Shown piece after piece: positions 1-64,000 of a stretch of 64,000 nt of DNA. The notes beneath the pieces were generated by a model. That model was not told the DNA's origin. It searched no databases and saw nothing but the letters and a program-made list of their open reading frames with translations. This DNA comes from Rhizobium subbaraonis (lineage in GTDB: Bacteria > Pseudomonadota > Alphaproteobacteria > Rhizobiales > Rhizobiaceae), in the NCBI RefSeq assembly GCF_900220975.1, contig NZ_OBQD01000003.1, positions 310,001 through 374,000 of the forward strand, written 5' to 3'. How positions within the stretch are numbered: the stretch's first letter is position 1; every line of letters starts with the position of its first letter. Both the position numbers and the translations under genes were made by a program.

Positions 1-194
1 TCCAGTTGACCGACGCTATGGTGAAGCTTCTGAAGGATCAGCCGTTCGCCGCCTATCAGTTCCGCGGCGAGACCTACGACTGTGGCGCCAAGGATGGCTT
101 CATCCTCGCCAACGTCGCCTTCGCGCTGGCGCGTGCCGATATTCGCCCGCTGGTGGATGGCCCGATGCAGGCGATGCTGAAGAACCTCGGCTGA
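1..194 (+). CDS. galU: UTP-glucose-1-phosphate uridylyltransferase, C-terminal fragment
   Basis: Only the last ~64 codons are inside the window; the reading frame is open to the left edge and stops at TGA 192-194. The visible tail (YQFRGETYDCGAKDGFILAN, then ALARADIRPLV) matches the conserved C-terminus of bacterial GalU/ExoN, which makes UDP-glucose from UTP and glucose-1-phosphate in the cytoplasm. UDP-glucose feeds exopolysaccharide, LPS and cyclic glucan synthesis. The next genes, a porin and arabinose-5-phosphate isomerase, also concern the envelope. The catalytic N-terminal nucleotide-binding part is not visible, so the assignment rests on the tail alone. Confidence 0.85.
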   Translation, partial: QLTDAMVKLLKDQPFAAYQFRGETYDCGAKDGFILANVAFALARADIRPLVDGPMQAMLKNLG

Positions 195-273
195 GGTTAC
201 GATCCGGTTCCGCGCTCCCTGGGGCGCGGAACCTTGCCCGGCAATCGTTTTGCCACTTCCGGTCGCGGCGGCA

Positions 274-1749
274 TCAGCGACGCAGCACCAGTCCCAGGCC
301 GGCGCGGGTCACGCTCGTGTCCGCCGTATTCTTCTGCGTCGTCAGCTCGTAGGAAACGTCGCCGCTGAGTGCCAGATAGCGATTGAAGTTCCAGGCCAGC
401 CCCGTTCCGACGATATAGACATTCTGGTTCGACGACGAGGACGTCGGGAAATCGCGCCATTCGTAGGAACCCGTCAGGCGGGCCACGAGACTGCTGCGCA
501 CTTCCTGGGTGATTTCCGTGCTGGCGAGATAGGAAATATAGCCACTCTCGCCCGGCGTTGTGGAAGGCTCGATCGCCGTGCGCAGGCCGAGATTGACGTT
601 GGTGCCGCGTTGCGGCGACCAGTCGACCGCACCATCGGCGGCAAAGGCGTTGATCGCCTTCAGCCGTTCGTCGTCGAAGGTCTGACGGTCGAAACCGATT
701 CCGATTTCGCCGCGAAGCTTCTCGCCGAGATCGAATTCCAGCCCGGTGCGTCCGCCATAGAGATCGCCGGAGCGCGCATAGCCGGACGAATCGCGTTCGT
801 CGTCGTAGCGGACGCGTCCACCGGAGCCCTCCACGAAGGGGATGAGAGCCGGCGAAAGTTTGTAGCCGATCCTCGCCGTCAGGATGCCGGTCCAGGTGTT
901 GCGGTCGCTCTGCGACAGCTCCGATCCGTCTGAGAGCTTGACGTCGCCATAGGTCTCACGGTCCACCGTTGCGCCGAGCGTGCCGCGGATGAGGCCGAAA
1001 TTGCGCTGGATGCGCGCGCCGGCGGCGTAGTTCTGCACGGCCGATTGCACCTGCGCGCCGGAGACCGCGTTCGGATCGGCCATGTCCTCGCGTTCGAGGC
1101 TGTAGCCAGCGGTCAGGTTGGCCGTCGTCTCGCCGGAGAGGTCAAGCCGCAGGTCGGCACCGATGTTGACTTCCGGCTCGGTGTTTTCGTTGCCGGAGAA
1201 GTTGCGTTCATAGGTGCCCGCGCCGTCGATGGTCAGCTGGTGGCGCGACCAGTCCGACGTCAGCGATCCCCTGAGCGTCGTGGTCGAAAAGCTGCGCGTG
1301 TCGGTCTCGTCACCGCTCTTGGTGCGTTCGTATCCGATGCCCTGCTCGATCGCAGGCCGCAGCAGGAACGTGCCGAGCATGATCCCGGAGGGTTCCTCCG
1401 AGTAGGGCAGGGATCCGTTGCGAAAACCATCGACCGATGAATTCGGCAGGTTCTGGCGACCGGCATCGGCGATCGCCTCGCTCGAAGCGATGCCGGCCTC
1501 CGGTGCCACGGGGGCGGATGGCGCGGGCTGGCCGTCCGAGGCGCCTTGCGGCGCAGTACTGGCCGCGACATCGAGCGCCTGCAGGCTTGCGTCGCTCGGC
1601 ACCGATTCCACGCCCGGCGCGCCGGGCGCAGCCTCCTGCGCGAGCGCCTGCGAAGCGACAAGCAGGGTCGCAGCCAGAAGCGCGCCGACCGCTCGCCGCG
1701 GCGGCGCGTCTGGTCGCACCCGGATTTTCTTGTCGTGCTGATATGCCAT
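274..1749 (-). CDS. Outer-membrane beta-barrel protein (BBP2-like)
   Basis: A 491-residue secreted protein. Residues ~20-38 form a hydrophobic signal segment ending ALA-Q. A low-complexity Ala/Pro/Ser linker follows to ~residue 110. The rest is a run of alternating hydrophobic/polar strands rich in Gly, Tyr, Arg and Thr, characteristic of a transmembrane beta-barrel, ending in a strand LGLVLRR. It resembles the putative beta-barrel porin 2 family of Rhizobiales; no substrate can be inferred. It is convergent with galU and divergent from kdsD. There is no strong Shine-Dalgarno before the ATG, so the exact start is less certain; the signal peptide fits the chosen one. Confidence 0.75.
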   Translation of the reverse strand: MAYQHDKKIRVRPDAPPRRAVGALLAATLLVASQALAQEAAPGAPGVESVPSDASLQALDVAASTAPQGASDGQPAPSAPVAPEAGIASSEAIADAGRQNLPNSSVDGFRNGSLPYSEEPSGIMLGTFLLRPAIEQGIGYERTKSGDETDTRSFSTTTLRGSLTSDWSRHQLTIDGAGTYERNFSGNENTEPEVNIGADLRLDLSGETTANLTAGYSLEREDMADPNAVSGAQVQSAVQNYAAGARIQRNFGLIRGTLGATVDRETYGDVKLSDGSELSQSDRNTWTGILTARIGYKLSPALIPFVEGSGGRVRYDDERDSSGYARSGDLYGGRTGLEFDLGEKLRGEIGIGFDRQTFDDERLKAINAFAADGAVDWSPQRGTNVNLGLRTAIEPSTTPGESGYISYLASTEITQEVRSSLVARLTGSYEWRDFPTSSSSNQNVYIVGTGLAWNFNRYLALSGDVSYELTTQKNTADTSVTRAGLGLVLRR

Positions 1750-1888
1750 GGCGATCGCAATGATTTTGAATTCCTAATCGAAGGTAAACCGATCTGGTTA
1801 ACGTTCGGTTTCCGGGCGCACACACTGTGTGACGGCTGTCGGTTGTCCGTGAATGGACACGGGAAGGCAAAAGCGCTAACAGGCAGCC

Positions 1889-2884
1889 ATGATCAAAAGA
1901 CAAGCTCTCGTGGAAAGCAGCGGCGCGATCGCTTCTGCAATCCGAACCGTGGAAACCGAGCGCGCCGGCCTCGACGCGCTTTCGCGCGCCCTTTCCGGCT
2001 CGCTCTATGATGCGTTTTGCGAGGCGGTGCGGACCATCGCCGAGGCCCGGGGCCGGGTGATCGTCACCGGCATCGGCAAGTCAGGCCATATCGGCACCAA
2101 GATCGCCGCATCGCTTGCTTCCACCGGGACGCCCGCCTTCTTCGTGCATCCGGTCGAGGCCAATCACGGCGACCTCGGGATGATCGGGCCCGACGACGTG
2201 ATCCTGGCCATGTCCTGGAGTGGAGAGACCTCCGAGCTGCAGGGGATCGTTTCCTATTCCCGGCGCTTTTCGATCCCGCTGATCGCCATCACCTCCGGCG
2301 AGCGCTCGGCGCTCTCGCGGGAGTCCGACATCGTGCTGTTGCTACCGAAGGTGCAGGAAGCCTGCCCGCATGGGCTGGCGCCGACCACCTCGACGCTGAT
2401 GCAGCTTGCGCTCGGCGATGCGCTGGTCGTTGCCCTGCTCGAGGCGCGGGGCTTCACGGCCACCGACTTCAAGACGTTCCACCCGGGTGGCAAGCTGGGT
2501 GCGAGCCTGACCCATGTCGGCGACATCATGCATAGCGGCGAGAACATGCCGCTCGTGCCGCTCGGCACCTCCATGCCGGCGGCCGTGCTGCTGCTTTCGC
2601 AAAAGCACTACGGCTGCGTCGGCGTCGTCAACGATAGCGGCAAGCTGGTCGGTATCGTCACCGATGGTGACATCGCCCGCAACCTGTCGCGCAATCTCGC
2701 CGAGCTGAATGTCGATGACATCATGACGCGTGCGCCAAAGACGGTTCGCCCGACGACGCTTGCGACGGCTGCGCTCGGTCTCCTGAACCAGCACAACATC
2801 TCGGCCCTGATCGTGACCGACGAGACGTCCGCGCCCGTTGGCATCGTGCATTTCCACGATCTGCTGCGGATCGGGGTCGCCTGA
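1889..2884 (+). CDS. kdsD: Arabinose-5-phosphate isomerase (KpsF/GutQ/KdsD family)
   Basis: A 331-residue protein with an N-terminal SIS sugar-isomerase domain (~40-180; GIGKSGHIGTKIAASLASTG, then EANHGDLGM and MSWSGET) and two C-terminal CBS modules (~205-330; VGDIMHS and VDDIMTRAP). The family converts ribulose-5-phosphate to arabinose-5-phosphate, the first step to Kdo of the LPS inner core or K-antigen. Family length and the complete domain set match. The gene is monocistronic and is followed at once by an intrinsic terminator. It could serve Kdo or a capsule; nothing local separates these. Confidence 0.93.
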   Translation: MIKRQALVESSGAIASAIRTVETERAGLDALSRALSGSLYDAFCEAVRTIAEARGRVIVTGIGKSGHIGTKIAASLASTGTPAFFVHPVEANHGDLGMIGPDDVILAMSWSGETSELQGIVSYSRRFSIPLIAITSGERSALSRESDIVLLLPKVQEACPHGLAPTTSTLMQLALGDALVVALLEARGFTATDFKTFHPGGKLGASLTHVGDIMHSGENMPLVPLGTSMPAAVLLLSQKHYGCVGVVNDSGKLVGIVTDGDIARNLSRNLAELNVDDIMTRAPKTVRPTTLATAALGLLNQHNISALIVTDETSAPVGIVHFHDLLRIGVA

Positions 2885-2907
2885 CCCGTCTCCCTTCGAC
2901 ATGATCG

Positions 2908-2938
2908 ATCCCGCCGTCTGCGCAAGCTGCGGCGGGAT
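2908..2938 (+). terminator. Intrinsic terminator of kdsD
   Basis: A perfect 9-bp stem ATCCCGCCG / CGGCGGGAT with a 13-nt loop is followed by TTTTCGTTT, 24 nt after the kdsD stop. It also lies just beyond the end of the convergent nfeD gene. Confidence 0.85.
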
Positions 2939-2952
2939 TTTCGTTTCTGGGT

Positions 2953-3411
2953 TCAGACCGGCTCGACCTGCAGGTCGCGGCCGGTGACCGATACGACGCG
3001 CACGCGCGCACCGACCGGAAGATCCGGTCCCTGGACCGTCCAGAACGTGTCGTCCAGGCGGATGCGGCCGCGCCCCTCGGTGATCGGCTCCTGCAGCGTG
3101 GCGGTCCGGCCGACGAGACTCTGGCCGCGCAGGTTGAGGAACGGCTCGTCGGTCTTCTGCGCATTTTTCGCAACCAGCCGGCGGCCGACGAGGACGGCGA
3201 CGATCGAGAGGGCCGCGAAGATCAGCCATTGCAGCTGCCACGCCCACCATGCGCTTTCCCACAAAAGCAGCGACAGCGCACCGGTGATGATGGCGGCGAT
3301 GCCGATCCAGACGAGGAAGACGCCGGGCATCAATACTTCGAGGATGAGCAGCAACACCCCCAGAACCCACCATGCCCAGGGGCCGAGTTCGGCTGCGATA
3401 CGGGCGACCAT
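2953..3411 (-). CDS. NfeD-family membrane protein
   Basis: A 152-residue protein. Two or three hydrophobic segments (~12-75, including WVLGVLLLILEVLMPGVFLV) are followed by a small soluble OB-fold-like domain (~95-152; RGQSLVGRTATL, VGARVRVVSV). NfeD proteins are partners of SPFH/stomatin proteins; the pair is thought to organise membrane microdomains or quality control. It starts 3 nt after the stop of the upstream SPFH gene, so the two are an operon and translationally close. The short NfeD1b type is present; the long ClpP-like protease version is not. Confidence 0.88.
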   Translation of the reverse strand: MVARIAAELGPWAWWVLGVLLLILEVLMPGVFLVWIGIAAIITGALSLLLWESAWWAWQLQWLIFAALSIVAVLVGRRLVAKNAQKTDEPFLNLRGQSLVGRTATLQEPITEGRGRIRLDDTFWTVQGPDLPVGARVRVVSVTGRDLQVEPV

Positions 3412-3414
3412 GGT

Positions 3415-4428
3415 TCAGCTTTCCCTTTGCGTCGTGTCGAACGGATTGCGCGGCGCGGCGCCGGTGAGCGGCGTGGATGCGCGCGGACGGGGGGCGGAGG
3501 GCGGCGAACCGTCGCCGAAGACTTCCCGCGCGATGGCGCCGATGCCGCCGAGCGAGCCGATCAGCGACGAGGCTTCCATCGGCATCAGCACCACCTTGGA
3601 ATTGGGCGACGTGCCGAGGCTTGCGAGCGCCTCTGTATATTTCTGCGCGACGAAGTAGTTGATCGCCTGAACGTCGCCGGCGGCGATTGCCTCGGAGACC
3701 ATCTTCGTCGCCTTGGCTTCGGCCTCGGCCAGCCGCTCACGGGCCTCGGCATCGCGGAAGGCGGCTTCGCGCTGGCCCTCCGCCTGCAGGATCGCCGACT
3801 GCTTGGCGCCTTCGGCCCGCAGGATCTGCGCGTTGCGCGCGCCTTCGGCTTCCAGGACCTGCGCGCGCTTTTCGCGCTCGGCCTTCATCTGGCGGGCCAT
3901 GGCGTCGACCAGGTCCTTCGGCGGCGCGATGTCCTTGATCTCGACGCGGGTGATCTTCACGCCCCAAGGCTTGGCGGCATCGTCAACCACGTGCAGGAGG
4001 CGGTCGTTGATCGCGTCGCGGTTGGAAAGCAGTTCGTCCAGGTCCATCGAGCCCATGACCGAGCGGATGTTCGTCATGGTCATGTTGAGGATGGCGTTTT
4101 CCAGGTTGGCGACCTGATAGGCGGCCTGGGCGGCATTCAGCACCTGGTAGAAGGCGACGGCGTCGGCCGCGACGCTGGCATTGTCCCGGGTGATCACTTC
4201 CTGGGTCGGGACGTCGAGCACCTGCTCCATGACGTTCATCCGCGCGCCGATACGGTCGAAGAAGGGAATGATGAGATTGAGACCGGGCTGAAGGGTGCGC
4301 GTGTAGCGGCCGAAACGCTCTACCGTATATTGATAGCCCTGCGGCACCGTCTTGATCCCGGCAAACAGAAGCCACAGGACCAGAACGACCAGTGCAACGA
4401 CAAAAATATCCAATCCATCCAACGACAT
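3415..4428 (-). CDS. SPFH/band-7 (stomatin-like) membrane protein
   Basis: A 337-residue protein starting at ATG 4428, preceded by GGAAGG; an upstream in-frame ATG at 4479 lacks such a site. One N-terminal transmembrane segment (~7-27) is followed by a band-7 domain ([33 protein letters not shown]). A long charged helix rich in Ala/Glu/Arg follows (~180-260; [15 protein letters not shown]). It is closest to QmcA/stomatin-type proteins rather than HflC. It forms an operon with nfeD downstream. The likely role is an oligomeric scaffold at the inner membrane; the exact function is unknown. Confidence 0.9.
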
Positions 4429-4546
4429 GACATGCCCTTCCGCTTGCTTTCGCGTCACTCTACGCGATACGCGCGGCAAGGCCAGCCTGATTTTTCGGGC
4501 AGGCTGTGGCGGCAGTCGTCCGGCGATGGCCGAAGGAGCGTGGAGG

Positions 4547-5584
4547 TCAGATCCAGCCTGCGAGCTCGCGCCGGACGACCTTCTCCAGAACCGCCATGCC
4601 TTGCGGTGTGTCGTTCAAACAGGGGATATGGGCAAACTTCTCGCCGCCATTGTGGTGGAAGCTTTCCGCTGCCTGGCCCGCGATCTCCTCCAGCGTTTCC
4701 AGGCAATCGGAAACGAAGCCGGGGTTGAGGACCGCGATGCGCTTGACGCCTTCCTGTGCCAGCTTCTCCACCGTCTTGTCCGTGTAGGGCTGGAGCCATT
4801 CCTCGGGGCCGAAGCGGGACTGGAAGGTCACTTGCAGCTTCTGCGCCGTCCAGCCGAGCCTTTCGCGCAGCAAGCGCGCCGTCTTCTGGCACTGGCAGTA
4901 GTAGGGGTCGCCCTTGTCGAAATAGGATTTAGGTATCCCGTGGAAGGATGCGAGCACGACTTCCGGCTCCCAATCGAGGCCGGCGAGATGGCTGGTGATC
5001 GAATTGGCCAGCGCATCGATATAGGCGGGGTCGTCGTGATAGGGCGGAACGGTGCGCAGCGCCGGCTGCCAGCGCATTTTCAAAAGCGCCTCGAAGGCCT
5101 TGTCGTTGACGGTCGCGGTCGTGGCGGCGGCATATTGCGGGTAGAGCGGGAAGACGAGGATGCGGTCGCAGCCCTCTTTCTGCAGGTATTCCATGCGCGA
5201 GCCGATCGAAGGCTGGCCGTAGCGCATCGCCCAGTCGACGACGACCTCTGGCCTGTCGGCAAAGGAGTTCGCCATCAGTTCCGCCTGGTTGCGCGTATAG
5301 GTGCGAAGATAGCTCTCGTTCTTCTCCTTGTTCCAGATCAGTTCGTAGGCCTTGCCGACCTTGCCCGGGCGCGTGTTCAGGACGATGCCGAACAGGATCG
5401 GATACCAGGCGATCTTCGGCCATTCGATGACGCGCTTGTCGGTCAGGAACTCCTTCAGGTAGCGTCGCATCGAGGTGTAGTCGGTCCCATCGGGCGTGCC
5501 GAGATTGACGAGCAGCACGCCCACCTTGCCGTGCTTGACGGGCGGATGATTTTTCGGCTTGGCATCTGCGGCTTGCATGAGCAT
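4547..5584 (-). CDS. hemH: Ferrochelatase
   Basis: A 345-residue enzyme that inserts Fe2+ into protoporphyrin IX, the last step of haem synthesis. Seen motifs: [20 protein letters not shown] near the N-terminus, [15 protein letters not shown], the catalytic histidine motif [21 protein letters not shown], and [15 protein letters not shown] with [15 protein letters not shown]. Length is typical. The FHGIP and [14 protein letters not shown] signatures make the identity firm. It is a single gene between the SPFH operon and the 5'-nucleotidase gene. No Fur/Irr site was recognisable by eye upstream. Confidence 0.97.
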
Positions 5585-5648
5585 CCCTGTCTGTTTCTTC
5601 GCAATGGCCTTGACGGCCGCGCTACTCTAAAAGCGTTCTAAAAAGAAA

Positions 5649-5676
5649 CGCCAGTCCGGGGAAGCCCGGACCGGCG
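5649..5676 (-). terminator. Intrinsic terminator of the 5'-nucleotidase gene
   Basis: A 12-bp GC stem with one G-T pair (CGCCAGTCCGGG / CCCGGACCGGCG, loop GAAG). Read on the minus strand it is followed by TTTCTTTTTAG. It lies 27 nt after the stop of the minus-strand 5'-nucleotidase gene and upstream of hemH. Confidence 0.85.
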
Positions 5677-5702
5677 TGAATCTGGAGACAAATTGTCTCG
5701 AT

Positions 5703-7559
5703 TCAATTGGCGGGAACGTCGAGCTCCGATCCGATGACCAATGCACGCGGCTTCGGGTTGCCGTTCGCCTCCGAGATCTTCCGCCACAGATGGCCCTCGC
5801 CATATGCCGCCTTGGCGATGCCCCACAGGGTGTCGCCACGGACGATCACATGTCTGGTGGCGCCCGCCGAACTTCCGGGAGCCGCAGCCGACCCTGCGGC
5901 AGGGGCGGGCGATACGTCGGAAGTGCTGGCCGCCGGCGCTGCAGCCGTCGCCGTTGCCGCTGTGGCCGAAATCCGGCCGTCGGTGTAGGGCTTGTAGGGG
6001 CGGTTTGCGGACAGATAGTCGGCGACGACCTGATCGAGCGTCGGGCCGTAGTCGTAGGCGTTGGTCGCCGCCGTCGCGAAGATCCTGTAGCCGTCGCCGC
6101 CGGCGCGCATGTAGTTGTTCGACGCCAGCGTGTAGACCTTCGCCGGGTCCAGCGGCGCATAGGCCTCGCCATCCTTCATCTCCACCGAGACGACGCGGCT
6201 GCCGGCAGGTTTCGACTTGTCGAAGGAGAACTTCATGCCCGAAACCTGCGGGAAGCGGCCCGCACCCTCCTCGATCTGGCCGAGCCCGTTTTCCAGTGCG
6301 GCAAGGAGATCGGCGCCCTTCAGCTGGAAGGTGGAGACGGTATTCTGGAACGGCAGCACGGTGACGACTTCGCCCATCGAGACCGGGCCGCCATCGATGG
6401 AGGCGCGCAGACCGCCGCCATTGGTAATCGCGGCCGTTACCCCCTGACCTTTGGTGCGGTCCAGCAGGGCGTCGGCGACGAGGTTGCCCATCTGGCATTC
6501 GCCGGCGCGGCATGTCTCGCGCGATCCGTCGATCGGGCCTGCGGTTTCGGCGACGATCCTGGCTTTCAGTTCCTCGATCGGCCCGGCCAGCTCCTTGATG
6601 CGGGTGACGACCGCCTCGTCCGGCTTGAAACTGGAATCGAGCAGGATCGGGTCGCCCTTGGCTTCCTTGACGACGCCGTTGTCGTCGAAGATCACTTTCA
6701 GGTTGCCAAGGTATTTCGTGTAGGCGCCGGCCTGGACGACGGGCACCTTGTAGCCGCCGGGGTTGTCGACCATGGTCGGATAGGGCCCTTCGGCCTTCTC
6801 GTCGGTGTTTGACAGAAGGCTGTGCGAGTGGCCGCCGACGACCACGTCCACGTCGGGGATCTTGGCGATCGCCGCAAGGTCGCGCGGGTAGCCGACATGG
6901 GTTAGGGCGATGATCTTGTCCACGCCCTGCTTCTTCACCTCCGCGACGGCATGGGTGATGTCTGCCACGTCGTTGCCGATCAGAACGTTCGGCCCCGGCG
7001 AGGAGATCTCGTCCGTATCGTTGGCGACCGCGCCGACGATACCGATCTTCTGACCGCCCACGTCGAGGACGATGTAGGGCTTGATCCTGTCGCCGAGCCT
7101 GGAACTTGCGCCGGCAGCGACGTTTGCGGTGACGACGGGGAACTGAACCTTGTCGAGGAAGGTGGCGAGCCCGTCCTCGCTGTCGTCGAACTCGTGATTA
7201 CCCACGGTCATGGCATCGAATTTCATCAGGTTCAGGAACTCGGCTTCCGCAGCCCCTTTGTAGGTGGTGTAGAAGAGCGAACCCTGGAAGTTGTCGCCGG
7301 CATTCAGTAGCAGCACGTTCTTGCCGTTCAACGCCTGGCGCTGCTGGTCGATTGCCGTCTTCAGCCGCGCGACGCCGCCGAAGCACTCGTTCTTGCCTTC
7401 CTCTTCCGCAGAGCAGGTTGAATCGTACTTGTTGATCGGCTCGATGCGCGAATGCAGGTCGTTGATGTGCAGGATATCCAGCTCGTAATCCGCAAAGGCG
7501 GAGCCGCCGGTCAAAGCCAGGAAGGAGGAGGCCAGAAGGCCGATACGGATGGACGTCAT
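5703..7559 (-). CDS. Periplasmic 5'-nucleotidase/metallophosphatase with C-terminal LysM
   Basis: A 618-residue protein from ATG 7559 (AGGAGA upstream). It has a signal peptide (ALTGGSAFA). An N-terminal calcineurin-like metallophosphoesterase domain follows (LHINDLHSRIEP, NAGDNFQGS, VGNHEFDD, VGGHSHSLL), then the 5'-nucleotidase C-terminal substrate domain (ITNGGGLRASIDGG, LASNNYMRAGGDGY). After an Ala/Pro/Ser linker comes a LysM domain at the end (HVIVRGDTLWGIAKAAYGEG ... LDVPAN). The enzyme type releases phosphate and nucleosides from extracellular nucleotides or UDP-sugars. LysM should anchor it to peptidoglycan. It is monocistronic with its own terminator. Confidence 0.92.
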   Translation of the reverse strand: MTSIRIGLLASSFLALTGGSAFADYELDILHINDLHSRIEPINKYDSTCSAEEEGKNECFGGVARLKTAIDQQRQALNGKNVLLLNAGDNFQGSLFYTTYKGAAEAEFLNLMKFDAMTVGNHEFDDSEDGLATFLDKVQFPVVTANVAAGASSRLGDRIKPYIVLDVGGQKIGIVGAVANDTDEISSPGPNVLIGNDVADITHAVAEVKKQGVDKIIALTHVGYPRDLAAIAKIPDVDVVVGGHSHSLLSNTDEKAEGPYPTMVDNPGGYKVPVVQAGAYTKYLGNLKVIFDDNGVVKEAKGDPILLDSSFKPDEAVVTRIKELAGPIEELKARIVAETAGPIDGSRETCRAGECQMGNLVADALLDRTKGQGVTAAITNGGGLRASIDGGPVSMGEVVTVLPFQNTVSTFQLKGADLLAALENGLGQIEEGAGRFPQVSGMKFSFDKSKPAGSRVVSVEMKDGEAYAPLDPAKVYTLASNNYMRAGGDGYRIFATAATNAYDYGPTLDQVVADYLSANRPYKPYTDGRISATAATATAAAPAASTSDVSPAPAAGSAAAPGSSAGATRHVIVRGDTLWGIAKAAYGEGHLWRKISEANGNPKPRALVIGSELDVPAN

Positions 7560-7734
7560 GGGCAAGTTCTCCTGTTCCATGCGATGCGGCCGCTCAGGCA
7601 AGTGCCGCCGGCGACCCGTTCCAAGGCAGGCGCGATGCTTCCATTCCGCGCAGCCAACATCAAGAGGAAAACCGATCCGGTCTCCGCGGCGTCGCTCAAG
7701 AGGGTTAAGATGCGCAGCCGTGTGGCGTGATGTG

Positions 7735-8565
7735 TCAGGCCATTACGCGCGCGGTGCCGCTGACGCGGATGGAGCTGCCGGGTTCGTCCGGGATGTCGGC
7801 ATGCAGGAGCGAGCGCATGCCCATGTCCTCGCCCTGGACGATATCGATCGCGCCGCCATGCGGCCAGCCGAGATCGCGCAGGTAGCCGGCAAACGCTGCG
7901 GTCGCAGCGCCCGTCGCCGGATCCTCGTAGACGCCGCCCGCGGCGAAGGGATTGCGGGTATCGAACAGCTGAGACGTCCGCGCATGGACGAGCAGGATCG
8001 TCGCCCAGCCTTCCCGCAGCATCACCGTCCGTGTCGCATCGAAGTCGTAGGCCATTTCGGCGAGGCGCTTGCGCGACTTCAGCGCCAGAACGAGATGGTC
8101 CGCACCGCCATGAATGAGAGCGGGCGGGATCGACGGATCGAGATCTTCGTCGCGATAGCCGAAGTGCGCCATGACCTCTGCGACAAGCTCCGGCGGGGCT
8201 GGCCTGCTGCGGGTCGGCGGCGACTGCAGCGCAGCGGTGACGATGCCGTTGGAATGCGCCGCCTTGACCGTGATTTCGGTGTCGTTGAGCGTCAGCGGAA
8301 AGACGCCGTCACCGAATTTCATCGCAAGTGCCGCGCCGAGCGCGATGGTGGCGTGTCCGCAGAACGGCACCTCGATGTTGGGCGCGAAATAACGCACGCG
8401 CCAGCCCGCGCCGAGGGGAGCGGCAAAGGCGGTCTCGGAAAACCCTATTTCGGCGGCGACCCGCTGCATCTCGTCGGGGGACGGCAGTGCATCCGTGATC
8501 GAGACGCCGGCTGGATTGCCGCCGCTGTCGCCTTCGGAGAAGGCTGCAATGCGCAGGATGGTCAT
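7735..8565 (-). CDS. PhzF-family isomerase/epimerase
   Basis: A 276-residue protein of the PhzF/diaminopimelate-epimerase-like fold. Seen motifs: FSEGDSGGNPAGV at the N-terminus, SETAFAAP with a conserved Glu of the family active site, VPFCGHATIALGAAL, and late GGVYEDPATGAATAAFAGYL. Most PhzF-family proteins are not phenazine enzymes and have no known substrate; no phenazine genes are present here, so the name is only structural. It lies 58 nt downstream of the omp10 stop on the same strand, so co-transcription is possible. Confidence 0.88.
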   Translation of the reverse strand: MTILRIAAFSEGDSGGNPAGVSITDALPSPDEMQRVAAEIGFSETAFAAPLGAGWRVRYFAPNIEVPFCGHATIALGAALAMKFGDGVFPLTLNDTEITVKAAHSNGIVTAALQSPPTRSRPAPPELVAEVMAHFGYRDEDLDPSIPPALIHGGADHLVLALKSRKRLAEMAYDFDATRTVMLREGWATILLVHARTSQLFDTRNPFAAGGVYEDPATGAATAAFAGYLRDLGWPHGGAIDIVQGEDMGMRSLLHADIPDEPGSSIRVSGTARVMA

Positions 8566-8623
8566 CGGCGGCTTTCCTTGCGTCGGTCGGTGCGGGGTGA
8601 CGACGGGGATGAGCCCGCCTGCC

Positions 8624-8995
8624 TCAGCCCTGACGGTTCAGCGTGAACTGGGCACCGGAACTGGAGGTGCAGTTCAGCTGGCGCGTCGTCACGAGCGAGC
8701 AGTTCGCCTTGGAGGCCGACTTGGAGATGTTGGAGAACAGGCTGATCTCGATCAGGCCGCCCGGCTGGGTCAGGTAGGTGCCGGTCGCCATCGTCGTGTT
8801 GGTGTCGGTGGTCCGCGTCGCAAACTTGCCGGCGGAGAACGTTGAGACGAGGCCGTTTGCGTCGACCCATGATCCTTCGACACCCTGCGGGGCCTGCTGC
8901 GCGACTGGTGCATAGGTGTTCGCGCGCTCAGACGTCTGGCAGGCGGCAAGTGTCGCCGCGGCGGCCAGCAGGGTAGCAAACATCAAGGGTTTCAT
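8624..8995 (-). CDS. omp10: Omp10-like outer-membrane lipoprotein
   Basis: A 123-residue lipoprotein. A signal peptide ends in a lipobox LAAC at ~residue 19, so the mature protein begins at Cys. The short mature domain (GVEGSWVDANGLVSTF, FATRTTDTNTTMATGTYL, CSLVTTRQLNCTSSSGAQF) closely follows Brucella Omp10 as I know it, including the paired Cys. It is presumably anchored in the outer membrane; its function is unknown beyond envelope integrity. GGAG lies before the ATG. The intergenic side upstream holds the inverted-repeat element at 9091-9352. Confidence 0.82.
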   Translation of the reverse strand: MKPLMFATLLAAAATLAACQTSERANTYAPVAQQAPQGVEGSWVDANGLVSTFSAGKFATRTTDTNTTMATGTYLTQPGGLIEISLFSNISKSASKANCSLVTTRQLNCTSSSGAQFTLNRQG

Positions 8996-9090
8996 ATGGT
9001 TCTCCGTAACCTTGCCGAACGATACGGGCTAAAAAATGTGGTTCGACCATGCCGCGAACGCTCGGCGAAAGCAAGGCTTGGCCACGGTTA

Positions 9091-9352
9091 TACCAAGTCT
9101 CGATGATAGGGACCTATAGGATGGCTTATGGCTGGTCGCCGGCTAGGCGCGGCGCGCAGGGCGACGCTGTCGCATCGGCCAAGCGTCGCAACGACCCCGG
9201 AGACCAGCCATAAGCCACCTGCGGACGGCCTTTAGGGCTTTCTGGCGTCGTCGAGGTCCTGGACCGATGCGACAGCGTCGCTCCGCGGATCTCTCCTGGC
9301 CAGAAAACCCGATCGAGCCGGTCCTATGGGCTCCTATCATCGAGACTTGGTA
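9091..9352. mobile_element. Putative MITE with 30-bp terminal inverted repeats
   Basis: The ends are 30-bp inverted repeats (9091-9120 and 9323-9352) matching at 27 of 30 positions; the outer 20 (TACCAAGTCTCGATGATAGG) are identical. Both ends begin with TA, compatible with a TA target duplication as made by IS630/Tc1-mariner elements. Inside are two further perfect inverted pairs: 16 bp (9122-9137 with 9202-9217) and 18 bp (9161-9178 with 9264-9281), which interleave rather than nest. No coding frame of transposase size fits in 262 bp. This fills most of the 427-bp gap between omp10 and hss. Confidence 0.7.
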
Positions 9353-9370
9353 TTGTCCGTCGCAAAGCGA

Positions 9371-9394
9371 AGCGCCCGCCAAAGGGCGGGCGCT
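9371..9394 (-). terminator. Intrinsic terminator of hss
   Basis: A perfect 10-bp stem AGCGCCCGCC / GGCGGGCGCT with a 4-nt loop. On the minus strand it is followed by TCGCTTTGCG, 28 nt after the hss stop. The T-tract is modest. Confidence 0.7.
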
Positions 9395-9422
9395 CGTCGA
9401 TCTTCGCTGATCGAGGTCCGGT

Positions 9423-10874
9423 TCAGCGGACCAGGATGTTCCGGAACTGCCACGGGTCCTTCGTGTCCAGGTCCTCCGGGAAGAGGCCAGGGCGGCCCTC
9501 GAGCGGGGTCCAGTCGGTGTAGTGGCCTTCGACGGGACCGAGATAGGGGCGCTGCACTTCGAGGCAGCGGCGGTAGTCCATCTCGTCTGCCTCGACGATG
9601 CCGGCGTTCGGGTTTTCCAGCGCCCAGACCATGCCGGCGAGAACGGCGGAGGTCACCTGCAGGCCGGTCGCGTTCTGATAGGGGGCGAGGCGGCGGGTCT
9701 CATCGAGCGAGAGGCGCGAGCCGTACCAGTAGGCGTTCTTGTCGTGGCCGTAGAGCAGCACGCCGAGCTCGTCGACGCCATCGACCAGCTCGTTCTCATC
9801 GAGAACGTGCAGAACGGGCTGCTGGTTGCCGCCGTTGCCGAACATCTCGTGCAGCGACAGCACCGCATCGTTGGCCGGATGGTAGGCGTAGTGGCAGGTC
9901 GGACGGTAGGTGACTTCGCCGTCCTTGTCGCGGACCGTGAAGAAGTCGGCGATCGAGATCGATTCGTTATGGGTGACGAGGAAGCCGTATTGCGGGCCGG
10001 GCGTAGGGCACCAGGTGCGCACGCGGGTGTTGGCGCCGGGCTGCTCGAGGTAGATCGCCGCCTTACAGCCCTTCTTGTGCTTCTTGGCGTTCTTCGGCAT
10101 CCAGTTCTCGTGGGTGCCCCAGCCGAGTTCGGCCGGCTGCAGGCCTTCGGAGATGAAGCCCTCGACGGACCAAGTGTTCCAGAAGGTGTTGAACGGCTTC
10201 GGGTGCTTGGTGCGTTGCGTGTCGCGTTCGGCGATGTGGACACCCTTCACGCCGACCTTCTTCATCAGCTTCGCCCAGCCTTCGCGGTCGTGCTGATCGG
10301 GCACGTCATGCTTGATGCCCAGGTCGGTTGCGAGGTTGACCAGGGCTTCCTTGACAAACCAGGAGACCATGCCGGGATTGGCACCGCAGGTGGAAACCGC
10401 GGTGGTGCCGCCAGGGTTCTTGGCCTTCTCCTTGCGCATGGTCTCGCGCAGCGCGTAGTTCGTGCGCTCCTCGTTCTTCATGCCCTTGTCGAAGTAGAAT
10501 CCGAGCCACGGCTCGACGACGGTGTCGATGTAGAGTGCTTCGTGCTTGCGGCAGAACTTGATGAGGTCGAGCGAGGACGTGTCCACGGAGAGGTTGACGA
10601 CGAAGGGCTGGCCGCCGCCTTCCTTCAGCAGCGGCTTGAGGATGTCCTTGTAGTTTTCCTTGGTGACGAACTCGGTGACATGGCGAACGCCGTGGCGGGC
10701 GAAGATCTCGTCGTCGGCGCCGTCCTTGCGCGGCTCGATGACGATCAGGCGGTTCTTGTCATACTTGAAGTGACGCTCGATGAGCGGCAGGGTGCCGCGG
10801 CCGATCGAACCGAAGCCGATCATGATGACCGGGCCTGTGATTTCGCCGTAAACCGGGTAGTTCGTCTCTGCCAT
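9423..10874 (-). CDS. hss: Homospermidine synthase
   Basis: A 483-residue NAD-dependent enzyme that makes sym-homospermidine from putrescine, the characteristic polyamine of many rhizobia. Seen: an N-terminal Rossmann motif VIMIGFGSIGRGTLPLIERH, then NLSVDTSSLDLIKFC, YIDTVVEPWLGFYFD, GTTAVSTCGANPGMVSWFVK, and a late QVTSAVLAGMVWALENP. Length and the saccharopine-dehydrogenase-like layout match. AAGGAG precedes the ATG by about 11 nt. No ornithine/arginine decarboxylase is adjacent. Terminator-like and secondary hairpins lie immediately upstream (10891-10934). Confidence 0.95.
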   Translation of the reverse strand: MAETNYPVYGEITGPVIMIGFGSIGRGTLPLIERHFKYDKNRLIVIEPRKDGADDEIFARHGVRHVTEFVTKENYKDILKPLLKEGGGQPFVVNLSVDTSSLDLIKFCRKHEALYIDTVVEPWLGFYFDKGMKNEERTNYALRETMRKEKAKNPGGTTAVSTCGANPGMVSWFVKEALVNLATDLGIKHDVPDQHDREGWAKLMKKVGVKGVHIAERDTQRTKHPKPFNTFWNTWSVEGFISEGLQPAELGWGTHENWMPKNAKKHKKGCKAAIYLEQPGANTRVRTWCPTPGPQYGFLVTHNESISIADFFTVRDKDGEVTYRPTCHYAYHPANDAVLSLHEMFGNGGNQQPVLHVLDENELVDGVDELGVLLYGHDKNAYWYGSRLSLDETRRLAPYQNATGLQVTSAVLAGMVWALENPNAGIVEADEMDYRRCLEVQRPYLGPVEGHYTDWTPLEGRPGLFPEDLDTKDPWQFRNILVR

Positions 10875-10918
10875 TCTCTCGTACTCCTTACGGGAAAGCG
10901 TCCCGGTTTCGCAAAAAG

Positions 10919-10934
10919 AGGGCCAATCGGCCCT
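10919..10934 (-). terminator. Terminator-like hairpin between DUF3445 and hss
   Basis: Stem AGGGCC / GGCCCT with a 4-nt loop. On the minus strand it is followed by CTTTTTGCG. It lies ~74 nt downstream of the DUF3445 stop and ~45 nt upstream of the hss start. It could end the pab operon or sit in the hss leader. Confidence 0.6.
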
Positions 10935-11007
10935 TCGTTAGTTGGCAAAAGCCTAGAGCATAGAATGCCGTCACAATAAAGTGGGCAAAATCACCACGCC
11001 GATATTG

Positions 11008-11904
11008 TCAACCGGCGGCAATCGCCCGCAATTGACAGGCAAGCTCGGCGCGCTTGTCAACCAGGCCCTTGTAGGCGGCCTGCGGGTCCGTCAGCTCCTC
11101 CAGCTGGTCGGCAAACGTCGTGGCGACCACGGCTGCATTTGGAAGGCTGCGGACGGCGACGAGCGGATCGTTGTAGATGCGGATCGTGAAGAGAATGTCG
11201 CCCGACACCGGCAATCGCCGCACGGTCTGCCGCTCAACGCGGGCGAAGGTCCTGTCCAGGGACAACTGATGCCCCTCGGGAAGCGCCCCGTGGGCCTTGG
11301 ACGCGGGATAGTAAAGGTCGGCGTCGGGATTGATCGACCAGTTGAAGCGCAGGACGGGGCGATCGGGCTGCAGGTTGTCGAACATGCGGTTGATTAGCGC
11401 GGCATTGCGGCTTCCCTCGCCGAAGCCCGGGACAGGGGCGTGGATATCTTCCATCCGTCGGCCGAACTTCTCCTGCAGCGACCACGACGAGGGGAAGGAG
11501 ACGTAGCCGGCGACGAGATGCCAGCCGCTTTCGCGCCGGCGCATGATCACGAGATCGTCCTGCACCAGCGCCCCGGCCGTCAGAAGCGGCGCCGTGCCCG
11601 CACCGCCGAGCGCAATCCGCCGCGTCTCCACCTCGATGGCATCGCCCTGCCTGCGGTAACGCTCGGGGTGCCTGCGGGTAACGAATTCGCAGACGAGCTG
11701 CAACACCTCCGCCTGCGCTGCCCGCGTATCCTGCTCCTCGACGAAGACGTGGTCCCGATGGGCGGCAAGCACGCGATCCTTCTCGGCGAGATAGCGATCG
11801 AGTTCGTCGTCCGGCTCTATCCAGCGTTCCGGATCGAGCTGGCCGAGGCCGATGGTGAAGAGGCGGGCGGAGCCGTCATACGGCGTATAGGCGGGACGGG
11901 TCAT
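11008..11904 (-). CDS. DUF3445, haem-dependent oxidative N-demethylase-like
   Basis: A 298-residue protein of the DUF3445 family, whose characterised members are haem-dependent oxidative N-demethylases. Seen motifs: YTPYDGSARLFTIGLGQLD, WIEPDDELDRYLAEKDRVL, ADLVIM-like VQDDLVIMRR, GWHLVAGYVSFPSSWSLQEK, IHAPVPGF, RMFDNLQ and LRFNWSINPDADLY. The start is ATG 11904, which overlaps the pabC stop by 4 nt (ATGA), showing translational coupling. The substrate is unknown. Placement behind two pABA genes suggests a one-carbon link, but that is inference. Confidence 0.83.
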   Translation of the reverse strand: MTRPAYTPYDGSARLFTIGLGQLDPERWIEPDDELDRYLAEKDRVLAAHRDHVFVEEQDTRAAQAEVLQLVCEFVTRRHPERYRRQGDAIEVETRRIALGGAGTAPLLTAGALVQDDLVIMRRRESGWHLVAGYVSFPSSWSLQEKFGRRMEDIHAPVPGFGEGSRNAALINRMFDNLQPDRPVLRFNWSINPDADLYYPASKAHGALPEGHQLSLDRTFARVERQTVRRLPVSGDILFTIRIYNDPLVAVRSLPNAAVVATTFADQLEELTDPQAAYKGLVDKRAELACQLRAIAAG

Positions 11905-12524
11905 GCCAGAACCGCCGGTATCAGCCCACGGAGAGAATTGCCCATGAAGAAGGTGTGGCCGTCCAGGTCTTGGGGACGCATGCGCGCCTCGCGCGCGCGA
12001 TCGCTCTCCAGCAGTTCCGCGCGCAGCACGCCGGCCAGGAGGCCGCAAGACAGGGGAGGCGTACGGAGGATGCCGGAACCATCGTCCAGGAAGATCGAGG
12101 TGATGGTGCCCTCGCAGATCTCGCCATGCTCGTTCAGAAGGATGACTTCGTCGGCTTCGCCTGCCGCAAACTCGGCCCGCGCGGCCTCGTAGGCGGTGCG
12201 GTGGGACGTCTTGTGGCGAAGCAGCGGATCGTCGGAGGCGAGCGTGGTGCGGCTGATCTTCACCGTCCAGACCGCGCCCGTCGGAAGCGGTGCGAACGGG
12301 GCGGTCTTCACCTCGATGCGTCCATCAACAAACAGTTCGAGCCGGACGCGCAGCGGCGTCTCCGGATTGTGGGAGACGGCATTGCGGAGCGCGGACGCCG
12401 CGCGATCGGCGTTTGTGAGGTTCAGTGCCTTCGCCGAGGCTGCAAGCCTTTCCAGATGCCGCTCGAGCCGTACGAAGCCGGATTCGGGCTCCCAGCGCAA
12501 GGTCTCGATCAGCGAGATATCCAT
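11901..12524 (-). CDS. pabC: Aminotransferase class IV, aminodeoxychorismate lyase-like
   Basis: A 207-residue short class-IV PLP enzyme. It contains the C-terminal class-IV signature (ADEVILLNEHGEICEGTITS, then SIFLDDGS, and CGLLAGVLRAELLE). The N-terminus is compact (MDISLIETLRWEPE, FVRLERHLERL). It should release pyruvate from aminodeoxychorismate to give p-aminobenzoate. The start at 12524 overlaps the 3' end of pabB by 16 nt, and its stop overlaps the DUF3445 start, so the three are one coupled operon. It is shorter than E. coli PabC, as usual for this group. Confidence 0.85.
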   Translation of the reverse strand: MDISLIETLRWEPESGFVRLERHLERLAASAKALNLTNADRAASALRNAVSHNPETPLRVRLELFVDGRIEVKTAPFAPLPTGAVWTVKISRTTLASDDPLLRHKTSHRTAYEAARAEFAAGEADEVILLNEHGEICEGTITSIFLDDGSGILRTPPLSCGLLAGVLRAELLESDRAREARMRPQDLDGHTFFMGNSLRGLIPAVLA

Positions 12525-13666
12525 TGGTCCCCCACCGCAAAGCGCGCCTTGAGCAGACACTCCTCGTATTCGGCCTCTGCGGTCGAATCGAAGACGATGC
12601 CGCCGCCGACATTGAAGACGGCCTCGCCATCGGCAAACAGCGACACCGTGCGGATGGCCACGTTGAACTGCATCGTCCCATCCGGGGCGATGACGCCGAT
12701 CGCGCCGCAATAGGCATCGCGCGGACCGGCTTCGAGATCGTGCAGGATCTCCATCGCCCGCATCTTCGGAGCGCCGGTGACGGAGCCGCAGGGGAAGAGG
12801 GCGGCGAAGATATCGCGAAGCGGCGTGCCGGGGACGAGCTTCGCGCGGACGTGGCTGACCATCTGGTGCACCGTCGGATAGGTCTCGATCGCAAAGAGCT
12901 TCGGGACCTCCAGCGTCCCCACCTCCGTCACGCGCGAGATGTCGTTGCGCAGCAGGTCGACGATCATGCGGTTTTCCGCCTGCGACTTTGGATCGGCAAG
13001 CATGGCGGCGATGATTTCGGCGTCCTCGGCCGCGTCCGCGCCGCGCGGCGCCGTGCCTTTCATCGGGTGCGTCTCGATCCAGCCGTCGGCGTCGACGCGG
13101 AAGAAGAGTTCGGGCGACCGTGACAGCAGGATCGGCCCGTCAAGCGAAACAAGGGCGCCGTATTTCACCGGCTGGCGCTCGATCAGCGACCAGAAGGCGG
13201 CAACGGGATCTCCGTTCCAGCGCGCCCGGATCGGCATCGTCAGATTGGCCTGATAGCAATCGCCCTCCCGCAGGTGGCGGTGCAGCCGGTCGAAGCGCCG
13301 GCGGTAGGCCTCGAGGTCCCATCCGGCCGCAGCTTCGGTGAGGAAGGGCTCGTTCTCAACGCGCTGCCGCGGGCTTGCAAGCGGGTGATCCGATGCCGGC
13401 GCGTCGAAGATGCCGAAGCTCATCAGCGGCGTCGGGCGATCGTCCTCTGCGAAGGGGGCGAGTTTGGCTTCGAAAAGGTGCCCGGCCTCGTAGCTCATGA
13501 AGCCGGCGATCCATTTGCCGTCATCGTGGGCGGCCTGCAGCGTCCGGAAGGCTTGTTCGAAGTCCGCCCGCTTGCGCACAGTCACCATGCGCTGCGGATC
13601 GGCGAAGACCGTGGTCCGGTCCTCGCGGTCGTCCCGCAGAAGCACGTAGCGCTGTGGATCGGTCAT
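12509..13666 (-). CDS. pabB: Aminodeoxychorismate synthase component I
   Basis: A 385-residue chorismate-binding enzyme. The motif HPMKGTAPRG places a Lys at ~203, as in PabB (PIKGT); anthranilate synthase has Ala there, so PabB is favoured over TrpE. Further conserved blocks: GDCYQANLTMP, AENRMIVDLLRNDISRV, FPCGSVTGAPKMRAMEIL, YCGAIGVI and FNVGGGIVFDS. It aminates chorismate in folate synthesis, with a glutaminase PabA that is not in this window. The gene follows pepF by 24 nt and overlaps pabC. Confidence 0.94.
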   Translation of the reverse strand: MTDPQRYVLLRDDREDRTTVFADPQRMVTVRKRADFEQAFRTLQAAHDDGKWIAGFMSYEAGHLFEAKLAPFAEDDRPTPLMSFGIFDAPASDHPLASPRQRVENEPFLTEAAAGWDLEAYRRRFDRLHRHLREGDCYQANLTMPIRARWNGDPVAAFWSLIERQPVKYGALVSLDGPILLSRSPELFFRVDADGWIETHPMKGTAPRGADAAEDAEIIAAMLADPKSQAENRMIVDLLRNDISRVTEVGTLEVPKLFAIETYPTVHQMVSHVRAKLVPGTPLRDIFAALFPCGSVTGAPKMRAMEILHDLEAGPRDAYCGAIGVIAPDGTMQFNVAIRTVSLFADGEAVFNVGGGIVFDSTAEAEYEECLLKARFAVGDQWISR

Positions 13667-13690
13667 GTCTCTGGCTTTCGAAGCAGTGTT

Positions 13691-15544
13691 TCAGGCGCCC
13701 TTATCAAGCGCCTCCAGTTCGTCGATGAGCCCCTCGATCATCGACAGGCCCTTGCTCCAGAACGACGGATCGGCGGCGTCGAGCCCGAACGGGCGCAGCA
13801 GGTCGGAGTGGTGCTTCGTCCCGCCGGCTTTCAGCATCTCGAAATACTTCTCCTGGAAGCCGCTTTCCGCCTGCTGGTAGACGGCGTAGAGGGAGTTCAC
13901 CAGGCAGTCGCCGAAGGCATAGGCGTAAACGTAAAACGGCGAATGGATGAAATGGGGAATGTAGGCCCAGAAGGTCTCGTAACCCTCGGAAATCCGGATC
14001 GCCGGGCCGAGGCTGTCTGTCTGTACCGACAGCCACAGCTCGCCGATCTGCTCCGCGGTCAGCTCACCCTCCCTGCGGGCGGTGTGCACCTTGCGCTCGA
14101 ATTCGTAGAAGGCGATCTGGCGCACGACCGTGTTGATCATGTCCTCGACCTTCTGGGCGAGCATCGCCTTGCGCTCGCGCTTGTCCTTCGTCTGGTCGAG
14201 GAGCGATCGGAAGGTCAGCATCTCGCCGAAGACGGACGCGGTCTCGGCGAGCGTCAGCGGCGTCGAGGCCATCAGCGCGCCCTGGCTGCCGGCGAGCACC
14301 TGATGCACGCCGTGGCCCAGCTCATGGGCGAGCGTCATCACGTCGCGCGGCTTGCCCATGTAGTTGACGAGCACATAGGGATGGGCCGAAGGGACGGTGG
14401 GATGAGCGAAGGCGCCGGGTGCCTTGCCGGGGCGAACCGGCGCATCGATCCATTCCTCGTCGAAGAAGCGGCCGGCGATCGCCGCCATTTCCGGGGCAAA
14501 CGCGCCGTAGGCCGAAAGCACCGTCTGCTTCGCGTCGCTCCAGGGGATCAGCGTGTTCGGAGTCTCCGGCAGCGGCGCATTGCGGTCCCAGAACTCAAGC
14601 TGTTCCATTCCGAGCCATTTCGCCTTCATCGCATAGTAGCGGTGTGACAGGCGCGGATAGGCCTCGCGCACGGCGGCAGCCAGCGCATCGACCACCTCCC
14701 GCTCCACCCGGTTCGCCAGATGCCGGCTGTCGGCGATATCGTCGAAGCCGCGCCAGCGGTCGGAGATTTCCTTGTCCTTGGCCAGCGTGTTTGTGATGAG
14801 GGTGAAGGTGCGGATGTTGTCGCCGAAGGTCTTGGCCAGCGCCATGGCTGCCTTGTGGCGGGTTTCGCCGTCGGCGTCCTGCAGCAGGTTCAGCGCGACT
14901 TCCAGCGGCACTTCCTCGCCATCGATCGTGTAGCGCAGCGAGGCCATTGTCTCGTCGAAAAGCCGGTTCCAGGCGGCGGCACCGGTCATCGACTTCTCGA
15001 GGAAGAGCTGTTCGGTGCGGTCGTCGAGCTGGTGCGGCTTCTCCTTGCGCAGGTCCTCGATCCACGGGCGGTAGTGGGCAGCGAGCGCATCGTTCTCCAG
15101 GCACCCGGCCAGGCGCGCGTCATCTATCCTGTTCAGTTCCAAGGGGAAAAACAGAAGATGCGAGGAGATGTCGGTGATCTTTGCCTGGACGTCGCCATAG
15201 AGCTTGCCGTTGGCCGGGTCGGTCGTGTTGGAGAAATAGGTCAGGCCTGCGAAGGAGGAGATGCGGCCGAGAAGGTCGTCCAGCGCCTCGAATTCCTTGA
15301 CGGCTGCGCCGATCCCTTCGGCGCCGGTTTTGCCCGCGGCGTCATCGAGCTTGCCCTTCCACTTCGCCTCGAACGCCAGCGCATCGTCGCTACCGCGCTT
15401 GAGGTCGGCTGCGAATTCCGGCGCGGACGGCGAGGGGTAGAGATCGGCAAGGTTCCATTGCGGCAGCTCGCCGAGATCGCCGGTGATTGCGCCGGCTGCA
15501 GCCGTCGCATGGTGGATGGCGGGCGAAGTTCTGAAAGGCGACAT
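13691..15544 (-). CDS. pepF: Oligoendopeptidase F-type M3 metallopeptidase
   Basis: A 617-residue zinc peptidase from ATG 15544 (GAGG upstream; longer in-frame starts lack support). The zinc motif HELGHG lies at residues 407-412 and the downstream metal-ligand helix around TLAETASVFGEML. The N-terminal region is the helical PepF domain. No signal peptide is evident, so it probably acts on short peptides in the cytoplasm. It is first in a minus-strand run with pabB, pabC and DUF3445 (24-nt gap to pabB), and divergent from the sigma-54 regulator. Confidence 0.93.
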   Translation of the reverse strand: MSPFRTSPAIHHATAAAGAITGDLGELPQWNLADLYPSPSAPEFAADLKRGSDDALAFEAKWKGKLDDAAGKTGAEGIGAAVKEFEALDDLLGRISSFAGLTYFSNTTDPANGKLYGDVQAKITDISSHLLFFPLELNRIDDARLAGCLENDALAAHYRPWIEDLRKEKPHQLDDRTEQLFLEKSMTGAAAWNRLFDETMASLRYTIDGEEVPLEVALNLLQDADGETRHKAAMALAKTFGDNIRTFTLITNTLAKDKEISDRWRGFDDIADSRHLANRVEREVVDALAAAVREAYPRLSHRYYAMKAKWLGMEQLEFWDRNAPLPETPNTLIPWSDAKQTVLSAYGAFAPEMAAIAGRFFDEEWIDAPVRPGKAPGAFAHPTVPSAHPYVLVNYMGKPRDVMTLAHELGHGVHQVLAGSQGALMASTPLTLAETASVFGEMLTFRSLLDQTKDKRERKAMLAQKVEDMINTVVRQIAFYEFERKVHTARREGELTAEQIGELWLSVQTDSLGPAIRISEGYETFWAYIPHFIHSPFYVYAYAFGDCLVNSLYAVYQQAESGFQEKYFEMLKAGGTKHHSDLLRPFGLDAADPSFWSKGLSMIEGLIDELEALDKGA

Positions 15545-15708
15545 CGGGTAACCTCGTGCGTGATGCTGTGGGGCGGCTTTGCTTGCGACGTCATTGGTTA
15601 AAATGCAAGCCTTTCTCAAAACGGCATGTTCAACCCTTCGTGCCAAGGTCGAACGGTATTGTTGTGCCAACTCTGCGCATGATGCGTAGAGGGCAAGGAG
15701 ATGTACCA

Positions 15709-17250
15709 ATGACGGCCCACATTCTTGTCATCGATGACGATCCTGTCCAGCGCAGGCTTCTGAAGAACATGATCGAACGCAACGGCCATGTCTCGCACAT
15801 GGCCGAAAACGGCCGTCAAGGCCTTGAGGTTCTCGACCGCAAGGGTGGTCTCATCAGCGTCATCCTGCTCGACCTGATGATGCCGGAAATGAACGGCACC
15901 GCCTTTCTCGATGCGCTGTCGGAGCGTGAGATCACCATTCCGGTGGTCGTCCAGACCGGGCAGGGCGGGCTGGAAACGGTCGTCAACGCCATGCGCGCCG
16001 GCGCATTCGATTTCGTCGTCAAGCCGGTCTCGCCGGAGCGCCTCGGCGTCGCGATCGACAATGCGCTTAAGCTAGAGCAGCGCGACCCTCGCGGTCGCAG
16101 CACGCGTCGCGGCCGCGGCGAATCCGTCCAGTTCGATGACATCGTTTCGGCAAGCCCGGAAATGCTGCGGGTGATCGAACTCGGGCGCCGGGCGGCGCAA
16201 TCCAACATCCCCGTCGTGATCGAAGGCGAATCCGGCGTGGGCAAGGAGATGATCGCCCGCGCCATCCAGTCGGCAAGCGACCGGGCAAACAAGCCGTTCG
16301 TGACCGTCAACTGTGGCGCGATCCCGCACAACCTCGTCGAAAGCATCCTGTTCGGTCACGAAAAGGGTGCGTTTACCGGTGCGACCGAACGCCATATCGG
16401 CAAGTTCGCCGAGGCCGACGGCGGCACGATCTTCCTTGACGAGATCGGCGACCTGCCGCTGGAGGTGCAGGTGAAGCTCCTGCGCGCCGTCCAGCAGGGC
16501 GAGATCGAGACGGTCGGTGCGCGCTCGCCGCAGAAGGTCAATGTCCGGCTGATCTCGGCGACCAACAAGGATCTGATCACTGAGGTCAAGGAAGGCCGGT
16601 TCCGCGAGGACCTCTACTATCGCCTCAACGTCTTTCCGATCACCATCCCGGCGCTGCGCAGGCGCAAGGAGGACATTCCCGTCCTGGTGCGCTCGTTCGT
16701 CGAGCGCTTCGCCGGCGAGCAGAAGCTGGCGACGCCGCTGTCGGTGTCTTCCGCGGCGATGGCGCTTCTGACCGCCTTCGACTGGCCGGGCAACATCCGC
16801 CAGCTCGAAAATGCGATCTTCCGGGCGGTTGTGCTCGCGCAGGGATCGGAATTGCACACGTCGGACTTCCCGCAGATCGCGACACAGGTGCCGGGACACG
16901 CCATTTCGCCGGAGGGACGGGTTTCCTGGGACGTGGACAGCGCGCCGGTGGTCCCTTCGACGTCGTCCGAGACGGGTCTGCCTGCCGTATATCCCAATTT
17001 CCGCAGGCATGAGGCCGCCGAATCAGCCGATGCCGGCCAGCCCGACAACGCCATTTCCAGCCTGGACCGGGGTGGCCAGGTGCGTCGCCTTGCGGATGTG
17101 GAAGAGGAATTGATCCGTTTTGCCCTGAAATTCTATCATGGCCAGATGAGCCAGGTTGCCAGAAAATTAGGCATCGGACGCTCGACCCTCTACAGGAAAC
17201 TGAAGGATTATGGCATCGATCCAGACAATCCGCAGAAGGAAGTCGCCTGA
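15709..17250 (+). CDS. Sigma-54-dependent response regulator (NtrC family)
   Basis: A 513-residue protein with AAGGAG just upstream of ATG 15709. The receiver domain is complete (acidic pair DDD 9-11, phospho-acceptor D55 in VILLDLMMP, K105 in DFVVKPVS). The AAA+ domain has Walker A GESGVGKE (173-180) and the sigma-54 contact loop GAFTGA (220-225), and FLDEIGDLPLEVQ. A Fis-type helix-turn-helix ends the protein (GQMSQVARKLGIGRSTLYRK). No histidine kinase is adjacent, so the cognate sensor is unknown. An Ala/Pro/Ser-rich linker of ~70 residues separates AAA+ from the HTH. Confidence 0.94.
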   Translation: MTAHILVIDDDPVQRRLLKNMIERNGHVSHMAENGRQGLEVLDRKGGLISVILLDLMMPEMNGTAFLDALSEREITIPVVVQTGQGGLETVVNAMRAGAFDFVVKPVSPERLGVAIDNALKLEQRDPRGRSTRRGRGESVQFDDIVSASPEMLRVIELGRRAAQSNIPVVIEGESGVGKEMIARAIQSASDRANKPFVTVNCGAIPHNLVESILFGHEKGAFTGATERHIGKFAEADGGTIFLDEIGDLPLEVQVKLLRAVQQGEIETVGARSPQKVNVRLISATNKDLITEVKEGRFREDLYYRLNVFPITIPALRRRKEDIPVLVRSFVERFAGEQKLATPLSVSSAAMALLTAFDWPGNIRQLENAIFRAVVLAQGSELHTSDFPQIATQVPGHAISPEGRVSWDVDSAPVVPSTSSETGLPAVYPNFRRHEAAESADAGQPDNAISSLDRGGQVRRLADVEEELIRFALKFYHGQMSQVARKLGIGRSTLYRKLKDYGIDPDNPQKEVA

Positions 17251-17429
17251 TTCCAGTTGATTTTTCAGGCTCCTCGTGATTTTCCGGTTGCCGTTCACCG
17301 CTTGTTAGTGGATCGTTCACTATAAGGGGATTGTATTGGCGACTGTGGCGGATTTGCCATGCTGTTACCGCAATTGGTCGTCATCTGAACTGATCAGGGA
17401 CACCTTTTGTCCGTAGGACGGGGATAGAG

Positions 17430-19298
17430 TTGGCAAACATTATTGGATCGATGACGCTCCGGGGAGCCAGCGCGCTTGCTTTATGCAAAGCAGCGCTCGA
17501 AAAGGCGCCCAAGGTTCTGACCATCGCAGCCATGGCCGTTTCGCTCGTCGTTCCGGCCCTGGTTCCATCGGCGACCGACGCCGCTTCCGGCACCCGCTCG
17601 CTCAAGCTGTATTACGTCCATACCAATGAGAAGGCCGAGATCGTCTTCAAGCGCAACGGCCGCTACGATCAAAAGGGCCTTCAGCAGCTCAACCGATTCC
17701 TCCGCGACTGGCGTCGCAACGAACCGACGAAGATGGACCCGCGTCTCTTCGACCTCGTCTGGGAAGTCTACCAGAAGAGCGGTTCGCGCGCCTATATCCA
17801 CGTCGTTTCCGCCTACCGTTCGCCGGCCACCAACTCGATGCTGCGGTCGCGCTCGAAGGGCGTCGCCAAAAAGAGCCAGCACATGCTCGGCAAGGCGATG
17901 GACTTCTATATACCGGACGTGAAGCTGAAGAAGCTCCGCGAGATCGGGATGAAATTCGAGGTGGGCGGCGTCGGCTATTATCCGACGTCCGGCTCGCCGT
18001 TCGTCCATATGGACGTCGGCAGTGTTCGCGCCTGGCCGCGCATGAGCCGCCAGGAACTGGTGTCGCTCTTCCCCAACGGCAAGACCATGCACCTGCCGTC
18101 CGACGGCAAGCCGCTGCCGGGCTTCGAGCAGGCGGTGGCCGACTACAAGCGCCGCATGGGCGCCAATGCCGTTCAGGTCGCCGGTGGTGGCTCCGCAGAT
18201 CAGAAGGACGGGGCAAAGCGCAAGAACTTCTTCGCAGCCCTCTTCGGTGCCGGCGGGGATGAAGACGAAGAGCCTACTGCAATCGCCAGCGCCGAGCCGA
18301 TCGAACAGACGAGGCCGGCAGCCGCGTCCGCAGTTCCCGCCGAGCGCGAGGCGCTTCCGGGCGTCGGGGCTCCGCAGACACAAACCGCCGCCCCGGATGC
18401 GAAGCCGGTCGTGACGGAGACCGAGGTCGCCGAGCTGAACGCGCCGGTGCCGCTGGTGCGCCCGGCCTTCCGCGAGGCGGACAACGCCCCGGCTGCCTCC
18501 GAACTGGCGCTTGTCTCGCCTTCCACGAACAATGCCGCTGCCGCTCTCAATGCGGCCTTGCCGACGACGCCGGTTCCGGCGGTGCCGGAGGGCGACTTCG
18601 CCGATCTCGCCGGCTACAAGGTTCCCGTGCCCGAACTGCTTGGCAAGCGTCCGCTGGCGGGCGATGCGCAGGAAGGCCTGATGACGGCCTCTGTCGGTGA
18701 AAATCCTGGTCTGGTTCCGATTCCCGGCTCGCGTCCGGGCGACGACGCCGCCCTTCTGGCCGTTGCGGAAGCCGATGTCGGCATCCCCGACCAGAATGGC
18801 AGGGCGAAGGTCGCGGCGGTCGCCGAGGCTGCGCGTGAAGACGGACTGTCGGCCGAGGCTGCGACCCGCGTGGCGCTCGCGGCGCCGAGCGACGACTTTG
18901 CCAGCGACGAGCCGGTGCAACTCGCAGCGCTCGTGCCGCACCCCTCCAGCGCTTCGCGTGAGGCTTTGACCGCCTTCGACGTCGCTCCGAGCGAAATTCC
19001 GCTGAAGGGCAGCCGGCCGAAGAAGCAGGATGCGGATGCGGCCGCGCGCGGTGCCATCCGCACCGAGCCCAAGCTGAACCAGAAGATCATTTCGCAGTGG
19101 GCGCTGACACAGGGCCGGGTCGAAACGCTGAACAAGCCGGTCAAGGCGCCCCGCTTCGTCAGCCGTTCGATGCGGGAGGCGCCGACCACGGTCTACAAGG
19201 TCGGGTTCCAGCCGCAGACGGCCGGTGTCGATCCGGGCCGGTTCAGCGGCAGCGCCGTGAATTTCATGGAAGTGCGGAAGTTCTCCGAAACCAACTGA
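17430..19298 (+). CDS. DUF882 (YcbK-like, M15-type) envelope protein with long tail
   Basis: A 622-residue protein if it begins at TTG 17430 (GGACGGGGATAGAG upstream); ATG 17451 is the alternative. A signal segment (~28-52) is followed by a DUF882 domain (~58-215) with the metal-peptidase-like motifs VSAYRSPATN, SQHMLGKAMDFY and FVHMDVGSVRAWPRM, where the His and Asp positions match zinc ligands of the M15 fold. The remaining ~400 residues are Ala/Pro/Glu-rich and probably disordered. A murein-hydrolase-like or murein-binding role is likely. A strong terminator follows. Confidence 0.85.
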   Translation: MANIIGSMTLRGASALALCKAALEKAPKVLTIAAMAVSLVVPALVPSATDAASGTRSLKLYYVHTNEKAEIVFKRNGRYDQKGLQQLNRFLRDWRRNEPTKMDPRLFDLVWEVYQKSGSRAYIHVVSAYRSPATNSMLRSRSKGVAKKSQHMLGKAMDFYIPDVKLKKLREIGMKFEVGGVGYYPTSGSPFVHMDVGSVRAWPRMSRQELVSLFPNGKTMHLPSDGKPLPGFEQAVADYKRRMGANAVQVAGGGSADQKDGAKRKNFFAALFGAGGDEDEEPTAIASAEPIEQTRPAAASAVPAEREALPGVGAPQTQTAAPDAKPVVTETEVAELNAPVPLVRPAFREADNAPAASELALVSPSTNNAAAALNAALPTTPVPAVPEGDFADLAGYKVPVPELLGKRPLAGDAQEGLMTASVGENPGLVPIPGSRPGDDAALLAVAEADVGIPDQNGRAKVAAVAEAAREDGLSAEAATRVALAAPSDDFASDEPVQLAALVPHPSSASREALTAFDVAPSEIPLKGSRPKKQDADAAARGAIRTEPKLNQKIISQWALTQGRVETLNKPVKAPRFVSRSMREAPTTVYKVGFQPQTAGVDPGRFSGSAVNFMEVRKFSETN

Positions 19299-19319
19299 CA
19301 TTCGACACATCTCTATGTG

Positions 19320-19357
19320 CGACAAGGCCCGCTGGACGCGTTCGGCGGGCCTTGTCG
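19320..19357 (+). terminator. Intrinsic terminator of the DUF882 gene
   Basis: A perfect 13-bp stem CGACAAGGCCCGC / GCGGGCCTTGTCG with a 12-nt loop, followed by TTTCG, 21 nt after the stop. Confidence 0.85.
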
Positions 19358-19573
19358 TTTCGCGTGATCGAACGACCACGTGGCCGGTGTGTTCGCGACG
19401 GGGTTCGCAAAAGATCCAGGCGCGCTCACGCAAGGCGGAGGTCCATCCGGGTGCCAGACAGGGTTCTTGCCACTGTCGTCGCTCTGTGGATCTCTGCTTT
19501 TGTGCAGCCATGCCGCTGCGCTTTTGCGGGGCATGCTTTATGACCGGTGCCTTGTCATGACGCGGGTTTGGAA

Positions 19574-19987
19574 ATGTCCGATACCATTCGCATAGCCGCC
19601 GCGCTTCTGGTGCGGCCGGACGGGCAGACGCTGCTGGTGCGCAAGCGCGGCGGTCATCCCCTTATGCAGCCTGGCGGGAAGATCGATCCGGGCGAAACGC
19701 CGCACGGCGCCTTGTTGCGCGAATTGCAGGAAGAGATCGGCTTCGACCCCGAACACGGGATCTCTGAGGCGCTAGGGGAATTCACCGCCGAGGCGTTGAA
19801 CGAGTCCGGCCGCCTCGTTCATGCACATGTGTTCCTTGTGAGGACACAGCGAACGGACTTCCGGCCATCGGCTGAAATCGACGAGGTGAGATGGATCTCG
19901 CCGTTTGAGCCCGGACCGGTGGCGATGGCCTCGCTGACCGCGGACCACATCTTGCCATTCTATCGGGCGTTGTCTGGAGGATCATGA
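19574..19987 (+). CDS. NUDIX hydrolase
   Basis: A 137-residue protein. The complete Nudix box G-x5-E-x7-REU-x-EE-x-GU is seen from GKIDPGETPHG to RELQEEIGF. These enzymes hydrolyse nucleoside diphosphates linked to another moiety; the substrate cannot be read from sequence. The start ATG 19574 directly precedes the conserved first strand (IRIAAALLVRPDG). A longer in-frame start at 19547 is possible but adds nothing conserved. It is a single gene between two hairpins. Confidence 0.92.
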   Translation: MSDTIRIAAALLVRPDGQTLLVRKRGGHPLMQPGGKIDPGETPHGALLRELQEEIGFDPEHGISEALGEFTAEALNESGRLVHAHVFLVRTQRTDFRPSAEIDEVRWISPFEPGPVAMASLTADHILPFYRALSGGS

Positions 19988-19991
19988 GGCC

Positions 19992-20019
19992 GGCGGTGCG
20001 GCATGCCTGCCGCTCCGCC
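19992..20019. terminator. Hairpin after the NUDIX gene
   Basis: Stem GGCGGTGCGGCA / TGCCGCTCCGCC with one mismatch and a 4-nt loop, 5 nt past the NUDIX stop. No T-tract follows, so termination is only a guess. Confidence 0.4.
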
Positions 20020-20137
20020 GAAAGGCGCGCCCGAACTGCCGCTTGAGATCGTTCGGAGGCGCTCCAGGCCGGGATGCCGTTCTCGGGGCTGCCTTACCGG
20101 CACAGGGAGAAACGGCAGGCGTTCAAGTCGGCGGTGC

Positions 20138-20404
20138 CTACTCGGCATCCGGCGGCAACTCGATCATGCCGAGCGCCTGGAGATAGGTGTCGAGGATCGC
20201 TTCCTGCTCCATGCGCTCGTCCTTATCCTGCTTGCGGATCTGGATGACCTTGCGCAGGATCTTGGTGTCGAAGCCGACGCCCTTGGCCTCGCCATAGACG
20301 TCCTTGATGTCGTCGGCGATGGTCTTCTTTTCTTCTTCCAGGCGTTCGATCCGCTCGATGAAAGCACGAAGCTGGTCGCGGGCGACGCCGTGAGCATCGG
20401 ACAT
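20138..20404 (-). CDS. gapR: GapR-type nucleoid-associated protein (DUF2312)
   Basis: An 88-residue protein starting at ATG 20404 after GAGGAG. Conserved DUF2312 blocks: [36 protein letters not shown], and [20 protein letters not shown]. Caulobacter GapR of this family encircles overtwisted DNA ahead of forks and polymerases and is near essential. The long coiled-coil helix and the basic patch RKVIQIRKQ are visible. It follows N-formylglutamate amidohydrolase and DUF1244 on the same strand, with a 194-nt gap that could hold its own promoter. Confidence 0.93.
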
Positions 20405-20598
20405 GGTCTTCTCCTCGTTTGGGGAAATGAAAGAATGTGATGGCGTGGTCTGCCGTGAAGTTTGGACGAGATCAAGACCTATCCGGCGAGAGGCTGCGTT
20501 TTTCGCCTTCCTGTGCCCGTGGCGCCCGCCGCCGCGAATGGAGGTTTCACGGATTGCAACGAACCCGTAGGCCGGACGAGACGCCGTGCCGTGCCGGG

Positions 20599-20904
20599 TC
20601 ACTCGTGCGGGCGGCTGGTCTCGAAGGCGGCCTTCTGTTCGGCCGACGCCTCCTTCTGGTGCAGATCGCGCCAGGTTTCATAGGGCATGCCGTAGACGAT
20701 CTCGCGCGACTGGTCCTTGTCGAGCGCGACGCCCGCTTCGTTGGCGGCTTCCCGATACCAGTTCGACAGGCAGTTTCGGCAAAAGCCGGCGAGGTTCATC
20801 AGGTCGATGTTCTGCACGTCGCTGCGTTCCCGCAGATGCGAGACGAGCCGCCGGAAGGCTGCGGCCTCAAACGCGATGCGCTGTTCGTCGGTCAGGTTGT
20901 CCAT
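20599..20904 (-). CDS. DUF1244 family protein
   Basis: A 101-residue cytoplasmic protein of the DUF1244 family. Conserved features: [39 protein letters not shown] with a CxxC pair, and [20 protein letters not shown] 20904 is preceded by GGAGAACC. Structures of the family are helical; no function is established. It lies 70 nt after N-formylglutamate amidohydrolase on the same strand, so probably one transcript. The CxxC suggests metal or redox chemistry, which is only inference. Confidence 0.9.
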
Positions 20905-20974
20905 CTTCGGTTCTCCGTCGAGGGCGGGGGCGGGGGCAGGGGACATCCCTGCGGCCCGATTGCCCTGCCGCCGC

Positions 20975-21775
20975 TCAGTAAGGCCCCGTGCGCGAGGCGA
21001 ATGTCTGATAGGTGTGAAGGCCATCGATGGCGTTCAAGTCTTCAAGGATCGGGGCAAGCCTGCTCGCCCAATGCTCGATGCCGTCGGCGTTGCCGATCTC
21101 GTCCTGTCGCACCTCGATGAGTGCATGCGGTATGCCGGCCGTCATGCAGTGCCGGAACATCGTGTCGCCGCGCAGTGCCCCGTCATAGGGCTCGTTGCTG
21201 GCGGTTGTGACGCCAGGCAGCGCGCCGAGGGCCGAAAGCAGCGGAAGGACGGCGCGGTCGTCGCTGTCCCAGAGCACGGTGATGTGCCAGGGGCGCGGCA
21301 CACCCTTCCAGTATGGCGTAAAGGAATGCAGCGAAATGACCAGAGGCGCCCGCCCACCTGTCCTGGCGACCCTGCCGATGGTTTCGGAGACGGCGTCGTG
21401 ATAGGGGCGATGGTAGGTGACCAGCCGATGCTGCCACTCCTTAGCGGTGATCGGGTGGTTGCCGGGCACGATCGCCCCGTCGGAGATGCGCATGACCAGT
21501 GTCGGGTCGTCCTCGCCGCGGTTGGGGTCGATCAGCAGGCGGGAGAACCGGCTCATGACGGCGGGAACGCCAAGACGCGCCGCCAGCGCCCGCGTCAATC
21601 CCTCGATGCCGATGTCGTAGGCGATATGTCGTTCGAAGGCGCTCGCGGGCAGGCCCAGGCGGTCATATCGGGCGGGAACGCGGTTGGTGGCGTGATCGGC
21701 CAGCAGCACGAGCCCGATGCTCGCATCGCCGTCGATGATCTCGAAGGGGCTGTCGTCGGTGACGTCCGTTTGCAT
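20975..21775 (-). CDS. N-formylglutamate amidohydrolase family protein
   Basis: A 266-residue protein of the FGase family. Conserved features: LVLLADHATNRVPARY, AYDIGIEGLTRALAARL, SRLLIDPNRGEDDPTLV, LVTYHRPYHDAV, PLVISLHSFTPYWKG, and late IEVRQDEIG. The family hydrolyses N-formylglutamate in histidine degradation, but no hut genes are near, so its substrate here is uncertain. Start ATG 21775 has a weak ribosome site. It is first of the FGase-DUF1244-gapR run and divergent from DUF1036-pyk. Confidence 0.88.
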   Translation of the reverse strand: MQTDVTDDSPFEIIDGDASIGLVLLADHATNRVPARYDRLGLPASAFERHIAYDIGIEGLTRALAARLGVPAVMSRFSRLLIDPNRGEDDPTLVMRISDGAIVPGNHPITAKEWQHRLVTYHRPYHDAVSETIGRVARTGGRAPLVISLHSFTPYWKGVPRPWHITVLWDSDDRAVLPLLSALGALPGVTTASNEPYDGALRGDTMFRHCMTAGIPHALIEVRQDEIGNADGIEHWASRLAPILEDLNAIDGLHTYQTFASRTGPY

Positions 21776-21957
21776 GCCAACTCTTGCTGCTCGATCTCCG
21801 CTAGATCGCACGACGCGGCGCCGACCGCAAGCCGCCATCATGTCTTCGCTTTCTCGGTGTATCCGCGCGGCAGTTCGTCCTGTAATCGATTAGAGTTGCG
21901 TTGACATTCGACGTCTGCCGTCGCAAGAAAGCGCGTGACCAAATCAACGGAGTTCCA

Positions 21958-22443
21958 TTGGAAACCGTGTCAATTCCTTCACGCTCCCGCCCGTTCCGCT
22001 CGGCGTCCGGCCTTTCCTTTCTGGGATTGTGCGCCGCCGCGGCCTTTTTCACCCTGATGTCCCCAGGCTCGGCACGCGCCGATTTCCGTGTCTGCAACGG
22101 CACGCAGAACCTGGTCGGCGTTGCCATCGGTTACCGCGCCACCGAGGGGTGGATGACGGAAGGCTGGTGGCAGATCCCGGCGACCACTTGCGCCACGCTG
22201 ATCGAAGGCGAGCTGCAGTCCCGCTACTACTACCTCTACGCGGAAGACGCAGCACGCGGCGGCCGGTGGACCGGCGACGTCAACATGTGCGTGGCGGAAA
22301 ACGAGTTCAAGATCGAAGGTGTGCAGGACTGCTTCGCCCGCGGATTCCAGCGCATGGGTTTCAAGGAATATGACACCGGTCGTCAGGGCAGCTGGATGGT
22401 CCAGCTATCCGATACTCCCGGTACGCAGGAAAGCCAGAACTGA
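21958..22443 (+). CDS. DUF1036 secreted protein
   Basis: About 161 residues from TTG 21958, chosen because GGAG sits 5 nt upstream; other in-frame candidates are TTG 21901 and GTG 21967. A hydrophobic signal segment ends SARA before DFRVCNGTQNLVGVAIGY. The mature DUF1036 domain has GWWQIPATTCATLIEGEL, YYYLYAEDA and paired Cys (CVAENEFKIEG, DCFARGF). It is probably periplasmic; its role is unknown. The stop overlaps the pyk start (TGATG), so it is translationally coupled to pyruvate kinase, an odd but visible pairing. Confidence 0.85.
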   Translation: METVSIPSRSRPFRSASGLSFLGLCAAAAFFTLMSPGSARADFRVCNGTQNLVGVAIGYRATEGWMTEGWWQIPATTCATLIEGELQSRYYYLYAEDAARGGRWTGDVNMCVAENEFKIEGVQDCFARGFQRMGFKEYDTGRQGSWMVQLSDTPGTQESQN

Positions 22444-23882
22444 TGAAGCGGAACAGAAGAGTAAAGATCCTTGCAACCCTCGGCCCGGCTTCCGCCGAGG
22501 AAGAGATGATCCAGAAGTTGCACGAAGCGGGGGCCGATCTCTTTCGTATCAACATGAGCCATGCCAGCCATGACGTGATGCGCACGCTGATCAGCCGGAT
22601 CCGTTCGGTGGAGGCGCGCTGTGGCCGGCCGATCGGCATTCTCGCCGACCTGCAGGGGCCGAAGCTCCGCGTCGGAAAGTTCAAGGACGGCAAGGCCGAC
22701 CTTTCCCCGGGCCAGACGTTCACCCTCGACAACAATGACGAGCCGGGCGACGCCTCGCGCGTGTTCCTGCCACACCCGGAAATCCTCGAAGCCGTCAAGC
22801 CCGGTCACCGCCTGCTGATCGACGACGGCAAGCTGCACCTGCTCGCCGAGAAGTGCGACGGCAAGAAAATCGTCTGCAAGGTCGTCGCCGGGACGAAGAT
22901 TTCCGACCGCAAGGGCGTCAGCCTGCCTGATACGCTTCTGGGCGTCGGCGCGCTGACCGAGAAGGACCGTGCCGATCTCGACGCCGTGCTGGCCACCGGC
23001 AGCGTCGACTGGGTCGCCCTTTCCTTCATCCAGCGTCCGGAAGACCTGGCGGAAGTCCGCAAGGTCGCGCGCGGCCGCGTCGGCCTGATGTCGAAGATCG
23101 AGAAGCCTCAGGCGATCGAGCGAATCGACGAGATCATCGAGCTTTCCGACGCGCTGATGGTCGCCCGCGGCGATCTGGGCGTCGAGATGCCGCTCGAGAC
23201 GGTGCCGGGCCTGCAGAAGCAGCTGATCCGCGCCTGCCGTCGCGCCGGCAAGCCGGTGGTCGTTGCGACGCAGATGCTGGAGTCGATGATCACCGCACCG
23301 GTTCCGACACGCGCCGAAGTGTCCGACGTCGCGACCGCCGTCTTCGAAGGCGCCGATGCGATCATGCTCTCGGCCGAATCAGCCTCCGGCGACTATCCGG
23401 TCGAGGCGGTTACCACCATGGGCAGGGTCGCAAGCCAGGTCGAGCGCGATCCAAACTATCCGGGCATCATCAATGCGCAGCGCACGCCGCCGGAAGCGAC
23501 CGGCGCCGATGCGATCTCGCTGGCTGCGCGGCAGATCGCCGAAACGCTGAACCTGTCGGCGATCGTCTGCTACACCTCCTCCGGCACCACCGGCCTGCGC
23601 GCTGCGCGCGAGCGGCCGTCCGTGCCGGTCCTGGCGCTGTCGCCGATCATCGAGACCGCGCGCCGCCTGTCGGTCGTCTGGGGCCTGCACTGCGTCGTCA
23701 CCGGTGACGCGGAAGATCTCGACGACATGGTCAACCGCGCCTGCCGTATCACCGTCAGCGAAGGCTTCGGCAAACCGGGTGACCGGGTCATCATTTCGGC
23801 CGGCGTGCCGCTTGGCACGCCCGGTGCGACCAACATGCTGCGCATCGCCTATATCGGGTCGGATGGCGCAAGCGGCATCTGA
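22443..23882 (+). CDS. pyk: Pyruvate kinase
   Basis: A 479-residue enzyme converting phosphoenolpyruvate and ADP to pyruvate and ATP. Seen: KILATLGPASAEEEMI, FRINMSHAS, LADLQGPKLRVGKF, ALSFIQRPEDL, the catalytic LMSKIEKPQAIERIDEII, VARGDLGVEMPLETVP, ATQMLESMITAPVPTRAEVS and the C-terminal allosteric domain (CYTSSGTTGLRAARERPSVP). Length is standard. It overlaps the DUF1036 stop by one base. A bidirectional terminator follows. Confidence 0.97.
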   Translation: MKRNRRVKILATLGPASAEEEMIQKLHEAGADLFRINMSHASHDVMRTLISRIRSVEARCGRPIGILADLQGPKLRVGKFKDGKADLSPGQTFTLDNNDEPGDASRVFLPHPEILEAVKPGHRLLIDDGKLHLLAEKCDGKKIVCKVVAGTKISDRKGVSLPDTLLGVGALTEKDRADLDAVLATGSVDWVALSFIQRPEDLAEVRKVARGRVGLMSKIEKPQAIERIDEIIELSDALMVARGDLGVEMPLETVPGLQKQLIRACRRAGKPVVVATQMLESMITAPVPTRAEVSDVATAVFEGADAIMLSAESASGDYPVEAVTTMGRVASQVERDPNYPGIINAQRTPPEATGADAISLAARQIAETLNLSAIVCYTSSGTTGLRAARERPSVPVLALSPIIETARRLSVVWGLHCVVTGDAEDLDDMVNRACRITVSEGFGKPGDRVIISAGVPLGTPGATNMLRIAYIGSDGASGI

Positions 23883-23914
23883 GCCGGCGCGTCAACGACG
23901 GTTCCAGCTTTCGC

Positions 23915-23936
23915 AAGGCGGGCTTCGGCCCGCCTT
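23915..23936. terminator. Terminator shared by pyk and the TPR gene
   Basis: A 9-bp stem AAGGCGGGC / GCCCGCCTT with a TTCG tetraloop between two convergent genes. Downstream on plus is CTTGCGTTTC; on minus GCGAAAG. It fits best for pyk. Confidence 0.75.
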
Positions 23937-24024
23937 CTTGCGTTTCGGGTGGTGTCGTCGGGCGACGCTGCGCGAGCGGCCGCGATGAACGGAGATGACG
24001 CCGAGGCGCGGCCGTGCAGATGGA

Positions 24025-24636
24025 TCAGGTGCGGCTGCCCGCGAGCTTGTCGGCGATATCGCCGAGCGCCTTCTGGGCGCGCCGCTCTGCCGGATAGATA
24101 TCCAGGAAGCGCTGCCAGGCCTCCATGGCGAGTTCGTCACGCCCGTAGTTGCTGAGAATCGTCGCCATGCCGGCGATGGCGCCGAAGTGGCGCGGTTCAA
24201 GCGCGAGCACGCGATTGATGTCCGACATCGACTTCTTGAAATTGCCGAGCTTGAAGTTCAGTGTCGCCCGCTGGTTCCACCCCTCGACATACGCCGGGTC
24301 GAGCTGGATGACCTCGTCGAGATAGTCGAAGGCGACCATGTCCTTGTTGTCGGCCACGGCCTTGTCGGCCTGCAGCATGAGGAGATTGACGGTGGGGCTG
24401 CCCGAATCGCGCCATTGCAGGCGAATCGTCTCGGAGATCGCCTTTGCCTTGTCGGCATTGCCTTCATGCTTCAGCTGACTGAAAAGCGTGTTCAGGCGCT
24501 CGGAGGGGCTGGTATCCTGGGCCGGATTTCCGGCTGCATTTTCCGTCACGGCCGGGGGATTGGCGCCTTGCGCAAAGGCGGGGCCGGGCAGGGCGGCAAT
24601 GGCAATGAGGGCAGCATAAACAAGATTCGAGCGCAT
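24025..24636 (-). CDS. Secreted tetratricopeptide-repeat protein
   Basis: A 203-residue protein with a signal peptide (LPGPAFA-Q). Three TPR-like helix pairs follow (ADKAKAISETIRLQW; MVAFDYLDEVIQLDPAYVEG then WNQRATLNFKLGNFKKSM; GRDELAMEAWQRFLDIYP). TPRs mediate protein contacts; a periplasmic scaffolding role is likely, with no specific partner visible. Its start codon lies inside a perfect 16-bp inverted repeat (24625-24666), and rpmJ lies directly upstream on the same strand. Confidence 0.85.
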   Translation of the reverse strand: MRSNLVYAALIAIAALPGPAFAQGANPPAVTENAAGNPAQDTSPSERLNTLFSQLKHEGNADKAKAISETIRLQWRDSGSPTVNLLMLQADKAVADNKDMVAFDYLDEVIQLDPAYVEGWNQRATLNFKLGNFKKSMSDINRVLALEPRHFGAIAGMATILSNYGRDELAMEAWQRFLDIYPAERRAQKALGDIADKLAGSRT

Positions 24637-24666
24637 GCGGATATGCTACTCCGCATGCGCTCGAAT
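24625..24666 (-). promoter_or_regulatory. 16-bp perfect hairpin over the TPR gene start codon
   Basis: The arms ATTCGAGCGCATGCGG (24625-24640) and its exact complement (24651-24666) flank a 10-nt spacer. In the minus-strand mRNA the ATG of the TPR gene lies in the 3' arm and part of the GGAG ribosome site in the 5' arm and loop. It could block initiation or end the rpmJ transcript, although no T-run follows. Confidence 0.6.
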
Positions 24667-24703
24667 GCAAACCGTTAACTTTCGCAGTACGAAAGCGATG
24701 CGC

Positions 24704-24829
24704 TCAGCCCTGGCGGGCTTTGAAGCGCGGGTTCTGCTTGTTGATGATGTAGACGCGGCCCTTACGGCGAACCAGACGGTTTTCGCGGTGGCGGGTCTTG
24801 AGAGACTTGAGCGAATTCTTGATCTTCAT
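24704..24829 (-). CDS. rpmJ: 50S ribosomal protein L36
   Basis: A 41-codon gene. The product [20 protein letters not shown] ... [21 protein letters not shown] is the C-minus (zinc-ligand-free) form of L36 typical of alphaproteobacteria. It is very basic, as expected for an rRNA-binding protein of the large subunit. It stands alone between purK and the TPR gene. The exact 126-nt frame closes with TGA at 24704-24706. Confidence 0.96.
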
Positions 24830-24888
24830 GTTTCTGATCCGCGATGCTGGGGAGGAACTATCCACCCTAAAATCTTGTCAATTAAAAA

Positions 24889-24906
24889 CGCGCCGTTTCG
24901 GGCGCG
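24889..24906 (-). terminator. Intrinsic terminator of purK
   Basis: Stem CGCGCC / GGCGCG with a 6-nt loop; on the minus strand it is followed by TTTTTAATTG. It lies ~107 nt after the purK stop and ~60 nt before rpmJ. Confidence 0.7.
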
Positions 24907-25012
24907 CTCTCAGGTTGGCGTTCGTGTATCCGTTCATCCGGTTGCTGTCAACCGTTTGGAGGAGTTTTGCGGTGCGCGAAGCGTGATTTCCACCTCATCG
25001 CGCATCCACCGG

Positions 25013-26068
25013 TCAGCGCAATTCCGTGATGTGGCCCATCTTGCGGCCCGGCCGTGCGTCGGTCTTGCCATAGAGATGGACGAGCACGTCGGGCGTGTTG
25101 AGCCATGCGGGCACGTCGGCGATATCGTCGCCGATCAGGTTCTGCATCAGGCAGTCGGAATGGCGGCGGGGATCGCCCAGCGTCAGGCCGGCGACGGCGC
25201 GGATGTGCTGCTCGAACTGCGAGATAATGCAGGCCGCCTCGGTCCAGTGACCGGAATTGTGAACGCGCGGCGCCATCTCGTTGGCGAGCAACTGGCCATC
25301 GGCGAGGGCGAAGAACTCGACGCCGATGACGCCGACATAGCCCAGCCTGTCGAGAATGGCGCGTGCCGCACGCCGCGCCTGGTCGGCCGTCGCCTCGCTG
25401 ATCGCCGCGGGAACGGTCGAGGTGTGGAGAATGCCGTTGCGGTGGACGTTTTCGGCTGGGTCGTAGCAGGCGATCGTGCCATCGGCCGCCCGGGCCGCGA
25501 TGATGGAGATCTCACGCTCAAACGCGATCAGCCCTTCGAGGATCTGCGGCACCGCGCCCAATGCCTCGAAGGCGCCGGCGCGGTTTTCGGCGGGGGAGCG
25601 GAACACGCGCTGGCCCTTGCCGTCATAGCCGAGGCGCCGCGTCTTCAGCACGCCTATTCCGCCGAACGCCTCCAGGGCGGCATCGAGATCGGCCTGGCTG
25701 TCGATGGCTTCGAAGGGCGCCGTAGCAATGCCGCATTCGTTGATGAAGCGCTTCTCGACGAGGCGGTCCTGGGAGACTTCAAGCGCCCTGGGCGGCGGGA
25801 ACACGGCAACAGACTGCGCAAGCTGTGCAGCGGCGGCAACGGGGACGTTTTCGAACTCGTAGGTGACGACGTCGCAGCGTTTCGCCAGTTCGGCCAGCGC
25901 TTCGGGATCGTCATAGGCAGCGACGATCTGGGCGTTGGCGACCTGGGCGGCCGGGCAGTCGGCCTGCGGCTCGAGAATGACGGTGCGGATGCCCAGGCGT
26001 GCGGCCGCCATTGCGAGCATCCGGCCGAGCTGGCCGCCGCCGACGATGCCGATCGTGGAAACGCTCAT
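25013..26068 (-). CDS. purK: N5-carboxyaminoimidazole ribonucleotide synthase
   Basis: A 351-residue ATP-grasp enzyme that carboxylates AIR with bicarbonate and ATP in purine synthesis. Seen: [79 protein letters not shown] and [15 protein letters not shown]. The start ATG 26068 overlaps the purE stop by 4 nt, a coupled pair. Downstream is a terminator then rpmJ. Confidence 0.96.
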
Positions 26069-26568
26069 AGCGGGCCGTCCACCGGATAGTCGGCGACCGA
26101 TGCGCTCTGGTTCTCGCGCCATTCGTCGAGCCGCAGTGCCAGTTCCGGATCGGACAATGCAAGCACGGCGGCGGCGAGCAGCGCGGCGTTCACCGCACCG
26201 GCCTTGCCGATCGCCAGCGTGCCGACGGGAATGCCGGCGGGCATCTGGACGATGGAAAGCAGGCTGTCCTGCCCCGAAAGCGCCTTCGACTGCACCGGCA
26301 CGCCGAAGACCGGCAGCGAGGTGAGGGCTGCGATCATGCCCGGCAGGTGTGCTGCGCCGCCTGCGCCGGCGATGATGATCTCGAAGCCTTCGGAGCGTGC
26401 GGTCTTGGCAAATTCGTAGAGCCTGTCGGGCGTGCGATGGGCGGAAACGATGCGCGCCTCATAGTCGACCTCGAGCGCGTCAAGGGTGTCGGCAGCGTTC
26501 TTCATCGTCTCCCAGTCGGACTGACTGCCCATGACGATGGCGACGGGTGGCGTCTGAGGTGTGTTCAA
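26065..26568 (-). CDS. purE: N5-CAIR mutase
   Basis: A 167-residue class I PurE converting N5-CAIR to CAIR. Seen: [75 protein letters not shown] and [20 protein letters not shown]. It follows a small DUF465 gene by 14 nt and overlaps purK. All active-site motifs ([16 protein letters not shown]) are intact. Confidence 0.97.
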
Positions 26569-26582
26569 CTTCGCTTTCCGTT

Positions 26583-26786
26583 TCAGGCGATGATGTCGGG
26601 AATGATCTGGTCTTCGATCTTGGAGATCTTGTCCTTGATCACGAGCTTCTTCTTCTTCATCCGTTGCACCCGCAGGGCATCGCAGCCGACCTGGATCATG
26701 GCATTGATGGCGGCATCATAGTCTTCGTGTTCCTGCCGAAGCCTGGCGATCGCCAAACGCAATTCCGCCTGTTCCTGGTCTGCCAT
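26583..26786 (-). CDS. DUF465 (YdcH-like) small coiled-coil protein
   Basis: A 67-residue protein from ATG 26786. It is a charged helical hairpin ([39 protein letters not shown]) of the YdcH/DUF465 family, whose role is unknown. It precedes purE by 14 nt and so is the first gene of a purEK transcript. A second member of the same family starts 219 nt away on the other strand (27006). Confidence 0.85.
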
Positions 26787-27005
26787 TCTCTTCAATTCCC
26801 CGTCCCTTGCCGATGGCGGTCCGTGCCTGCCATTCGTGTTCAGCAAGGCTGCTCCTATCATAAAAGGCCAGCGCTCGGGAAGTTATCCTCGGCCACGATT
26901 TCGCCTTCGACAAATGAAAAATAGCGTGGCAGACTTTGAATGTTGCAACCTTGGCCGCCGCACGCGGCAGCGTTCGGGGGTCAACAAAAGGGAAGGAACT
27001 GTCGC

Positions 27006-27179
27006 ATGTCGATTGAGGCTCATCTTGCCACGCTTGAAAAGAAGCACTTCGCTCTCGAGGAAGAGCTTCACGAAGCAATGACCCGCCCATCCTACGAGGA
27101 CGAGAACATTGCGGAGATCAAGCGGCGGAAGCTGCGCATCAAGGATGAGATCGAGAGGATTCGATCGTCCGTGAATTGA
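27006..27179 (+). CDS. DUF465 (YdcH-like) small protein, second copy
   Basis: A 57-residue protein with AAGGAAC upstream of ATG 27006. The sequence (AHLATLEKKHFALEEELHEA, then IAEIKRRKLRIKDEIERI) is the classic DUF465 helical hairpin. It is divergent from the paralogue at 26583-26786. The role is unknown. The terminator at 27282-27303 lies about 100 nt downstream. Confidence 0.88.
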   Translation: MSIEAHLATLEKKHFALEEELHEAMTRPSYEDENIAEIKRRKLRIKDEIERIRSSVN

Positions 27180-27281
27180 TCGGACAGGTATTTCCACGAG
27201 GAATTGACTTTGGGAGATTGCTCCCCGCCACGAAGCAAAAGTGGTGATGCAAGTCTAAGTGCTTGAAATAGCATATTTTGT

Positions 27282-27303
27282 CCCGGCTGCTCGATCGGCC
27301 GGG
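27282..27303 (+). terminator. Intrinsic terminator after DUF465
   Basis: Stem CCCGGC / GCCGGG with a 10-nt loop, followed by CTTTTTTTGG. Confidence 0.85.
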
Positions 27304-27347
27304 CTTTTTTTGGGGCGTTGCCGGTCAGCCGGGAATTCTGCGCCGGA

Positions 27348-27608
27348 TCAGTTCCAGAACTGGTCGAGCCAGAAGTTCAGCCTGTTGAAGCCGGCGGAAT
27401 TGATCGCATAGATGCGGTGCGTACCCTTGGCCGTGACGCTCACCAGATTGCAATCCAGAAGCGCCTTGAGGTGCTGGGATACCGCCGGCCGGCTGATGGG
27501 AAGGCCCTGCGACAGCTCGTTGACCGTCTTCGGCGCGCGCCGGAGTTCCTCCAGCAGAAACCGGCGGTTCGGGTCGGCAATTGCGGCAAAGGGATCCGGC
27601 GTCACCAT
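27348..27608 (-). CDS. ArsR-family helix-turn-helix regulator
   Basis: An 86-residue winged-helix protein: FAAIADPNRRFLLEELRRAP, TVNELSQGLPISRPAVSQHL with the recognition helix, KALLDCNLV, and wing TAKGTHRIYAIN. No Cys metal site of the classical ArsR/SmtB type is seen (the single Cys is in KALLDCN), so it probably senses something else. It lies 127 nt downstream of a TauE-like permease on the same strand. Confidence 0.9.
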   Translation of the reverse strand: MVTPDPFAAIADPNRRFLLEELRRAPKTVNELSQGLPISRPAVSQHLKALLDCNLVSVTAKGTHRIYAINSAGFNRLNFWLDQFWN

Positions 27609-27735
27609 GCGAAAAAGCTATGGCATCGCAGCAAAATCGGCAAGTGTTTTGTGCGCTGCCGCAGGCTCCCGTTGAGCCATGTCCGACAGCTGGGGGGGCG
27701 GGAAAACGCATGACGATCCGACGGATCTTGTGCTG

Positions 27736-28506
27736 CTAGAGAAAGGCGGCGATGCCGTCGTGGAGGAGCTTGAGTCCGGCGACGAATGCCATGCCGTACA
27801 TGAAGGGATAGAAAACGTCGGGCTTCATGCGCTTCACGAGGAAGCCGCCAAGCGCGGTCATCGCCATGGCAAGCGGCATGAGGGAGGCCGATACCGTCAG
27901 GTTCCTGGTATCGAGCTGGCCGAGGGCGAAGTACGGCACGAGCTTGACCGCGTTCAGCGTGGCGAAGTAGCGCACGGCGGCGCCAGTATAGTCGCGCGGC
28001 GACAGCTTCAACGGCAGCGCATATACCTGGTAGGGCGCGCCACCGGCGTGCGCGACGAAGCTGCCATAGCCGGAGAGCGTGCCAAAGAACGCGGCCGGCC
28101 CGACCCGCTGCGGTTTGGCCGGAATGACATGGCCGCGACGGATGCGCCACTGGTTGTAGAAGAAGCGAAGTGCGAAGAACACGGTGATGGCGCCGATGAT
28201 CAGGCGGAGCGCATCGCGCGGGACATAGGCGGAGGTGGCCCAGCCCAGGGCGACGCCGAAGAGCCCGCCCGGAAGGAGATAGAGCAGCGTTCTGCGGTCG
28301 TTGTGATGGCGCCAGATCCACAGCGATACGATGTCGCTGACGACGAGGATCGGCAGCAGGATGGCCGCCGCTTGCACGGGCGGGACCACCATGGCAAGGA
28401 TGGGTACGCCCATCAGCGCCAGGGCCTCGCCCATTCCACCCTTCGTCAGTCCGACCAGCATGACGGCGGGGATCGCGGCGAGGTAGATGCTGGGGTCGAT
28501 GGGCAT
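27736..28506 (-). CDS. TauE/SafE-family anion permease
   Basis: A 256-residue integral membrane protein with about eight hydrophobic segments. The family signature appears twice in related form (LVGLTKGGMGEALALMGVPI near the N-terminus, and FFGTLSGYGSFVAHAGGAPY in the middle). Members export sulfite, sulfonates or organic anions; the substrate is not readable. Its neighbour ArsR gene may or may not regulate it. Confidence 0.9.
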   Translation of the reverse strand: MPIDPSIYLAAIPAVMLVGLTKGGMGEALALMGVPILAMVVPPVQAAAILLPILVVSDIVSLWIWRHHNDRRTLLYLLPGGLFGVALGWATSAYVPRDALRLIIGAITVFFALRFFYNQWRIRRGHVIPAKPQRVGPAAFFGTLSGYGSFVAHAGGAPYQVYALPLKLSPRDYTGAAVRYFATLNAVKLVPYFALGQLDTRNLTVSASLMPLAMAMTALGGFLVKRMKPDVFYPFMYGMAFVAGLKLLHDGIAAFL

Positions 28507-28609
28507 GGAGGGCGATTGATCCTTTTATGCAACCCGTCTATCGGCTTTGTTTGAATTTTGCGAGGGGCAGTCTGCCGATCGCGACGGAACGGGAAGAAAT
28601 GGAATTGCG

Positions 28610-29263
28610 ATGACTGGAACCGACAACCGCTGCCGCCTCGTGCTGATCGTGCCCGAGGGAGAGGACATCGACGTCCGCAAGGCCATGGTGGAAGATGCGC
28701 TGCGCGGCGGCGACGTCGCGTCCGTGATCCTGCCGCAGTACGGCCTGGAGGATGGCCAGTTCCAGAAGCATGCCGAGGCTATCGTGCCTGTCATCCAGCA
28801 GGCGGGTGCCGCAGCCCTGATTGCAGGCGATACGCGCGTCGCCGGTCGTGCCAGGGCCGACGGCATTCACATCGCCGGCGGACTGGAGGCCTTGGGCGAA
28901 GCGATCGAGAAATTCTCGCCGAAGCTGATCGTCGGCGCAGGCGGCGCCAAGGAACGGCATGCGGCACTCGAGATCGGAGACCTTGCCCCCGACTATATCT
29001 TCTTCGGCAAGTTCGACGGCGACATCAAGCCGGAGGCGCATCCGAAGAACCTTGCGCTCGCCGAATGGTGGGCTTCGATGATCGAGGTGCCTTGCATCGT
29101 CATGGGTGGGGCGGATCCGCAGTCCGCACTCGCCGTTGCCGAAACCGGCGCGGAATTCGTGGCGCTTTGCCGTGCGGTTTTCGACGAACCGGCCAATGCC
29201 GCGCAGGTGGTCGCATCCGTCAACGCGTTGCTTGACGAAAAAGCGCCACGGTTCGAAGATTAA
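28610..29263 (+). CDS. Thiamine-phosphate synthase-like (ThiE family) protein
   Basis: A 217-residue TIM-barrel protein. Strand motifs RLVLIVPE, AGAAALIAGDTRVAGRARAD, GIHIAGG, KLIVGAGGAKERHAALEIGD, YIFFGKF and PCIVMGG correspond to the ThiE order, but the usual ThiE signature (GxGxxxAT, GPVFxTxTK) is altered to FFGKFDGDIKPEAHPKN. It may therefore be a ThiE-like paralogue rather than the true enzyme. ATG 28610 has GGGAAG upstream. A Sel1 gene follows in 10 nt, suggesting one operon. Confidence 0.8.
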   Translation: MTGTDNRCRLVLIVPEGEDIDVRKAMVEDALRGGDVASVILPQYGLEDGQFQKHAEAIVPVIQQAGAAALIAGDTRVAGRARADGIHIAGGLEALGEAIEKFSPKLIVGAGGAKERHAALEIGDLAPDYIFFGKFDGDIKPEAHPKNLALAEWWASMIEVPCIVMGGADPQSALAVAETGAEFVALCRAVFDEPANAAQVVASVNALLDEKAPRFED

Positions 29264-29273
29264 AGGCGTGCGC

Positions 29274-30611
29274 ATGACTAGGGCTTTCGATCACAGGTCG
29301 CTGCGACTGACCACGGCTTTGCTTTGCGCGCTCGGCGCAGCGATGCCGCTTGCGCGCGCGCAGGAGACGCAGAAGCCCGCTGCCGTCCAGCCGAATGCCA
29401 CCGCCCCTGAAGCGCCCGTCCCCGAAGCGGCCATCCCTGAAACAGAGGGCTCTAGCCAGGGTGGCGCGGGCGGAGCAGGGGCCCTGCCCGGTGTCGCCGG
29501 ACAGCCCAATCCGTCTTCCGCAGAAGGCAGCCAGGCGCAGCAACCCGGCGAAGCCGAGGACCACAATGCCGGGCTCGACGGGCCGGCTGAGGCCGAGCGC
29601 ACGTCACGACTGCTCGATCCTGCCGACGCCGGGGATTCGCTCGGCAAGATCGCGCCTTCCGGTGCAGCCGCTGCAGGCGGCCAGCAGAAGGAGTTGCTGA
29701 CGCCGTCGTCCGGCCTCGGCGTGCTCGACCGGATGGGTGCGCCGCTTCCCGATCTGCCGGCTGAAAAGGCCTTCACCGGAAAGGTGGACGATGCCTATGG
29801 CGCGTTCCAGCGCGGCTTCTACCTGACGGCGATGGAGCTGGCGCTTCCCCGCGCGCAAAGCGGGGACGCGGCCGCCCAGACGCTTGTCGCCGAACTCTTC
29901 GAGCAGGGGCTCGGCGTCAAGCGCGACCGCAAGCAGGCCGCCTTCTGGTACAAGCAGTCGGCCGAGGGCGGGGATCCCGCCGGCATGTTCAAGTACGCCC
30001 TGCTTTTGATGGATGGCCGCCAGGTTGAACGCGACCGCAAGAAGGCCGACGAGTACATGAAGAGGGCGGCCGACGCCGGAAATTCTTCCGCCCAGTTCAA
30101 CTACGGCCAGATGCTCGTCGCCGACACGCCCGGCGAAAACGGGCTGCGCGCGGCCCTGCCCTATTACGAGAAATCGGCAGAGCAGGGGATCGCGGATGCG
30201 CAATACGCGCTTTCGCAGCTTTACAGCAACTTGCAGGGTCTGCCGCCAGAGAAGACAGCCCGGGCGCGCGAATGGCTGCTGCGGGCCGCCCGCGCCGGCT
30301 ACGACACCGCCCAGCTCGACCTCGGCATCTGGCTCGTCAACGGGGTCGCCGGCGACAGGGACTACGAGGCGGGCTTCCGGTGGCTGAAACGTGCGGCCGA
30401 TGGTGGCAACGTCGTCGCCCAGAACCGCCTCGCCTATCTCTATATCAATGCGCTGGGAACCCGGCCCGATCCGGTCGAGGCGGCCAAGTGGTTCGTGCTC
30501 TCGCGCCGCGCCGGCCTCAACGATGCCGGGCTGGAGGATTTCTATCTCGGCCTGACCGACGAGCAGCAGAAGGCCGCGATCTCGGCGGCCAACAAGTTCC
30601 GCGTGCGCTGA
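29274..30611 (+). CDS. Secreted Sel1/TPR-repeat protein
   Basis: A 445-residue protein with a signal peptide (ALGAAMPLARAQ), an Ala/Pro/Glu-rich segment to ~residue 170, then repeated Sel1 units (e.g. FEQGLGVKRDRKQAAFWYKQ, SAEGGDPAGMFKYALLLMDG, ADAGNSSAQFNYGQMLVAD, LAYLYINALGTRPDPVEAAK WF). Sel1 repeats make helical scaffolds. The related rhizobial ExoR is shorter. A periplasmic scaffold or regulator is plausible; no partner is visible. It begins 10 nt after the ThiE-like gene. Confidence 0.86.
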   Translation: MTRAFDHRSLRLTTALLCALGAAMPLARAQETQKPAAVQPNATAPEAPVPEAAIPETEGSSQGGAGGAGALPGVAGQPNPSSAEGSQAQQPGEAEDHNAGLDGPAEAERTSRLLDPADAGDSLGKIAPSGAAAAGGQQKELLTPSSGLGVLDRMGAPLPDLPAEKAFTGKVDDAYGAFQRGFYLTAMELALPRAQSGDAAAQTLVAELFEQGLGVKRDRKQAAFWYKQSAEGGDPAGMFKYALLLMDGRQVERDRKKADEYMKRAADAGNSSAQFNYGQMLVADTPGENGLRAALPYYEKSAEQGIADAQYALSQLYSNLQGLPPEKTARAREWLLRAARAGYDTAQLDLGIWLVNGVAGDRDYEAGFRWLKRAADGGNVVAQNRLAYLYINALGTRPDPVEAAKWFVLSRRAGLNDAGLEDFYLGLTDEQQKAAISAANKFRVR

Positions 30612-30766
30612 CGGCGGCGCCTTGCGGTGGAGCCCTGCGTCCGGCGAATGGCTGCGTTCCTGCGGCGGACACTTGAACTTTGAAGGGAATTGTGGTCTTG
30701 AGGCCGCAAACTTGGTTCCCGGCCGCCCCGGCCGCGCGGAACCGCCAAAACCTCTACGGAATTCTC

Positions 30767-31330
30767 ATGAAAATCAGCGGCAGCGAAATCAAGCCGGGCA
30801 ACCTTATCGAGCACAATGGCGGCCTGTGGGCGGCGGTGAAGTGCAACACGGTCAAGCCGGGCAAGGGTGGGGCGTTCAACCAGGTCGAACTGAAGAACCT
30901 GATGGACGGCACCAAGCTCAACGAGCGTTTCCGCTCTTCGGAGACGGTCGAGCGCGTCGAACTGGAGAAGAAGGATTTCCAGTTCCTGTTCGAACAGGGT
31001 GATGGGCTGGTGTTCATGGATGTCGACTCCTACGACCAGCTCGAACTGCAGAAGGAATTCGTTGGCGATCGCGCCGCCTTCCTGCAGGATGGCATGATGG
31101 TGACGGTCCAGCTCTATGACGAAAAGCCGATCGGCGTTTCGCTGCCCGATCAGGTGGTGCTTGCCGTCGCGGAAGCCGACCCGGTGATCAAGGGGCAGAC
31201 GGCGGCCTCTTCCTACAAGCCGGCGATCCTGGAGAATGGCGTGCGCGTGCTTGTTCCGCCCTTCATCGAGGCGGGTGAGCGCATTCTCGTCGATACCAAC
31301 GAAATCACCTATCTTCGCCGCGCCGACTGA
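30767..31330 (+). CDS. efp: Elongation factor P
   Basis: A 187-residue EF-P. The first domain has [19 protein letters not shown] and the tip loop VKPGKGGAF, with the Lys normally modified at position 33. Later the OB-fold blocks [20 protein letters not shown] and [23 protein letters not shown] rescues ribosomes at polyproline stretches. The modification enzymes are not in the window. A longer in-frame ATG at 30680 gives no conserved residues. Next gene is suhB. Confidence 0.96.
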
Positions 31331-31400
31331 CACGCAAAATTCCGCCGGCCGTGGCATCGACCGCGTTTGCCCGCCGACAAACTGACAAGGACAAGCCCCG

Positions 31401-32201
31401 ATGGCTCGCTCAGCTCTACTCAACGTGATGGTCCAGGCCGCCTTCAAGGCCGGAAAATCGCTCTCGCGCGATTTCGGCGAAGTGCAAAACCTGCAGGTTT
31501 CCCTCAAGGGGCCGGGCGACTACGTCTCGCAGGCCGACCGCAAGGCGGAGAAGCTGATCCGCGAGGAATTGATGAAGGCGCGGCCGACCTACGGCTTCCT
31601 TGGCGAGGAGGGCGAGGAGATCAAGGGGACCGACGGCGCCCATCGCTGGATTGTCGATCCGTTGGACGGCACGACCAACTTCCTGCACGGCATTCCCTGT
31701 TTTGCCTCCTCGATCGCGCTGGAGCGCAACGGCGAGATCGTGGCGGCCGTGGTTCTCAATCCGGCGACGGACGAACTCTACACGGCCGAGAAGGGCGGTG
31801 GGGCCTTCCTCAACGATCGCCGTCTGCGCGTCGCCGCCCGCAAGGAACTGTCCGACAGCGTCATCGCCTGCGGCGTGCCGCATCTCGGCCGCGGCAACCA
31901 CGGCAAGTTTCTGATCGAGCTTCGCCACGTGATGGGCGAAGTCGCTGGCATCCGCCGGATGGGTGCGGCCTCGCTCGATCTTGCCTATGTCGCGGCGGGC
32001 CGTTTTGACGGCATGTGGGAGCGCGGCCTTGCCGAATGGGACATCGCGGCGGGCATCCTGCTCATCCGCGAGGCCGGCGGTTTTGTCAGCGATCTGGAAG
32101 GCGGCAACGCGATGCTGCAGACCGGTACGCTGGTCGCCGGCAACGAATACATCCACAAGGCGCTCTCCGAAGTCGTTCATCGGCCGGTGCCGACCCGCTA
32201 A
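31401..32201 (+). CDS. suhB: Inositol monophosphatase family protein
   Basis: A 266-residue Mg2+-dependent phosphatase. Motif A WIVDPLDGTTNFLHG and motif B AEWDIAAGILLIREAGG are intact; the upstream metal ligand site is FLGEEGEEI. It hydrolyses inositol-1-phosphate or related phosphates; in E. coli SuhB also helps rRNA antitermination. It sits 70 nt downstream of efp on the same strand. Confidence 0.93.
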   Translation: MARSALLNVMVQAAFKAGKSLSRDFGEVQNLQVSLKGPGDYVSQADRKAEKLIREELMKARPTYGFLGEEGEEIKGTDGAHRWIVDPLDGTTNFLHGIPCFASSIALERNGEIVAAVVLNPATDELYTAEKGGGAFLNDRRLRVAARKELSDSVIACGVPHLGRGNHGKFLIELRHVMGEVAGIRRMGAASLDLAYVAAGRFDGMWERGLAEWDIAAGILLIREAGGFVSDLEGGNAMLQTGTLVAGNEYIHKALSEVVHRPVPTR

Positions 32202-32372
32202 GGGACGCGATCCCTCCCGCAGCCTCCACTGCGGGATCTCCCTGCATTTCCACGCCGCGCGGCATCGTTCTTCTGGCGCAAGTCAATGGACGCACATCGA
32301 AATTCGGCCCTTCAATTCGGCGCAATCTTCCTCTAGGCTCCACGCGAAGTGAGAGCAGGAGAAGCGAGTCCC

Positions 32373-33443
32373 ATGGCAAAGCTGGCGCTGTCGGGTTGGG
32401 AGGGGCCGGCCGAGACCGGGGAAGACTATCCCCACAAGCTGTCGAGCCCCATGCCGTTTTTCTGGACGATGGTCATCTTCCTGATCATCGTCGGTTTCGT
32501 CGGCGCGATCCTGTTTCGTCAGGCGCATGCGGCCTTCGTCAGCAATCCGGGCCTCAACGGGCTGATTCTCGGCGTTCTGCTCATCGGCATCCTGCTGGTG
32601 TTCAGCCATGTGCTGTCCCTGCGGCCGGAAGTGCGCTGGTTCAATTCCTTCCGCGCGGCGGGCAACGCCGAAAAGGTCGGGCGCGATCCGGTTCTGCTTG
32701 CGCCGATGCGGGCCCTGATCGGACGGCATCATTCCATCGCGCTGTCGGCCTCGGCCCTGCGTTCCATCCTCGATTCGATTGCGACGCGGCTGGACGAATC
32801 GCGCGACACCTCGCGCTACCTGATCGGCCTCCTCGTCTTTCTCGGCCTGCTCGGCACCTTCTGGGGCCTGCTCGGCACGATCGGTTCTATCAACACGGTC
32901 ATCCAGTCGCTCGACGCAGGCGCGGGCACGGCGAACGACGTGCTGAGCGCCTTGAAGGAAGGGCTGTCGGCGCCGCTATCGGGCATGGGGACCGCGTTCT
33001 CCACCTCGCTCTTCGGTCTTTCCGGCTCGCTGATCCTCGGCTTCCTCGACCTGCAGGCCGGCCGGGCGCAGAACCGCTTCTACATGGAGCTTGAAAACTG
33101 GTTGTCGTCGGTGACCGACGTTTCCTCCGAACTTTCTCCTGCCGCAATCTCCACCGGCGGCGAGCAGGCGGACATCAAGGCGCTCGCAGAGCAGATCCTG
33201 AAGCTTTCGCACGAAGGCGGCCACAGCCGCTCGACGGCGGCAATGGCAAGCCTTGCCGAAGGCATCCAGGGGCTGGTGAAGAACATGCGCAACGAGCAGC
33301 AGATGCTGCGTGACTGGATCGAGGCACAGCAGGACGAGGCGAAGGCGCTGCGCCGCACGCTCGACCGGCTTGCGGCGCGCGCCAGCGAGCTCAACGGCGA
33401 ACGCGCCGCCGAGCGCCTGCGGGATCAGGCGGGGAGCGAGTAA
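32373..33443 (+). CDS. MotA/TolQ/ExbB-type proton channel subunit
   Basis: A 356-residue membrane protein. Hydrophobic segments lie at ~33-57 and ~66-90, then a cytoplasmic loop, then two TM helices at ~148-168 (YLIGLLVFLGLLGTFWGLLG) and ~200-235 with the conserved GMGTAFSTSLFGLSGSLILG. A helical tail of ~130 residues follows. Its partner OmpA-like gene starts 3 nt after. It is not in a flagellar or Tol cluster. ATG 32373 is preferred over 32349. Confidence 0.88.
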   Translation: MAKLALSGWEGPAETGEDYPHKLSSPMPFFWTMVIFLIIVGFVGAILFRQAHAAFVSNPGLNGLILGVLLIGILLVFSHVLSLRPEVRWFNSFRAAGNAEKVGRDPVLLAPMRALIGRHHSIALSASALRSILDSIATRLDESRDTSRYLIGLLVFLGLLGTFWGLLGTIGSINTVIQSLDAGAGTANDVLSALKEGLSAPLSGMGTAFSTSLFGLSGSLILGFLDLQAGRAQNRFYMELENWLSSVTDVSSELSPAAISTGGEQADIKALAEQILKLSHEGGHSRSTAAMASLAEGIQGLVKNMRNEQQMLRDWIEAQQDEAKALRRTLDRLAARASELNGERAAERLRDQAGSE

Positions 33444-33446
33444 GCC

Positions 33447-34478
33447 ATGGCGCTTGCCCGCAACCGCCGCTCAAGCAGAACCGTCGACTACTGGCCCGGC
33501 TTCGTCGATGCGCTGTCGACGCTGCTCTTGGCGATCATGTTCCTGTTGTGTGTCTTCGTGCTCGCGCAGTTCTTTCTCAGCCGCGAAATCAGCGGCAAGG
33601 ACGAGGTGCTCGACCGGCTGACCAGCCAGGTGAACGAACTGACGCAACTGCTGGCGCTGGAAAAGAGCGGCAAGCAGGACTTGGAGGATTCGCTGGCCAA
33701 CCTGCAGGCCTCGCTTGCCGAATCCGAAGGCGAACGCTCGCGGCTGCAGCAGATGCTGAACCAGGGCGCAGGCGCCTCGGACGCCGCCGATGCCCGCATT
33801 TCCACGCTCAACGAAACGCTCGATGCAGAAAAGCAGGTCAGCGCGCGTGCGATGAGCCAGATCGAACTCCTGAACCAGCAGATCGCCGCCCTGCGCAGCC
33901 AGATCGCCGCCGTCGAGGGTGCGTTGCAGGCCTCGGAGGCGAAGGACGCCTCCTCGCAGGCGAAGATCGCCGATCTTGGCCGCCGGCTCAACGTGGCGCT
34001 GGCCCAGCGGGTGCAGGAACTGAACCGCTATCGCTCGGACTTCTTTGGGCGCCTGCGCGAAATCCTGTCCGATCGCGAGAACATCCGTATCGTCGGCGAC
34101 CGCTTCGTCTTCCAGTCCGAAGTGCTGTTTCCCTCCGGCGGCAGCGAACTGAACCCCGAGGGGCAGGCCGAGATGCGCAAGCTCGCCGCAGCGCTTCTCG
34201 ATCTCGCCAAGGAAATCCCGCCGGAAATCAACTGGGTGCTGCGTGTCGACGGGCACACCGACAACGTGCCGCTGTCGGGAACGGGGCGCTATGCGGACAA
34301 CTGGGAACTCTCCTCGGCCCGTGCGACATCGGTCGTGAAGTTCCTGATCGCCAACGGCGTTCCGGCAGACCGCCTGGTCGCGGCAGGCTTCGGCGAATTC
34401 CAGCCGCTGGCACCGGGCGAAGACGATCAGGCGCGGGCGACCAACCGGCGCATCGAGCTGAAGCTTACCGAGAAGTAG
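33447..34478 (+). CDS. MotB/OmpA-type peptidoglycan-binding partner
   Basis: A 343-residue protein with one N-terminal TM helix that begins with a conserved Asp (FVDALSTLLLAIMFLLCVFV; the Asp is the expected proton site). A long coiled coil (~50-195) follows, then an OmpA C-terminal domain (VLFPSGGSELNPEGQAEMRK, VDGHTDNVPLSGT, NWELSSARATSVVKFL, NRRIELKL). The architecture equals that of MotB/ZorB-like stators. With the preceding channel it should form an ion-driven motor anchored to peptidoglycan. Confidence 0.9.
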   Translation: MALARNRRSSRTVDYWPGFVDALSTLLLAIMFLLCVFVLAQFFLSREISGKDEVLDRLTSQVNELTQLLALEKSGKQDLEDSLANLQASLAESEGERSRLQQMLNQGAGASDAADARISTLNETLDAEKQVSARAMSQIELLNQQIAALRSQIAAVEGALQASEAKDASSQAKIADLGRRLNVALAQRVQELNRYRSDFFGRLREILSDRENIRIVGDRFVFQSEVLFPSGGSELNPEGQAEMRKLAAALLDLAKEIPPEINWVLRVDGHTDNVPLSGTGRYADNWELSSARATSVVKFLIANGVPADRLVAAGFGEFQPLAPGEDDQARATNRRIELKLTEK

Positions 34479-34688
34479 GCACCGTTTCCCGCGGGAGAGA
34501 AGCCGCGGCAATAGCCAGCAGGACCGCCACATGTCCGCCGTTTGGGTCCGGCGCGATTTCAGCAACGACGGATACAAACGCTGACGACCGGGCGCTCCTT
34601 GTCGCGGTGGCGTTCCCACCATTTCCGCATTGCCCTTACTCTGACGTGCGCGTAACTTCCGCGCGGGGATATGCTTGGGAGGGCATGG

Positions 34689-36332
34689 ATGGATTGCGAT
34701 GTGCTGGTGATCGGCGCGGGGCTGGCGGGCCTCGTGGCGGCGAGCGAGGCGGTGGATCGTGGCCTGCGGGTCACCGTGCTGGACCAGGAGGGGGAGCAGA
34801 ACCTGGGCGGCCAGGCCTTCTGGTCGCTGGGCGGCCTCTTTTTCATCGACAGTCCCGAACAGCGGCGCATGCGCATCCGCGACAGCCGCGCGCTCGCGCG
34901 GCAGGACTGGTTCGGTTCGGCGCAGTTCGACCGGCCGGAGGATCACTGGCCGCGCCTGTGGGCGGACGCCTATCTCGATTTCGCCGGAGGCGAGAAGCGG
35001 GCCTGGCTGCATGCGCAGGGCATGCGCTGGTTTCCGATCGTCGGCTGGGCCGAGCGCGGCGGCGGGCTCGCCACAGGCCATGGCAATTCCGTGCCGCGCT
35101 TTCACGTCACCTGGGGAACCGGGCCGGGCGTGCTAGCGCCTTTTCTTCGGCGGGTGCGGGAGGCTGAGGCGAAGGGGCGGCTGTCATTCCGCTTCCGCCA
35201 TCGTGTCGACCGCCTCCTTGTCGACAAGGGCGCCGTCGTCGGCGCGGAGGGTGCGGTTCTGGCTGCGGATCCCGTGGCTCGGGGCGCGCGGAGTTCACGC
35301 GACGCCGTCGGGGCCTTCGCGGTGTCGGCGGATGCGGTCGTCGTCGCGTCGGGCGGTATCGGCGGCAATCATGAGTTGGTGCGACGCAACTGGCCGGTCG
35401 ATCGGCTCGGGCCGGCGCCTGCCCGCATGGTCAGCGGCGTACCGCACCACGTCGACGGGCGAATGCTGGCGATCGCGCAGGAAGCAGGCGGCAGCGTCAT
35501 CAACGGCGACCGAATGTGGCACTATACGGAGGGCTTGCGGAACTGGGATCCGATCTGGCCCAACCACGGCATCCGCATCCTGCCGGGGCCGTCGTCGCTC
35601 TGGTTCGATGCTGACGGAAACCGTTTTTCCGCCCCCGCCATACCCGGCTTCGATACGCTGGGAACGCTGAAGGCGATTACCGCGTCGGGGCATGACTACA
35701 GCTGGTTCATCCTCACCAAAGCGATCATCAAGAAAGAGTTCGCCCTTTCCGGATCGGAGCAGAACCCGGACCTGACCGGCAAGGATATTCGCCTGCTTCT
35801 CAAGCGGCTCGGCCGAAATCCGCCGGGGCCGGTGCAGGCCTTCATGGACAAGGGCGAGGATTTCGTCGTCCGCGATCGGTTGGAGGACCTCGTCGCCGCG
35901 ATGAATGCGCTGACGGGCGAGGGCAGGCTGGATGCGGCGCATGTCCGCGCGCAGGTCGAGGCGCGGGACCGGGAAATCGACAACGCGTTTTCCAAGGATG
36001 CGCAGACGGTCGCGATCCGGGGTGCGCGCAGATATCTCGGCGATCTGCTGATGCGCACGGCGCGGCCGCACAGAATGCTGGACCCCACGGCGGGACCGCT
36101 GATTGCGGTGCGGCTCAACCTTCTCACGCGCAAGACGCTGGGCGGGCTGCAGACCGACCTTGGCGGCCGCGTGCTCGAACTTTCTGGCAAGCCGGTGCCG
36201 GGGCTCTACGCGGCCGGCGAGGTTTCCGGCTTCGGCGGAGGAGGGGTGCACGGCTACAATGCGCTGGAAGGAACGTTCCTCGGCGGCTGTCTCTTTTCCG
36301 GGCGGATCGCCGGCCGGAACGTCTGCGCGTGA
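34689..36332 (+). CDS. FAD-binding dehydrogenase (KsdD/flavoprotein family)
   Basis: A 547-residue flavoprotein. N-terminal Rossmann motif DVLVIGAGLAGLVAASEAVD, then GGQAFWSLGGLFF; FAD contacts ASGGIGGNH; a C-terminal block LLTRKTLGGLQTDLGGRVLE ... GLYAAGEVSGFGGGGVHG. It belongs to the FAD-binding dehydrogenase family of unknown physiological substrate that resembles 3-ketosteroid dehydrogenases and fumarate reductases. GGGAGGGC lies before ATG 34689. Confidence 0.88.
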   Translation: MDCDVLVIGAGLAGLVAASEAVDRGLRVTVLDQEGEQNLGGQAFWSLGGLFFIDSPEQRRMRIRDSRALARQDWFGSAQFDRPEDHWPRLWADAYLDFAGGEKRAWLHAQGMRWFPIVGWAERGGGLATGHGNSVPRFHVTWGTGPGVLAPFLRRVREAEAKGRLSFRFRHRVDRLLVDKGAVVGAEGAVLAADPVARGARSSRDAVGAFAVSADAVVVASGGIGGNHELVRRNWPVDRLGPAPARMVSGVPHHVDGRMLAIAQEAGGSVINGDRMWHYTEGLRNWDPIWPNHGIRILPGPSSLWFDADGNRFSAPAIPGFDTLGTLKAITASGHDYSWFILTKAIIKKEFALSGSEQNPDLTGKDIRLLLKRLGRNPPGPVQAFMDKGEDFVVRDRLEDLVAAMNALTGEGRLDAAHVRAQVEARDREIDNAFSKDAQTVAIRGARRYLGDLLMRTARPHRMLDPTAGPLIAVRLNLLTRKTLGGLQTDLGGRVLELSGKPVPGLYAAGEVSGFGGGGVHGYNALEGTFLGGCLFSGRIAGRNVCA

Positions 36333-36443
36333 AGGCGCTGCGCTCGTGGCGCGGGCCTGCGGCCGATGTGGTTTACTGCGCTGCCTCTGCCGCAAGGCGG
36401 CCAGGCTGCGGCCTGACATTGCCGCAGCCGCGCGAACCTTCAG

Positions 36444-38270
36444 TTATTGCGCCGCGGTCGTCTGCTCTTCCGCGCCCGCCTCGCCCTGACCATCGTTGAA
36501 CTGCAGGCGGGCCAGCTTGGCATAGAGGCCGCCGCTGCGGACCAGCGACTGATGCGTGCCTTCCTCGACGATGCGGCCGTGCTCCAAAACGAGGATACGG
36601 TCCGCCTTGAGGACGGTCGCCAGCCGGTGAGCGATGACAATCGTGGTGCGCTGCCCCATCAGGCCGTCCAGCGCCTTCTGCACGAGTTTCTCGCTTTGCG
36701 CATCCAGCGCTGAGGTCGCTTCGTCGAGCAGAAGCAGCGGTGCGTCCTTGAGGATGGCGCGGGCGATGGCAAGCCGCTGGCGCTGGCCGCCGGAAAGGGT
36801 CACGCCGCGCTCGCCGACGGCGGTGTCGAAGCCATTGTCGAGCCGGTTGATGAACTCCTCGGCCTGGGCGGCGCGGGCGGCGGCAACGATCTGTTCGCGC
36901 GAGACGCCGGGCATGCCGAAAGCGATGTTGTCGGCGATCGACGCGGCGAAGATCGTCACGTCTTGCGGCACGACCGCGATGCGGGCGCGGACCTCATGCG
37001 GATCGGCGGTGCGCAAGTCGATGCCGTCCAGCTTCACGCTGCCGCTGACCGGATCGTAGAAGCGCAGAAGCAGCGACAGGATGGTGCTCTTGCCGGCTCC
37101 GGAGGGGCCGACGACCGCGATCGTCTCGCCCGGACGGATCGCGAAGGACAGCCCGTTGAGGCTGCGGTAGCCGGGGCGGGAGGGATAGGCGAAGTGGACG
37201 TCGGAAAACTCCACCGCGCCGCGGGCGGGTACGGGCAGAGCGACGGGAGACGGCGGTGCGGTGATCGAGGGCTTTTCGTCCAGAAGCTCCGTCAACCTTT
37301 CGGCCGCACCCGAGGCCTGAGACAGTTCACCCCATACCTCGGACAGGGAGCCCAGGCTGCCGGCGGCGAAGACCGAGTAGAGCAGGAACTGGCCGAGCGT
37401 GCCGGCCGAGAGGTTGCCCGAGAGCACGTCCTGCGCCCCGAACCAGAGCACGCCGACGACGCTGCCGAATATCATCGCGATCGCAAAGGCGGTGAGCAGC
37501 GAACGGGCGAGGATGGCGGAGCGAGCCGCGCCGAAGGCCGCCTCGACCGCTGCGCCGAAGCGTTCGCGCGCCGCCGGCTCCGCATTGAAGGCCTGCACCG
37601 TGCGGGCCGCCGAAATCACCTCGCCTGCATAGGCGGAAGCATTCGCAAGCGTATCCTGCGCCTGGCGGGAGCGACGGCGAACCGACCGGCCGAAGGCGAC
37701 GAGCGGGAAGACGATGAGAGGAATGGCAGAAAGCACCAGGCTCGAAAGCTTCGGGCTCGTGTAGATCATCATCGCGATCGCGCCGAGACAGAGGATCAGG
37801 TTGCGCAGGGCGACCGAAGCGGTGGCACCCACGGCCGACTTGATCTGGGTCGTGTCGGCCGTCAGGCGCGAGACGATCTCGCCGGACTGGCTGCGATCGA
37901 AGAAATCGGGTGCCAGTTCCGTGACGCGTGCGAACACCGCGCGGCGCAGGTCGGAGACGACGCGCTCGCCGAGCGTGATGACGAAGAAGTAGCGAAAGGC
38001 GCTGGCAAGCGCGAGCAGGATCGCCAGCGCAAACAGCATCATGAAATAGGTATTGATGAAGCCCGCGTCGGATTCGGAGAAACCGTGGTCGATCATGCGG
38101 CGCACGGCCAGTGGCAAAGCAAGCGTCGTCACTGCCGCGGTCACCAGGGCTGCAAGGGCGCCGGCGACGAGGCCGCGGTAGCGGCCGAGATAGGGTGCCA
38201 AAGCTGCGAGCGGGCGGAGAGACTTGCGTTCGCTCCTGCGTTCGGCGCCTGCTTGCATTTCGTTGCTCAC
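36444..38270 (-). CDS. ABC exporter, fused permease-ATPase (MsbA type)
   Basis: 608 residues from GTG 38270, preceded by AGAGG; earlier in-frame codons have no ribosome site. Six TM helices (~30-320) are followed by one nucleotide-binding domain with Walker [13 protein letters not shown]-loop, signature [15 protein letters not shown], Walker [13 protein letters not shown] and H-loop IAHRL. It acts as a homodimer; the substrate is unknown, with lipid or drug export most common. It is divergent from rpmE. Confidence 0.93.
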
Positions 38271-38317
38271 GTTTACCTCTTCAGCGGGCCGCTGCATCGC
38301 GATTGCTTTTTGGGCTC

Positions 38318-38346
38318 TTGTTATCCGGCCGGCCTTCATGTATAGG
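38318..38346 (+). promoter_or_regulatory. Sigma-70-like promoter of rpmE
   Basis: -35 TTGTTA (38318-38323), 17-nt spacer, -10 TATAGG (38341-38346), 115 nt upstream of the rpmE start. Read by eye. Confidence 0.5.
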
Positions 38347-38461
38347 CTCGCCATCGAATTGGGAAGCCGCTGGCCTGGTCGGTCGCGGCTTCATTTACGT
38401 CTTTGACCCGGCTGCCGCAACTGCTTGCGACAAAAGGTCCCCGGAACGCAGGAAGATTGTC

Positions 38462-38683
38462 ATGAAGGCTGATATCCATCCCGACTACCACACCATCAAG
38501 GTCGTCATGACCGACGGTACCGAGTACGAAACCCGTTCGACCTGGGGTACCGAAGGCGCCGTGATGAACCTCGAAATCGACCCCAAGTCCCATCCGGCCT
38601 GGACGGGCGGCAACCAGCAGCTCATGGACCGCGGCGGCCGCGTTTCCAAGTTCAAGAAGCGCTTCGAAGGCCTCGGCCTCTAA
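38462..38683 (+). CDS. rpmE: 50S ribosomal protein L31
   Basis: A 73-residue L31 protein ([20 protein letters not shown] at the start, [16 protein letters not shown] at the end) of the zinc-free type: the CxxC zinc ligands of the C-plus form are absent. It is a component of the large-subunit central protuberance. A strong terminator follows immediately. Confidence 0.97.
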
Positions 38684-38706
38684 GCCTCCTGCCAGACGCG
38701 ATTGCG

Positions 38707-38728
38707 AAGCCCGGGTTTACCCGGGCTT
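38707..38728 (+). terminator. Intrinsic terminator of rpmE
   Basis: A 9-bp stem AAGCCCGGG / CCCGGGCTT with a 4-nt loop, followed by TTTTTTG. Confidence 0.93.
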
Positions 38729-38794
38729 TTTTGTTGCCCGGATTTCCTCGGATGCCCTCGTCGATACGGTGACGGCGACCGAGAGACACAAAAA

Positions 38795-38813
38795 ACCCGG
38801 CCTGGGGCCGGGT
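38795..38813 (-). terminator. Intrinsic terminator of rcdA
   Basis: On the minus strand, stem ACCCGGCC / GGCCGGGT with a short loop is followed by TTTTTTGTG, 29 nt after the rcdA stop. Confidence 0.88.
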
Positions 38814-38841
38814 CCGACGTCGATCACGGGCTGTGTGCGGA

Positions 38842-39360
38842 TCAGTTGTTGCCGAAGGCGGTGTGCAGCAGGCTCAACTGCGCCTGGACGCTGTTCTGGT
38901 TATCGTTGACGAAGCTCTGCGTCTCCTGCGGGCGATAGACCTCGCGGTCGAGCAGGGCAACGCGGTTCTGCAGCCGCAGCGAGCGCTCGATCAGATCGAG
39001 GAAGGCTTCCGGCAGTTCGTTCCAGCCGGGAGCGGCACGGTCGACGTTGAACCCGTCGAGGCGAACCTTGCTCTTTTCGGAAATCACCTGGTCGCGCGTC
39101 ATTTCGCCGTTGTTGACGGCGCGCTGCAGCAGCAGCCACGAGGCCATCTGCATCAGACGCGTGGTCAGCCGCATGGATTCGGCGGCGTAGAGAACCGATG
39201 CCATGCGGGGCAGCACCTTTGCTGCCTGCCGGCCCGGACCATCGAGATAGGTTGCGGTCTCTTCCACGAGGCCCATGCCTTCAGCGTAGAGATTCTTGAA
39301 CTGCGGCGAGGTGGCGGCGTGGCCAGCTAAGCTGACGGTGTTCAATCCTCTTTCAGACAT
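38842..39360 (-). CDS. rcdA: RcdA-like protein (DUF1465)
   Basis: A 172-residue helical protein of the DUF1465/RcdA family. Conserved stretches: FKNLYAEGMGLVEETATYLD, LYAAESMRLTTRLMQMASWL, LQRAVNNGEMTRDQVISEKS, and LPEAFLDLIERSLRLQNRVA. In Caulobacter RcdA is a ClpXP adaptor-hierarchy protein required for timed CtrA proteolysis. A perfect CtrA box lies 118 nt upstream (39478-39492), so CtrA control of its own degradation factor is suggested. Confidence 0.9.
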   Translation of the reverse strand: MSERGLNTVSLAGHAATSPQFKNLYAEGMGLVEETATYLDGPGRQAAKVLPRMASVLYAAESMRLTTRLMQMASWLLLQRAVNNGEMTRDQVISEKSKVRLDGFNVDRAAPGWNELPEAFLDLIERSLRLQNRVALLDREVYRPQETQSFVNDNQNSVQAQLSLLHTAFGNN

Positions 39361-39477
39361 GGCCCCATTCCTGTTTAACGCATCACAATTCAGGTAACCC
39401 GCGGACCGAACGTCTGTTCCGCCGGTCGTTTCATGCGGGCAGAATGATGCCTTAGCTGATTTCGCGCAAGCGTGATC

Positions 39478-39492
39478 TTAACAAAGGGTTAA
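39478..39492. promoter_or_regulatory. Perfect CtrA box upstream of rcdA
   Basis: TTAA-CAAAGGG-TTAA, exactly the TTAA-N7-TTAA consensus. It lies 118 nt before the rcdA start codon and 44 nt beyond the sRNA terminator T-run. Confidence 0.75.
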
Positions 39493-39535
39493 TCTCCACA
39501 ATTCTTTACAAATTTGGACAAGATGTGGAAAGCAC

Positions 39536-39639
39536 AAAAAAAAAGAGCCGCGGGAAAGCGGCTCTCAAGGTAAAACAGGGAGAAAATCAGACCCATTCCC
39601 CAAGCGGCGAAAATGTCTGAGTCCGGACTGGTCCGGGCA
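39536..39639 (-). ncRNA. Candidate CtrA-controlled small RNA (~104 nt)
   Basis: Between a CtrA-box promoter (39646-39676) and an intrinsic terminator (39544-39565 plus an eight-base T-run) lies a region with no reading frame. The predicted RNA has a 5' hairpin (CCGGA / TCCGG), a middle stem (TCAGA-CATT / AATG-GG-TCTGA), an unpaired linker TTTTCTCCCTGTTTTACC with a CUCCC anti-Shine-Dalgarno, and the terminator stem AGAGCCGC / GCGGCTCT. This three-stem layout fits a trans-acting sRNA. A known rhizobial CtrA-linked sRNA, GspR, has three stem-loops, but I cannot confirm homology. Confidence 0.65.
39544..39565 (-). terminator. Intrinsic terminator of the sRNA candidate
   Basis: Perfect 8-bp stem AGAGCCGC / GCGGCTCT with a 6-nt loop, followed on the minus strand by eight Ts. 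Confidence 0.92.
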
Positions 39640-39645
39640 TGCGAT

Positions 39646-39676
39646 TAATAGCCGATGATGCTTAACGGACGGTTAA
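39646..39676 (-). promoter_or_regulatory. CtrA-box promoter of the sRNA candidate
   Basis: A perfect TTAA-N7-TTAA (39662-39676) overlaps where the -35 would be for a minus-strand -10 CTATTA (39651 to 39646) with 17-nt spacing; the start point would be near 39639. A second -10-like CTATAT (39687 to 39682) lies upstream of the box and could drive a longer transcript. Confidence 0.6.
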
Positions 39677-39732
39677 CTCAAATATAGTTCGGTCGCGAAA
39701 CCGCACATGTCCGCCTGTAGCAAACCGGCATT

Positions 39733-39921
39733 CTAGCGAAACAGTTGCTCGGCAGCCGAGCGGCTTTTGCCCTTACGGGTGACTTCTTCTTCCAGCCGCG
39801 AGATTTCTTCCTTCAGAAGCGCAATCCGGCTTGCAAGCTCGTCCGCCGAAAGCATCGAGAGGTCGCAACCGATCTCGTGTGTCACCTTGCGTACCGGCCG
39901 GTCGTCGTCCGACATACTCAT
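39733..39921 (-). CDS. DUF1192 small protein
   Basis: A 62-residue protein of the DUF1192 family: an N-terminal acidic stretch (SMSDDDRPVRK), then LSADELASRIALLKEEISRL and a basic end. It is predicted to be a short coiled coil. ATG 39921 overlaps the stop of the upstream MFS gene by 4 nt (ATGA), so it is coupled. Function unknown. Confidence 0.88.
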   Translation of the reverse strand: MSMSDDDRPVRKVTHEIGCDLSMLSADELASRIALLKEEISRLEEEVTRKGKSRSAAEQLFR

Positions 39922-41201
39922 CGTTCATCCTCCGTCATGGTCTGGGAGGGCACGTCGGCGGTTCCCTGCTGGCTGGCACGCGGCGACATGCGCAGGCTCT
40001 CCGGCGTCGTCATCGTGCCGGGATTGAGAGTGGTATAGCTCTCGCGGGCGCTGGCGGGAAGGGCTGCGCGGCGCCGGCTGCGGAAGATCGAATAGGCGGT
40101 GATCAGCAGATGCGCCCCGAAGGTGACCAGGAACAGGGCGTAAGGGCCGACCGACGTCATCACCGGGCCGCCCAGCGTGGGGCCAATGATGGTTCCGATC
40201 CCGTAGAGAAGCAGCAGGCCACCGGACACCTTCACGAAATCTTCCGCGTTGGCGAAGTCGTTGGCATGGGAAACGGCGATCGGATAGAGGGCGTTTGCCG
40301 CCGCGCCGTAGACGGCGATGACGATCAGGAGGGCTATGACGGAACTCGGTTGCAGGAGGAACATCGCCAGGCCGGCAAGGGCCGCCACGCCTGCAAGCGC
40401 GGCGAGCACGTAGCGGCGGTCGACGCGGTCTGAGACGCGACCCGCCGGCAGCTGCATGACGGCACCGGCGAAAATCGTCACGCTCATCATCATCGCGATC
40501 GTGCTGGACGCGAGCCCGGCCTCGGCGCCGAAGACGGCACCCAGCGTGCCGAATGCGCCGTTGGCGATGCCGATGAGGACGATGCCGACGCAGGCGACCG
40601 GCGAGGTGCGAAACAGGGTGGGGATATCGAGGCTGACCTGCTTCAGCGGCTGCGGGGAGGCAGCGGTCGACAGCGTCGTCGGCAGCATGGCGAGGCAGTA
40701 GAGGATGCCGGCGACCATGAACAGGATCGGCGTTCCGGTGTCGCCGAGCGTGACCATCATCTGTCCGCCGACGACGCCGAACAGGGTGATGGCGATGTAG
40801 AGCGAGAAGATGACGCCGCGGCTCTCGTTCGTCGCCCGCTCGTTCAGCCAGCTTTCGATGATCATTGAAGTGCCGGCAATGGAGAAGCCGGTGACGGCGC
40901 GCAGCGCCACCCACCAGAACGGATCCACCAGGATGCCGGTCAGAAGCGCGATGATGGCGATCAGGGAGGCGAAGCCGGAGAAGGCGCGCACGTGGCCGAT
41001 GCGCTTGACCACCTTCGGTGCCAGCAGGCAGCCCAGCACGAAGCCGCTGGCCCAGGATGTGCCGATCAGGCCCAGCAGCGTGGTCGGATAGCCCTCATGG
41101 GCGCCGCGAACCGGCAGGAGCAGGCCATGCAGGCCGTTGCCGAGGAAAAGAAAAAGGGTGCCGAGGAGAAGTGCGAAGACGGAAACAAGGTTTTTTCGCA
41201 T
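39918..41201 (-). CDS. MFS transporter (YcaD/UMF2-like)
   Basis: A 427-residue permease with 12 hydrophobic segments. Seen: LGNGLHGLLLPVRGAHEGYP, IGTSWASGFVLGCLLAPKVV, ALRAVTGFSIAGTSMIIESW and LNERATNESRGVIFSLYIA. This arrangement is that of the YcaD-type MFS group, with unknown substrate. A hydrophilic C-terminal tail of ~55 residues follows. ATG 41201 (AGGATA upstream) is preferred over 41216. Co-translated with DUF1192. Confidence 0.87.
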   Translation of the reverse strand: MRKNLVSVFALLLGTLFLFLGNGLHGLLLPVRGAHEGYPTTLLGLIGTSWASGFVLGCLLAPKVVKRIGHVRAFSGFASLIAIIALLTGILVDPFWWVALRAVTGFSIAGTSMIIESWLNERATNESRGVIFSLYIAITLFGVVGGQMMVTLGDTGTPILFMVAGILYCLAMLPTTLSTAASPQPLKQVSLDIPTLFRTSPVACVGIVLIGIANGAFGTLGAVFGAEAGLASSTIAMMMSVTIFAGAVMQLPAGRVSDRVDRRYVLAALAGVAALAGLAMFLLQPSSVIALLIVIAVYGAAANALYPIAVSHANDFANAEDFVKVSGGLLLLYGIGTIIGPTLGGPVMTSVGPYALFLVTFGAHLLITAYSIFRSRRRAALPASARESYTTLNPGTMTTPESLRMSPRASQQGTADVPSQTMTEDER

Positions 41202-41358
41202 CGGGTATCCTGCCACTCTGCAACCAAACTGAACTATGCCGACAAGAGCATGATTTCCATAGCTGCAATACAGCCGATGGATGAATCATGCCTTACGCGA
41301 AACCCTCGACTTGGAAAAATGTCGCCGTTGTGACAGGAACGCGAAAAAGGAAACGCCG

Positions 41359-41514
41359 ATGTCGAAAGTCCTTCCGCTCCTGCTGCTCGTCGCGATGGTG
41401 CTGCATGTCATCCGGCCGCTCGACCTGCCGGGACTGCGCCGTCGGCGGGACTTCTGGAAGATCGCCGTCGGCGCGATCGCAGTGATGATGGTGACGGTTC
41501 TGATCCGGCCATAA
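41359..41514 (+). CDS. Small two-helix membrane protein
   Basis: A 51-residue protein (MSKVLPLLLLVAMVLHVIRP; DFWKIAVGAIAVMMVTVLIR) with two hydrophobic helices joined by an Arg-rich turn (GLRRRRDFW). AAGGAAACGCCG precedes ATG 41359. I recognise no family, but such short predicted membrane proteins are widely conserved in rhizobia. Divergent from the MFS gene. Confidence 0.75.
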   Translation: MSKVLPLLLLVAMVLHVIRPLDLPGLRRRRDFWKIAVGAIAVMMVTVLIRP

Positions 41515-41600
41515 GGGCGAGGCGATCGATGCCGCTCGCCACGGCGGCTTGATCGCTTCCGCTGACGTCGTCTTGCACGATCCTCTTGCGGACAAACAAA
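41515..41600. other. Intergenic, no feature seen
   Basis: Nothing recognisable between the small membrane protein and the minus-strand terminator at 41601-41621. Confidence 0.5.
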
Positions 41601-41621
41601 AGGGCCGCACCAGGCGGCCCT
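41601..41621 (-). terminator. Intrinsic terminator of the 24-codon ORF
   Basis: Perfect 8-bp stem AGGGCCGC / GCGGCCCT with a 5-nt loop, followed on the minus strand by TTTGTTTGTC. A further hairpin TGAGCC / GGCTCA lies at 41649-41664, between the small ORF and this terminator. Confidence 0.8.
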
Positions 41622-41677
41622 CCATGAGGTTTGGCTCTGTGACAAGCCTGAGCCTATGGGCTCAAGGAAGGTGTGGT

Positions 41678-41752
41678 TCAGAACGAGGGCTGCCTCGCTC
41701 CCACCATCGCATTTCCCACTGCCGTCACGAGGTCCGAAATCTCATTAGACAT
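41678..41752 (-). CDS. Candidate 24-residue peptide
   Basis: ATG 41752 is preceded by an excellent ribosome site (GGAAGGTGATCC) and encodes MSNEISDLVTAVGNAMVGAR then QPSF. A terminator lies 57 nt downstream and a possible promoter upstream. The peptide has an amphipathic central part. No homologue is known to me; it may be a leader peptide, toxin-like peptide or small regulator. Confidence 0.5.
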   Translation of the reverse strand: MSNEISDLVTAVGNAMVGARQPSF

Positions 41753-41789
41753 TGGATCACCTTCCTTTCTGTACGTTGACGATAAACCT

Positions 41790-41817
41790 AATCTAGGAAC
41801 TCGAACTCGATCTGCAA
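41790..41817 (-). promoter_or_regulatory. Possible promoter of the 24-codon ORF
   Basis: On the minus strand, TTGCAG (41817-41812), 16 nt, then TAGATT (41795-41790). Weak match by eye. Confidence 0.35.
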
Positions 41818-41984
41818 GGCTGTCGCGTCGATTTCCCGGTACTTCGCTGAAGCGCCGCAGCTGACGCGCAAGGTTCGCTAAAGCTGAAATCGCTAATTTA
41901 AATCCCGGAATGTGACGATCATCCGTGACCCTGGGGAAACGCTTCTCGCAGGTCTCACCCGACAAATGCATTGCGAGATTCTCC
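41818..41984. other. Intergenic leader of the glycan cassette
   Basis: About 170 nt upstream of the four-gene cassette, less GC-rich than its surroundings. No clear promoter could be chosen by eye. Confidence 0.4.
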
Positions 41985-43508
41985 ATGGATACCAGCGTTT
42001 CTTCAACGATCGCCGACCGAGTAACCAGCCTGTCGGCCAAATTCGACGCGATCGAGGAGAAGCTCGGCGCGCTGGCCGAAAGCCAGTCCCTGCATGGTGA
42101 AATCCAGCTGGAGGTGGTCAAGCTGTTGCAGCATATCCAGATGCAGCAGCAGGTCAGTCTGGAACAGCTCGGCGCGATCGCGGAATCGGTGCCCGGCGAA
42201 GAGGTGGTGTCGAAAAAGGATCTAGCCGCGCTTGAAGCCGTCATCACGCATGAGGGCCAGAAGCGTGCGCTTGAAACTCATGTCCTGAAGCAATCCGCGA
42301 ACCTCGCCCTTCGCGATGCGACGGCCGGAAAGATGCCTGTCCGCTGCGCCTTTCTTGTGCATTCCATCCCCATGTGGGACGCGCTTTCTGATGTTTATGG
42401 CGCGATGGTGGCGGACGAACGCTTCGATCCGATCGTGATCTCGCTGAACTCCACGCCACTCGGGCGCGGCGCCTATGAGGGCGAGGACAAGGTGAGCGCC
42501 GCCTTCGATGCGATGGGCATACCCCACCTTCGCTTCAACATGGACGATTCCTATGCGGCCCTGGATATTCTGAAGGCTCTCCGGCCAGCCGTCATATTCC
42601 GCCAGCAGCAGTGGGATACGCCCCTGCCGCCGGCATTCCACACAGCCGAGCTGACATTCGCCCGCATCTGCGTCGTTCCCTATGGAACCAACATTCTCTC
42701 GCGCTTCGGCGGCAATTCAGGTCCGGAAATCTCGCCGCTTGCGTTCGACCAGGCCTATCATCGCGCCGCCTGGAGGATCTTCTGCGAGACCGAAATGACC
42801 CAGTCGTACTATCGGTCATTCGCTCATTCCGATCCATCGAAGTTCCGTCTCAGCGGTTACCCCAAGCTCAGCAGCCTGGTGAAGTGTAAAGGAAAAGGAA
42901 AGTGGCCCCTTCCCGAACCGAAGGGAAGGACCTTCCGGGTGGTCTGGGCGCCGCATTACTCGCTCGGCAAGAACGGCGTCGGCTTCGGCGTCTTCAACCT
43001 CATCTTCAGCGACATGATCGAGTGGGCCAGGGAGCAGAAGGACATTCAGTTCGTCCTCAAGCCGCATCCGGCTCTTTTCTCTAGCGTCCTGGGTGCCGAA
43101 CAGGCTGCGGCATTCAAGAAGATCTGGAACGCAATGCCCAACTGCGCGATCGAGGAGCAGCTGTACGGCCAATTGTTTGACGCGTCCGATATCATGGTGA
43201 CGGACGGGGTTTCATTCCTGACGGAGTACCACGTCTTCAACAAACCCTTGATCTTCTTTGATTCCGGCCACCACGTACCTTTCAATCCTCTGGGCAAGGT
43301 CGCCGAGGCGTGCGCGCATAGGGTCCAGACATTCGCAGAGCTGAAGAAAGCCGTCATCGCCTACAAGAACGGAAAATCCTGGGACAAGGAGAAGGAGGTG
43401 AGCAAGCTCCTGGACATCCTGAGGCCCAATACCGACGACCCGGCAACGACTATCCTGAATACCATCGCCGCAGATATTCTCAATGAGGGTGCCAAGCACA
43501 ATGCGTGA
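41985..43508 (+). CDS. CDP-glycerol:glycerophosphotransferase-like protein
   Basis: A 507-residue protein. Residues ~1-75 are a predicted coiled coil (DRVTSLSAKFDAIEEKLGAL). A GT-B-like fold follows: CAFLVHSIPMWDALSDVYGA, FRQQQWDTPLPPAFH, FRVVWAPHYSLG, FVLKPHPALFSS, and TDGVSFLTEYHVFNKPLIFF, the last block and the HP-motif being typical of the TagB/TagF glycerophosphotransferase family. It should transfer a polyol-phosphate to a glycan. The 3' end overlaps the next gene by 8 nt. Confidence 0.82.
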   Translation: MDTSVSSTIADRVTSLSAKFDAIEEKLGALAESQSLHGEIQLEVVKLLQHIQMQQQVSLEQLGAIAESVPGEEVVSKKDLAALEAVITHEGQKRALETHVLKQSANLALRDATAGKMPVRCAFLVHSIPMWDALSDVYGAMVADERFDPIVISLNSTPLGRGAYEGEDKVSAAFDAMGIPHLRFNMDDSYAALDILKALRPAVIFRQQQWDTPLPPAFHTAELTFARICVVPYGTNILSRFGGNSGPEISPLAFDQAYHRAAWRIFCETEMTQSYYRSFAHSDPSKFRLSGYPKLSSLVKCKGKGKWPLPEPKGRTFRVVWAPHYSLGKNGVGFGVFNLIFSDMIEWAREQKDIQFVLKPHPALFSSVLGAEQAAAFKKIWNAMPNCAIEEQLYGQLFDASDIMVTDGVSFLTEYHVFNKPLIFFDSGHHVPFNPLGKVAEACAHRVQTFAELKKAVIAYKNGKSWDKEKEVSKLLDILRPNTDDPATTILNTIAADILNEGAKHNA

Positions 43509-44190
43509 CACGGCTACGCAGCTGCATTACCTGGATGCCTACAGGCTCGAGGACCACGAGTACAACGGGCCGGCGGCCGAAAGCCGCCCGTCGGGAACAT
43601 GCTTCGCTTTCGATCTCGATGGCACGATAACGACGGAAGAGTTGCTTCCGCTCATCGCTGCAGAGTTGAATCTCGAAACCGAGATGTCACTCCTGACGCG
43701 ATTGACGATGGACGGCGTCATCCCGTTCGAGGACTCCTTTCGCCTGCGCTTTGCAATCCTGAGGGCAGCCGGTCTGGAGCGTGTCCAATCGATCGTATCG
43801 GAAGTCCAGCTGGATCCCTATATCGTGGAGTTTATCCGCGAGAACCGAAGCAGATGTTTCGTTGTAACTGGCAACCTTGATCTATGGATCGCCCCGCTGG
43901 CCGACAAGCTTGGATGCGAGTTCTTCGCGTCCACAGCCGTCATGCAAGGAGGACGGATCGCTGGCATCCATCAGGTCATGCGCAAGAGCGTGCCGGCCTT
44001 GAAGCTCAAGGATCGATTTGAGCGCTTGGTAGCGGTCGGCGACGGCTTCAATGATATTCCGATGTTCGATGTTGCCGAGATCGGGATCGCCTATCAAGGC
44101 GTCCATACCGCGCCCGATGCGCTCATCTCCGTTTCCAATTATGTCGCCCTGGACGGGAAATCCCTATGCCGACTGTTAAGAACGCTGTAA
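43501..44190 (+). CDS. HAD-family phosphatase (phosphoserine-phosphatase-like)
   Basis: A 229-residue HAD enzyme. Motif I FDLDGTITTEEL, motif II region CFVVTGNLDLW, and motif IV VGDGFNDIPMF are present. It should dephosphorylate a small metabolite. ATG 43501 overlaps the previous gene by 8 nt, and its own 3' end overlaps the next gene by 25 nt, so the genes are tightly coupled. Confidence 0.85.
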   Translation: MRDTATQLHYLDAYRLEDHEYNGPAAESRPSGTCFAFDLDGTITTEELLPLIAAELNLETEMSLLTRLTMDGVIPFEDSFRLRFAILRAAGLERVQSIVSEVQLDPYIVEFIRENRSRCFVVTGNLDLWIAPLADKLGCEFFASTAVMQGGRIAGIHQVMRKSVPALKLKDRFERLVAVGDGFNDIPMFDVAEIGIAYQGVHTAPDALISVSNYVALDGKSLCRLLRTL

Positions 44191-44849
44191 TCGCCGCCGC
44201 TGGCCTCGGCTCGCGACTGGGTCACGGCAAGCCGAAATGCCTGGTCGAGATCGATGGGGTGAGTATTCTCTCCCACCTCCTCTCGCTGCTTAACGATGTC
44301 GAGGACGTCCGGGTCGTCATCGGCTTCGAAGAGAGGGCGGTCATTTCGGAAATCAAACGCATTCGCCCGGACGTGATCGCGGTTCGCAATCCCGATTTTC
44401 GGTCGACAACGACGCTGCATAGCTATGCCGCCGGTGCTCGGTACTTGAAGGGCGATTGCCTGTTCATGGACGGCGACATTCTTTTCGAACCCGACAGCTT
44501 CAAGAGATTTGTCGCCACGTGCAAGCCCGACAGACCGCGTCTTGCGATCACCAAGACCAAGACGAAGGATGCGGTGTTCCTTGATCTTGAAGGGGACATG
44601 GTAACGCGACTGCGCCGCGGAGAGCCGTCCGAATACGAATGGGCCAATGTCGCCTGGCTGCCGGTCGGCTTCTTCGAGCATCTGGAGAATACGCCGGTGT
44701 TCGAGCATCTGGCGCAGTTCATGCCTATCGAAGCCGGTATTCTGACCTCTTATGAGATCGATACCGAGACAGATCTTCTTCAAGCTCAGCAAAATCGTCA
44801 TCTGTTCTGCCTGGATACCGCCGCCACGGCGGGCGCCCTTGCACCGTGA
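44166..44849 (+). CDS. Nucleotidyltransferase (NTP-transferase, LicC-like)
   Basis: A 227-residue single-domain nucleotidyltransferase: VIAAAGLGSRLGHGKPKCLV (nucleotide-binding loop plus KPK), VVIGFEERAVISEI, NPDFRSTTTLHSYAAGARYL, and FMDGDILFE. This group activates phosphocholine, glycerol phosphate or sugars as CDP derivatives. The substrate is uncertain; its neighbour suggests it supplies the CDP-linked donor for the transferase. Confidence 0.83.
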   Translation: MPTVKNAVIAAAGLGSRLGHGKPKCLVEIDGVSILSHLLSLLNDVEDVRVVIGFEERAVISEIKRIRPDVIAVRNPDFRSTTTLHSYAAGARYLKGDCLFMDGDILFEPDSFKRFVATCKPDRPRLAITKTKTKDAVFLDLEGDMVTRLRRGEPSEYEWANVAWLPVGFFEHLENTPVFEHLAQFMPIEAGILTSYEIDTETDLLQAQQNRHLFCLDTAATAGALAP

Positions 44850-44890
44850 AGATGGCCTTCGGCGCGTCAAAACCTAGAACGGTGGTACAG

Positions 44891-45619
44891 ATGTCCAGAA
44901 TTTACAGTAACATAGCCGCAATCGACACAAATTCGGTGAAGTCTTTCTTCGATCGGCGAGCCAGCGCGGAGAGCAATCCCATCAATGCGGTCATGCTTCA
45001 AAAGGAAGGCTCAAGCGTAGCGATCGAGCGGGACAAATACGAGCGGGAACATCTCGTTCCCTCGATTGATCCTGGCGGGAAGGTCCTCGAACTGGGATGC
45101 GGTGCGGGTCGACTGGCGTCGCACTACAACAAAGACGGCAACAGTTACCTTGGGCTGGACTTCTCCGAAAATCTCATCGGCCTTGCCAATTCCGCATTCG
45201 CGGGACAGGAGACGATTCGCTTCCAGGTGGCCGAAATCCCACGGATATCACAGGAAGAATTGCTGATACGGCCGCCGTTCGATCTCGTCATTGTCACTGG
45301 CCTATTGATCTATCTGAACGACGAGGCCGTCGAGAAGACGTTCGAGCTGATTAATTCGATCGCGGCGAGTAAGGCGAAATTGTATCTCCGTGAGACGATA
45401 TCAATTCTCGATCACCGTCTCACTCTGAGAGATTTCTATTCTGAAGAGCTCAACGACAACTACAATGCCGTCTATCGAACGCGCGAGGAAATAAAAGCGC
45501 ATATCGATATGTACATGACAAAGTCTGGTTTCTCTTTGGCGTCAGAGGGCGTGGCGTTTCCCGCCAACCTGCAAACGCGGGCGGAGACAAATCAGCACTA
45601 CTTTATTGTCGAGCGTTGA
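44891..45619 (+). CDS. SAM-dependent methyltransferase
   Basis: A 242-residue class I methyltransferase: motif I KVLELGCGAGRLASHY, then YLGLDFSENLIGLAN, FDLVIVTGLLIYLND and a C-terminal HYFIVER. The start is uncertain: GTG 44846 or ATG 44852 (overlapping the previous stop) or ATG 44891 (GGTGG upstream, chosen). It probably methylates the product of the cassette, or a sugar; substrate unknown. Confidence 0.82.
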   Translation: MSRIYSNIAAIDTNSVKSFFDRRASAESNPINAVMLQKEGSSVAIERDKYEREHLVPSIDPGGKVLELGCGAGRLASHYNKDGNSYLGLDFSENLIGLANSAFAGQETIRFQVAEIPRISQEELLIRPPFDLVIVTGLLIYLNDEAVEKTFELINSIAASKAKLYLRETISILDHRLTLRDFYSEELNDNYNAVYRTREEIKAHIDMYMTKSGFSLASEGVAFPANLQTRAETNQHYFIVER

Positions 45620-45629
45620 GCCGGCCGGC

Positions 45630-46655
45630 CTACGCAGCCTTCTCCATCTCCTTCTTCCATTGCCCACGCGCGGCGAGGCTGCACATCTTGGCGCGATGGG
45701 TGAAGGCGCGCTGGCCGGCGGCGACGTTTTCGGGCTTGCCGGCCCAGGCGTCCAGCGCTTCCGCCTGCAGCGCGCGGCCATAGGAGAAGGTCAGTTTCCA
45801 GGGCAGCGGACCCATGGCGTTCATGGCGGAAAGGTGCGCGGTCGCCTCTTCCGTCGACTGGCCGCCGGAGAGGAAGGCGATGCCGGGAACGGCCGCCGGT
45901 ACGGTCCGCTTCAGCACGCGTAGCGTTCGTTCGGCGACCTCCTGCACAGAGGCCTTCCGCGCCTTCTTGCCGTCGATGACCATGGAAGGCTTGAGGATCA
46001 TGCCCTCCAGAGAGACGCGCTGGTCGGCCAGTTCTTCGAAGGTGATGCGAAGGGTCTCTTCCGTCACCTCCTGCGCGCGCTCTATCGACTGGGTGCCGGG
46101 CTCTCCGTCCATCAGCACCTCCGGTTCTACGATCGGGACGATGCCGGCCTCCTGGCAAAGCGCGGCATAGCGGGCGAGCGCTTGTGCATTCGCCTTGATC
46201 GCGCCAAAGCTCGGAAGCGTGTCGGAGATCGCGATCACGCCCCGCCATTTGGCAAAGCGGGCCCCGGCTGCGTGGTATCTGGCGAGCCTTTCGCGCAAGC
46301 CGTCGAGGCCCTCGGTGATCGTCTCGCCTTTGAAAAGCGCCATAGGCTTGGCGCCGGTGTCGACCTTGATGCCGGGAACGGCGCTGGCTGCCGTGATGAT
46401 ATCGGCGAGCGGCCGGCCCTCATCGGTCTTCTGGAACAGGGTCTCCTCATAGAGGATGACGCCGGAAATGTAGTTCCGCATCGCCTCGTCGGCGGTAAAG
46501 AGCATCTGGCGGTAATCGCGTCGGGAGGCGTCGGTGGATTCGACGCCGATACCGTCGAGGCGCTTCTTGATGGTGGCAGTGGATTCGTCGGCGGCGAGCA
46601 GGCCCTTGCCTGCGGTGACGATGCGGGCGGCGATGTCTTCCAGTCGTTCGCTCAT
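45630..46655 (-). CDS. fbaB: Fructose-bisphosphate aldolase class I
   Basis: A 341-residue class I aldolase with AAGGAGG before ATG 46655. Schiff-base lysine region is visible as GMILKPSMVIDG. Other blocks: GKGLLAADESTATIKKRLDG, EETLFQKTDEG, FAKWRGVIAI, IVPIVEPEVLMDG, GIAFLSGGQSTEEATAHL and WKLTFSYGRALQ. Class I (metal-independent) is usual in rhizobia. It follows pgk on the same strand after a terminator. Confidence 0.95.
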   Translation of the reverse strand: MSERLEDIAARIVTAGKGLLAADESTATIKKRLDGIGVESTDASRRDYRQMLFTADEAMRNYISGVILYEETLFQKTDEGRPLADIITAASAVPGIKVDTGAKPMALFKGETITEGLDGLRERLARYHAAGARFAKWRGVIAISDTLPSFGAIKANAQALARYAALCQEAGIVPIVEPEVLMDGEPGTQSIERAQEVTEETLRITFEELADQRVSLEGMILKPSMVIDGKKARKASVQEVAERTLRVLKRTVPAAVPGIAFLSGGQSTEEATAHLSAMNAMGPLPWKLTFSYGRALQAEALDAWAGKPENVAAGQRAFTHRAKMCSLAARGQWKKEMEKAA

Positions 46656-46771
46656 GCTTCCCTCCTTGGACCAGTCCGTGTTTCCTTTGTCCCGTCTGCA
46701 TGTTCTGACCGACGATCCCTGTGGCCGTCTTGGAGATATTTTCGATCCCGCGATCCGTCGCGTCAACGAAA

Positions 46772-46802
46772 ATGGCCCCCTCCATCGAATGGAGAGGGCC
46801 AT
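46772..46802 (-). terminator. Intrinsic terminator of pgk
   Basis: A 14-bp stem ATGGCCCCCTCCAT / ATGGAGAGGGCCAT with one G-T pair and a CGA loop. On the minus strand it is followed by TTTCGTT, 27 nt after the pgk stop. Confidence 0.85.
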
Positions 46803-46828
46803 CAGTTGGTTCCGGTGAAGACGGAGGC

Positions 46829-48025
46829 CTACTTCTGCTGAAGGACCTCGACGCCAGGCAGGGGCTTGCCCTCCATCCATTCGAGGAAGGCGCCGCCGGC
46901 GGTGGAGACGTAAGTGAAGTCGTCCGCGACGCCGGCATGGTTCAGGGCCGCGACCGTGTCGCCGCCGCCGGCGACCGAGATCAGGGCGCCTTCCTTGGTC
47001 CGGGCCGCTGCATGCCTGGCGGCGGCAACGGTCGCGGCATCGAAGGGGGCGATCTCGAAGGCGCCGAGCGGGCCGTTCCAGACGAGCGTCGAAGCGCGGG
47101 AAATCCAGGCGTTGACTGCCTCGACCGATTTCGGGCCGACGTCGAGAACCATGGCATCCGCGGGGATCGCCTCGATCGAAACCGTCTCATTATCGGCGCC
47201 TGCCTTGAATTCACGGGCGACGACGCCGTCCTCGGGCAGGATGATCGCGCAGCCGGCGGTGGCGGCATCGATCATGATCTGCTTGGCGGTGTCGGCGAGA
47301 TCGTGCTCGCAGAGCGACTTGCCGACATCGGTGCCGCGGGCGGCGATGAAGGTGTTGGCCATGCCGCCGCCGATGACGAGCGCGTCGACCTTCTTCACCA
47401 GGTTCGACAGCAGGTCGATCTTGGTGGAGACCTTGGCGCCGCCGACGATGGCGACCACCGGGCGCTTCGGATTGCCGAGGCCCTTCTCCAGCGCCTCGAG
47501 CTCGGCCTGCATGGTGCGGCCGGCATAGGCGGGAAGAAGGTGCGCCAGGCCCTCGGTGGAAGCATGGGCGCGGTGCGCGGCAGAGAAGGCGTCGTTGACG
47601 TAGATGTCGCCATTGGCGGCCAGCGCCTTGGTGAAGTCCGCGTCGTTCTTTTCCTCGCCCTTGTGGAAGCGGGTGTTTTCGAGAAGCAGGATGTCGCCGT
47701 TCTTCAGCGCGTCGACGGCGGCCTTCGCCTTGTCGCCGATGCAATCCTCGCCGAAGGCGACCGGCTGGCCGAGCACGTCCTTGACTGCCGGCACGATCAT
47801 GCCGAGCGACTGGTCGGCGACCGGCTCGCCCTTGGGGCGCCCGAAATGGGCAAGCAGGACGACTTTCGCGCCCTTCTTCGACAGTTCGAGGATGGTGGGG
47901 GCGACGCGCTCGATGCGGGTTGCGTCGGTGACCTTGCCGTCCTTGACGGGGACGTTGAGGTCGACGCGGACGAGCACGCGCTTGCCAGCGATATCGGTGA
48001 GGTCGTCTAGGGTTTTGAAGGTCAT
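46829..48025 (-). CDS. pgk: Phosphoglycerate kinase
   Basis: A 398-residue enzyme. Seen: [91 protein letters not shown] and the nucleotide-binding [16 protein letters not shown] 48025 is preceded by GAGGAG; GTG 48031 in the same frame is possible. Part of tkt-gap-pgk-fbaB. Confidence 0.97.
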
Positions 48026-48172
48026 GGGCACCGCTCCTCGTATTCTGCCTTGAAGCGCCGCGCGCCGATCAGGATGGCGCGCCTCTGCGCTGGCGATGTG
48101 AAACTAGCATTTCCCGCCTTCACGTCGGAAGGCGGAAGAGTTCAGGTCCTCGGACGGAAAAGCTCTCATTCG
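48026..48172. other. Intergenic between pgk and a palindromic repeat
   Basis: No coding sequence or clear signal recognised beyond the expected pgk promoter and leader. Confidence 0.4.
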
Positions 48173-48286
48173 CCGTCATGCCGGACTCGATCCGGCATCC
48201 AGCGCGCTCAAGTCCTTGAGCGCAATAAACACGATTGCGCCGCCGACGCGGCGCTGCTGGACCCCGGATCAAATCCGGGGTGACGG
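48173..48286. repeat. Palindromic intergenic repeat (RIME-like)
   Basis: A 114-bp palindromic element. The left arm CCGTCATGCCGGACTCGATC is the imperfect complement of the right end, whose reverse complement reads CCGTCACCCCGGATTTGATC; both continue into CCAGC. A perfect inverted repeat GCGCTCAAG-TC-CTTGAGCGC (48204-48223) lies inside. The size and shape recall rhizobial RIME-type mosaic elements. Confidence 0.6.
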
Positions 48287-48325
48287 AAGAACAAGGTGTG
48301 CCCCGTCACGAGGGCCTCAAACGTC

Positions 48326-48353
48326 GACACCCGGACATTGCTGCCCGGGTGTC
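48326..48353 (-). terminator. Hairpin after gap
   Basis: A perfect 9-bp stem GACACCCGG / CCGGGTGTC with a 10-nt loop, 12 nt after the gap stop. On the minus strand the T-tract is weak. Confidence 0.55.
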
Positions 48354-48364
48354 TTTGATTGCGA

Positions 48365-49375
48365 TCAGATCAGCTTCGCAAACGCGACGGCCGTGTCGGC
48401 CATGCGGTTGGAGAAGCCCCATTCGTTGTCGTACCAGGAGAGGATACGGACGAACTTGCCTTCCAGAACCTTGGTCTGGTCGATGGCGAAGATCGACGAA
48501 TGGCTGTCGTGGTTGAAGTCGCGGGAGACCAGCGGCTCCTCGGTGTAGCCCAGGATGCCCTTGAGGGCGCCGTTGGAGGCGGCCTTGATGGCTTCGTTGA
48601 TTTCTTCGACCGTGGTGTCGCGCTTGGCAACGAACTTGAAGTCGACGACCGAGACGTTCGGGGTCGGCACGCGGATCGAGGTGCCGTCGAGCTTGCCCTT
48701 CAGGTGCGGCAGGACGAGGCCGACGGCCTTGGCAGCACCCGTCGAGGTCGGGATCATCGAGAGCGCTGCCGCGCGGGCGCGGTAGAGGTCCTTGTGCATC
48801 GTGTCCAGCGTCGGCTGGTCGCCGGTGTAGGAGTGGATCGTGGTCATGAAGCCGTGGTCGATGCCGACCGCGTCATCGAGAACCTTGACCACCGGGACCA
48901 GGCAGTTGGTGGTGCACGAGGCGTTGGAGATGACCAGGTGTTCCTTGGTCAGCTTGTCGTCGTTGACGCCGTAGACGACGGTCAGGTCGGCGCCGTCGGC
49001 CGGGGCCGAGACGATGACGCGCTTGGCGCCGGCCGTCAGGTGGGCGGCCGCCTTGTCGCGGGCGGTGAAGATGCCGGTGCACTCCATGGCGATGTCGACG
49101 CCAAGTTCCTTGTGCGGCAGCGTCGCCGGGTCCTTGATCGCGGTGACCTTGATCGGCTTGCCGCCGCCGACCGTGATCGTGTCGCCCTCGACCTTCACTT
49201 CGGCCGGGAACTTGCCGTGGATCGAATCGTAGCGCAGCAGGTGGGCATTGGTCTCGACCGGACCAAGGTCGTTGATCGCCACGACCTCGATGTCGGTGCG
49301 GCCGGATTCGACGATTGCGCGCAGGACGTTGCGGCCGATGCGGCCAAATCCGTTGATGGCAACTTTTACGGTCAT
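48365..49375 (-). CDS. gap: Glyceraldehyde-3-phosphate dehydrogenase
   Basis: A 336-residue GAPDH. N-terminal Rossmann [18 protein letters not shown], then catalytic [51 protein letters not shown] and [13 protein letters not shown]. Residues after the first beta strand (AINDLGP) favour NAD use. Downstream of tkt by 66 nt. Confidence 0.97.
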
Positions 49376-49441
49376 TTCGGGTCTCTCCCTGTCAGAATAA
49401 AACGTGCGGGTGGCGCGCGGTCGCCCGCGCGCCGTCCCGGG

Positions 49442-51424
49442 TCAGCCGAGCTTGGCTTCGGCGGCTGCGACGACCGCCTCCGGCGTGATGCCGAAGTGCT
49501 TGTAGAGCTCCTTGTAGGGGCCGGACGCGCCGAACGAAGACATGCCGATGAAGGTGCCGTCCGAGCCGATGATATGGTCCCAGCCCTGGCGGATGCCGGC
49601 CTCGACGGCGATTTTCACCGGCGAGTTGCCGATGATCGCCTTCTGGTAGGCTTCCGGCTGCTCGTAGAAGAGCTCGAAGCAGGGAACCGATACGACGCGG
49701 GTGGAAATGCCCTTGGCCGTCAGCGCCTCATGGGCCTTCACTGCGATCTCGACTTCCGAGCCGGTGGCGAAGATCGTCACCTGGGCATCGGCAGAAGAGA
49801 TCAGGTCATAGGCGCCCTTGGCGCAGAGGTTCTCTTCCTCGAACTCGGTGCGCACGGCCATCAGGTTCTGGCGGGTGAGCGCGATGCCCGAGGGGCGGTC
49901 CTTGTGTTCCAGGGCCAGCTGCCAGCACTCGGCCGTTTCGGTGGCGTCGGCCGGACGGAACATCATCAGGTTCGGGATGGCGCGCAGTGCTGCCATCTGC
50001 TCGACCGGCTGGTGCGTCGGGCCGTCTTCGCCGAGACCGATCGAATCGTGGGTCAGGACGTGGATGACGCGGATGCCCATCAGGGCGGCGAGGCGGATCG
50101 AGGGACGGCAATAGTCCGAGAAGATCAGGAAGCCGCCGGAGTAGGGGATGAGGCCGCCGTGCAGCGCCATGCCGTTCATCGCCGCCGCCATGCCGTGCTC
50201 GCGCACGCCGTAGTGGATGTAGCGGCCGGAGAAGTCGTCAGGCGTGATGGAGGCCGTCTGGCTGGTCTTGGTGTTGTTGGAGCCGGTCAGGTCGGCCGAG
50301 CCGCCGATCGTTTCCTTCAGCACGCCGTTGATGACCTCGAGCGCGTCCTCGGAGGCCTTGCGGGTCGCCGGGTTCGGCCTGGTCTCGGCCAACTTCTTCT
50401 TGTAGGCGGAGATCGCGGAATCGAGGCCGCTCTCAAGGTCGCCGGCAAAGCGGCGGACGAACTGCGCCTTCTTCTCCGGGTCGGCCTTTTCCAGGCGCTC
50501 CTGCCACTCCTTGTGCGCCTTGGTCGAGCGCAGGCCGGCCAGGCGCCAGGCGTCCAGCACGTCGGAGGGAACGGAGAACGCTTCGGCGTCCCAGTTCAGC
50601 GCCTTGCGGGTGGCGGCGATTTCGTCTGCGCCGAGCGGCGAGCCGTGGACCTTGTGGGTGCCGGCCTTGTTCGGAGCGCCCCAGCCGATGACCGTCTTGC
50701 AGGCGATCATGGTCGGCTTGTCGGACTTCTGGGCCTGCTCGACGGCGGCTGCGATCGCGTCCGGGTCATGGCCGTCGACGGCGATCGTGTTCCACTGCGA
50801 AGCGCGGAAGCGGGCGTGCTGGTCGGTTGAGTCGGCAATCGAGATCGGGCCGTCGATCGAGATGTTGTTGTCGTCCCAGAAGACGATCAGCTTGTTGAGC
50901 TTCAGGTGGCCGGCAAGCGCGATCGCTTCCTGGCTGATGCCTTCCATCAGGCAGCCGTCGCCGGCGAGCACGTAGGTGTAGTGCTCCATCAGGTCGGAGC
51001 CGAACTCGTCGCGCAGCTTGCGCTCGGCAATCGCCATGCCGACGGCGTTGGCGATGCCCTGGCCGAGCGGACCGGTGGTCGTCTCGATGCCGGCGGCATG
51101 GCCGTACTCGGGGTGGCCGGCGGTCTTGGCGCCGAGCTGGCGGAAGTTCTTGATCTCGTCGATCGTGATGTCCTCATAGCCGGTCAGGTAGAGGAGCGAG
51201 TAGAGCAGCATCGAGCCATGGCCGGCCGACAGCACGAAGCGGTCGCGGTTCGGCCAGGACGGAGCCTTCGGGTCGAAGGTCATGAAGCGGGTGAAAAGGA
51301 CCGTTGCGATGTCCGCGGCGCCCATGGGAAGGCCGGGATGGCCGGAGTTTGCTTTCTCCACGGCATCCATGGAAAGAAAGCGAATAGCATTCGCCATCCG
51401 GTCGTGTTTTTCGCGAGAGATCAT
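49442..51424 (-). CDS. tkt: Transketolase
   Basis: A 660-residue thiamine-diphosphate enzyme. Seen: [55 protein letters not shown], the GDG...N motif [16 protein letters not shown], and [18 protein letters not shown]. Complete length. It starts an operon with gap. A minus-strand promoter-like pair lies at 51492-51519. Confidence 0.97.
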
Positions 51425-51491
51425 GACTGTTCCAAATAATCGGGGTGTCAGGGCCGATGCCTGTCGGGGTCACCGGTTAGGAAGCGGCTGA

Positions 51492-51519
51492 CACATAGCA
51501 GGTGCATTGCGGGAGTCAA
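51492..51519 (-). promoter_or_regulatory. Probable tkt promoter
   Basis: On the minus strand TTGACT (51519-51514), 16 nt, TATGTG (51497-51492), 68 nt upstream of the tkt start. Good -35, fair -10. Confidence 0.5.
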
Positions 51520-51657
51520 CGAATTGCGCCGTTTTTGCCGTGTTTTGCGGCGCTTTGGCGCGGAAGTCGGCAGGTCTTTTCGGCGCCGGGTTTGCCCTCT
51601 TTGCCGCGGCGCAGCAATCTCATCCACAGACGAGCGCGGCGATGCCGGGCCGCGCGG

Positions 51658-51685
51658 TTGACGCTGGCGATCGCTGTTGAATATT
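51658..51685 (+). promoter_or_regulatory. Probable promoter of DUF4164-zapA
   Basis: TTGACG (51658-51663), 16-nt spacer, AATATT (51680-51685), 69 nt before the DUF4164 start. The remainder of the 329-nt gap 51425-51753 holds no other feature I can support. Confidence 0.5.
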
Positions 51686-51753
51686 GTCAATGACTTGAAG
51701 ACGGCGAGAACCGCGGCGATTCGTCCGCGACCGTAAATGCCGGTGAAGGCGTG

Positions 51754-52026
51754 ATGGCGGCAGGAGAAACAGTCAGGGTAGCGATCGAGGAGTTGCGCAA
51801 GGCTTTGACCGGCCTCGACAACGCACTCGACATGCGCTTCGACCGCGAGCGCGACCACAGCGAGATCGAAAACGAGGTGCGCCGCGTCAACACGGATCGC
51901 TCCCGTCTTGCCCAGGAGCTGGACCAGTCCGAGTTCCGGGCCAACCGTCTCGAGGAGGTCAACCGCGAGGTTTCCCGCCGGCTGGTGACCGCAATGGAAA
52001 CGATCAGGGCAGTACTCGACCGCTGA
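51754..52026 (+). CDS. DUF4164 coiled-coil protein
   Basis: A 90-residue almost entirely helical protein (VRVAIEELRKALTGLDNALD; NEVRRVNTDRSRLAQELDQS; EVNREVSRRLVTAMETIRAV), matching DUF4164, a family encoded next to zapA in Rhizobiales. It is likely to act with ZapA or as a coiled-coil scaffold; direct evidence is lacking. ATG 51754; GTG 51751 is also in frame. It is 43 nt upstream of zapA. Confidence 0.86.
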   Translation: MAAGETVRVAIEELRKALTGLDNALDMRFDRERDHSEIENEVRRVNTDRSRLAQELDQSEFRANRLEEVNREVSRRLVTAMETIRAVLDR

Positions 52027-52069
52027 CGCAAGCGTGCGGCGGCCTGCTTCGGGGGACACGGAAGATTCC

Positions 52070-52441
52070 ATGGCGCAAGTAACGGTTCTCATCGACGGCA
52101 AGGCCTACAGGATGGCCTGCGAGGAGGGGCAAGAAGAGCACCTCAGCGAACTCGCGGGCAGCTTCGACCGCTACGTCAGCCATCTGAAGTCGCAGTTCGG
52201 CGAGATCGGCGATCTGCGCCTGACCGTCATGGCCGGGATCATGGTCATGGACGAGCTCAGCGAGACCGGCCGGCGGCTGAAGGCGCTGCAGGCCGAGGTG
52301 GAACAACTGCGCAACGGCCGCGAGAACGTCATGGCTGAAGCCTCCCGGGACGAGGCGGCCATTGCGGCCGCATTGGGCGAGCTGACGAACCAGATCCAGG
52401 GGATGACGGCAAAACTCGTCGGAAAGCCTGTCGCGAACTGA
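52070..52441 (+). CDS. zapA: Cell division protein ZapA
   Basis: A 123-residue ZapA with the N-terminal FtsZ-binding region (AQVTVLIDGKAYRMACEEGQ, EEHLSELAGSFDRYV) and a coiled-coil C-terminus (LKALQAEVEQLRNG). It bundles FtsZ filaments. GGAAGATTCC precedes ATG 52070. In many bacteria ssrS and fau follow zapA; here a 6S-like RNA follows, but fau is at 62970. Confidence 0.94.
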   Translation: MAQVTVLIDGKAYRMACEEGQEEHLSELAGSFDRYVSHLKSQFGEIGDLRLTVMAGIMVMDELSETGRRLKALQAEVEQLRNGRENVMAEASRDEAAIAAALGELTNQIQGMTAKLVGKPVAN

Positions 52442-52610
52442 TTTCAGGCGTGACGAGGGTGCGTGGCGTGCAGGACGCCGGCGACAGCGCCTTCCATAAC
52501 AGCAAGCGACAAGCGCAGCCGCCTGCCGGTTGACCCGCGACGACCGCTTTCTCTTCCCGCAGCAACCGATAGCCACTGGATTAGTCGCCGGTTCCGTCCT
52601 ATATCTGAAT

Positions 52611-52745
52611 TGCGATCTGCGCTTCCCGACAGGTATCAACATTCCCCGGGGCCATACACGATCTCAAGGGAGCTGTCCCTGTTCGGACCCGTGGGTTCGG
52701 ACATATGGCACCCACCTACTTTGTAGGCACCCGGGATCGTAAAAA
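52611..52745 (+). ncRNA. ssrS: 6S RNA (probable)
   Basis: A structured non-coding stretch downstream of zapA with -10 CTATAT at 52599-52604. A terminal stem pairs TGCGATC (52611-52617) with GATCGTA (52735-52741), and an alternative ACGATC / GATCGT. Inside are hairpins CCTAC-TTT-GTAGG (52715-52727) and GTGGGT / ACCCAC. The position behind zapA is the conserved location of ssrS, which makes the RNA that mimics an open promoter for sigma-70 polymerase. The ends are estimated. Confidence 0.65.
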
Positions 52746-52777
52746 TCCATCGGTCGCCGTGGATCGCGCTTTCTCTC
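52746..52777 (+). terminator. Terminator-like hairpin after the 6S RNA
   Basis: Stem ATCCA-CGG / CCG-TGGAT with a T bulge, followed by CGCGCTTTCTCTT. Moderate. Confidence 0.5.
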
Positions 52778-52959
52778 TTAAAATTCAATGTTTTGGCCGA
52801 CGTGACACCAAGAGTCGCACTGGTGAACTATGGGTAACCAAGATTGGCAGCCGAGCAAACCGTGAGGAGATCTTCATAAAATTGGGTGCCGACGGGCGAT
52901 GCTAAAGATTTTTCTAACTTCTTGTGGTTGCATTCCTGCAACCGATAGAAGGACGCCTT
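52778..52959. other. AT-richer intergenic segment
   Basis: This stretch after the 6S RNA is visibly richer in A/T than its surroundings. I see no gene or clear signal other than a small GTTGCA/TGCAAC inverted repeat near 52927-52942. It marks the left edge of the zapA-fau insertion. Confidence 0.4.
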
Positions 52960-53376
52960 ATGAGTACTGCAGAATCGTCGATTGACACAGGTGCAAATGG
53001 CTCAGCTGTTGCAAGAAACTATGCCTTCATTCTCGTGGGTGGCATCGTCTTTCCGCTTGTAATAGTCGCGCATTTCATAGCGCGAAAAAGGCGCAAGCTC
53101 ACCGGTTTTGAGCAAAGCCACTATATGTTTCAATATCGGACGACGTCGATTGCATTGCTCAGCCTTGTCGTTGCAGTCTTGATTGCAGTGGCAATGTTTG
53201 TTTGGATGCCACCCAAAGCACCGCAACAGCATGTCCAGATAATATTTGCTTTTCTCAATAGTTTAGTCTGGCTCACTATGTTGTGGGGCGCAGCAAGATG
53301 TATTCGCGGTCTTTATCTATGCGGCGCTCGGAGGGTCATACAGAACTCAAAAACATTCTGGATTTGGCCGCAATAG
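52960..53376 (+). CDS. DUF4870-like membrane protein
   Basis: A 138-residue protein with three hydrophobic segments (FILVGGIVFPLVIVAHFI; TTSIALLSLVVAVLIAVAMF; VQIIFAFLNSLVWLTMLWGA) and the C-terminal pattern RCIRGLYLCGARRVIQNSKT ending FWIWPQ, which fits the DUF4870 family as I know it. AAGGACG precedes ATG 52960. The codon use is AT-richer than neighbours, so it may be acquired. Function unknown. Confidence 0.7.
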   Translation: MSTAESSIDTGANGSAVARNYAFILVGGIVFPLVIVAHFIARKRRKLTGFEQSHYMFQYRTTSIALLSLVVAVLIAVAMFVWMPPKAPQQHVQIIFAFLNSLVWLTMLWGAARCIRGLYLCGARRVIQNSKTFWIWPQ

Positions 53377-53449
53377 ATATTTCCTGCGGTGCTGGGCGAG
53401 TGATCTCGCTTCTGCCCCGCCCGCAGTCGATCCGCTTCCGTAAATCCCG

Positions 53450-54257
53450 CTATTTCGCCAGGGCCACCGGCCTGTCGCTGTCCGGCTGGCGGATCACGTC
53501 CATGCGCACGTCGTAGATCAGTTCCAGGGTCTCCGGCGTCATGATTTCCTCCGGAACGCCTTGCGCGATGAGCCGGCCGCCGCGCAGCGCCACGATCGCA
53601 TCGCAGAAGCGCGCGGCCATGTTGATGGCGAGCAGGACGGTAATCACCGTGATGCCGGCTGAGGTCGCGCGTCAGGGTCAGGACGTCGAGCTGGTGGCCG
53701 ATGTCGAGCGCGGAGATCGGCTCGTCCAGAAGCAGGCAATCGGCGTCCTGCGCGATCAGCATGGCGAGCCAGACGCGCTGGCGTTCGCCGCCCGACAGCG
53801 TATCCACCAGCCGGTCTGCAAAAGGCCCGATCTCGGTGCGCTCGATGGCCTCCTCGACCTTGGCCCGGTCCGCCGCGCCGAAACGCCCCAGAGCGCCATG
53901 CCAGGGATAGCGGCCGAGTGCTACCAGCGCGCGAACGAGCATTCCGGGCGCTATCGGCGTGTGCCGGGGCAGATAGGCAAGCCTGCGGGCGAAGGTGCGG
54001 GCGCCGCAATCCGCCAGCGCCTGACCCTCGAAGCGGATCTCGCCGGCCGTCGGCTGCAATTGCCGGCCGATCAGTTTCAGCAGGGTGGATTTGCCCGAGC
54101 CGTTATGGCCGACCAGTGCAATCGACTTCCCGGCCGGAAGGTCGAAGGTCAGCGGATTCAGCAGGACCTAGTCGCCGATGGAATAGCCGACATTGCGCAG
54201 GGAAAGGATCGGCGATCCGTCTTCTTCGTGCGGGCGTGCTGCGGCAATTGCGGGCAT
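53450..54257 (-). pseudogene. Siderophore-type ABC ATPase pseudogene (FecE/FhuC-like)
   Basis: Starting at ATG 54257 (MPAIAAARPHEEDGSPILSL) the frame meets a premature TAG at 54168-54170, then continues in the same frame through Walker A GHNGSGKST, signature LSGGERQRVWLAML and Walker B CLLLDEPISALD. Near 53650 it shifts frame; the C-terminal part continues as ITVITVLLAINMAARFCDAI. There the H-loop His and the following Asp of the usual LHDINMAAR have become Leu and Ala. At least three lesions mark it as dead. No permease or binding protein is near. Confidence 0.88.
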
Positions 54258-54391
54258 GGATACGATCCGGAAAGCTGATTGGAATGATCCTGTTTTGCGA
54301 TTTTTCGGCGCAGGCTCAATAGGCCGGTTGTGGCGAGCCCTCTTCGGAGGCGGCGAAAGCTGCCGCCGATAGCGCTGGGCCTCGCGGCGCC

Positions 54392-55885
54392 TCAGACGCG
54401 GGTGGCCAGCATCGCCCGCGAGAGCAGACCTGCGAGCGGCGCGGGCAGCTTGTCTTGCGCCCATCCGGCGACCATGCGTCGTTCCTCCAGCGGCACGGCG
54501 GAGAGGATCGTCAGAGCCAGAAGATAGGCGATCGCGCCTGCGACGATCCCGAGCAGCATGCCGGGCAGGTTCGGCATCCACCAAAGGCAGGCGCTTGCGG
54601 CGGCCGCACAGCAGAGCGCCGCAAGGAGTACCTTGAGGAGTGCCAGCGGTTTGCAGGCGACGCCGAGGCAGCGGTGGCAATACCACAGGCAGAAGAGGAA
54701 GCTAGCCGTGCCCGTCAGTCCCTTGACCCAGGCCGCCCCCATCGTGCCGAAGCGCGGTACGATGACGAGCAACAGGCCGATACAGGCCAGTCCTTCCCAT
54801 ATCGACAGGCGCAAGACGGCCCCGCTTCGCTCCCGCGCCAGCATCATGCGATAGGGGACCGTCACCATGGCGGCGGCGAAGCCGAAGGCGAGCAGAACCA
54901 CCGACAGCTCCACCGCCGGGCGGAAGTCTTCGCCAAAGAGCGCCGGGATGAGTACCGGCGAGATGGCGGCGCCGCCGAAGCAGATGGGGGCCAGCACCAG
55001 CGACAGGCCCAGCAGGCTTCTCTGGTAGGACTGCGTCAGGCCGGCATGATCGCCGCGGTCGCTGTGGTAGGAGAACAGCGGCACCAGCGGGGCCACCAGG
55101 AAATAGGATAGCTGGATCACCATGCCGGTCATCGTCGCGGCGATGGCGTAGTGCCCGACAGCGGTGAGGGTGAAGAAGAGCCCTATGACCGCCAGTTCGA
55201 CCCGCGAGCCGAGCAGGGCGGTCATGCCGCCGGACAACCAGCTGTTTCGCGCATACGTGGTCATGGCCGGCGTCACCGGCTGCACGCCTTCCCTCGCGGG
55301 CGAGAGGTATTTCCGCAGCGACAGCGCCTGCGGGAGGTGGCGGAACATATGGCCGAAGATCGCGCCGGCCGGTCCCAGCACCAGTGCGCCGAACAGGACC
55401 AGAAACGGCTGCAGCAGGCAGCCGATCGCCGTGTTCAGGCTGCTTTCGCGGAAGCGGCCAAGCCCCTGGGCGGCACCCAGCGACAGCGTCGAGTAGGCAT
55501 AGACGAGGAAGAGGCCGGTCGTGGCAGCCCAGATCAGGGAGACGCTTTCCCGCCCGGACAGTGCAAGCCAGCCCGCATAGGCGAGCATGGCCACGGCAAG
55601 GGTTCCTGTGGTCGCGACGAAACGGCGCGTCAGGGTGCGCACGAGGCCGGGCCGGCCACCGTCATCGGCGCCATCACTCTGGCCGACGAAGCGCAGGATC
55701 GCCTGCGGCATGCCGAAGTCGGAGATGAGGGTCGCGACCGTCATGATCCACAGCGCGTAGGCGACGATCCCGGCCCCTTCGACGCCCAGCGCGCGGGCGA
55801 CGACGACGCTGCTGCCGAAGCCGGCAAAGAGCGACAGAAGGCCGGCGGCGGCATTGAGCAGCGATGACCCGAGCATGGATTTCAT
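54392..55885 (-). CDS. Polysaccharide flippase (MOP/Wzx-like)
   Basis: A 497-residue membrane protein with about 14 hydrophobic helices (SLLNAAAGLLSLFAGFGSSV at the start, FGMPQAILRFVGQSDG). The pattern is of the polysaccharide biosynthesis/MATE-like flippase superfamily (Wzx), which moves lipid-linked oligosaccharide across the inner membrane. ATG 55885. It is divergent from the TupA-like and GumK-like genes, which form the rest of a small polysaccharide locus. Confidence 0.87.
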   Translation of the reverse strand: MKSMLGSSLLNAAAGLLSLFAGFGSSVVVARALGVEGAGIVAYALWIMTVATLISDFGMPQAILRFVGQSDGADDGGRPGLVRTLTRRFVATTGTLAVAMLAYAGWLALSGRESVSLIWAATTGLFLVYAYSTLSLGAAQGLGRFRESSLNTAIGCLLQPFLVLFGALVLGPAGAIFGHMFRHLPQALSLRKYLSPAREGVQPVTPAMTTYARNSWLSGGMTALLGSRVELAVIGLFFTLTAVGHYAIAATMTGMVIQLSYFLVAPLVPLFSYHSDRGDHAGLTQSYQRSLLGLSLVLAPICFGGAAISPVLIPALFGEDFRPAVELSVVLLAFGFAAAMVTVPYRMMLARERSGAVLRLSIWEGLACIGLLLVIVPRFGTMGAAWVKGLTGTASFLFCLWYCHRCLGVACKPLALLKVLLAALCCAAAASACLWWMPNLPGMLLGIVAGAIAYLLALTILSAVPLEERRMVAGWAQDKLPAPLAGLLSRAMLATRV

Positions 55886-56077
55886 GTGGCGACCGTCTTC
55901 GTCCTGCGGCGGCAACGGGAGATGCCTGTACCGCAGACCCCGCTAGAGCCCTAGATCAACCGGCTTAACATTCGGTATCCAGCCGCAGATCGCGGCATTC
56001 CTCGGTCTGCTAACCCGGACTTAAGAAAACTGGTTTAGGCCAAACTGAACCGATTATTCCATCATCAGGTGTAGCCA

Positions 56078-56992
56078 ATGCCGGATATCACACTTTCCGC
56101 GCGTCACGACAGCGGCCTGAAGCTGAAGCTGCAGCACCTCTTCTGGCGCCTTATCGCCTTCCTGCCGGACCGCCCCTATCTGCGCTGGAAATACTACTCC
56201 ATGGCTGGCCGGTTTCCCGATCTCGACGATCCGAAGCTGTTTTCGGAGAAGGTGCAGGCGCGCAAGCTCTACGACCGCAAGCCGATCTATGCGCGCATGG
56301 TGGACAAGCATGCTGCCAAGGCGCTGATCGCCGAGCGCGCCGGGCAGCAATACGTCGTTCCCACTTACTGGGTCGGGCGTGACCTGAACGACGTCGACTG
56401 GTCGACCATTCCGCTGCCGGCGGTGGTCAAGCCGACGCATGCTTCGGGTTGCGGCGTCTTCCTGCGCGAGCGCAGCGATATCGATGCGCTTCTGGCGCGC
56501 AATCCCGGACCCGAATGGCTGACCCTGAAGCATCATCGCATCAACCGCGAATGGGCCTATGGCGAGTTCGAGCCCCTGATCATCATCGAGAAGATGCTGG
56601 TGGAAGGCGACGATGCGCCGGACGATTATCGCTTTTTCGTCTTTTCCGGCGAGATATCGCACATCGAGCTGCGCCTCAGGCGCGACGGCGTCGGCTACGA
56701 AAGCTGGTTTTCGTCAGAATGGCAGCCCCTGGAGTATCAGGGTTTTTACTACGAGCCCTATCCGGGCGTTCTGCCGCGACCCGACAAGTTCGAAGAGATG
56801 CTCGAGGTCGTGCGGAAGATGGCGGGCGACAGCGATTTCATGCGCGTCGATCTCTACGTGGTCGACGGGCAGATCTATGTCGGCGAGCTGACGCTCTATC
56901 CGGGCGGCGGGTTCCAGGGCTGCGTGCCCGACCAGTTCGACGAGGCGCTGGGCAGGATGTGGAAGCAGGAGCTGACGCGCCATACGCGCTGA
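56078..56992 (+). CDS. TupA-like ATP-grasp protein
   Basis: A 304-residue protein of the TupA-like ATPgrasp family: DDPKLFSEKVQARKLYDRKP, YARMVDKHAAKALIAERAG, LPAVVKPTHASGCGVFLRER, DDYRFFVFSGEISHIELR, and DLYVVDGQIYVGELTLYPGG, i.e. the KxxHASG nucleotide loop and the ELTLYP end. This family is found in polysaccharide loci and is thought to ligate amino-acid-like groups onto sugars. It precedes the GumK-type gene by 43 nt. Confidence 0.87.
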   Translation: MPDITLSARHDSGLKLKLQHLFWRLIAFLPDRPYLRWKYYSMAGRFPDLDDPKLFSEKVQARKLYDRKPIYARMVDKHAAKALIAERAGQQYVVPTYWVGRDLNDVDWSTIPLPAVVKPTHASGCGVFLRERSDIDALLARNPGPEWLTLKHHRINREWAYGEFEPLIIIEKMLVEGDDAPDDYRFFVFSGEISHIELRLRRDGVGYESWFSSEWQPLEYQGFYYEPYPGVLPRPDKFEEMLEVVRKMAGDSDFMRVDLYVVDGQIYVGELTLYPGGGFQGCVPDQFDEALGRMWKQELTRHTR

Positions 56993-57035
56993 GATGCGAA
57001 GGGCCGGACGGTTGCGGGCAACGGGCTGAAACGAG

Positions 57036-58142
57036 ATGAGAGTCCTCTTTCTATCGACGCATGCGTTCCTGCCGACGACGCGCAAGGCCAGCGTGCATTT
57101 CGTCACCGAGGCGCTTGCCGCCCGCGGGCACGAGGTCGATACGGTGAGCGTGGGCTTCAGCTCGCTCACGAAATTCAAGAAGCCGGACCTTTATGCGCAG
57201 CTGGCCGGGCCGCAAAGGAACCGCTTTGTCCAAACCGCTCCGCGCCGGCGCGCGGCCTGCTATCTTCCGCCGCTTCACCCGTTCAGCTCGCGAAACGCCG
57301 CCCTGAACGCCGTCACCGGCCTGTTCTTTCCGCTCTACGGCAATCTGCTTCCGCCATTCCTCAAGGAAGCGATCGAAGCCGCCGATGTGGTGGCGATCGA
57401 GTCGGGAACGGCGATCGCCTTCTTCGATGCGGTGCGGCGCATCAATCCTTCCGCGCGGCTTCTCTATTTCAAGCGCGACCGGCTGGATTCTGTCGGCGCT
57501 TCCGAATATCTGCAGGGCCTCGAGCGGCGCATCTGGCCGCAGTTCGACAGCGTGATCGTCCCGTCCCCGCGGATGGCCGAACAGATGCCGCGGGCAGCAA
57601 GGCTTTCCTGCGTGCCGCAGGGCATCGACAAGGACATGTTCGATGCGACGCTCTCCTCGCCCTATCCGGCGGGATCGCAAAACGGCGTGTCGGTCGGAAA
57701 CATGCTGTTCGACGCCGAGGCGGTCAGACAGATGGCGCTGGCGTGCCCGGCGATATCCTTCCATCTCTTTGGTGCCGGCATCCCCGGGGAGTACCCGGCC
57801 AATGTCCGCCTCTACGGCGAGCGGCCGTTCGGCGAGATCGTGCCCTACATCAAGTTCGCCGACTTCGGCATCGCGCCCTATCGTCTGACTGCGCGCGAAC
57901 TCTATCTGGCCGAATCCAGCCTCAAGCTGCAGCAGTACAGCTACTGCCTGTTGCCGGTGCTGGTCCCGGATCTTTTGGAAGGCGGGCGCGGCAATCTCGT
58001 CTGCTATGCGCAACAGGGCGAGGCGGACTGGGCGGGCAAGGTCGGAAAGGCTGCGACTGCGCCGCACGAACCGGTATGGCGCGACGGCATCCTGTCGTGG
58101 GACGAGGTCGCCGCCCGTATCGAAATGGAGATGGTCGCCTGA
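57036..58142 (+). CDS. GumK-type glycosyltransferase (GT70)
   Basis: A 368-residue GT-B transferase. The N-terminal part (VLFLSTHAFLPTTRKASVHF, VTEALAARGHEVDTVSVGFS) resembles the GumK N-domain; the C-terminal nucleotide-sugar domain has FHLFGAGIPGEYPANVRLYG, then GERPFGEIVPYIKFADFGIA and ESSLKLQQYSYC. GumK adds glucuronic acid in xanthan. The acceptor and donor here are unknown. Follows the TupA-like gene. Confidence 0.86.
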   Translation: MRVLFLSTHAFLPTTRKASVHFVTEALAARGHEVDTVSVGFSSLTKFKKPDLYAQLAGPQRNRFVQTAPRRRAACYLPPLHPFSSRNAALNAVTGLFFPLYGNLLPPFLKEAIEAADVVAIESGTAIAFFDAVRRINPSARLLYFKRDRLDSVGASEYLQGLERRIWPQFDSVIVPSPRMAEQMPRAARLSCVPQGIDKDMFDATLSSPYPAGSQNGVSVGNMLFDAEAVRQMALACPAISFHLFGAGIPGEYPANVRLYGERPFGEIVPYIKFADFGIAPYRLTARELYLAESSLKLQQYSYCLLPVLVPDLLEGGRGNLVCYAQQGEADWAGKVGKAATAPHEPVWRDGILSWDEVAARIEMEMVA

Positions 58143-58267
58143 CCTCCGAACCTGCCGTGACGGCCTTTGTCGACCGATAGTTGCGATCATTATTCATCAA
58201 GTCACGGTTCTGATCGTCGGCTCAGTGTCCGGGTTCACGCTAGCCATATTCCAAGTATCGAATATAT

Positions 58268-58283
58268 ATAGATTCTAATCTAT
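58268..58283. promoter_or_regulatory. 16-bp palindrome upstream of flagellin
   Basis: ATAGATT-CT-AATCTAT, a perfect inverted repeat, ~137 nt before the flagellin ATG. It could be an operator. A GC alternating run GCGCGCGCGCGC (58313-58324) follows. Confidence 0.4.
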
Positions 58284-58342
58284 TGATTTCTATCGTCATT
58301 TTTTGACATCGGGCGCGCGCGCGCTGGAGAATTTACCGCGCG

Positions 58343-58350
58343 TTAACCAT
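58343..58350 (+). promoter_or_regulatory. CtrA half-site upstream of flagellin
   Basis: TTAACCAT, a common half-site for CtrA in alphaproteobacteria, 70 nt before the flagellin start codon. Confidence 0.45.
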
Positions 58351-58419
58351 GATGGCATTTACATGGGCGCCATCAATTAGCTCATGACGAGCACCAATCC
58401 ATTCATCTTCAGGTTTCAT

Positions 58420-60114
58420 ATGACCAGCATTCATACGAATGTCGGGGCGATGGCTGCGATCCAGGCTTTGCGCACGCTCGGCAGCGCGCTGCAGACGACC
58501 CAGAACCAGGTGAGCAGCGGCCTTCGCATTTCCGCAGCCTCCGACAATGCGGCCTACTGGTCGATCTCGACCACGATGCGCTCCGACAACAAGGCGATCT
58601 CTGCTGTGTCCGATGCGTTGGGGCTCGGTGCTGCGATAGCGGATACCGCCTATGCTGGCGTCGCATCCGTCATTGAGAATCTGGACGCGATCAAGGCAAG
58701 ACTGGTCGCAGCGAAGGAGGAGGGGGTCGACAAGGCCAAGATCCAGAGCGAGATCGATGCCTTGAAAAAGCAGGCTGTCAGCACAGCCGTTTCGGCCTCG
58801 TTCAACGGCGTGAACTGGTTGAATACCGATATCAACGACGATCTCGCGAACCTCTCGTACTACAATTCCAGCATCGTTGGAGGCTTTGTGCGCTCCGCCG
58901 ACAGCTCCGTGGCGCTTAAGACCGTGGATGTCGATCTCGTCGGGATCAGTCTGTTGAACACCGGCGGCGGTGGAGCGCTGCAGACGGATATCCGTAGTCT
59001 CGGGACGATCGGAGGCTTTCGATACGCGTCCCAAAGCGTCGGTTCCTCCAACGGCTTTGAATCGCGATTTTTCACTGGCCCAATGACCTTCGGAGCCACC
59101 GATTCCATAGACTTCACCGTCGTTCTCGACGCCGATGCCTACTCGCCCGGGACGAGCTATAATCTCACCATCGACAAGGCCACCGTTGACGCGGCCCTCG
59201 GCATCTCGACCGGCGTGGTCAGCGACAACAGCGACCTCGCTTTGGTGCTCTCCCACATTTTCACATCGAACTTCGTGCCTGCCGGGGTCGCCTCGTTCAA
59301 CTGGAGCGGGCCACCAATTCAACAGCTGTTCAGCATCTCTACGTATGACGGCACCGCTAACACCGGTTCCAGCGTTGACGTGGTCGTCACCAATTCGACG
59401 TTCGCGGGAGATGCCGCCTTTGGCCTGGAAAACGCGCCGGCGGCTGAATCGGCCAACCGTTACGCGCAGGGCAGTTTCAATTTCACGGGTCCGTTCCGGG
59501 TACACAACGGCGTGGAATTCACTTTCACATTCCAGATCAACACCGAGTTGCCGATCGAGGTGACCGTCGACCGTTCGTTGGTCGACAGCGCGCTGGGCAC
59601 CAGTGACGGTTTCATCAACTCTGCGGGAGACATGGCGTCCGTCCTTGACCTCGCCCTGAGCGGATTGGGTCTCGATGTTTCCGCCGCAGGCTCCACCGTC
59701 TACTTCGACGTCGACCCGAGCATCTATCCGGACTCCGGGACCCGCTCGCACTTCTCGATTTCGGAGATCGTCGACAACGTCGGCATATTGCCGGATTTCG
59801 ACCTGATGGACCTCGACATCAGTGCGCCCGGTGCCGATATTGACCGTTACCTCTACGGCATCGAAGGCATGTTGAAGAAGCTCACGAATGCCGGAAGCAC
59901 GCTGGGTGCCGCACAGAAACGGGTCGAGCTCCAGTCGGAATTCGCACTTGCGCTGCGCGATGCCATCTCCATCGGGATAGGCCGTCTCGTCGATGCCGAC
60001 ATGAACGAGGCGTCGACGCGGCTGAAAGCGCTGCAGACACAGGAACAGCTGGCCGTCCAATCACTGTCCATCGCCAATGGCAATGCGGAAAATATCGTGC
60101 AGCTGTTCCGCTGA
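58420..60114 (+). CDS. Orphan large flagellin
   Basis: A 564-residue flagellin. The N-terminal D0/D1 helix (SIHTNVGAMAAIQALRTLGS, SSGLRISAASDNAAYWSIST) and the C-terminal helix (QKRVELQSEFALALRDAISI, ...LSIANGNAENIVQLFR) are intact. The central variable domain is large and contains a duplicated module (DNA 59020-59262 and 59458-59673; e.g. SYNLTIDKATVDAALG and IEVTVDRSLVDSALG). Most rhizobial flagellins are shorter. No other flagellar gene is near, and a CtrA half-site lies upstream. Confidence 0.93.
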   Translation: MTSIHTNVGAMAAIQALRTLGSALQTTQNQVSSGLRISAASDNAAYWSISTTMRSDNKAISAVSDALGLGAAIADTAYAGVASVIENLDAIKARLVAAKEEGVDKAKIQSEIDALKKQAVSTAVSASFNGVNWLNTDINDDLANLSYYNSSIVGGFVRSADSSVALKTVDVDLVGISLLNTGGGGALQTDIRSLGTIGGFRYASQSVGSSNGFESRFFTGPMTFGATDSIDFTVVLDADAYSPGTSYNLTIDKATVDAALGISTGVVSDNSDLALVLSHIFTSNFVPAGVASFNWSGPPIQQLFSISTYDGTANTGSSVDVVVTNSTFAGDAAFGLENAPAAESANRYAQGSFNFTGPFRVHNGVEFTFTFQINTELPIEVTVDRSLVDSALGTSDGFINSAGDMASVLDLALSGLGLDVSAAGSTVYFDVDPSIYPDSGTRSHFSISEIVDNVGILPDFDLMDLDISAPGADIDRYLYGIEGMLKKLTNAGSTLGAAQKRVELQSEFALALRDAISIGIGRLVDADMNEASTRLKALQTQEQLAVQSLSIANGNAENIVQLFR

Positions 60115-60138
60115 TCGGAGCGGCATCCGCAAATGCGA

Positions 60139-60161
60139 ACGGCCGCCACGAGGGCGGCCGT
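60139..60161. terminator. Bidirectional terminator between flagellin and tal
   Basis: Perfect 9-bp stem ACGGCCGCC / GGCGGCCGT with a 5-nt loop; downstream on plus is CGTCTTGTTC, on minus TCGCATTTG. Confidence 0.8.
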
Positions 60162-60184
60162 CGTCTTGTTCGATCCATGGAAGA

Positions 60185-61147
60185 TCAGGCGGCGGCCTTC
60201 AGTTCCTTGTCGATCATGGCGCGCAACGCGCCGAGGTCCTTGGCGAAGGCGCGGATGCCTTCGGAGAGCTTCTCGGTCGCCATCGCGTCCTCGTTCAGCA
60301 TCCAGCGGAAGGTCTTTTCGTCGACCTTGATCGGCGCGACATGGCCGGCCGTTTCCGGCGACAGCTTGCGCTCCAGCTTGCCTTCGGCCGCGTCGAGTTC
60401 TTCCAGGAGCTGCGGGCTGATGGTCAGGCGATCGCAACCGGCCAGGGCCTCGATCTCGCCGGTGTTGCGGAAGGAGGCGCCCATGACGATCGTGTTGATG
60501 CCGTTCGACTTGTAGTAGTCGTAGATGGCGCGGACCGAAAGCACGCCCGGATCTTCTTCCGCCGTGAAGGTCTTGCCGCTGGCCTTGACGTGCCAGTCGA
60601 GGATGCGGCCGACGAAGGGCGAGATCAGGAAGGCGCCGGCATCAGCGCAGGCGATCGCCTGGGCCTTGTTGAAGAGCAGCGTCAGGTTGCAGTCGATACC
60701 TTCCTTCTGCAGCACTTCGGCGGCGCGGATGCCTTCCCAGGTGGAGGCGAGCTTGATGAGGATGCGCTCGCGGCCGATGCCGCGCGCCTCATAGGCCTTG
60801 ATAATGCCATGGGCCTTTTCGATGGAAGCTGCGGTGTCGAAGGACAGATCCGCATCGACTTCCGTGGAGACGCGGCCGGGAACGAGTTCGGAAAGGGCTG
60901 CGCCGACGGAGATCGCCAGGCGATCGGCAACGGCTGCGATCACCGCGTCGCGGTTTCCGCCCTGCGACTGGCCCCAGCGCACGGCCTCGGCGACGGTGTC
61001 GGCGAACATCGGCGTGCCGAGCGCCTTCAGCACGATCGTCGGGTTCGTCGTGCAGTCGACGGGCTTCAGGCGGCGCACGGCCTCGATGTCGCCCGTGTCG
61101 GCCACGACGGTCGTCATCGCACGCAATTGTTCAAGCTTTGAAGTCAT
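60185..61147 (-). CDS. tal: Transaldolase
   Basis: A 320-residue classical transaldolase. N-terminal [20 protein letters not shown], then [10 protein letters not shown], Schiff-base lysine region [20 protein letters not shown], and [30 protein letters not shown]. It links the pentose-phosphate pathway to glycolysis. It is divergent from a SorC-family regulator, which may control it. Confidence 0.96.
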
Positions 61148-61441
61148 GTTCGATATCCCGTTCCGTGGCGTTCAGTTTCGCGCCGCGCGTCTTAGAGGCT
61201 GTTGTCGGATTGCATGCCGGCACGGCGTCGCGGGCTTCCTTTACCGTTTCGCCGTGTCCGTGCATGCAACAGCCGCCGGAGCGTCGCCGCTCCGTGGATG
61301 CTGCGCGACTATCATCGTGCGACGGCGCCGCTGTCAAGCACTTTTGCTTAATCCGATAAACATATGTCGCATCACTTTGGTTCCATGCTAAGAGAGACGG
61401 GCGGCCGCTGAATCGCTGCAGCAGAACAAGGGGCAGGGCAC

Positions 61442-62425
61442 TTGGTGAAATTGAGGCGCGATACGCACAAGGCCTATTCCGAGAGCGCGTCGATGCGCCT
61501 TCGTGCGGCCTGGCTCTACTACAACCAGCGCATGACCCAGAAGGATGTCGCCGAGAAGCTGGGCGTCAGCCGCACCACTGTCATCCGCATGCTGGACGAA
61601 GCCCTCAAGCGCGGCGAGGTGCAGATCTGGATCGACGAGAGCGTCGGCGATTGCGTCGAACTGGCGACGCGGCTCGAGAAGGCATACGGGCTCGACGAGG
61701 CGATCGTGGTTCCGTCGGCCGAAACGGCGGAGGGGACGGCGAAGGGCGTGGGGCTGGCGCTCGGCCAGTTCCTGACGGAAGCGATCCCCGACGACTGCAC
61801 GATCGGCGTCGGCTGGGGACGCACGCTGACGGCCTCCCTTGCAAGCTTTCGCCCGGCCCGGCGCGAACGGGTCAAGGTCGTATCGCTCTTGGGTGGTATC
61901 GTCCAGGCGCACCATATCAACCCGATCGAATACAGCTGGCGCATTGCAAGCCAGCTCGGCGCGGAATGTTATCTCTTCCTGGCGCCCCTGATCGTCGACA
62001 GCTACGAGACAAAGCGCAACCTGATCGACAAATGCGGACTGAAGCCGCTCTACGACCTGGCCGAGAACATGGACATCGCCGTCGTCAGCTGCGGCGATAT
62101 CGGGCCTCAATCGACCTCTCTGTCGCGCGGATTCCTGTCGCCGACAGTGCTGAAAGAACTGGTGGCCGCCGGCTGCGTCTGCGACACGATGTGCAATTTC
62201 CTCGATGCCGAAGGGCGCACGATCGATCATCCCATTCGCGACCAGGTGATGTCGATCGACCTCGACACGGTGAAGAAAGCCAACCACATCGTGCTCGTCT
62301 CGGGCGGTGCGCACCGGGCGCCGGCGATCCGTGCCACCATCCGCCGGGTCGGCTGCAACACGCTGATTACCGACGAGGGCGCCGCGGCGGCGATGCTGCA
62401 GCTTGTGGAGGCGCAGGCGGCCTGA
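61442..62425 (+). CDS. SorC/DeoR-type sugar-binding regulator
   Basis: A 327-residue protein. An N-terminal HTH (YNQRMTQKDVAEKLGVSRTT, VIRMLDEALKRGEV) is followed by a SorC-type sugar-phosphate-binding domain (TIGVGWGRTLTASL, VVSLLGGIVQAHHINPIEYS, LFLAPLIVDSYETKRNLI). It starts at TTG 61442 or GTG 61445; AAGGGG lies upstream. It probably senses a sugar phosphate; control of the divergent tal is a reasonable guess. Confidence 0.9.
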   Translation: MVKLRRDTHKAYSESASMRLRAAWLYYNQRMTQKDVAEKLGVSRTTVIRMLDEALKRGEVQIWIDESVGDCVELATRLEKAYGLDEAIVVPSAETAEGTAKGVGLALGQFLTEAIPDDCTIGVGWGRTLTASLASFRPARRERVKVVSLLGGIVQAHHINPIEYSWRIASQLGAECYLFLAPLIVDSYETKRNLIDKCGLKPLYDLAENMDIAVVSCGDIGPQSTSLSRGFLSPTVLKELVAAGCVCDTMCNFLDAEGRTIDHPIRDQVMSIDLDTVKKANHIVLVSGGAHRAPAIRATIRRVGCNTLITDEGAAAAMLQLVEAQAA

Positions 62426-62438
62426 GACATGCGCGTCC

Positions 62439-62678
62439 CTAGATGAGCCTCAAAAGGGCCGCGCGTGAAATGGCGGCGGTGATGTTGCGGGTACCGAGTT
62501 TCTCGATCGCCTGCCTCAGCGCACAGCTCACGCGCACGAGCGGCAGGTCGGTCTCGATCACGATCTGGTCTGCCGTCTTTCCTTCAGCGGCAAGCGAAAG
62601 GCAGCGTAGCTGGATGGGCGAAAGGTCGGGCGGCGCCAGCGTGCGATGGCGTGCGAATCGGGGATCGGCGATGGACAT
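62439..62678 (-). CDS. Small LuxR-type HTH protein
   Basis: A 79-residue protein that is little more than a LuxR/GerE helix-turn-helix (PDLSPIQLRCLSLAAEGKTA, DQIVIETDLPLVRVSCALRQ, AIEKLGTRNITAAISRAALL). Several consensus positions are altered (VRVSCALR instead of the VxxHxxxI pattern), so DNA binding may differ. No sensor domain. It is convergent with the SorC gene, 13 nt apart. Confidence 0.82.
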   Translation of the reverse strand: MSIADPRFARHRTLAPPDLSPIQLRCLSLAAEGKTADQIVIETDLPLVRVSCALRQAIEKLGTRNITAAISRAALLRLI

Positions 62679-62969
62679 GGGCGGCGGTGATAACGTGGTA
62701 GCGCGTTTTGGACCACCAGAACGTGCGGAAATACTTTATTAAATCTTAGTGAAATGGCCGGTGGCCGAAGCCTGTCGCCGCCCGATGCGGCTGGATTTCC
62801 GGCGCCTCCGGCGTTTCCTCATCGCTTGCGCGAAGAGTGTTCCAAATTGGGGCGCCGCCCGTTTCGCCGGTATCGACGGCTGCTGTATGCGACGCCTGTA
62901 CTTTTCAGGCATGGTTGCGGCCGGCACGTTCTTGGCGCTATGGGAGGGGAAACAGGCACGGAGAACCGC

Positions 62970-63575
62970 GTGACGCTCAACGTGACGCCCAAGGAGAAGA
63001 AGGCGCAGCTGCGCAACGAGAAGCTTGCGCTGCGCGACGCCATGACGACACAGGCCCGTATCGAAGGAAGCCTCGCCATGGCGGATCATGCCGCCGAGGT
63101 GATCGCCTTCGAGCCCGGCGCCGTCATTTCCGGCTTCTGGCCGATCCGCTCGGAGGCCGATATCCGTCCGCTGATGGCGCGGCTTGCCGAGCGCGGCGCC
63201 CGCCTCAGCCTGCCGGTGGTGCTGGACCGGGAAACGATCGTCTTTCGCGAGCTCGTGCGCGGGGCGCCGATGGTGAAGACGGGATTCGGCACGACCGGGC
63301 CGGGTCCGGAAGCCGAATTGCTCGATCCCGATATCCTGCTCGTTCCGCTTTCGGCCTTCGACGGCACCGGCCATCGGATCGGCTATGGCGCCGGACACTA
63401 CGACCGTGCCATCGACCGGTTGCGCGCAAAGGGTTTGTCGCCGCGGCTGATCGGTGTGGCCTTTGCCTGCCAGGAGGTGGCGGAGGTGCCCTTCGAGCCG
63501 CATGACGTGGCGCTCGACGCGGTTCTGACAGAAGACGGCTTTCGCATATTCAACGAACAAGGTGGACAGGGCTGA
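62970..63575 (+). CDS. fau: 5-formyltetrahydrofolate cyclo-ligase
   Basis: 201 residues from GTG 62970 (GGAGAACC upstream). Seen: KEKKAQLRNEKLALRDAMTT, VISGFWPIRSEADIRPLM, DILLVPLSAFDGTGHRIGYG and GAGHYDRAIDRL, the family end motif. It converts 5-formyl-THF to methenyl-THF. Its stop overlaps the next gene by one base. It is ~10 kb from zapA. Confidence 0.93.
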   Translation: MTLNVTPKEKKAQLRNEKLALRDAMTTQARIEGSLAMADHAAEVIAFEPGAVISGFWPIRSEADIRPLMARLAERGARLSLPVVLDRETIVFRELVRGAPMVKTGFGTTGPGPEAELLDPDILLVPLSAFDGTGHRIGYGAGHYDRAIDRLRAKGLSPRLIGVAFACQEVAEVPFEPHDVALDAVLTEDGFRIFNEQGGQG

Positions 63576-64000
63576 TGCGGCTTCTCTTTCTGGGCGACAT
63601 GGTGGGCAAGAGCGGACGGACCGCCGTCTGGGAACGGCTGCCGGGCCTGATCTCGGACCTGAAGCTCGACTTCGTGATCGTCAACGGGGAGAATGCGGCC
63701 GGCGGCTTCGGCATTACCGAGGAGATCTTTCAGGAAACGATCAATGCCGGTGCCGATGTGGTCACCACCGGAAACCACGTATGGGACCAGAAGGAGGCCG
63801 TGACGTTTGCCGGCCGCCACGACCAGTTCCTGCGGCCGGCCAACTATCCGGCGGGGACACCCGGCAAGGGGGCGAACCTGTTCTTCGCCCGCAACGGCGC
63901 GCGCGTCCTTGTGGCCAACATCATGGGGCGGGTGTTCATGCACCCCGAACTGGACGACCCCTTCAAGGCCGGCGAGGCGATCCTTGCGTCTTGCCCGCTC
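63575..64000 (+). CDS. YmdB-like metallophosphoesterase (TIGR00282 family), partial
   Basis: The 5' 142 codons of a gene that runs off the window. ATG 63575 overlaps the fau stop (TGATG). Seen: RLLFLGDMVGKSGRTAVWER, VIVNGENAAGGFGITEEIFQ, DVVTTGNHVWDQKEAV, RPANYPAGTPG. These are the metal-binding motifs of the YmdB phosphodiesterase family, which hydrolyses 2',3'-cyclic nucleotides in Bacillus. The 3' end is not visible. Confidence 0.9.
   Translation, partial: MRLLFLGDMVGKSGRTAVWERLPGLISDLKLDFVIVNGENAAGGFGITEEIFQETINAGADVVTTGNHVWDQKEAVTFAGRHDQFLRPANYPAGTPGKGANLFFARNGARVLVANIMGRVFMHPELDDPFKAGEAILASCPL

Follow-up and report, generated by a model that had tools for sequence, protein, structure and literature searches.

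Introduction

The closest described counterparts of the RNA studied here come from Sinorhizobium meliloti. A signal of about 80 nt, sm84, was placed between SMc03988 and SMc03989 in 2008, all three in forward orientation, and the available text of that report lists a sigma-70 promoter for it (PMC2573895). A sequenced transcript of 100 nt, SmelC671, at 2986421-2986520 on the plus strand, is listed as Sm84 in the accessible part of PMC2873474, which also gives the 6S RNA of S. meliloti at 2972090-2972252 on the minus strand, divergent from SmelC671 and about 14 kb away from it. According to the portion of Reinkensmeier et al. (2011) at hand, the SmelC671 family is Rhizobiales-wide, shows extensive microsynteny, and is found in Rhizobiaceae, Brucellaceae, Phyllobacteriaceae, Bradyrhizobiaceae and Methylobacteriaceae (PMC3927594). 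CtrA and rcdA are absent from the main text of PMC3927594, and CtrA is absent from the main texts of PMC2573895 and PMC2873474. A table of predictions for Herbaspirillum, in which CtrA does not figure, also has the name BjrC1505 (PMC6337395). The RNA has been catalogued in rhizobia, with neither a regulator nor a function given in the available texts.

Known cell-cycle sRNAs act on ctrA or gcrA mRNA, according to the accessible parts of the reports (PMC8959179, PMC5928217, PMC7143759). For one of them, CcnA, the authors state in the available text that no homologue was clearly detected in S. meliloti (PMC8959179). In S. meliloti, a CtrA motif lies upstream of the rcdA transcription start site (PMC3616915). 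In addition, ChIP-seq located CtrA at the rcdA promoter region, and rcdA expression was unchanged on CtrA depletion, according to the available part of PMC4433202.

Here, we describe a locus in a window of 64 kb (the whole stretch of DNA that was analysed) from the 6.58-Mb genome of Rhizobium subbaraonis. An earlier note on this DNA had proposed that a CtrA-driven, trans-acting sRNA with an anti-Shine-Dalgarno linker is encoded next to rcdA.

Results

An sRNA gene between DUF1192 and rcdA

The sRNA gene sits between a DUF1192 gene and rcdA, and the features of the region are as follows.

39733..39921, minus strand: DUF1192 gene, upstream of the sRNA (PF06698, 77.9 bits)
39662..39676, minus strand: CtrA box TTAACCGTCCGTTAA, a perfect TTAA-N7-TTAA, about -37 to -23 relative to the predicted sRNA start
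39646..39651, minus strand: -10-like element CTATTA, read from the sequence; columns conserved 0.40-0.79
39536..39639, minus strand: sRNA gene of the BjrC1505 / SmelC671-Sm84 family; predicted start 39639, about 104 nt
39623..39636, minus strand: hairpin 1 of the predicted fold; A-U/G-C exchanges in paired positions in a 77-sequence order-wide set
39587..39620, minus strand: hairpin 2 of the predicted fold, in the form of the window's group; changes one-sided only
39567..39586, minus strand: single-stranded linker, unpaired in the predicted fold, with CUCCCUGUU at 39582-39574
39536..39566, minus strand: intrinsic terminator, 9-bp stem and nine Ts
39478..39492, minus strand: CtrA box 2, also perfect, located past the sRNA terminator and ahead of rcdA
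39370..39375, minus strand: rcdA leader motif AACAGG, a complement to the sRNA's CCUGUU and a weak one in the window species
38842..39360, minus strand: rcdA (ClpXP adaptor RcdA, DUF1465; PF07323, 197 bits; NF051867 equivalog, 206.9 bits, cut-off 170)

The RNA from 39639 to 39536 folds with -38.7 kcal/mol (z = -3.94), and none of 200 shuffles is equally stable. The predicted fold consists of two hairpins and a terminator, whose hairpin spans 39566-39543 and whose T run occupies 39544-39536, and it leaves CUCCC (39582-39578) unpaired within the linker. Both the discrete sRNA gene and the unpaired anti-Shine-Dalgarno linker proposed before are supported, and the identity of the adjoining gene as rcdA is confirmed by the NCBIfam equivalog. 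The GC stem and T run described for the terminator are present; their sizes had been given as 8 bp and eight Ts, one too few in each case. In five of six other same-genus genomes, the DNA match begins at 39679-39677, just ahead of the box, and stops at 39538-39525; in the closest same-genus genome (G005) it spans almost the whole 221-base query.

In an alignment of 18 sequences of the window's group, the terminator is fully paired in all 18, and 94.1% of cells pair versus 26-46% when the structure is slid, the structure having been derived from the same sequences. Cells changed on both sides number 8, against 4.0 in shuffles, and only 4 of 500 shuffles reach 8. Changes in hairpin 2 are one-sided and the terminator is nearly constant. 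Pairs with two-sided changes number three, all of them in hairpin 1 (three of its six pairs), which is not unusual, as 213 of 500 shuffles reach three. Lack of covariation in relatives would, according to the earlier note, have spoken against the gene; covarying pairs are present and lend it modest support, their number being within the shuffle range. Outside the window's group, a second CUCCUGU is often seen by eye between the arms of hairpin 2 in the printed sequences. Hairpin 1 carries a GANTC (CcrM site) at its end in 47 of 220 sequences, where column frequencies predict 0.46; this lead was dropped.

The RNA is the local form of an order-wide family

In an Rfam scan, no family reaches its cut-off at the locus, and across the whole window only 6S RNA passes (52611-52769, plus strand, 79.5 bits), divergent from the sRNA and about 13 kb away from it. 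RF02356 (BjrC1505) scores 24.5 bits here against a cut-off of 50, with an alignment from the box to the terminator, and the locus is its top match in the genome (E 0.046). By the Rfam threshold, the window copy falls outside RF02356; its homology is supported by position and by a reciprocal profile. This profile, R1, is a covariance model trained on 18 sequences from the window's group. At E<=0.1 it matches rcdA loci from other families in 91 of 94 cases (missing L152, L206 and L210). RF02356 passes its cut-off at 19 of the 20 rcdA loci given, 17 from other families and 2 from the window's own family (L111 and L113, but not L068).

Of 150 genomes from the order, 128 contain RF02356, 107 of them over the cut-off. 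The RNA lies immediately 5' of rcdA in 118 of the 128 carrying genomes, and 118 of the 133 hits are 153-550 nt upstream of the rcdA domain on the same strand. At class level, RF02356 occurs at E<=0.01 in 27 of 190 genomes, nine of them over the cut-off, including one from the same order. Within the window's GTDB family, R1 matches 81 of the 91 genomes once each, directly upstream of rcdA in 79 of the 81. Eight family genomes have rcdA yet no R1 hit, four of them small (1.4-2.0 Mb); G202, G233 and G240 (loci L141, L137 and L123) still have CTCCC or a terminator ahead of rcdA and so may have escaped R1. With low-sensitivity tblastn, 68 of 178 rcdA loci showed the DUF1192 gene upstream and in the same orientation. 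The nearest named rcdA locus is that of Mycoplana azooxidifex (92%). A weak minus-strand R1 hit at 41593-41702 (24.6 bits, E 0.107 in the window's genome), with a hairpin and a terminator, probably arose by chance.

The sRNA is the window's-group form of an order-wide sRNA, which is BjrC1505 in Rfam and most likely Sm84/SmelC671 in S. meliloti, where we infer that SMc03989 is rcdA. It is a deeply conserved, mostly single-copy and already catalogued sRNA gene, and the novelty of the RNA implied earlier does not stand.

A CtrA box covers the -35 position

The 64-kb window contains just two TTAA-N7-TTAA sequences, at 39662-39676 and 39478-39492, against 0.03 expected, and none of 100 shuffles contained two. 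Both perfect boxes fall in the single DUF1192-rcdA intergenic region. The first covers the -35 position of the minus-strand promoter preceding the sRNA, with CTATTA at 39651-39646, and both elements are found where they had been reported. A generic sigma-70 scan of 39340-39760 found no promoter. Control of the sRNA and rcdA from one intergenic region, also suggested before, agrees with the presence of two CtrA boxes there, one per gene.

As R1 begins two bases ahead of the predicted RNA start, the box lies outside the model, and the relatives recovered by R1 allow a box-blind count. A box with 0-1 mismatch is present within the 60 nt upstream in 86 of 89 such relatives; 34 are perfect, and 52 of the 86 lie at -36/-35. 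For comparison, windows drawn at random from these loci contain a box in 5 of 1297 cases. The 89 are those left of 93 after the window's two matches, L156 (cut by the contig start) and L191 (too short) were excluded. Two other counts, 149 of 178 and 74 of 79 (one, L271, being spurious), used the box and CTCCC for selection.

With a box over the -35 position that is kept in relatives, a CtrA-type promoter is strongly supported on computational grounds. The box equally permits repression by CtrA. The designation as a putative cell-cycle sRNA comes from the box.

The linker and the favoured reading

In 220 sequences, a set preselected for the box and CTCCC, the CTCCCTG columns are conserved at 1.00 (rounded), the next T at 0.99 and the T after it at 0.93. 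Among the 89 box-blind relatives, 82 contain CTCCCTGT. The core is reduced to CCUCC at three loci (L421, L422 and L370) of two genomes without detected rcdA. With two hairpins, a nearly invariant core in an unpaired linker and a terminator, the anatomy of the RNA fits trans action on ribosome-binding sites.

We favour, with a probability of roughly 0.72, a CtrA-activated trans-acting sRNA that masks the ribosome-binding sites of several mRNAs. In this reading, the box over the -35 position is most likely bound by phosphorylated CtrA, which activates transcription from around 39639, and the RNA would stop at its own terminator ahead of rcdA. The near-invariant unpaired CUCCCUGUU would then pair with the ribosome-binding sites of several mRNAs (complement AACAGGGAG), blocking their translation while CtrA is active. 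The neighbouring rcdA mRNA may be one of the targets in part of the Rhizobiaceae. Of this picture, the gene, the box, its place, the linker, the synteny and the depth of conservation are established computationally, and CtrA activation, trans action, the direction of the effect and the targets are putative. The shortened core at the three loci above, the eight family genomes with rcdA that R1 missed, and the lack of a shared conserved target in the searches below count against it.

rcdA as a possible target

A narrower reading gives rcdA the central role. CtrA would transcribe both rcdA and the sRNA in an incoherent feed-forward loop, and the sRNA would mask the rcdA ribosome-binding site, delaying RcdA and hence CtrA proteolysis. 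We regard this loop as a tentative proposal that is more probably wrong than right. The candidate pairing involves AACAGGGA and UCCCUGUU, and many relatives carry AACAGGGA in the rcdA leader instead of the weak AACAGG. Across 75 named Rhizobiaceae loci, the 22-nt stretch preceding rcdA matches the CUCCCUGUU complement over at least 8 nt in 22 loci and over at least 6 nt in 51. Other ORFs of the same loci do so in 1 and 27 of 584, a contrast that is flattered because the control ORFs began at the first ATG, often not the true start. This bias is visible in DUF1192, whose leaders, with homology-based starts, match over at least 8 nt in 1 of 67 and over at least 6 nt in 14 of 67, compared with 27 of 584 for the other ORFs. 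Among 500 permuted cores, none reaches the rcdA count at 8 nt or more and two reach that at 6 nt or more. In addition, rcdA forms the best duplex of its own locus in 30 of 69 cases, against 7.7 expected.

However, these loci are relatives, and the 75 rcdA leaders comprise only 49 distinct ones, 14 of these with at least 8 nt and 29 with at least 6 nt; moreover, part of the match is the Shine-Dalgarno sequence itself. In the window species, rcdA comes 14th among 52 (-11.9 kcal/mol, z -1.05). Among 147 more distant loci (rcdA less than 67% identical, other genera of the window's GTDB family included), only 20 show a match of at least 6 nt, and 12 rcdA leaders of other families give a mean z of about 0; rcdA as a target in these more distant loci is not supported. 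The permuted-core and DUF1192 controls keep the rcdA reading alive, and part of the contrast with other ORFs came from the choice of control starts. rcdA is a candidate target in part of the Rhizobiaceae, and a weak one in the window species. A rather improbable extension is an ancestral, order-wide, CtrA-controlled sRNA locked beside the adaptor gene, which masks the rcdA ribosome-binding site in part of the Rhizobiaceae. CtrA would there switch on rcdA together with a timer restraining RcdA synthesis, and the degradation of CtrA would be delayed by an RNA.

A possible leader of rcdA

Alternatively, the RNA could be a leader or attenuator of rcdA: CtrA would drive a long rcdA transcript mostly ending at the terminator, the short RNA would be a by-product, and the linker would tune read-through. 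The position of the RNA near rcdA on the same strand in 118 of the 133 RF02356 hits fits this arrangement, as do the many more distant loci without a perfect second box before rcdA. We nevertheless consider it improbable. A separate perfect box precedes rcdA, by 109-177 nt, in all 75 named loci examined (L211-L286 without L261; the label Rhizobiaceae is taken from record names). The terminator is fully paired in every sequence of the 18-sequence alignment, the RNA of S. meliloti has 100 nt, and rcdA offers no explanation for such a conserved anti-Shine-Dalgarno core. Furthermore, the RNA and the box persist in five genomes that yielded no rcdA (G041, G074, G144, G145 and G155). Boxes are present at six of their six loci (L420-L424 and L370), three perfect and three with one mismatch; RF02356, which was used for selecting these loci, spans the box, so they are not box-blind.

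ctrA, gcrA and a genome-wide pattern

The sRNA could instead control ctrA or gcrA mRNA directly, for which CcnA, GspR and EcpR1 provide precedents among cell-cycle sRNAs. As a raw count, 5 of 25 loci, including that of the window's own genome, have a 7-nt core match in the 300 nt preceding ctrA. The target tests, which scored linker pairing, make such control quite improbable. In the 24 nt before the start of ctrA, 24 of 25 leaders match over only 3-5 nt and one over 7 nt, so ctrA was rejected as a target. For gcrA, start regions were obtained at 28 of 30 loci (two without a start found, at least one misplaced). Cognate duplexes with the region from -40 to +10 (in the window's own genome also from -150) in the own genome (z +1.13) and in 14 others (mean z +0.25) are no better than shuffles, and gcrA was rejected as well. 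Some ctrA leaders carry CTGGATCC, partly complementary to hairpin 1. On the contig of the sRNA, the ctrA gene (G000:C43:415481-416152) is about 66 kb away. By eye, many gcrA leaders (L321-L350) have GGATTC (GANTC) tens of bases ahead of the start codon.

The pattern ACAGGGAG-N4-11-ATG occurs at 28 sites in the window's genome (G000), 18 in G036, 24 in G170 and 30 in G059; the backward-pattern control occurs at 2, 1, 1 and 2 sites, respectively. Frames of at least 25 aa were compared for 98 pattern loci (L291 gave no frame), and the 12 similar pairs, with 23-38% identity, were taken for paralogues. Target prediction from the CUCCC linker, as proposed earlier, yielded no shared conserved target among the pattern loci of these four genomes and no support for ctrA or gcrA near their starts. 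Substrate-binding proteins and genes of branched-chain/propionate catabolism appear frequent among the pattern loci by eye only, and we make no claim for them. Within the window, a GAPDH-like gene on the minus strand has ACAGGGAG before its ATG (49373-49392, L354), complementary to the sRNA core.

An MmgR paralogue under nutrient rather than CtrA control, suggested by RF00519, which fits the 3' half best in a relaxed Rfam scan, is very improbable and MmgR membership was dropped, since 26.8 bits is below the cut-off of 41, five copies over the cut-off lie elsewhere in the genome with a sequence that differs outside the CUCCC-like motif, and the CtrA box counts against it. Two of these five MmgR-like copies (L001-L005), L003 and L005, are about 0.2 kb apart.

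Discussion

What looks new at this locus is the near-universal CtrA box in the promoter, together with the usual place of the RNA just before rcdA. GcrX is, presumably, the name of a CtrA-dependent sRNA of the Hyphomicrobiales. A literature search for a CtrA-dependent sRNA, or for GcrX with sRNA and CtrA, returned no paper, preprints and most subscription journals being outside its scope.

If CtrA drives the sRNA, the order of rhizobia, Agrobacterium and Brucella would have a conserved, mostly single-copy, post-transcriptional CtrA output. This would also offer a possible reason for finding CtrA at "the rcdA promoter" in S. meliloti despite an unresponsive rcdA, because binding in the rcdA region with rcdA unaffected by depletion would fit a site that serves the sRNA. 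We infer that the sRNA promoter takes part of the CtrA binding near rcdA in S. meliloti. The ChIP peak may instead belong to the box before rcdA.

Several described sRNAs resemble the window sRNA in part. MmgR (RF00519) shares an anti-Shine-Dalgarno, CUCCC-like motif and a GC-rich terminator; however, it has a different 5' half and is under NtrC/AniA control, and the window copy scores under its cut-off. GspR (SmelC775), to which the earlier note had compared this RNA, is likewise a trans-acting sRNA with three stem-loops, according to the available text of PMC5928217. In the same text, it lies at another locus, belongs to Sinorhizobium/Ensifer, has no known promoter signature and targets ctrA and cspA5. 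The window sRNA is not GspR, since the flanking genes differ and the ctrA start region is not complementary to the linker, and the comparison is best dropped.

Like the window sRNA, CcnA of Caulobacter crescentus has a predicted CtrA site in its promoter, a C-rich pairing element (CCCC) and a cell-cycle context (accessible part of PMC8959179). CcnA is encoded at the replication origin and works on ctrA and gcrA, according to the same part. Targeting of this type, by a C-rich element near the ribosome-binding site, was not seen for the window sRNA in 25 ctrA leaders or for gcrA in 15 genomes.

BjrC1505 (RF02356) occupies the same place before rcdA and is recovered reciprocally by R1; the window copy differs in scoring 24.5 bits against a cut-off of 50, and the window's group has diverged from it in hairpin 2 and in the part of the linker that precedes CUCCC. 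The sm84 signal is shorter than the sRNA predicted in the window, and its sigma-70 listing counts against the explanation that we favour; in the available texts, S. meliloti Sm84 is described with this promoter and without a link to CtrA or rcdA, unlike our reading of the window. Compared by features, Sm84 / SmelC671 / SMc06875, whose family includes R. etli ReC71, agrees with the window sRNA in place, strand, 100-nt length, terminator and synteny with 6S RNA.
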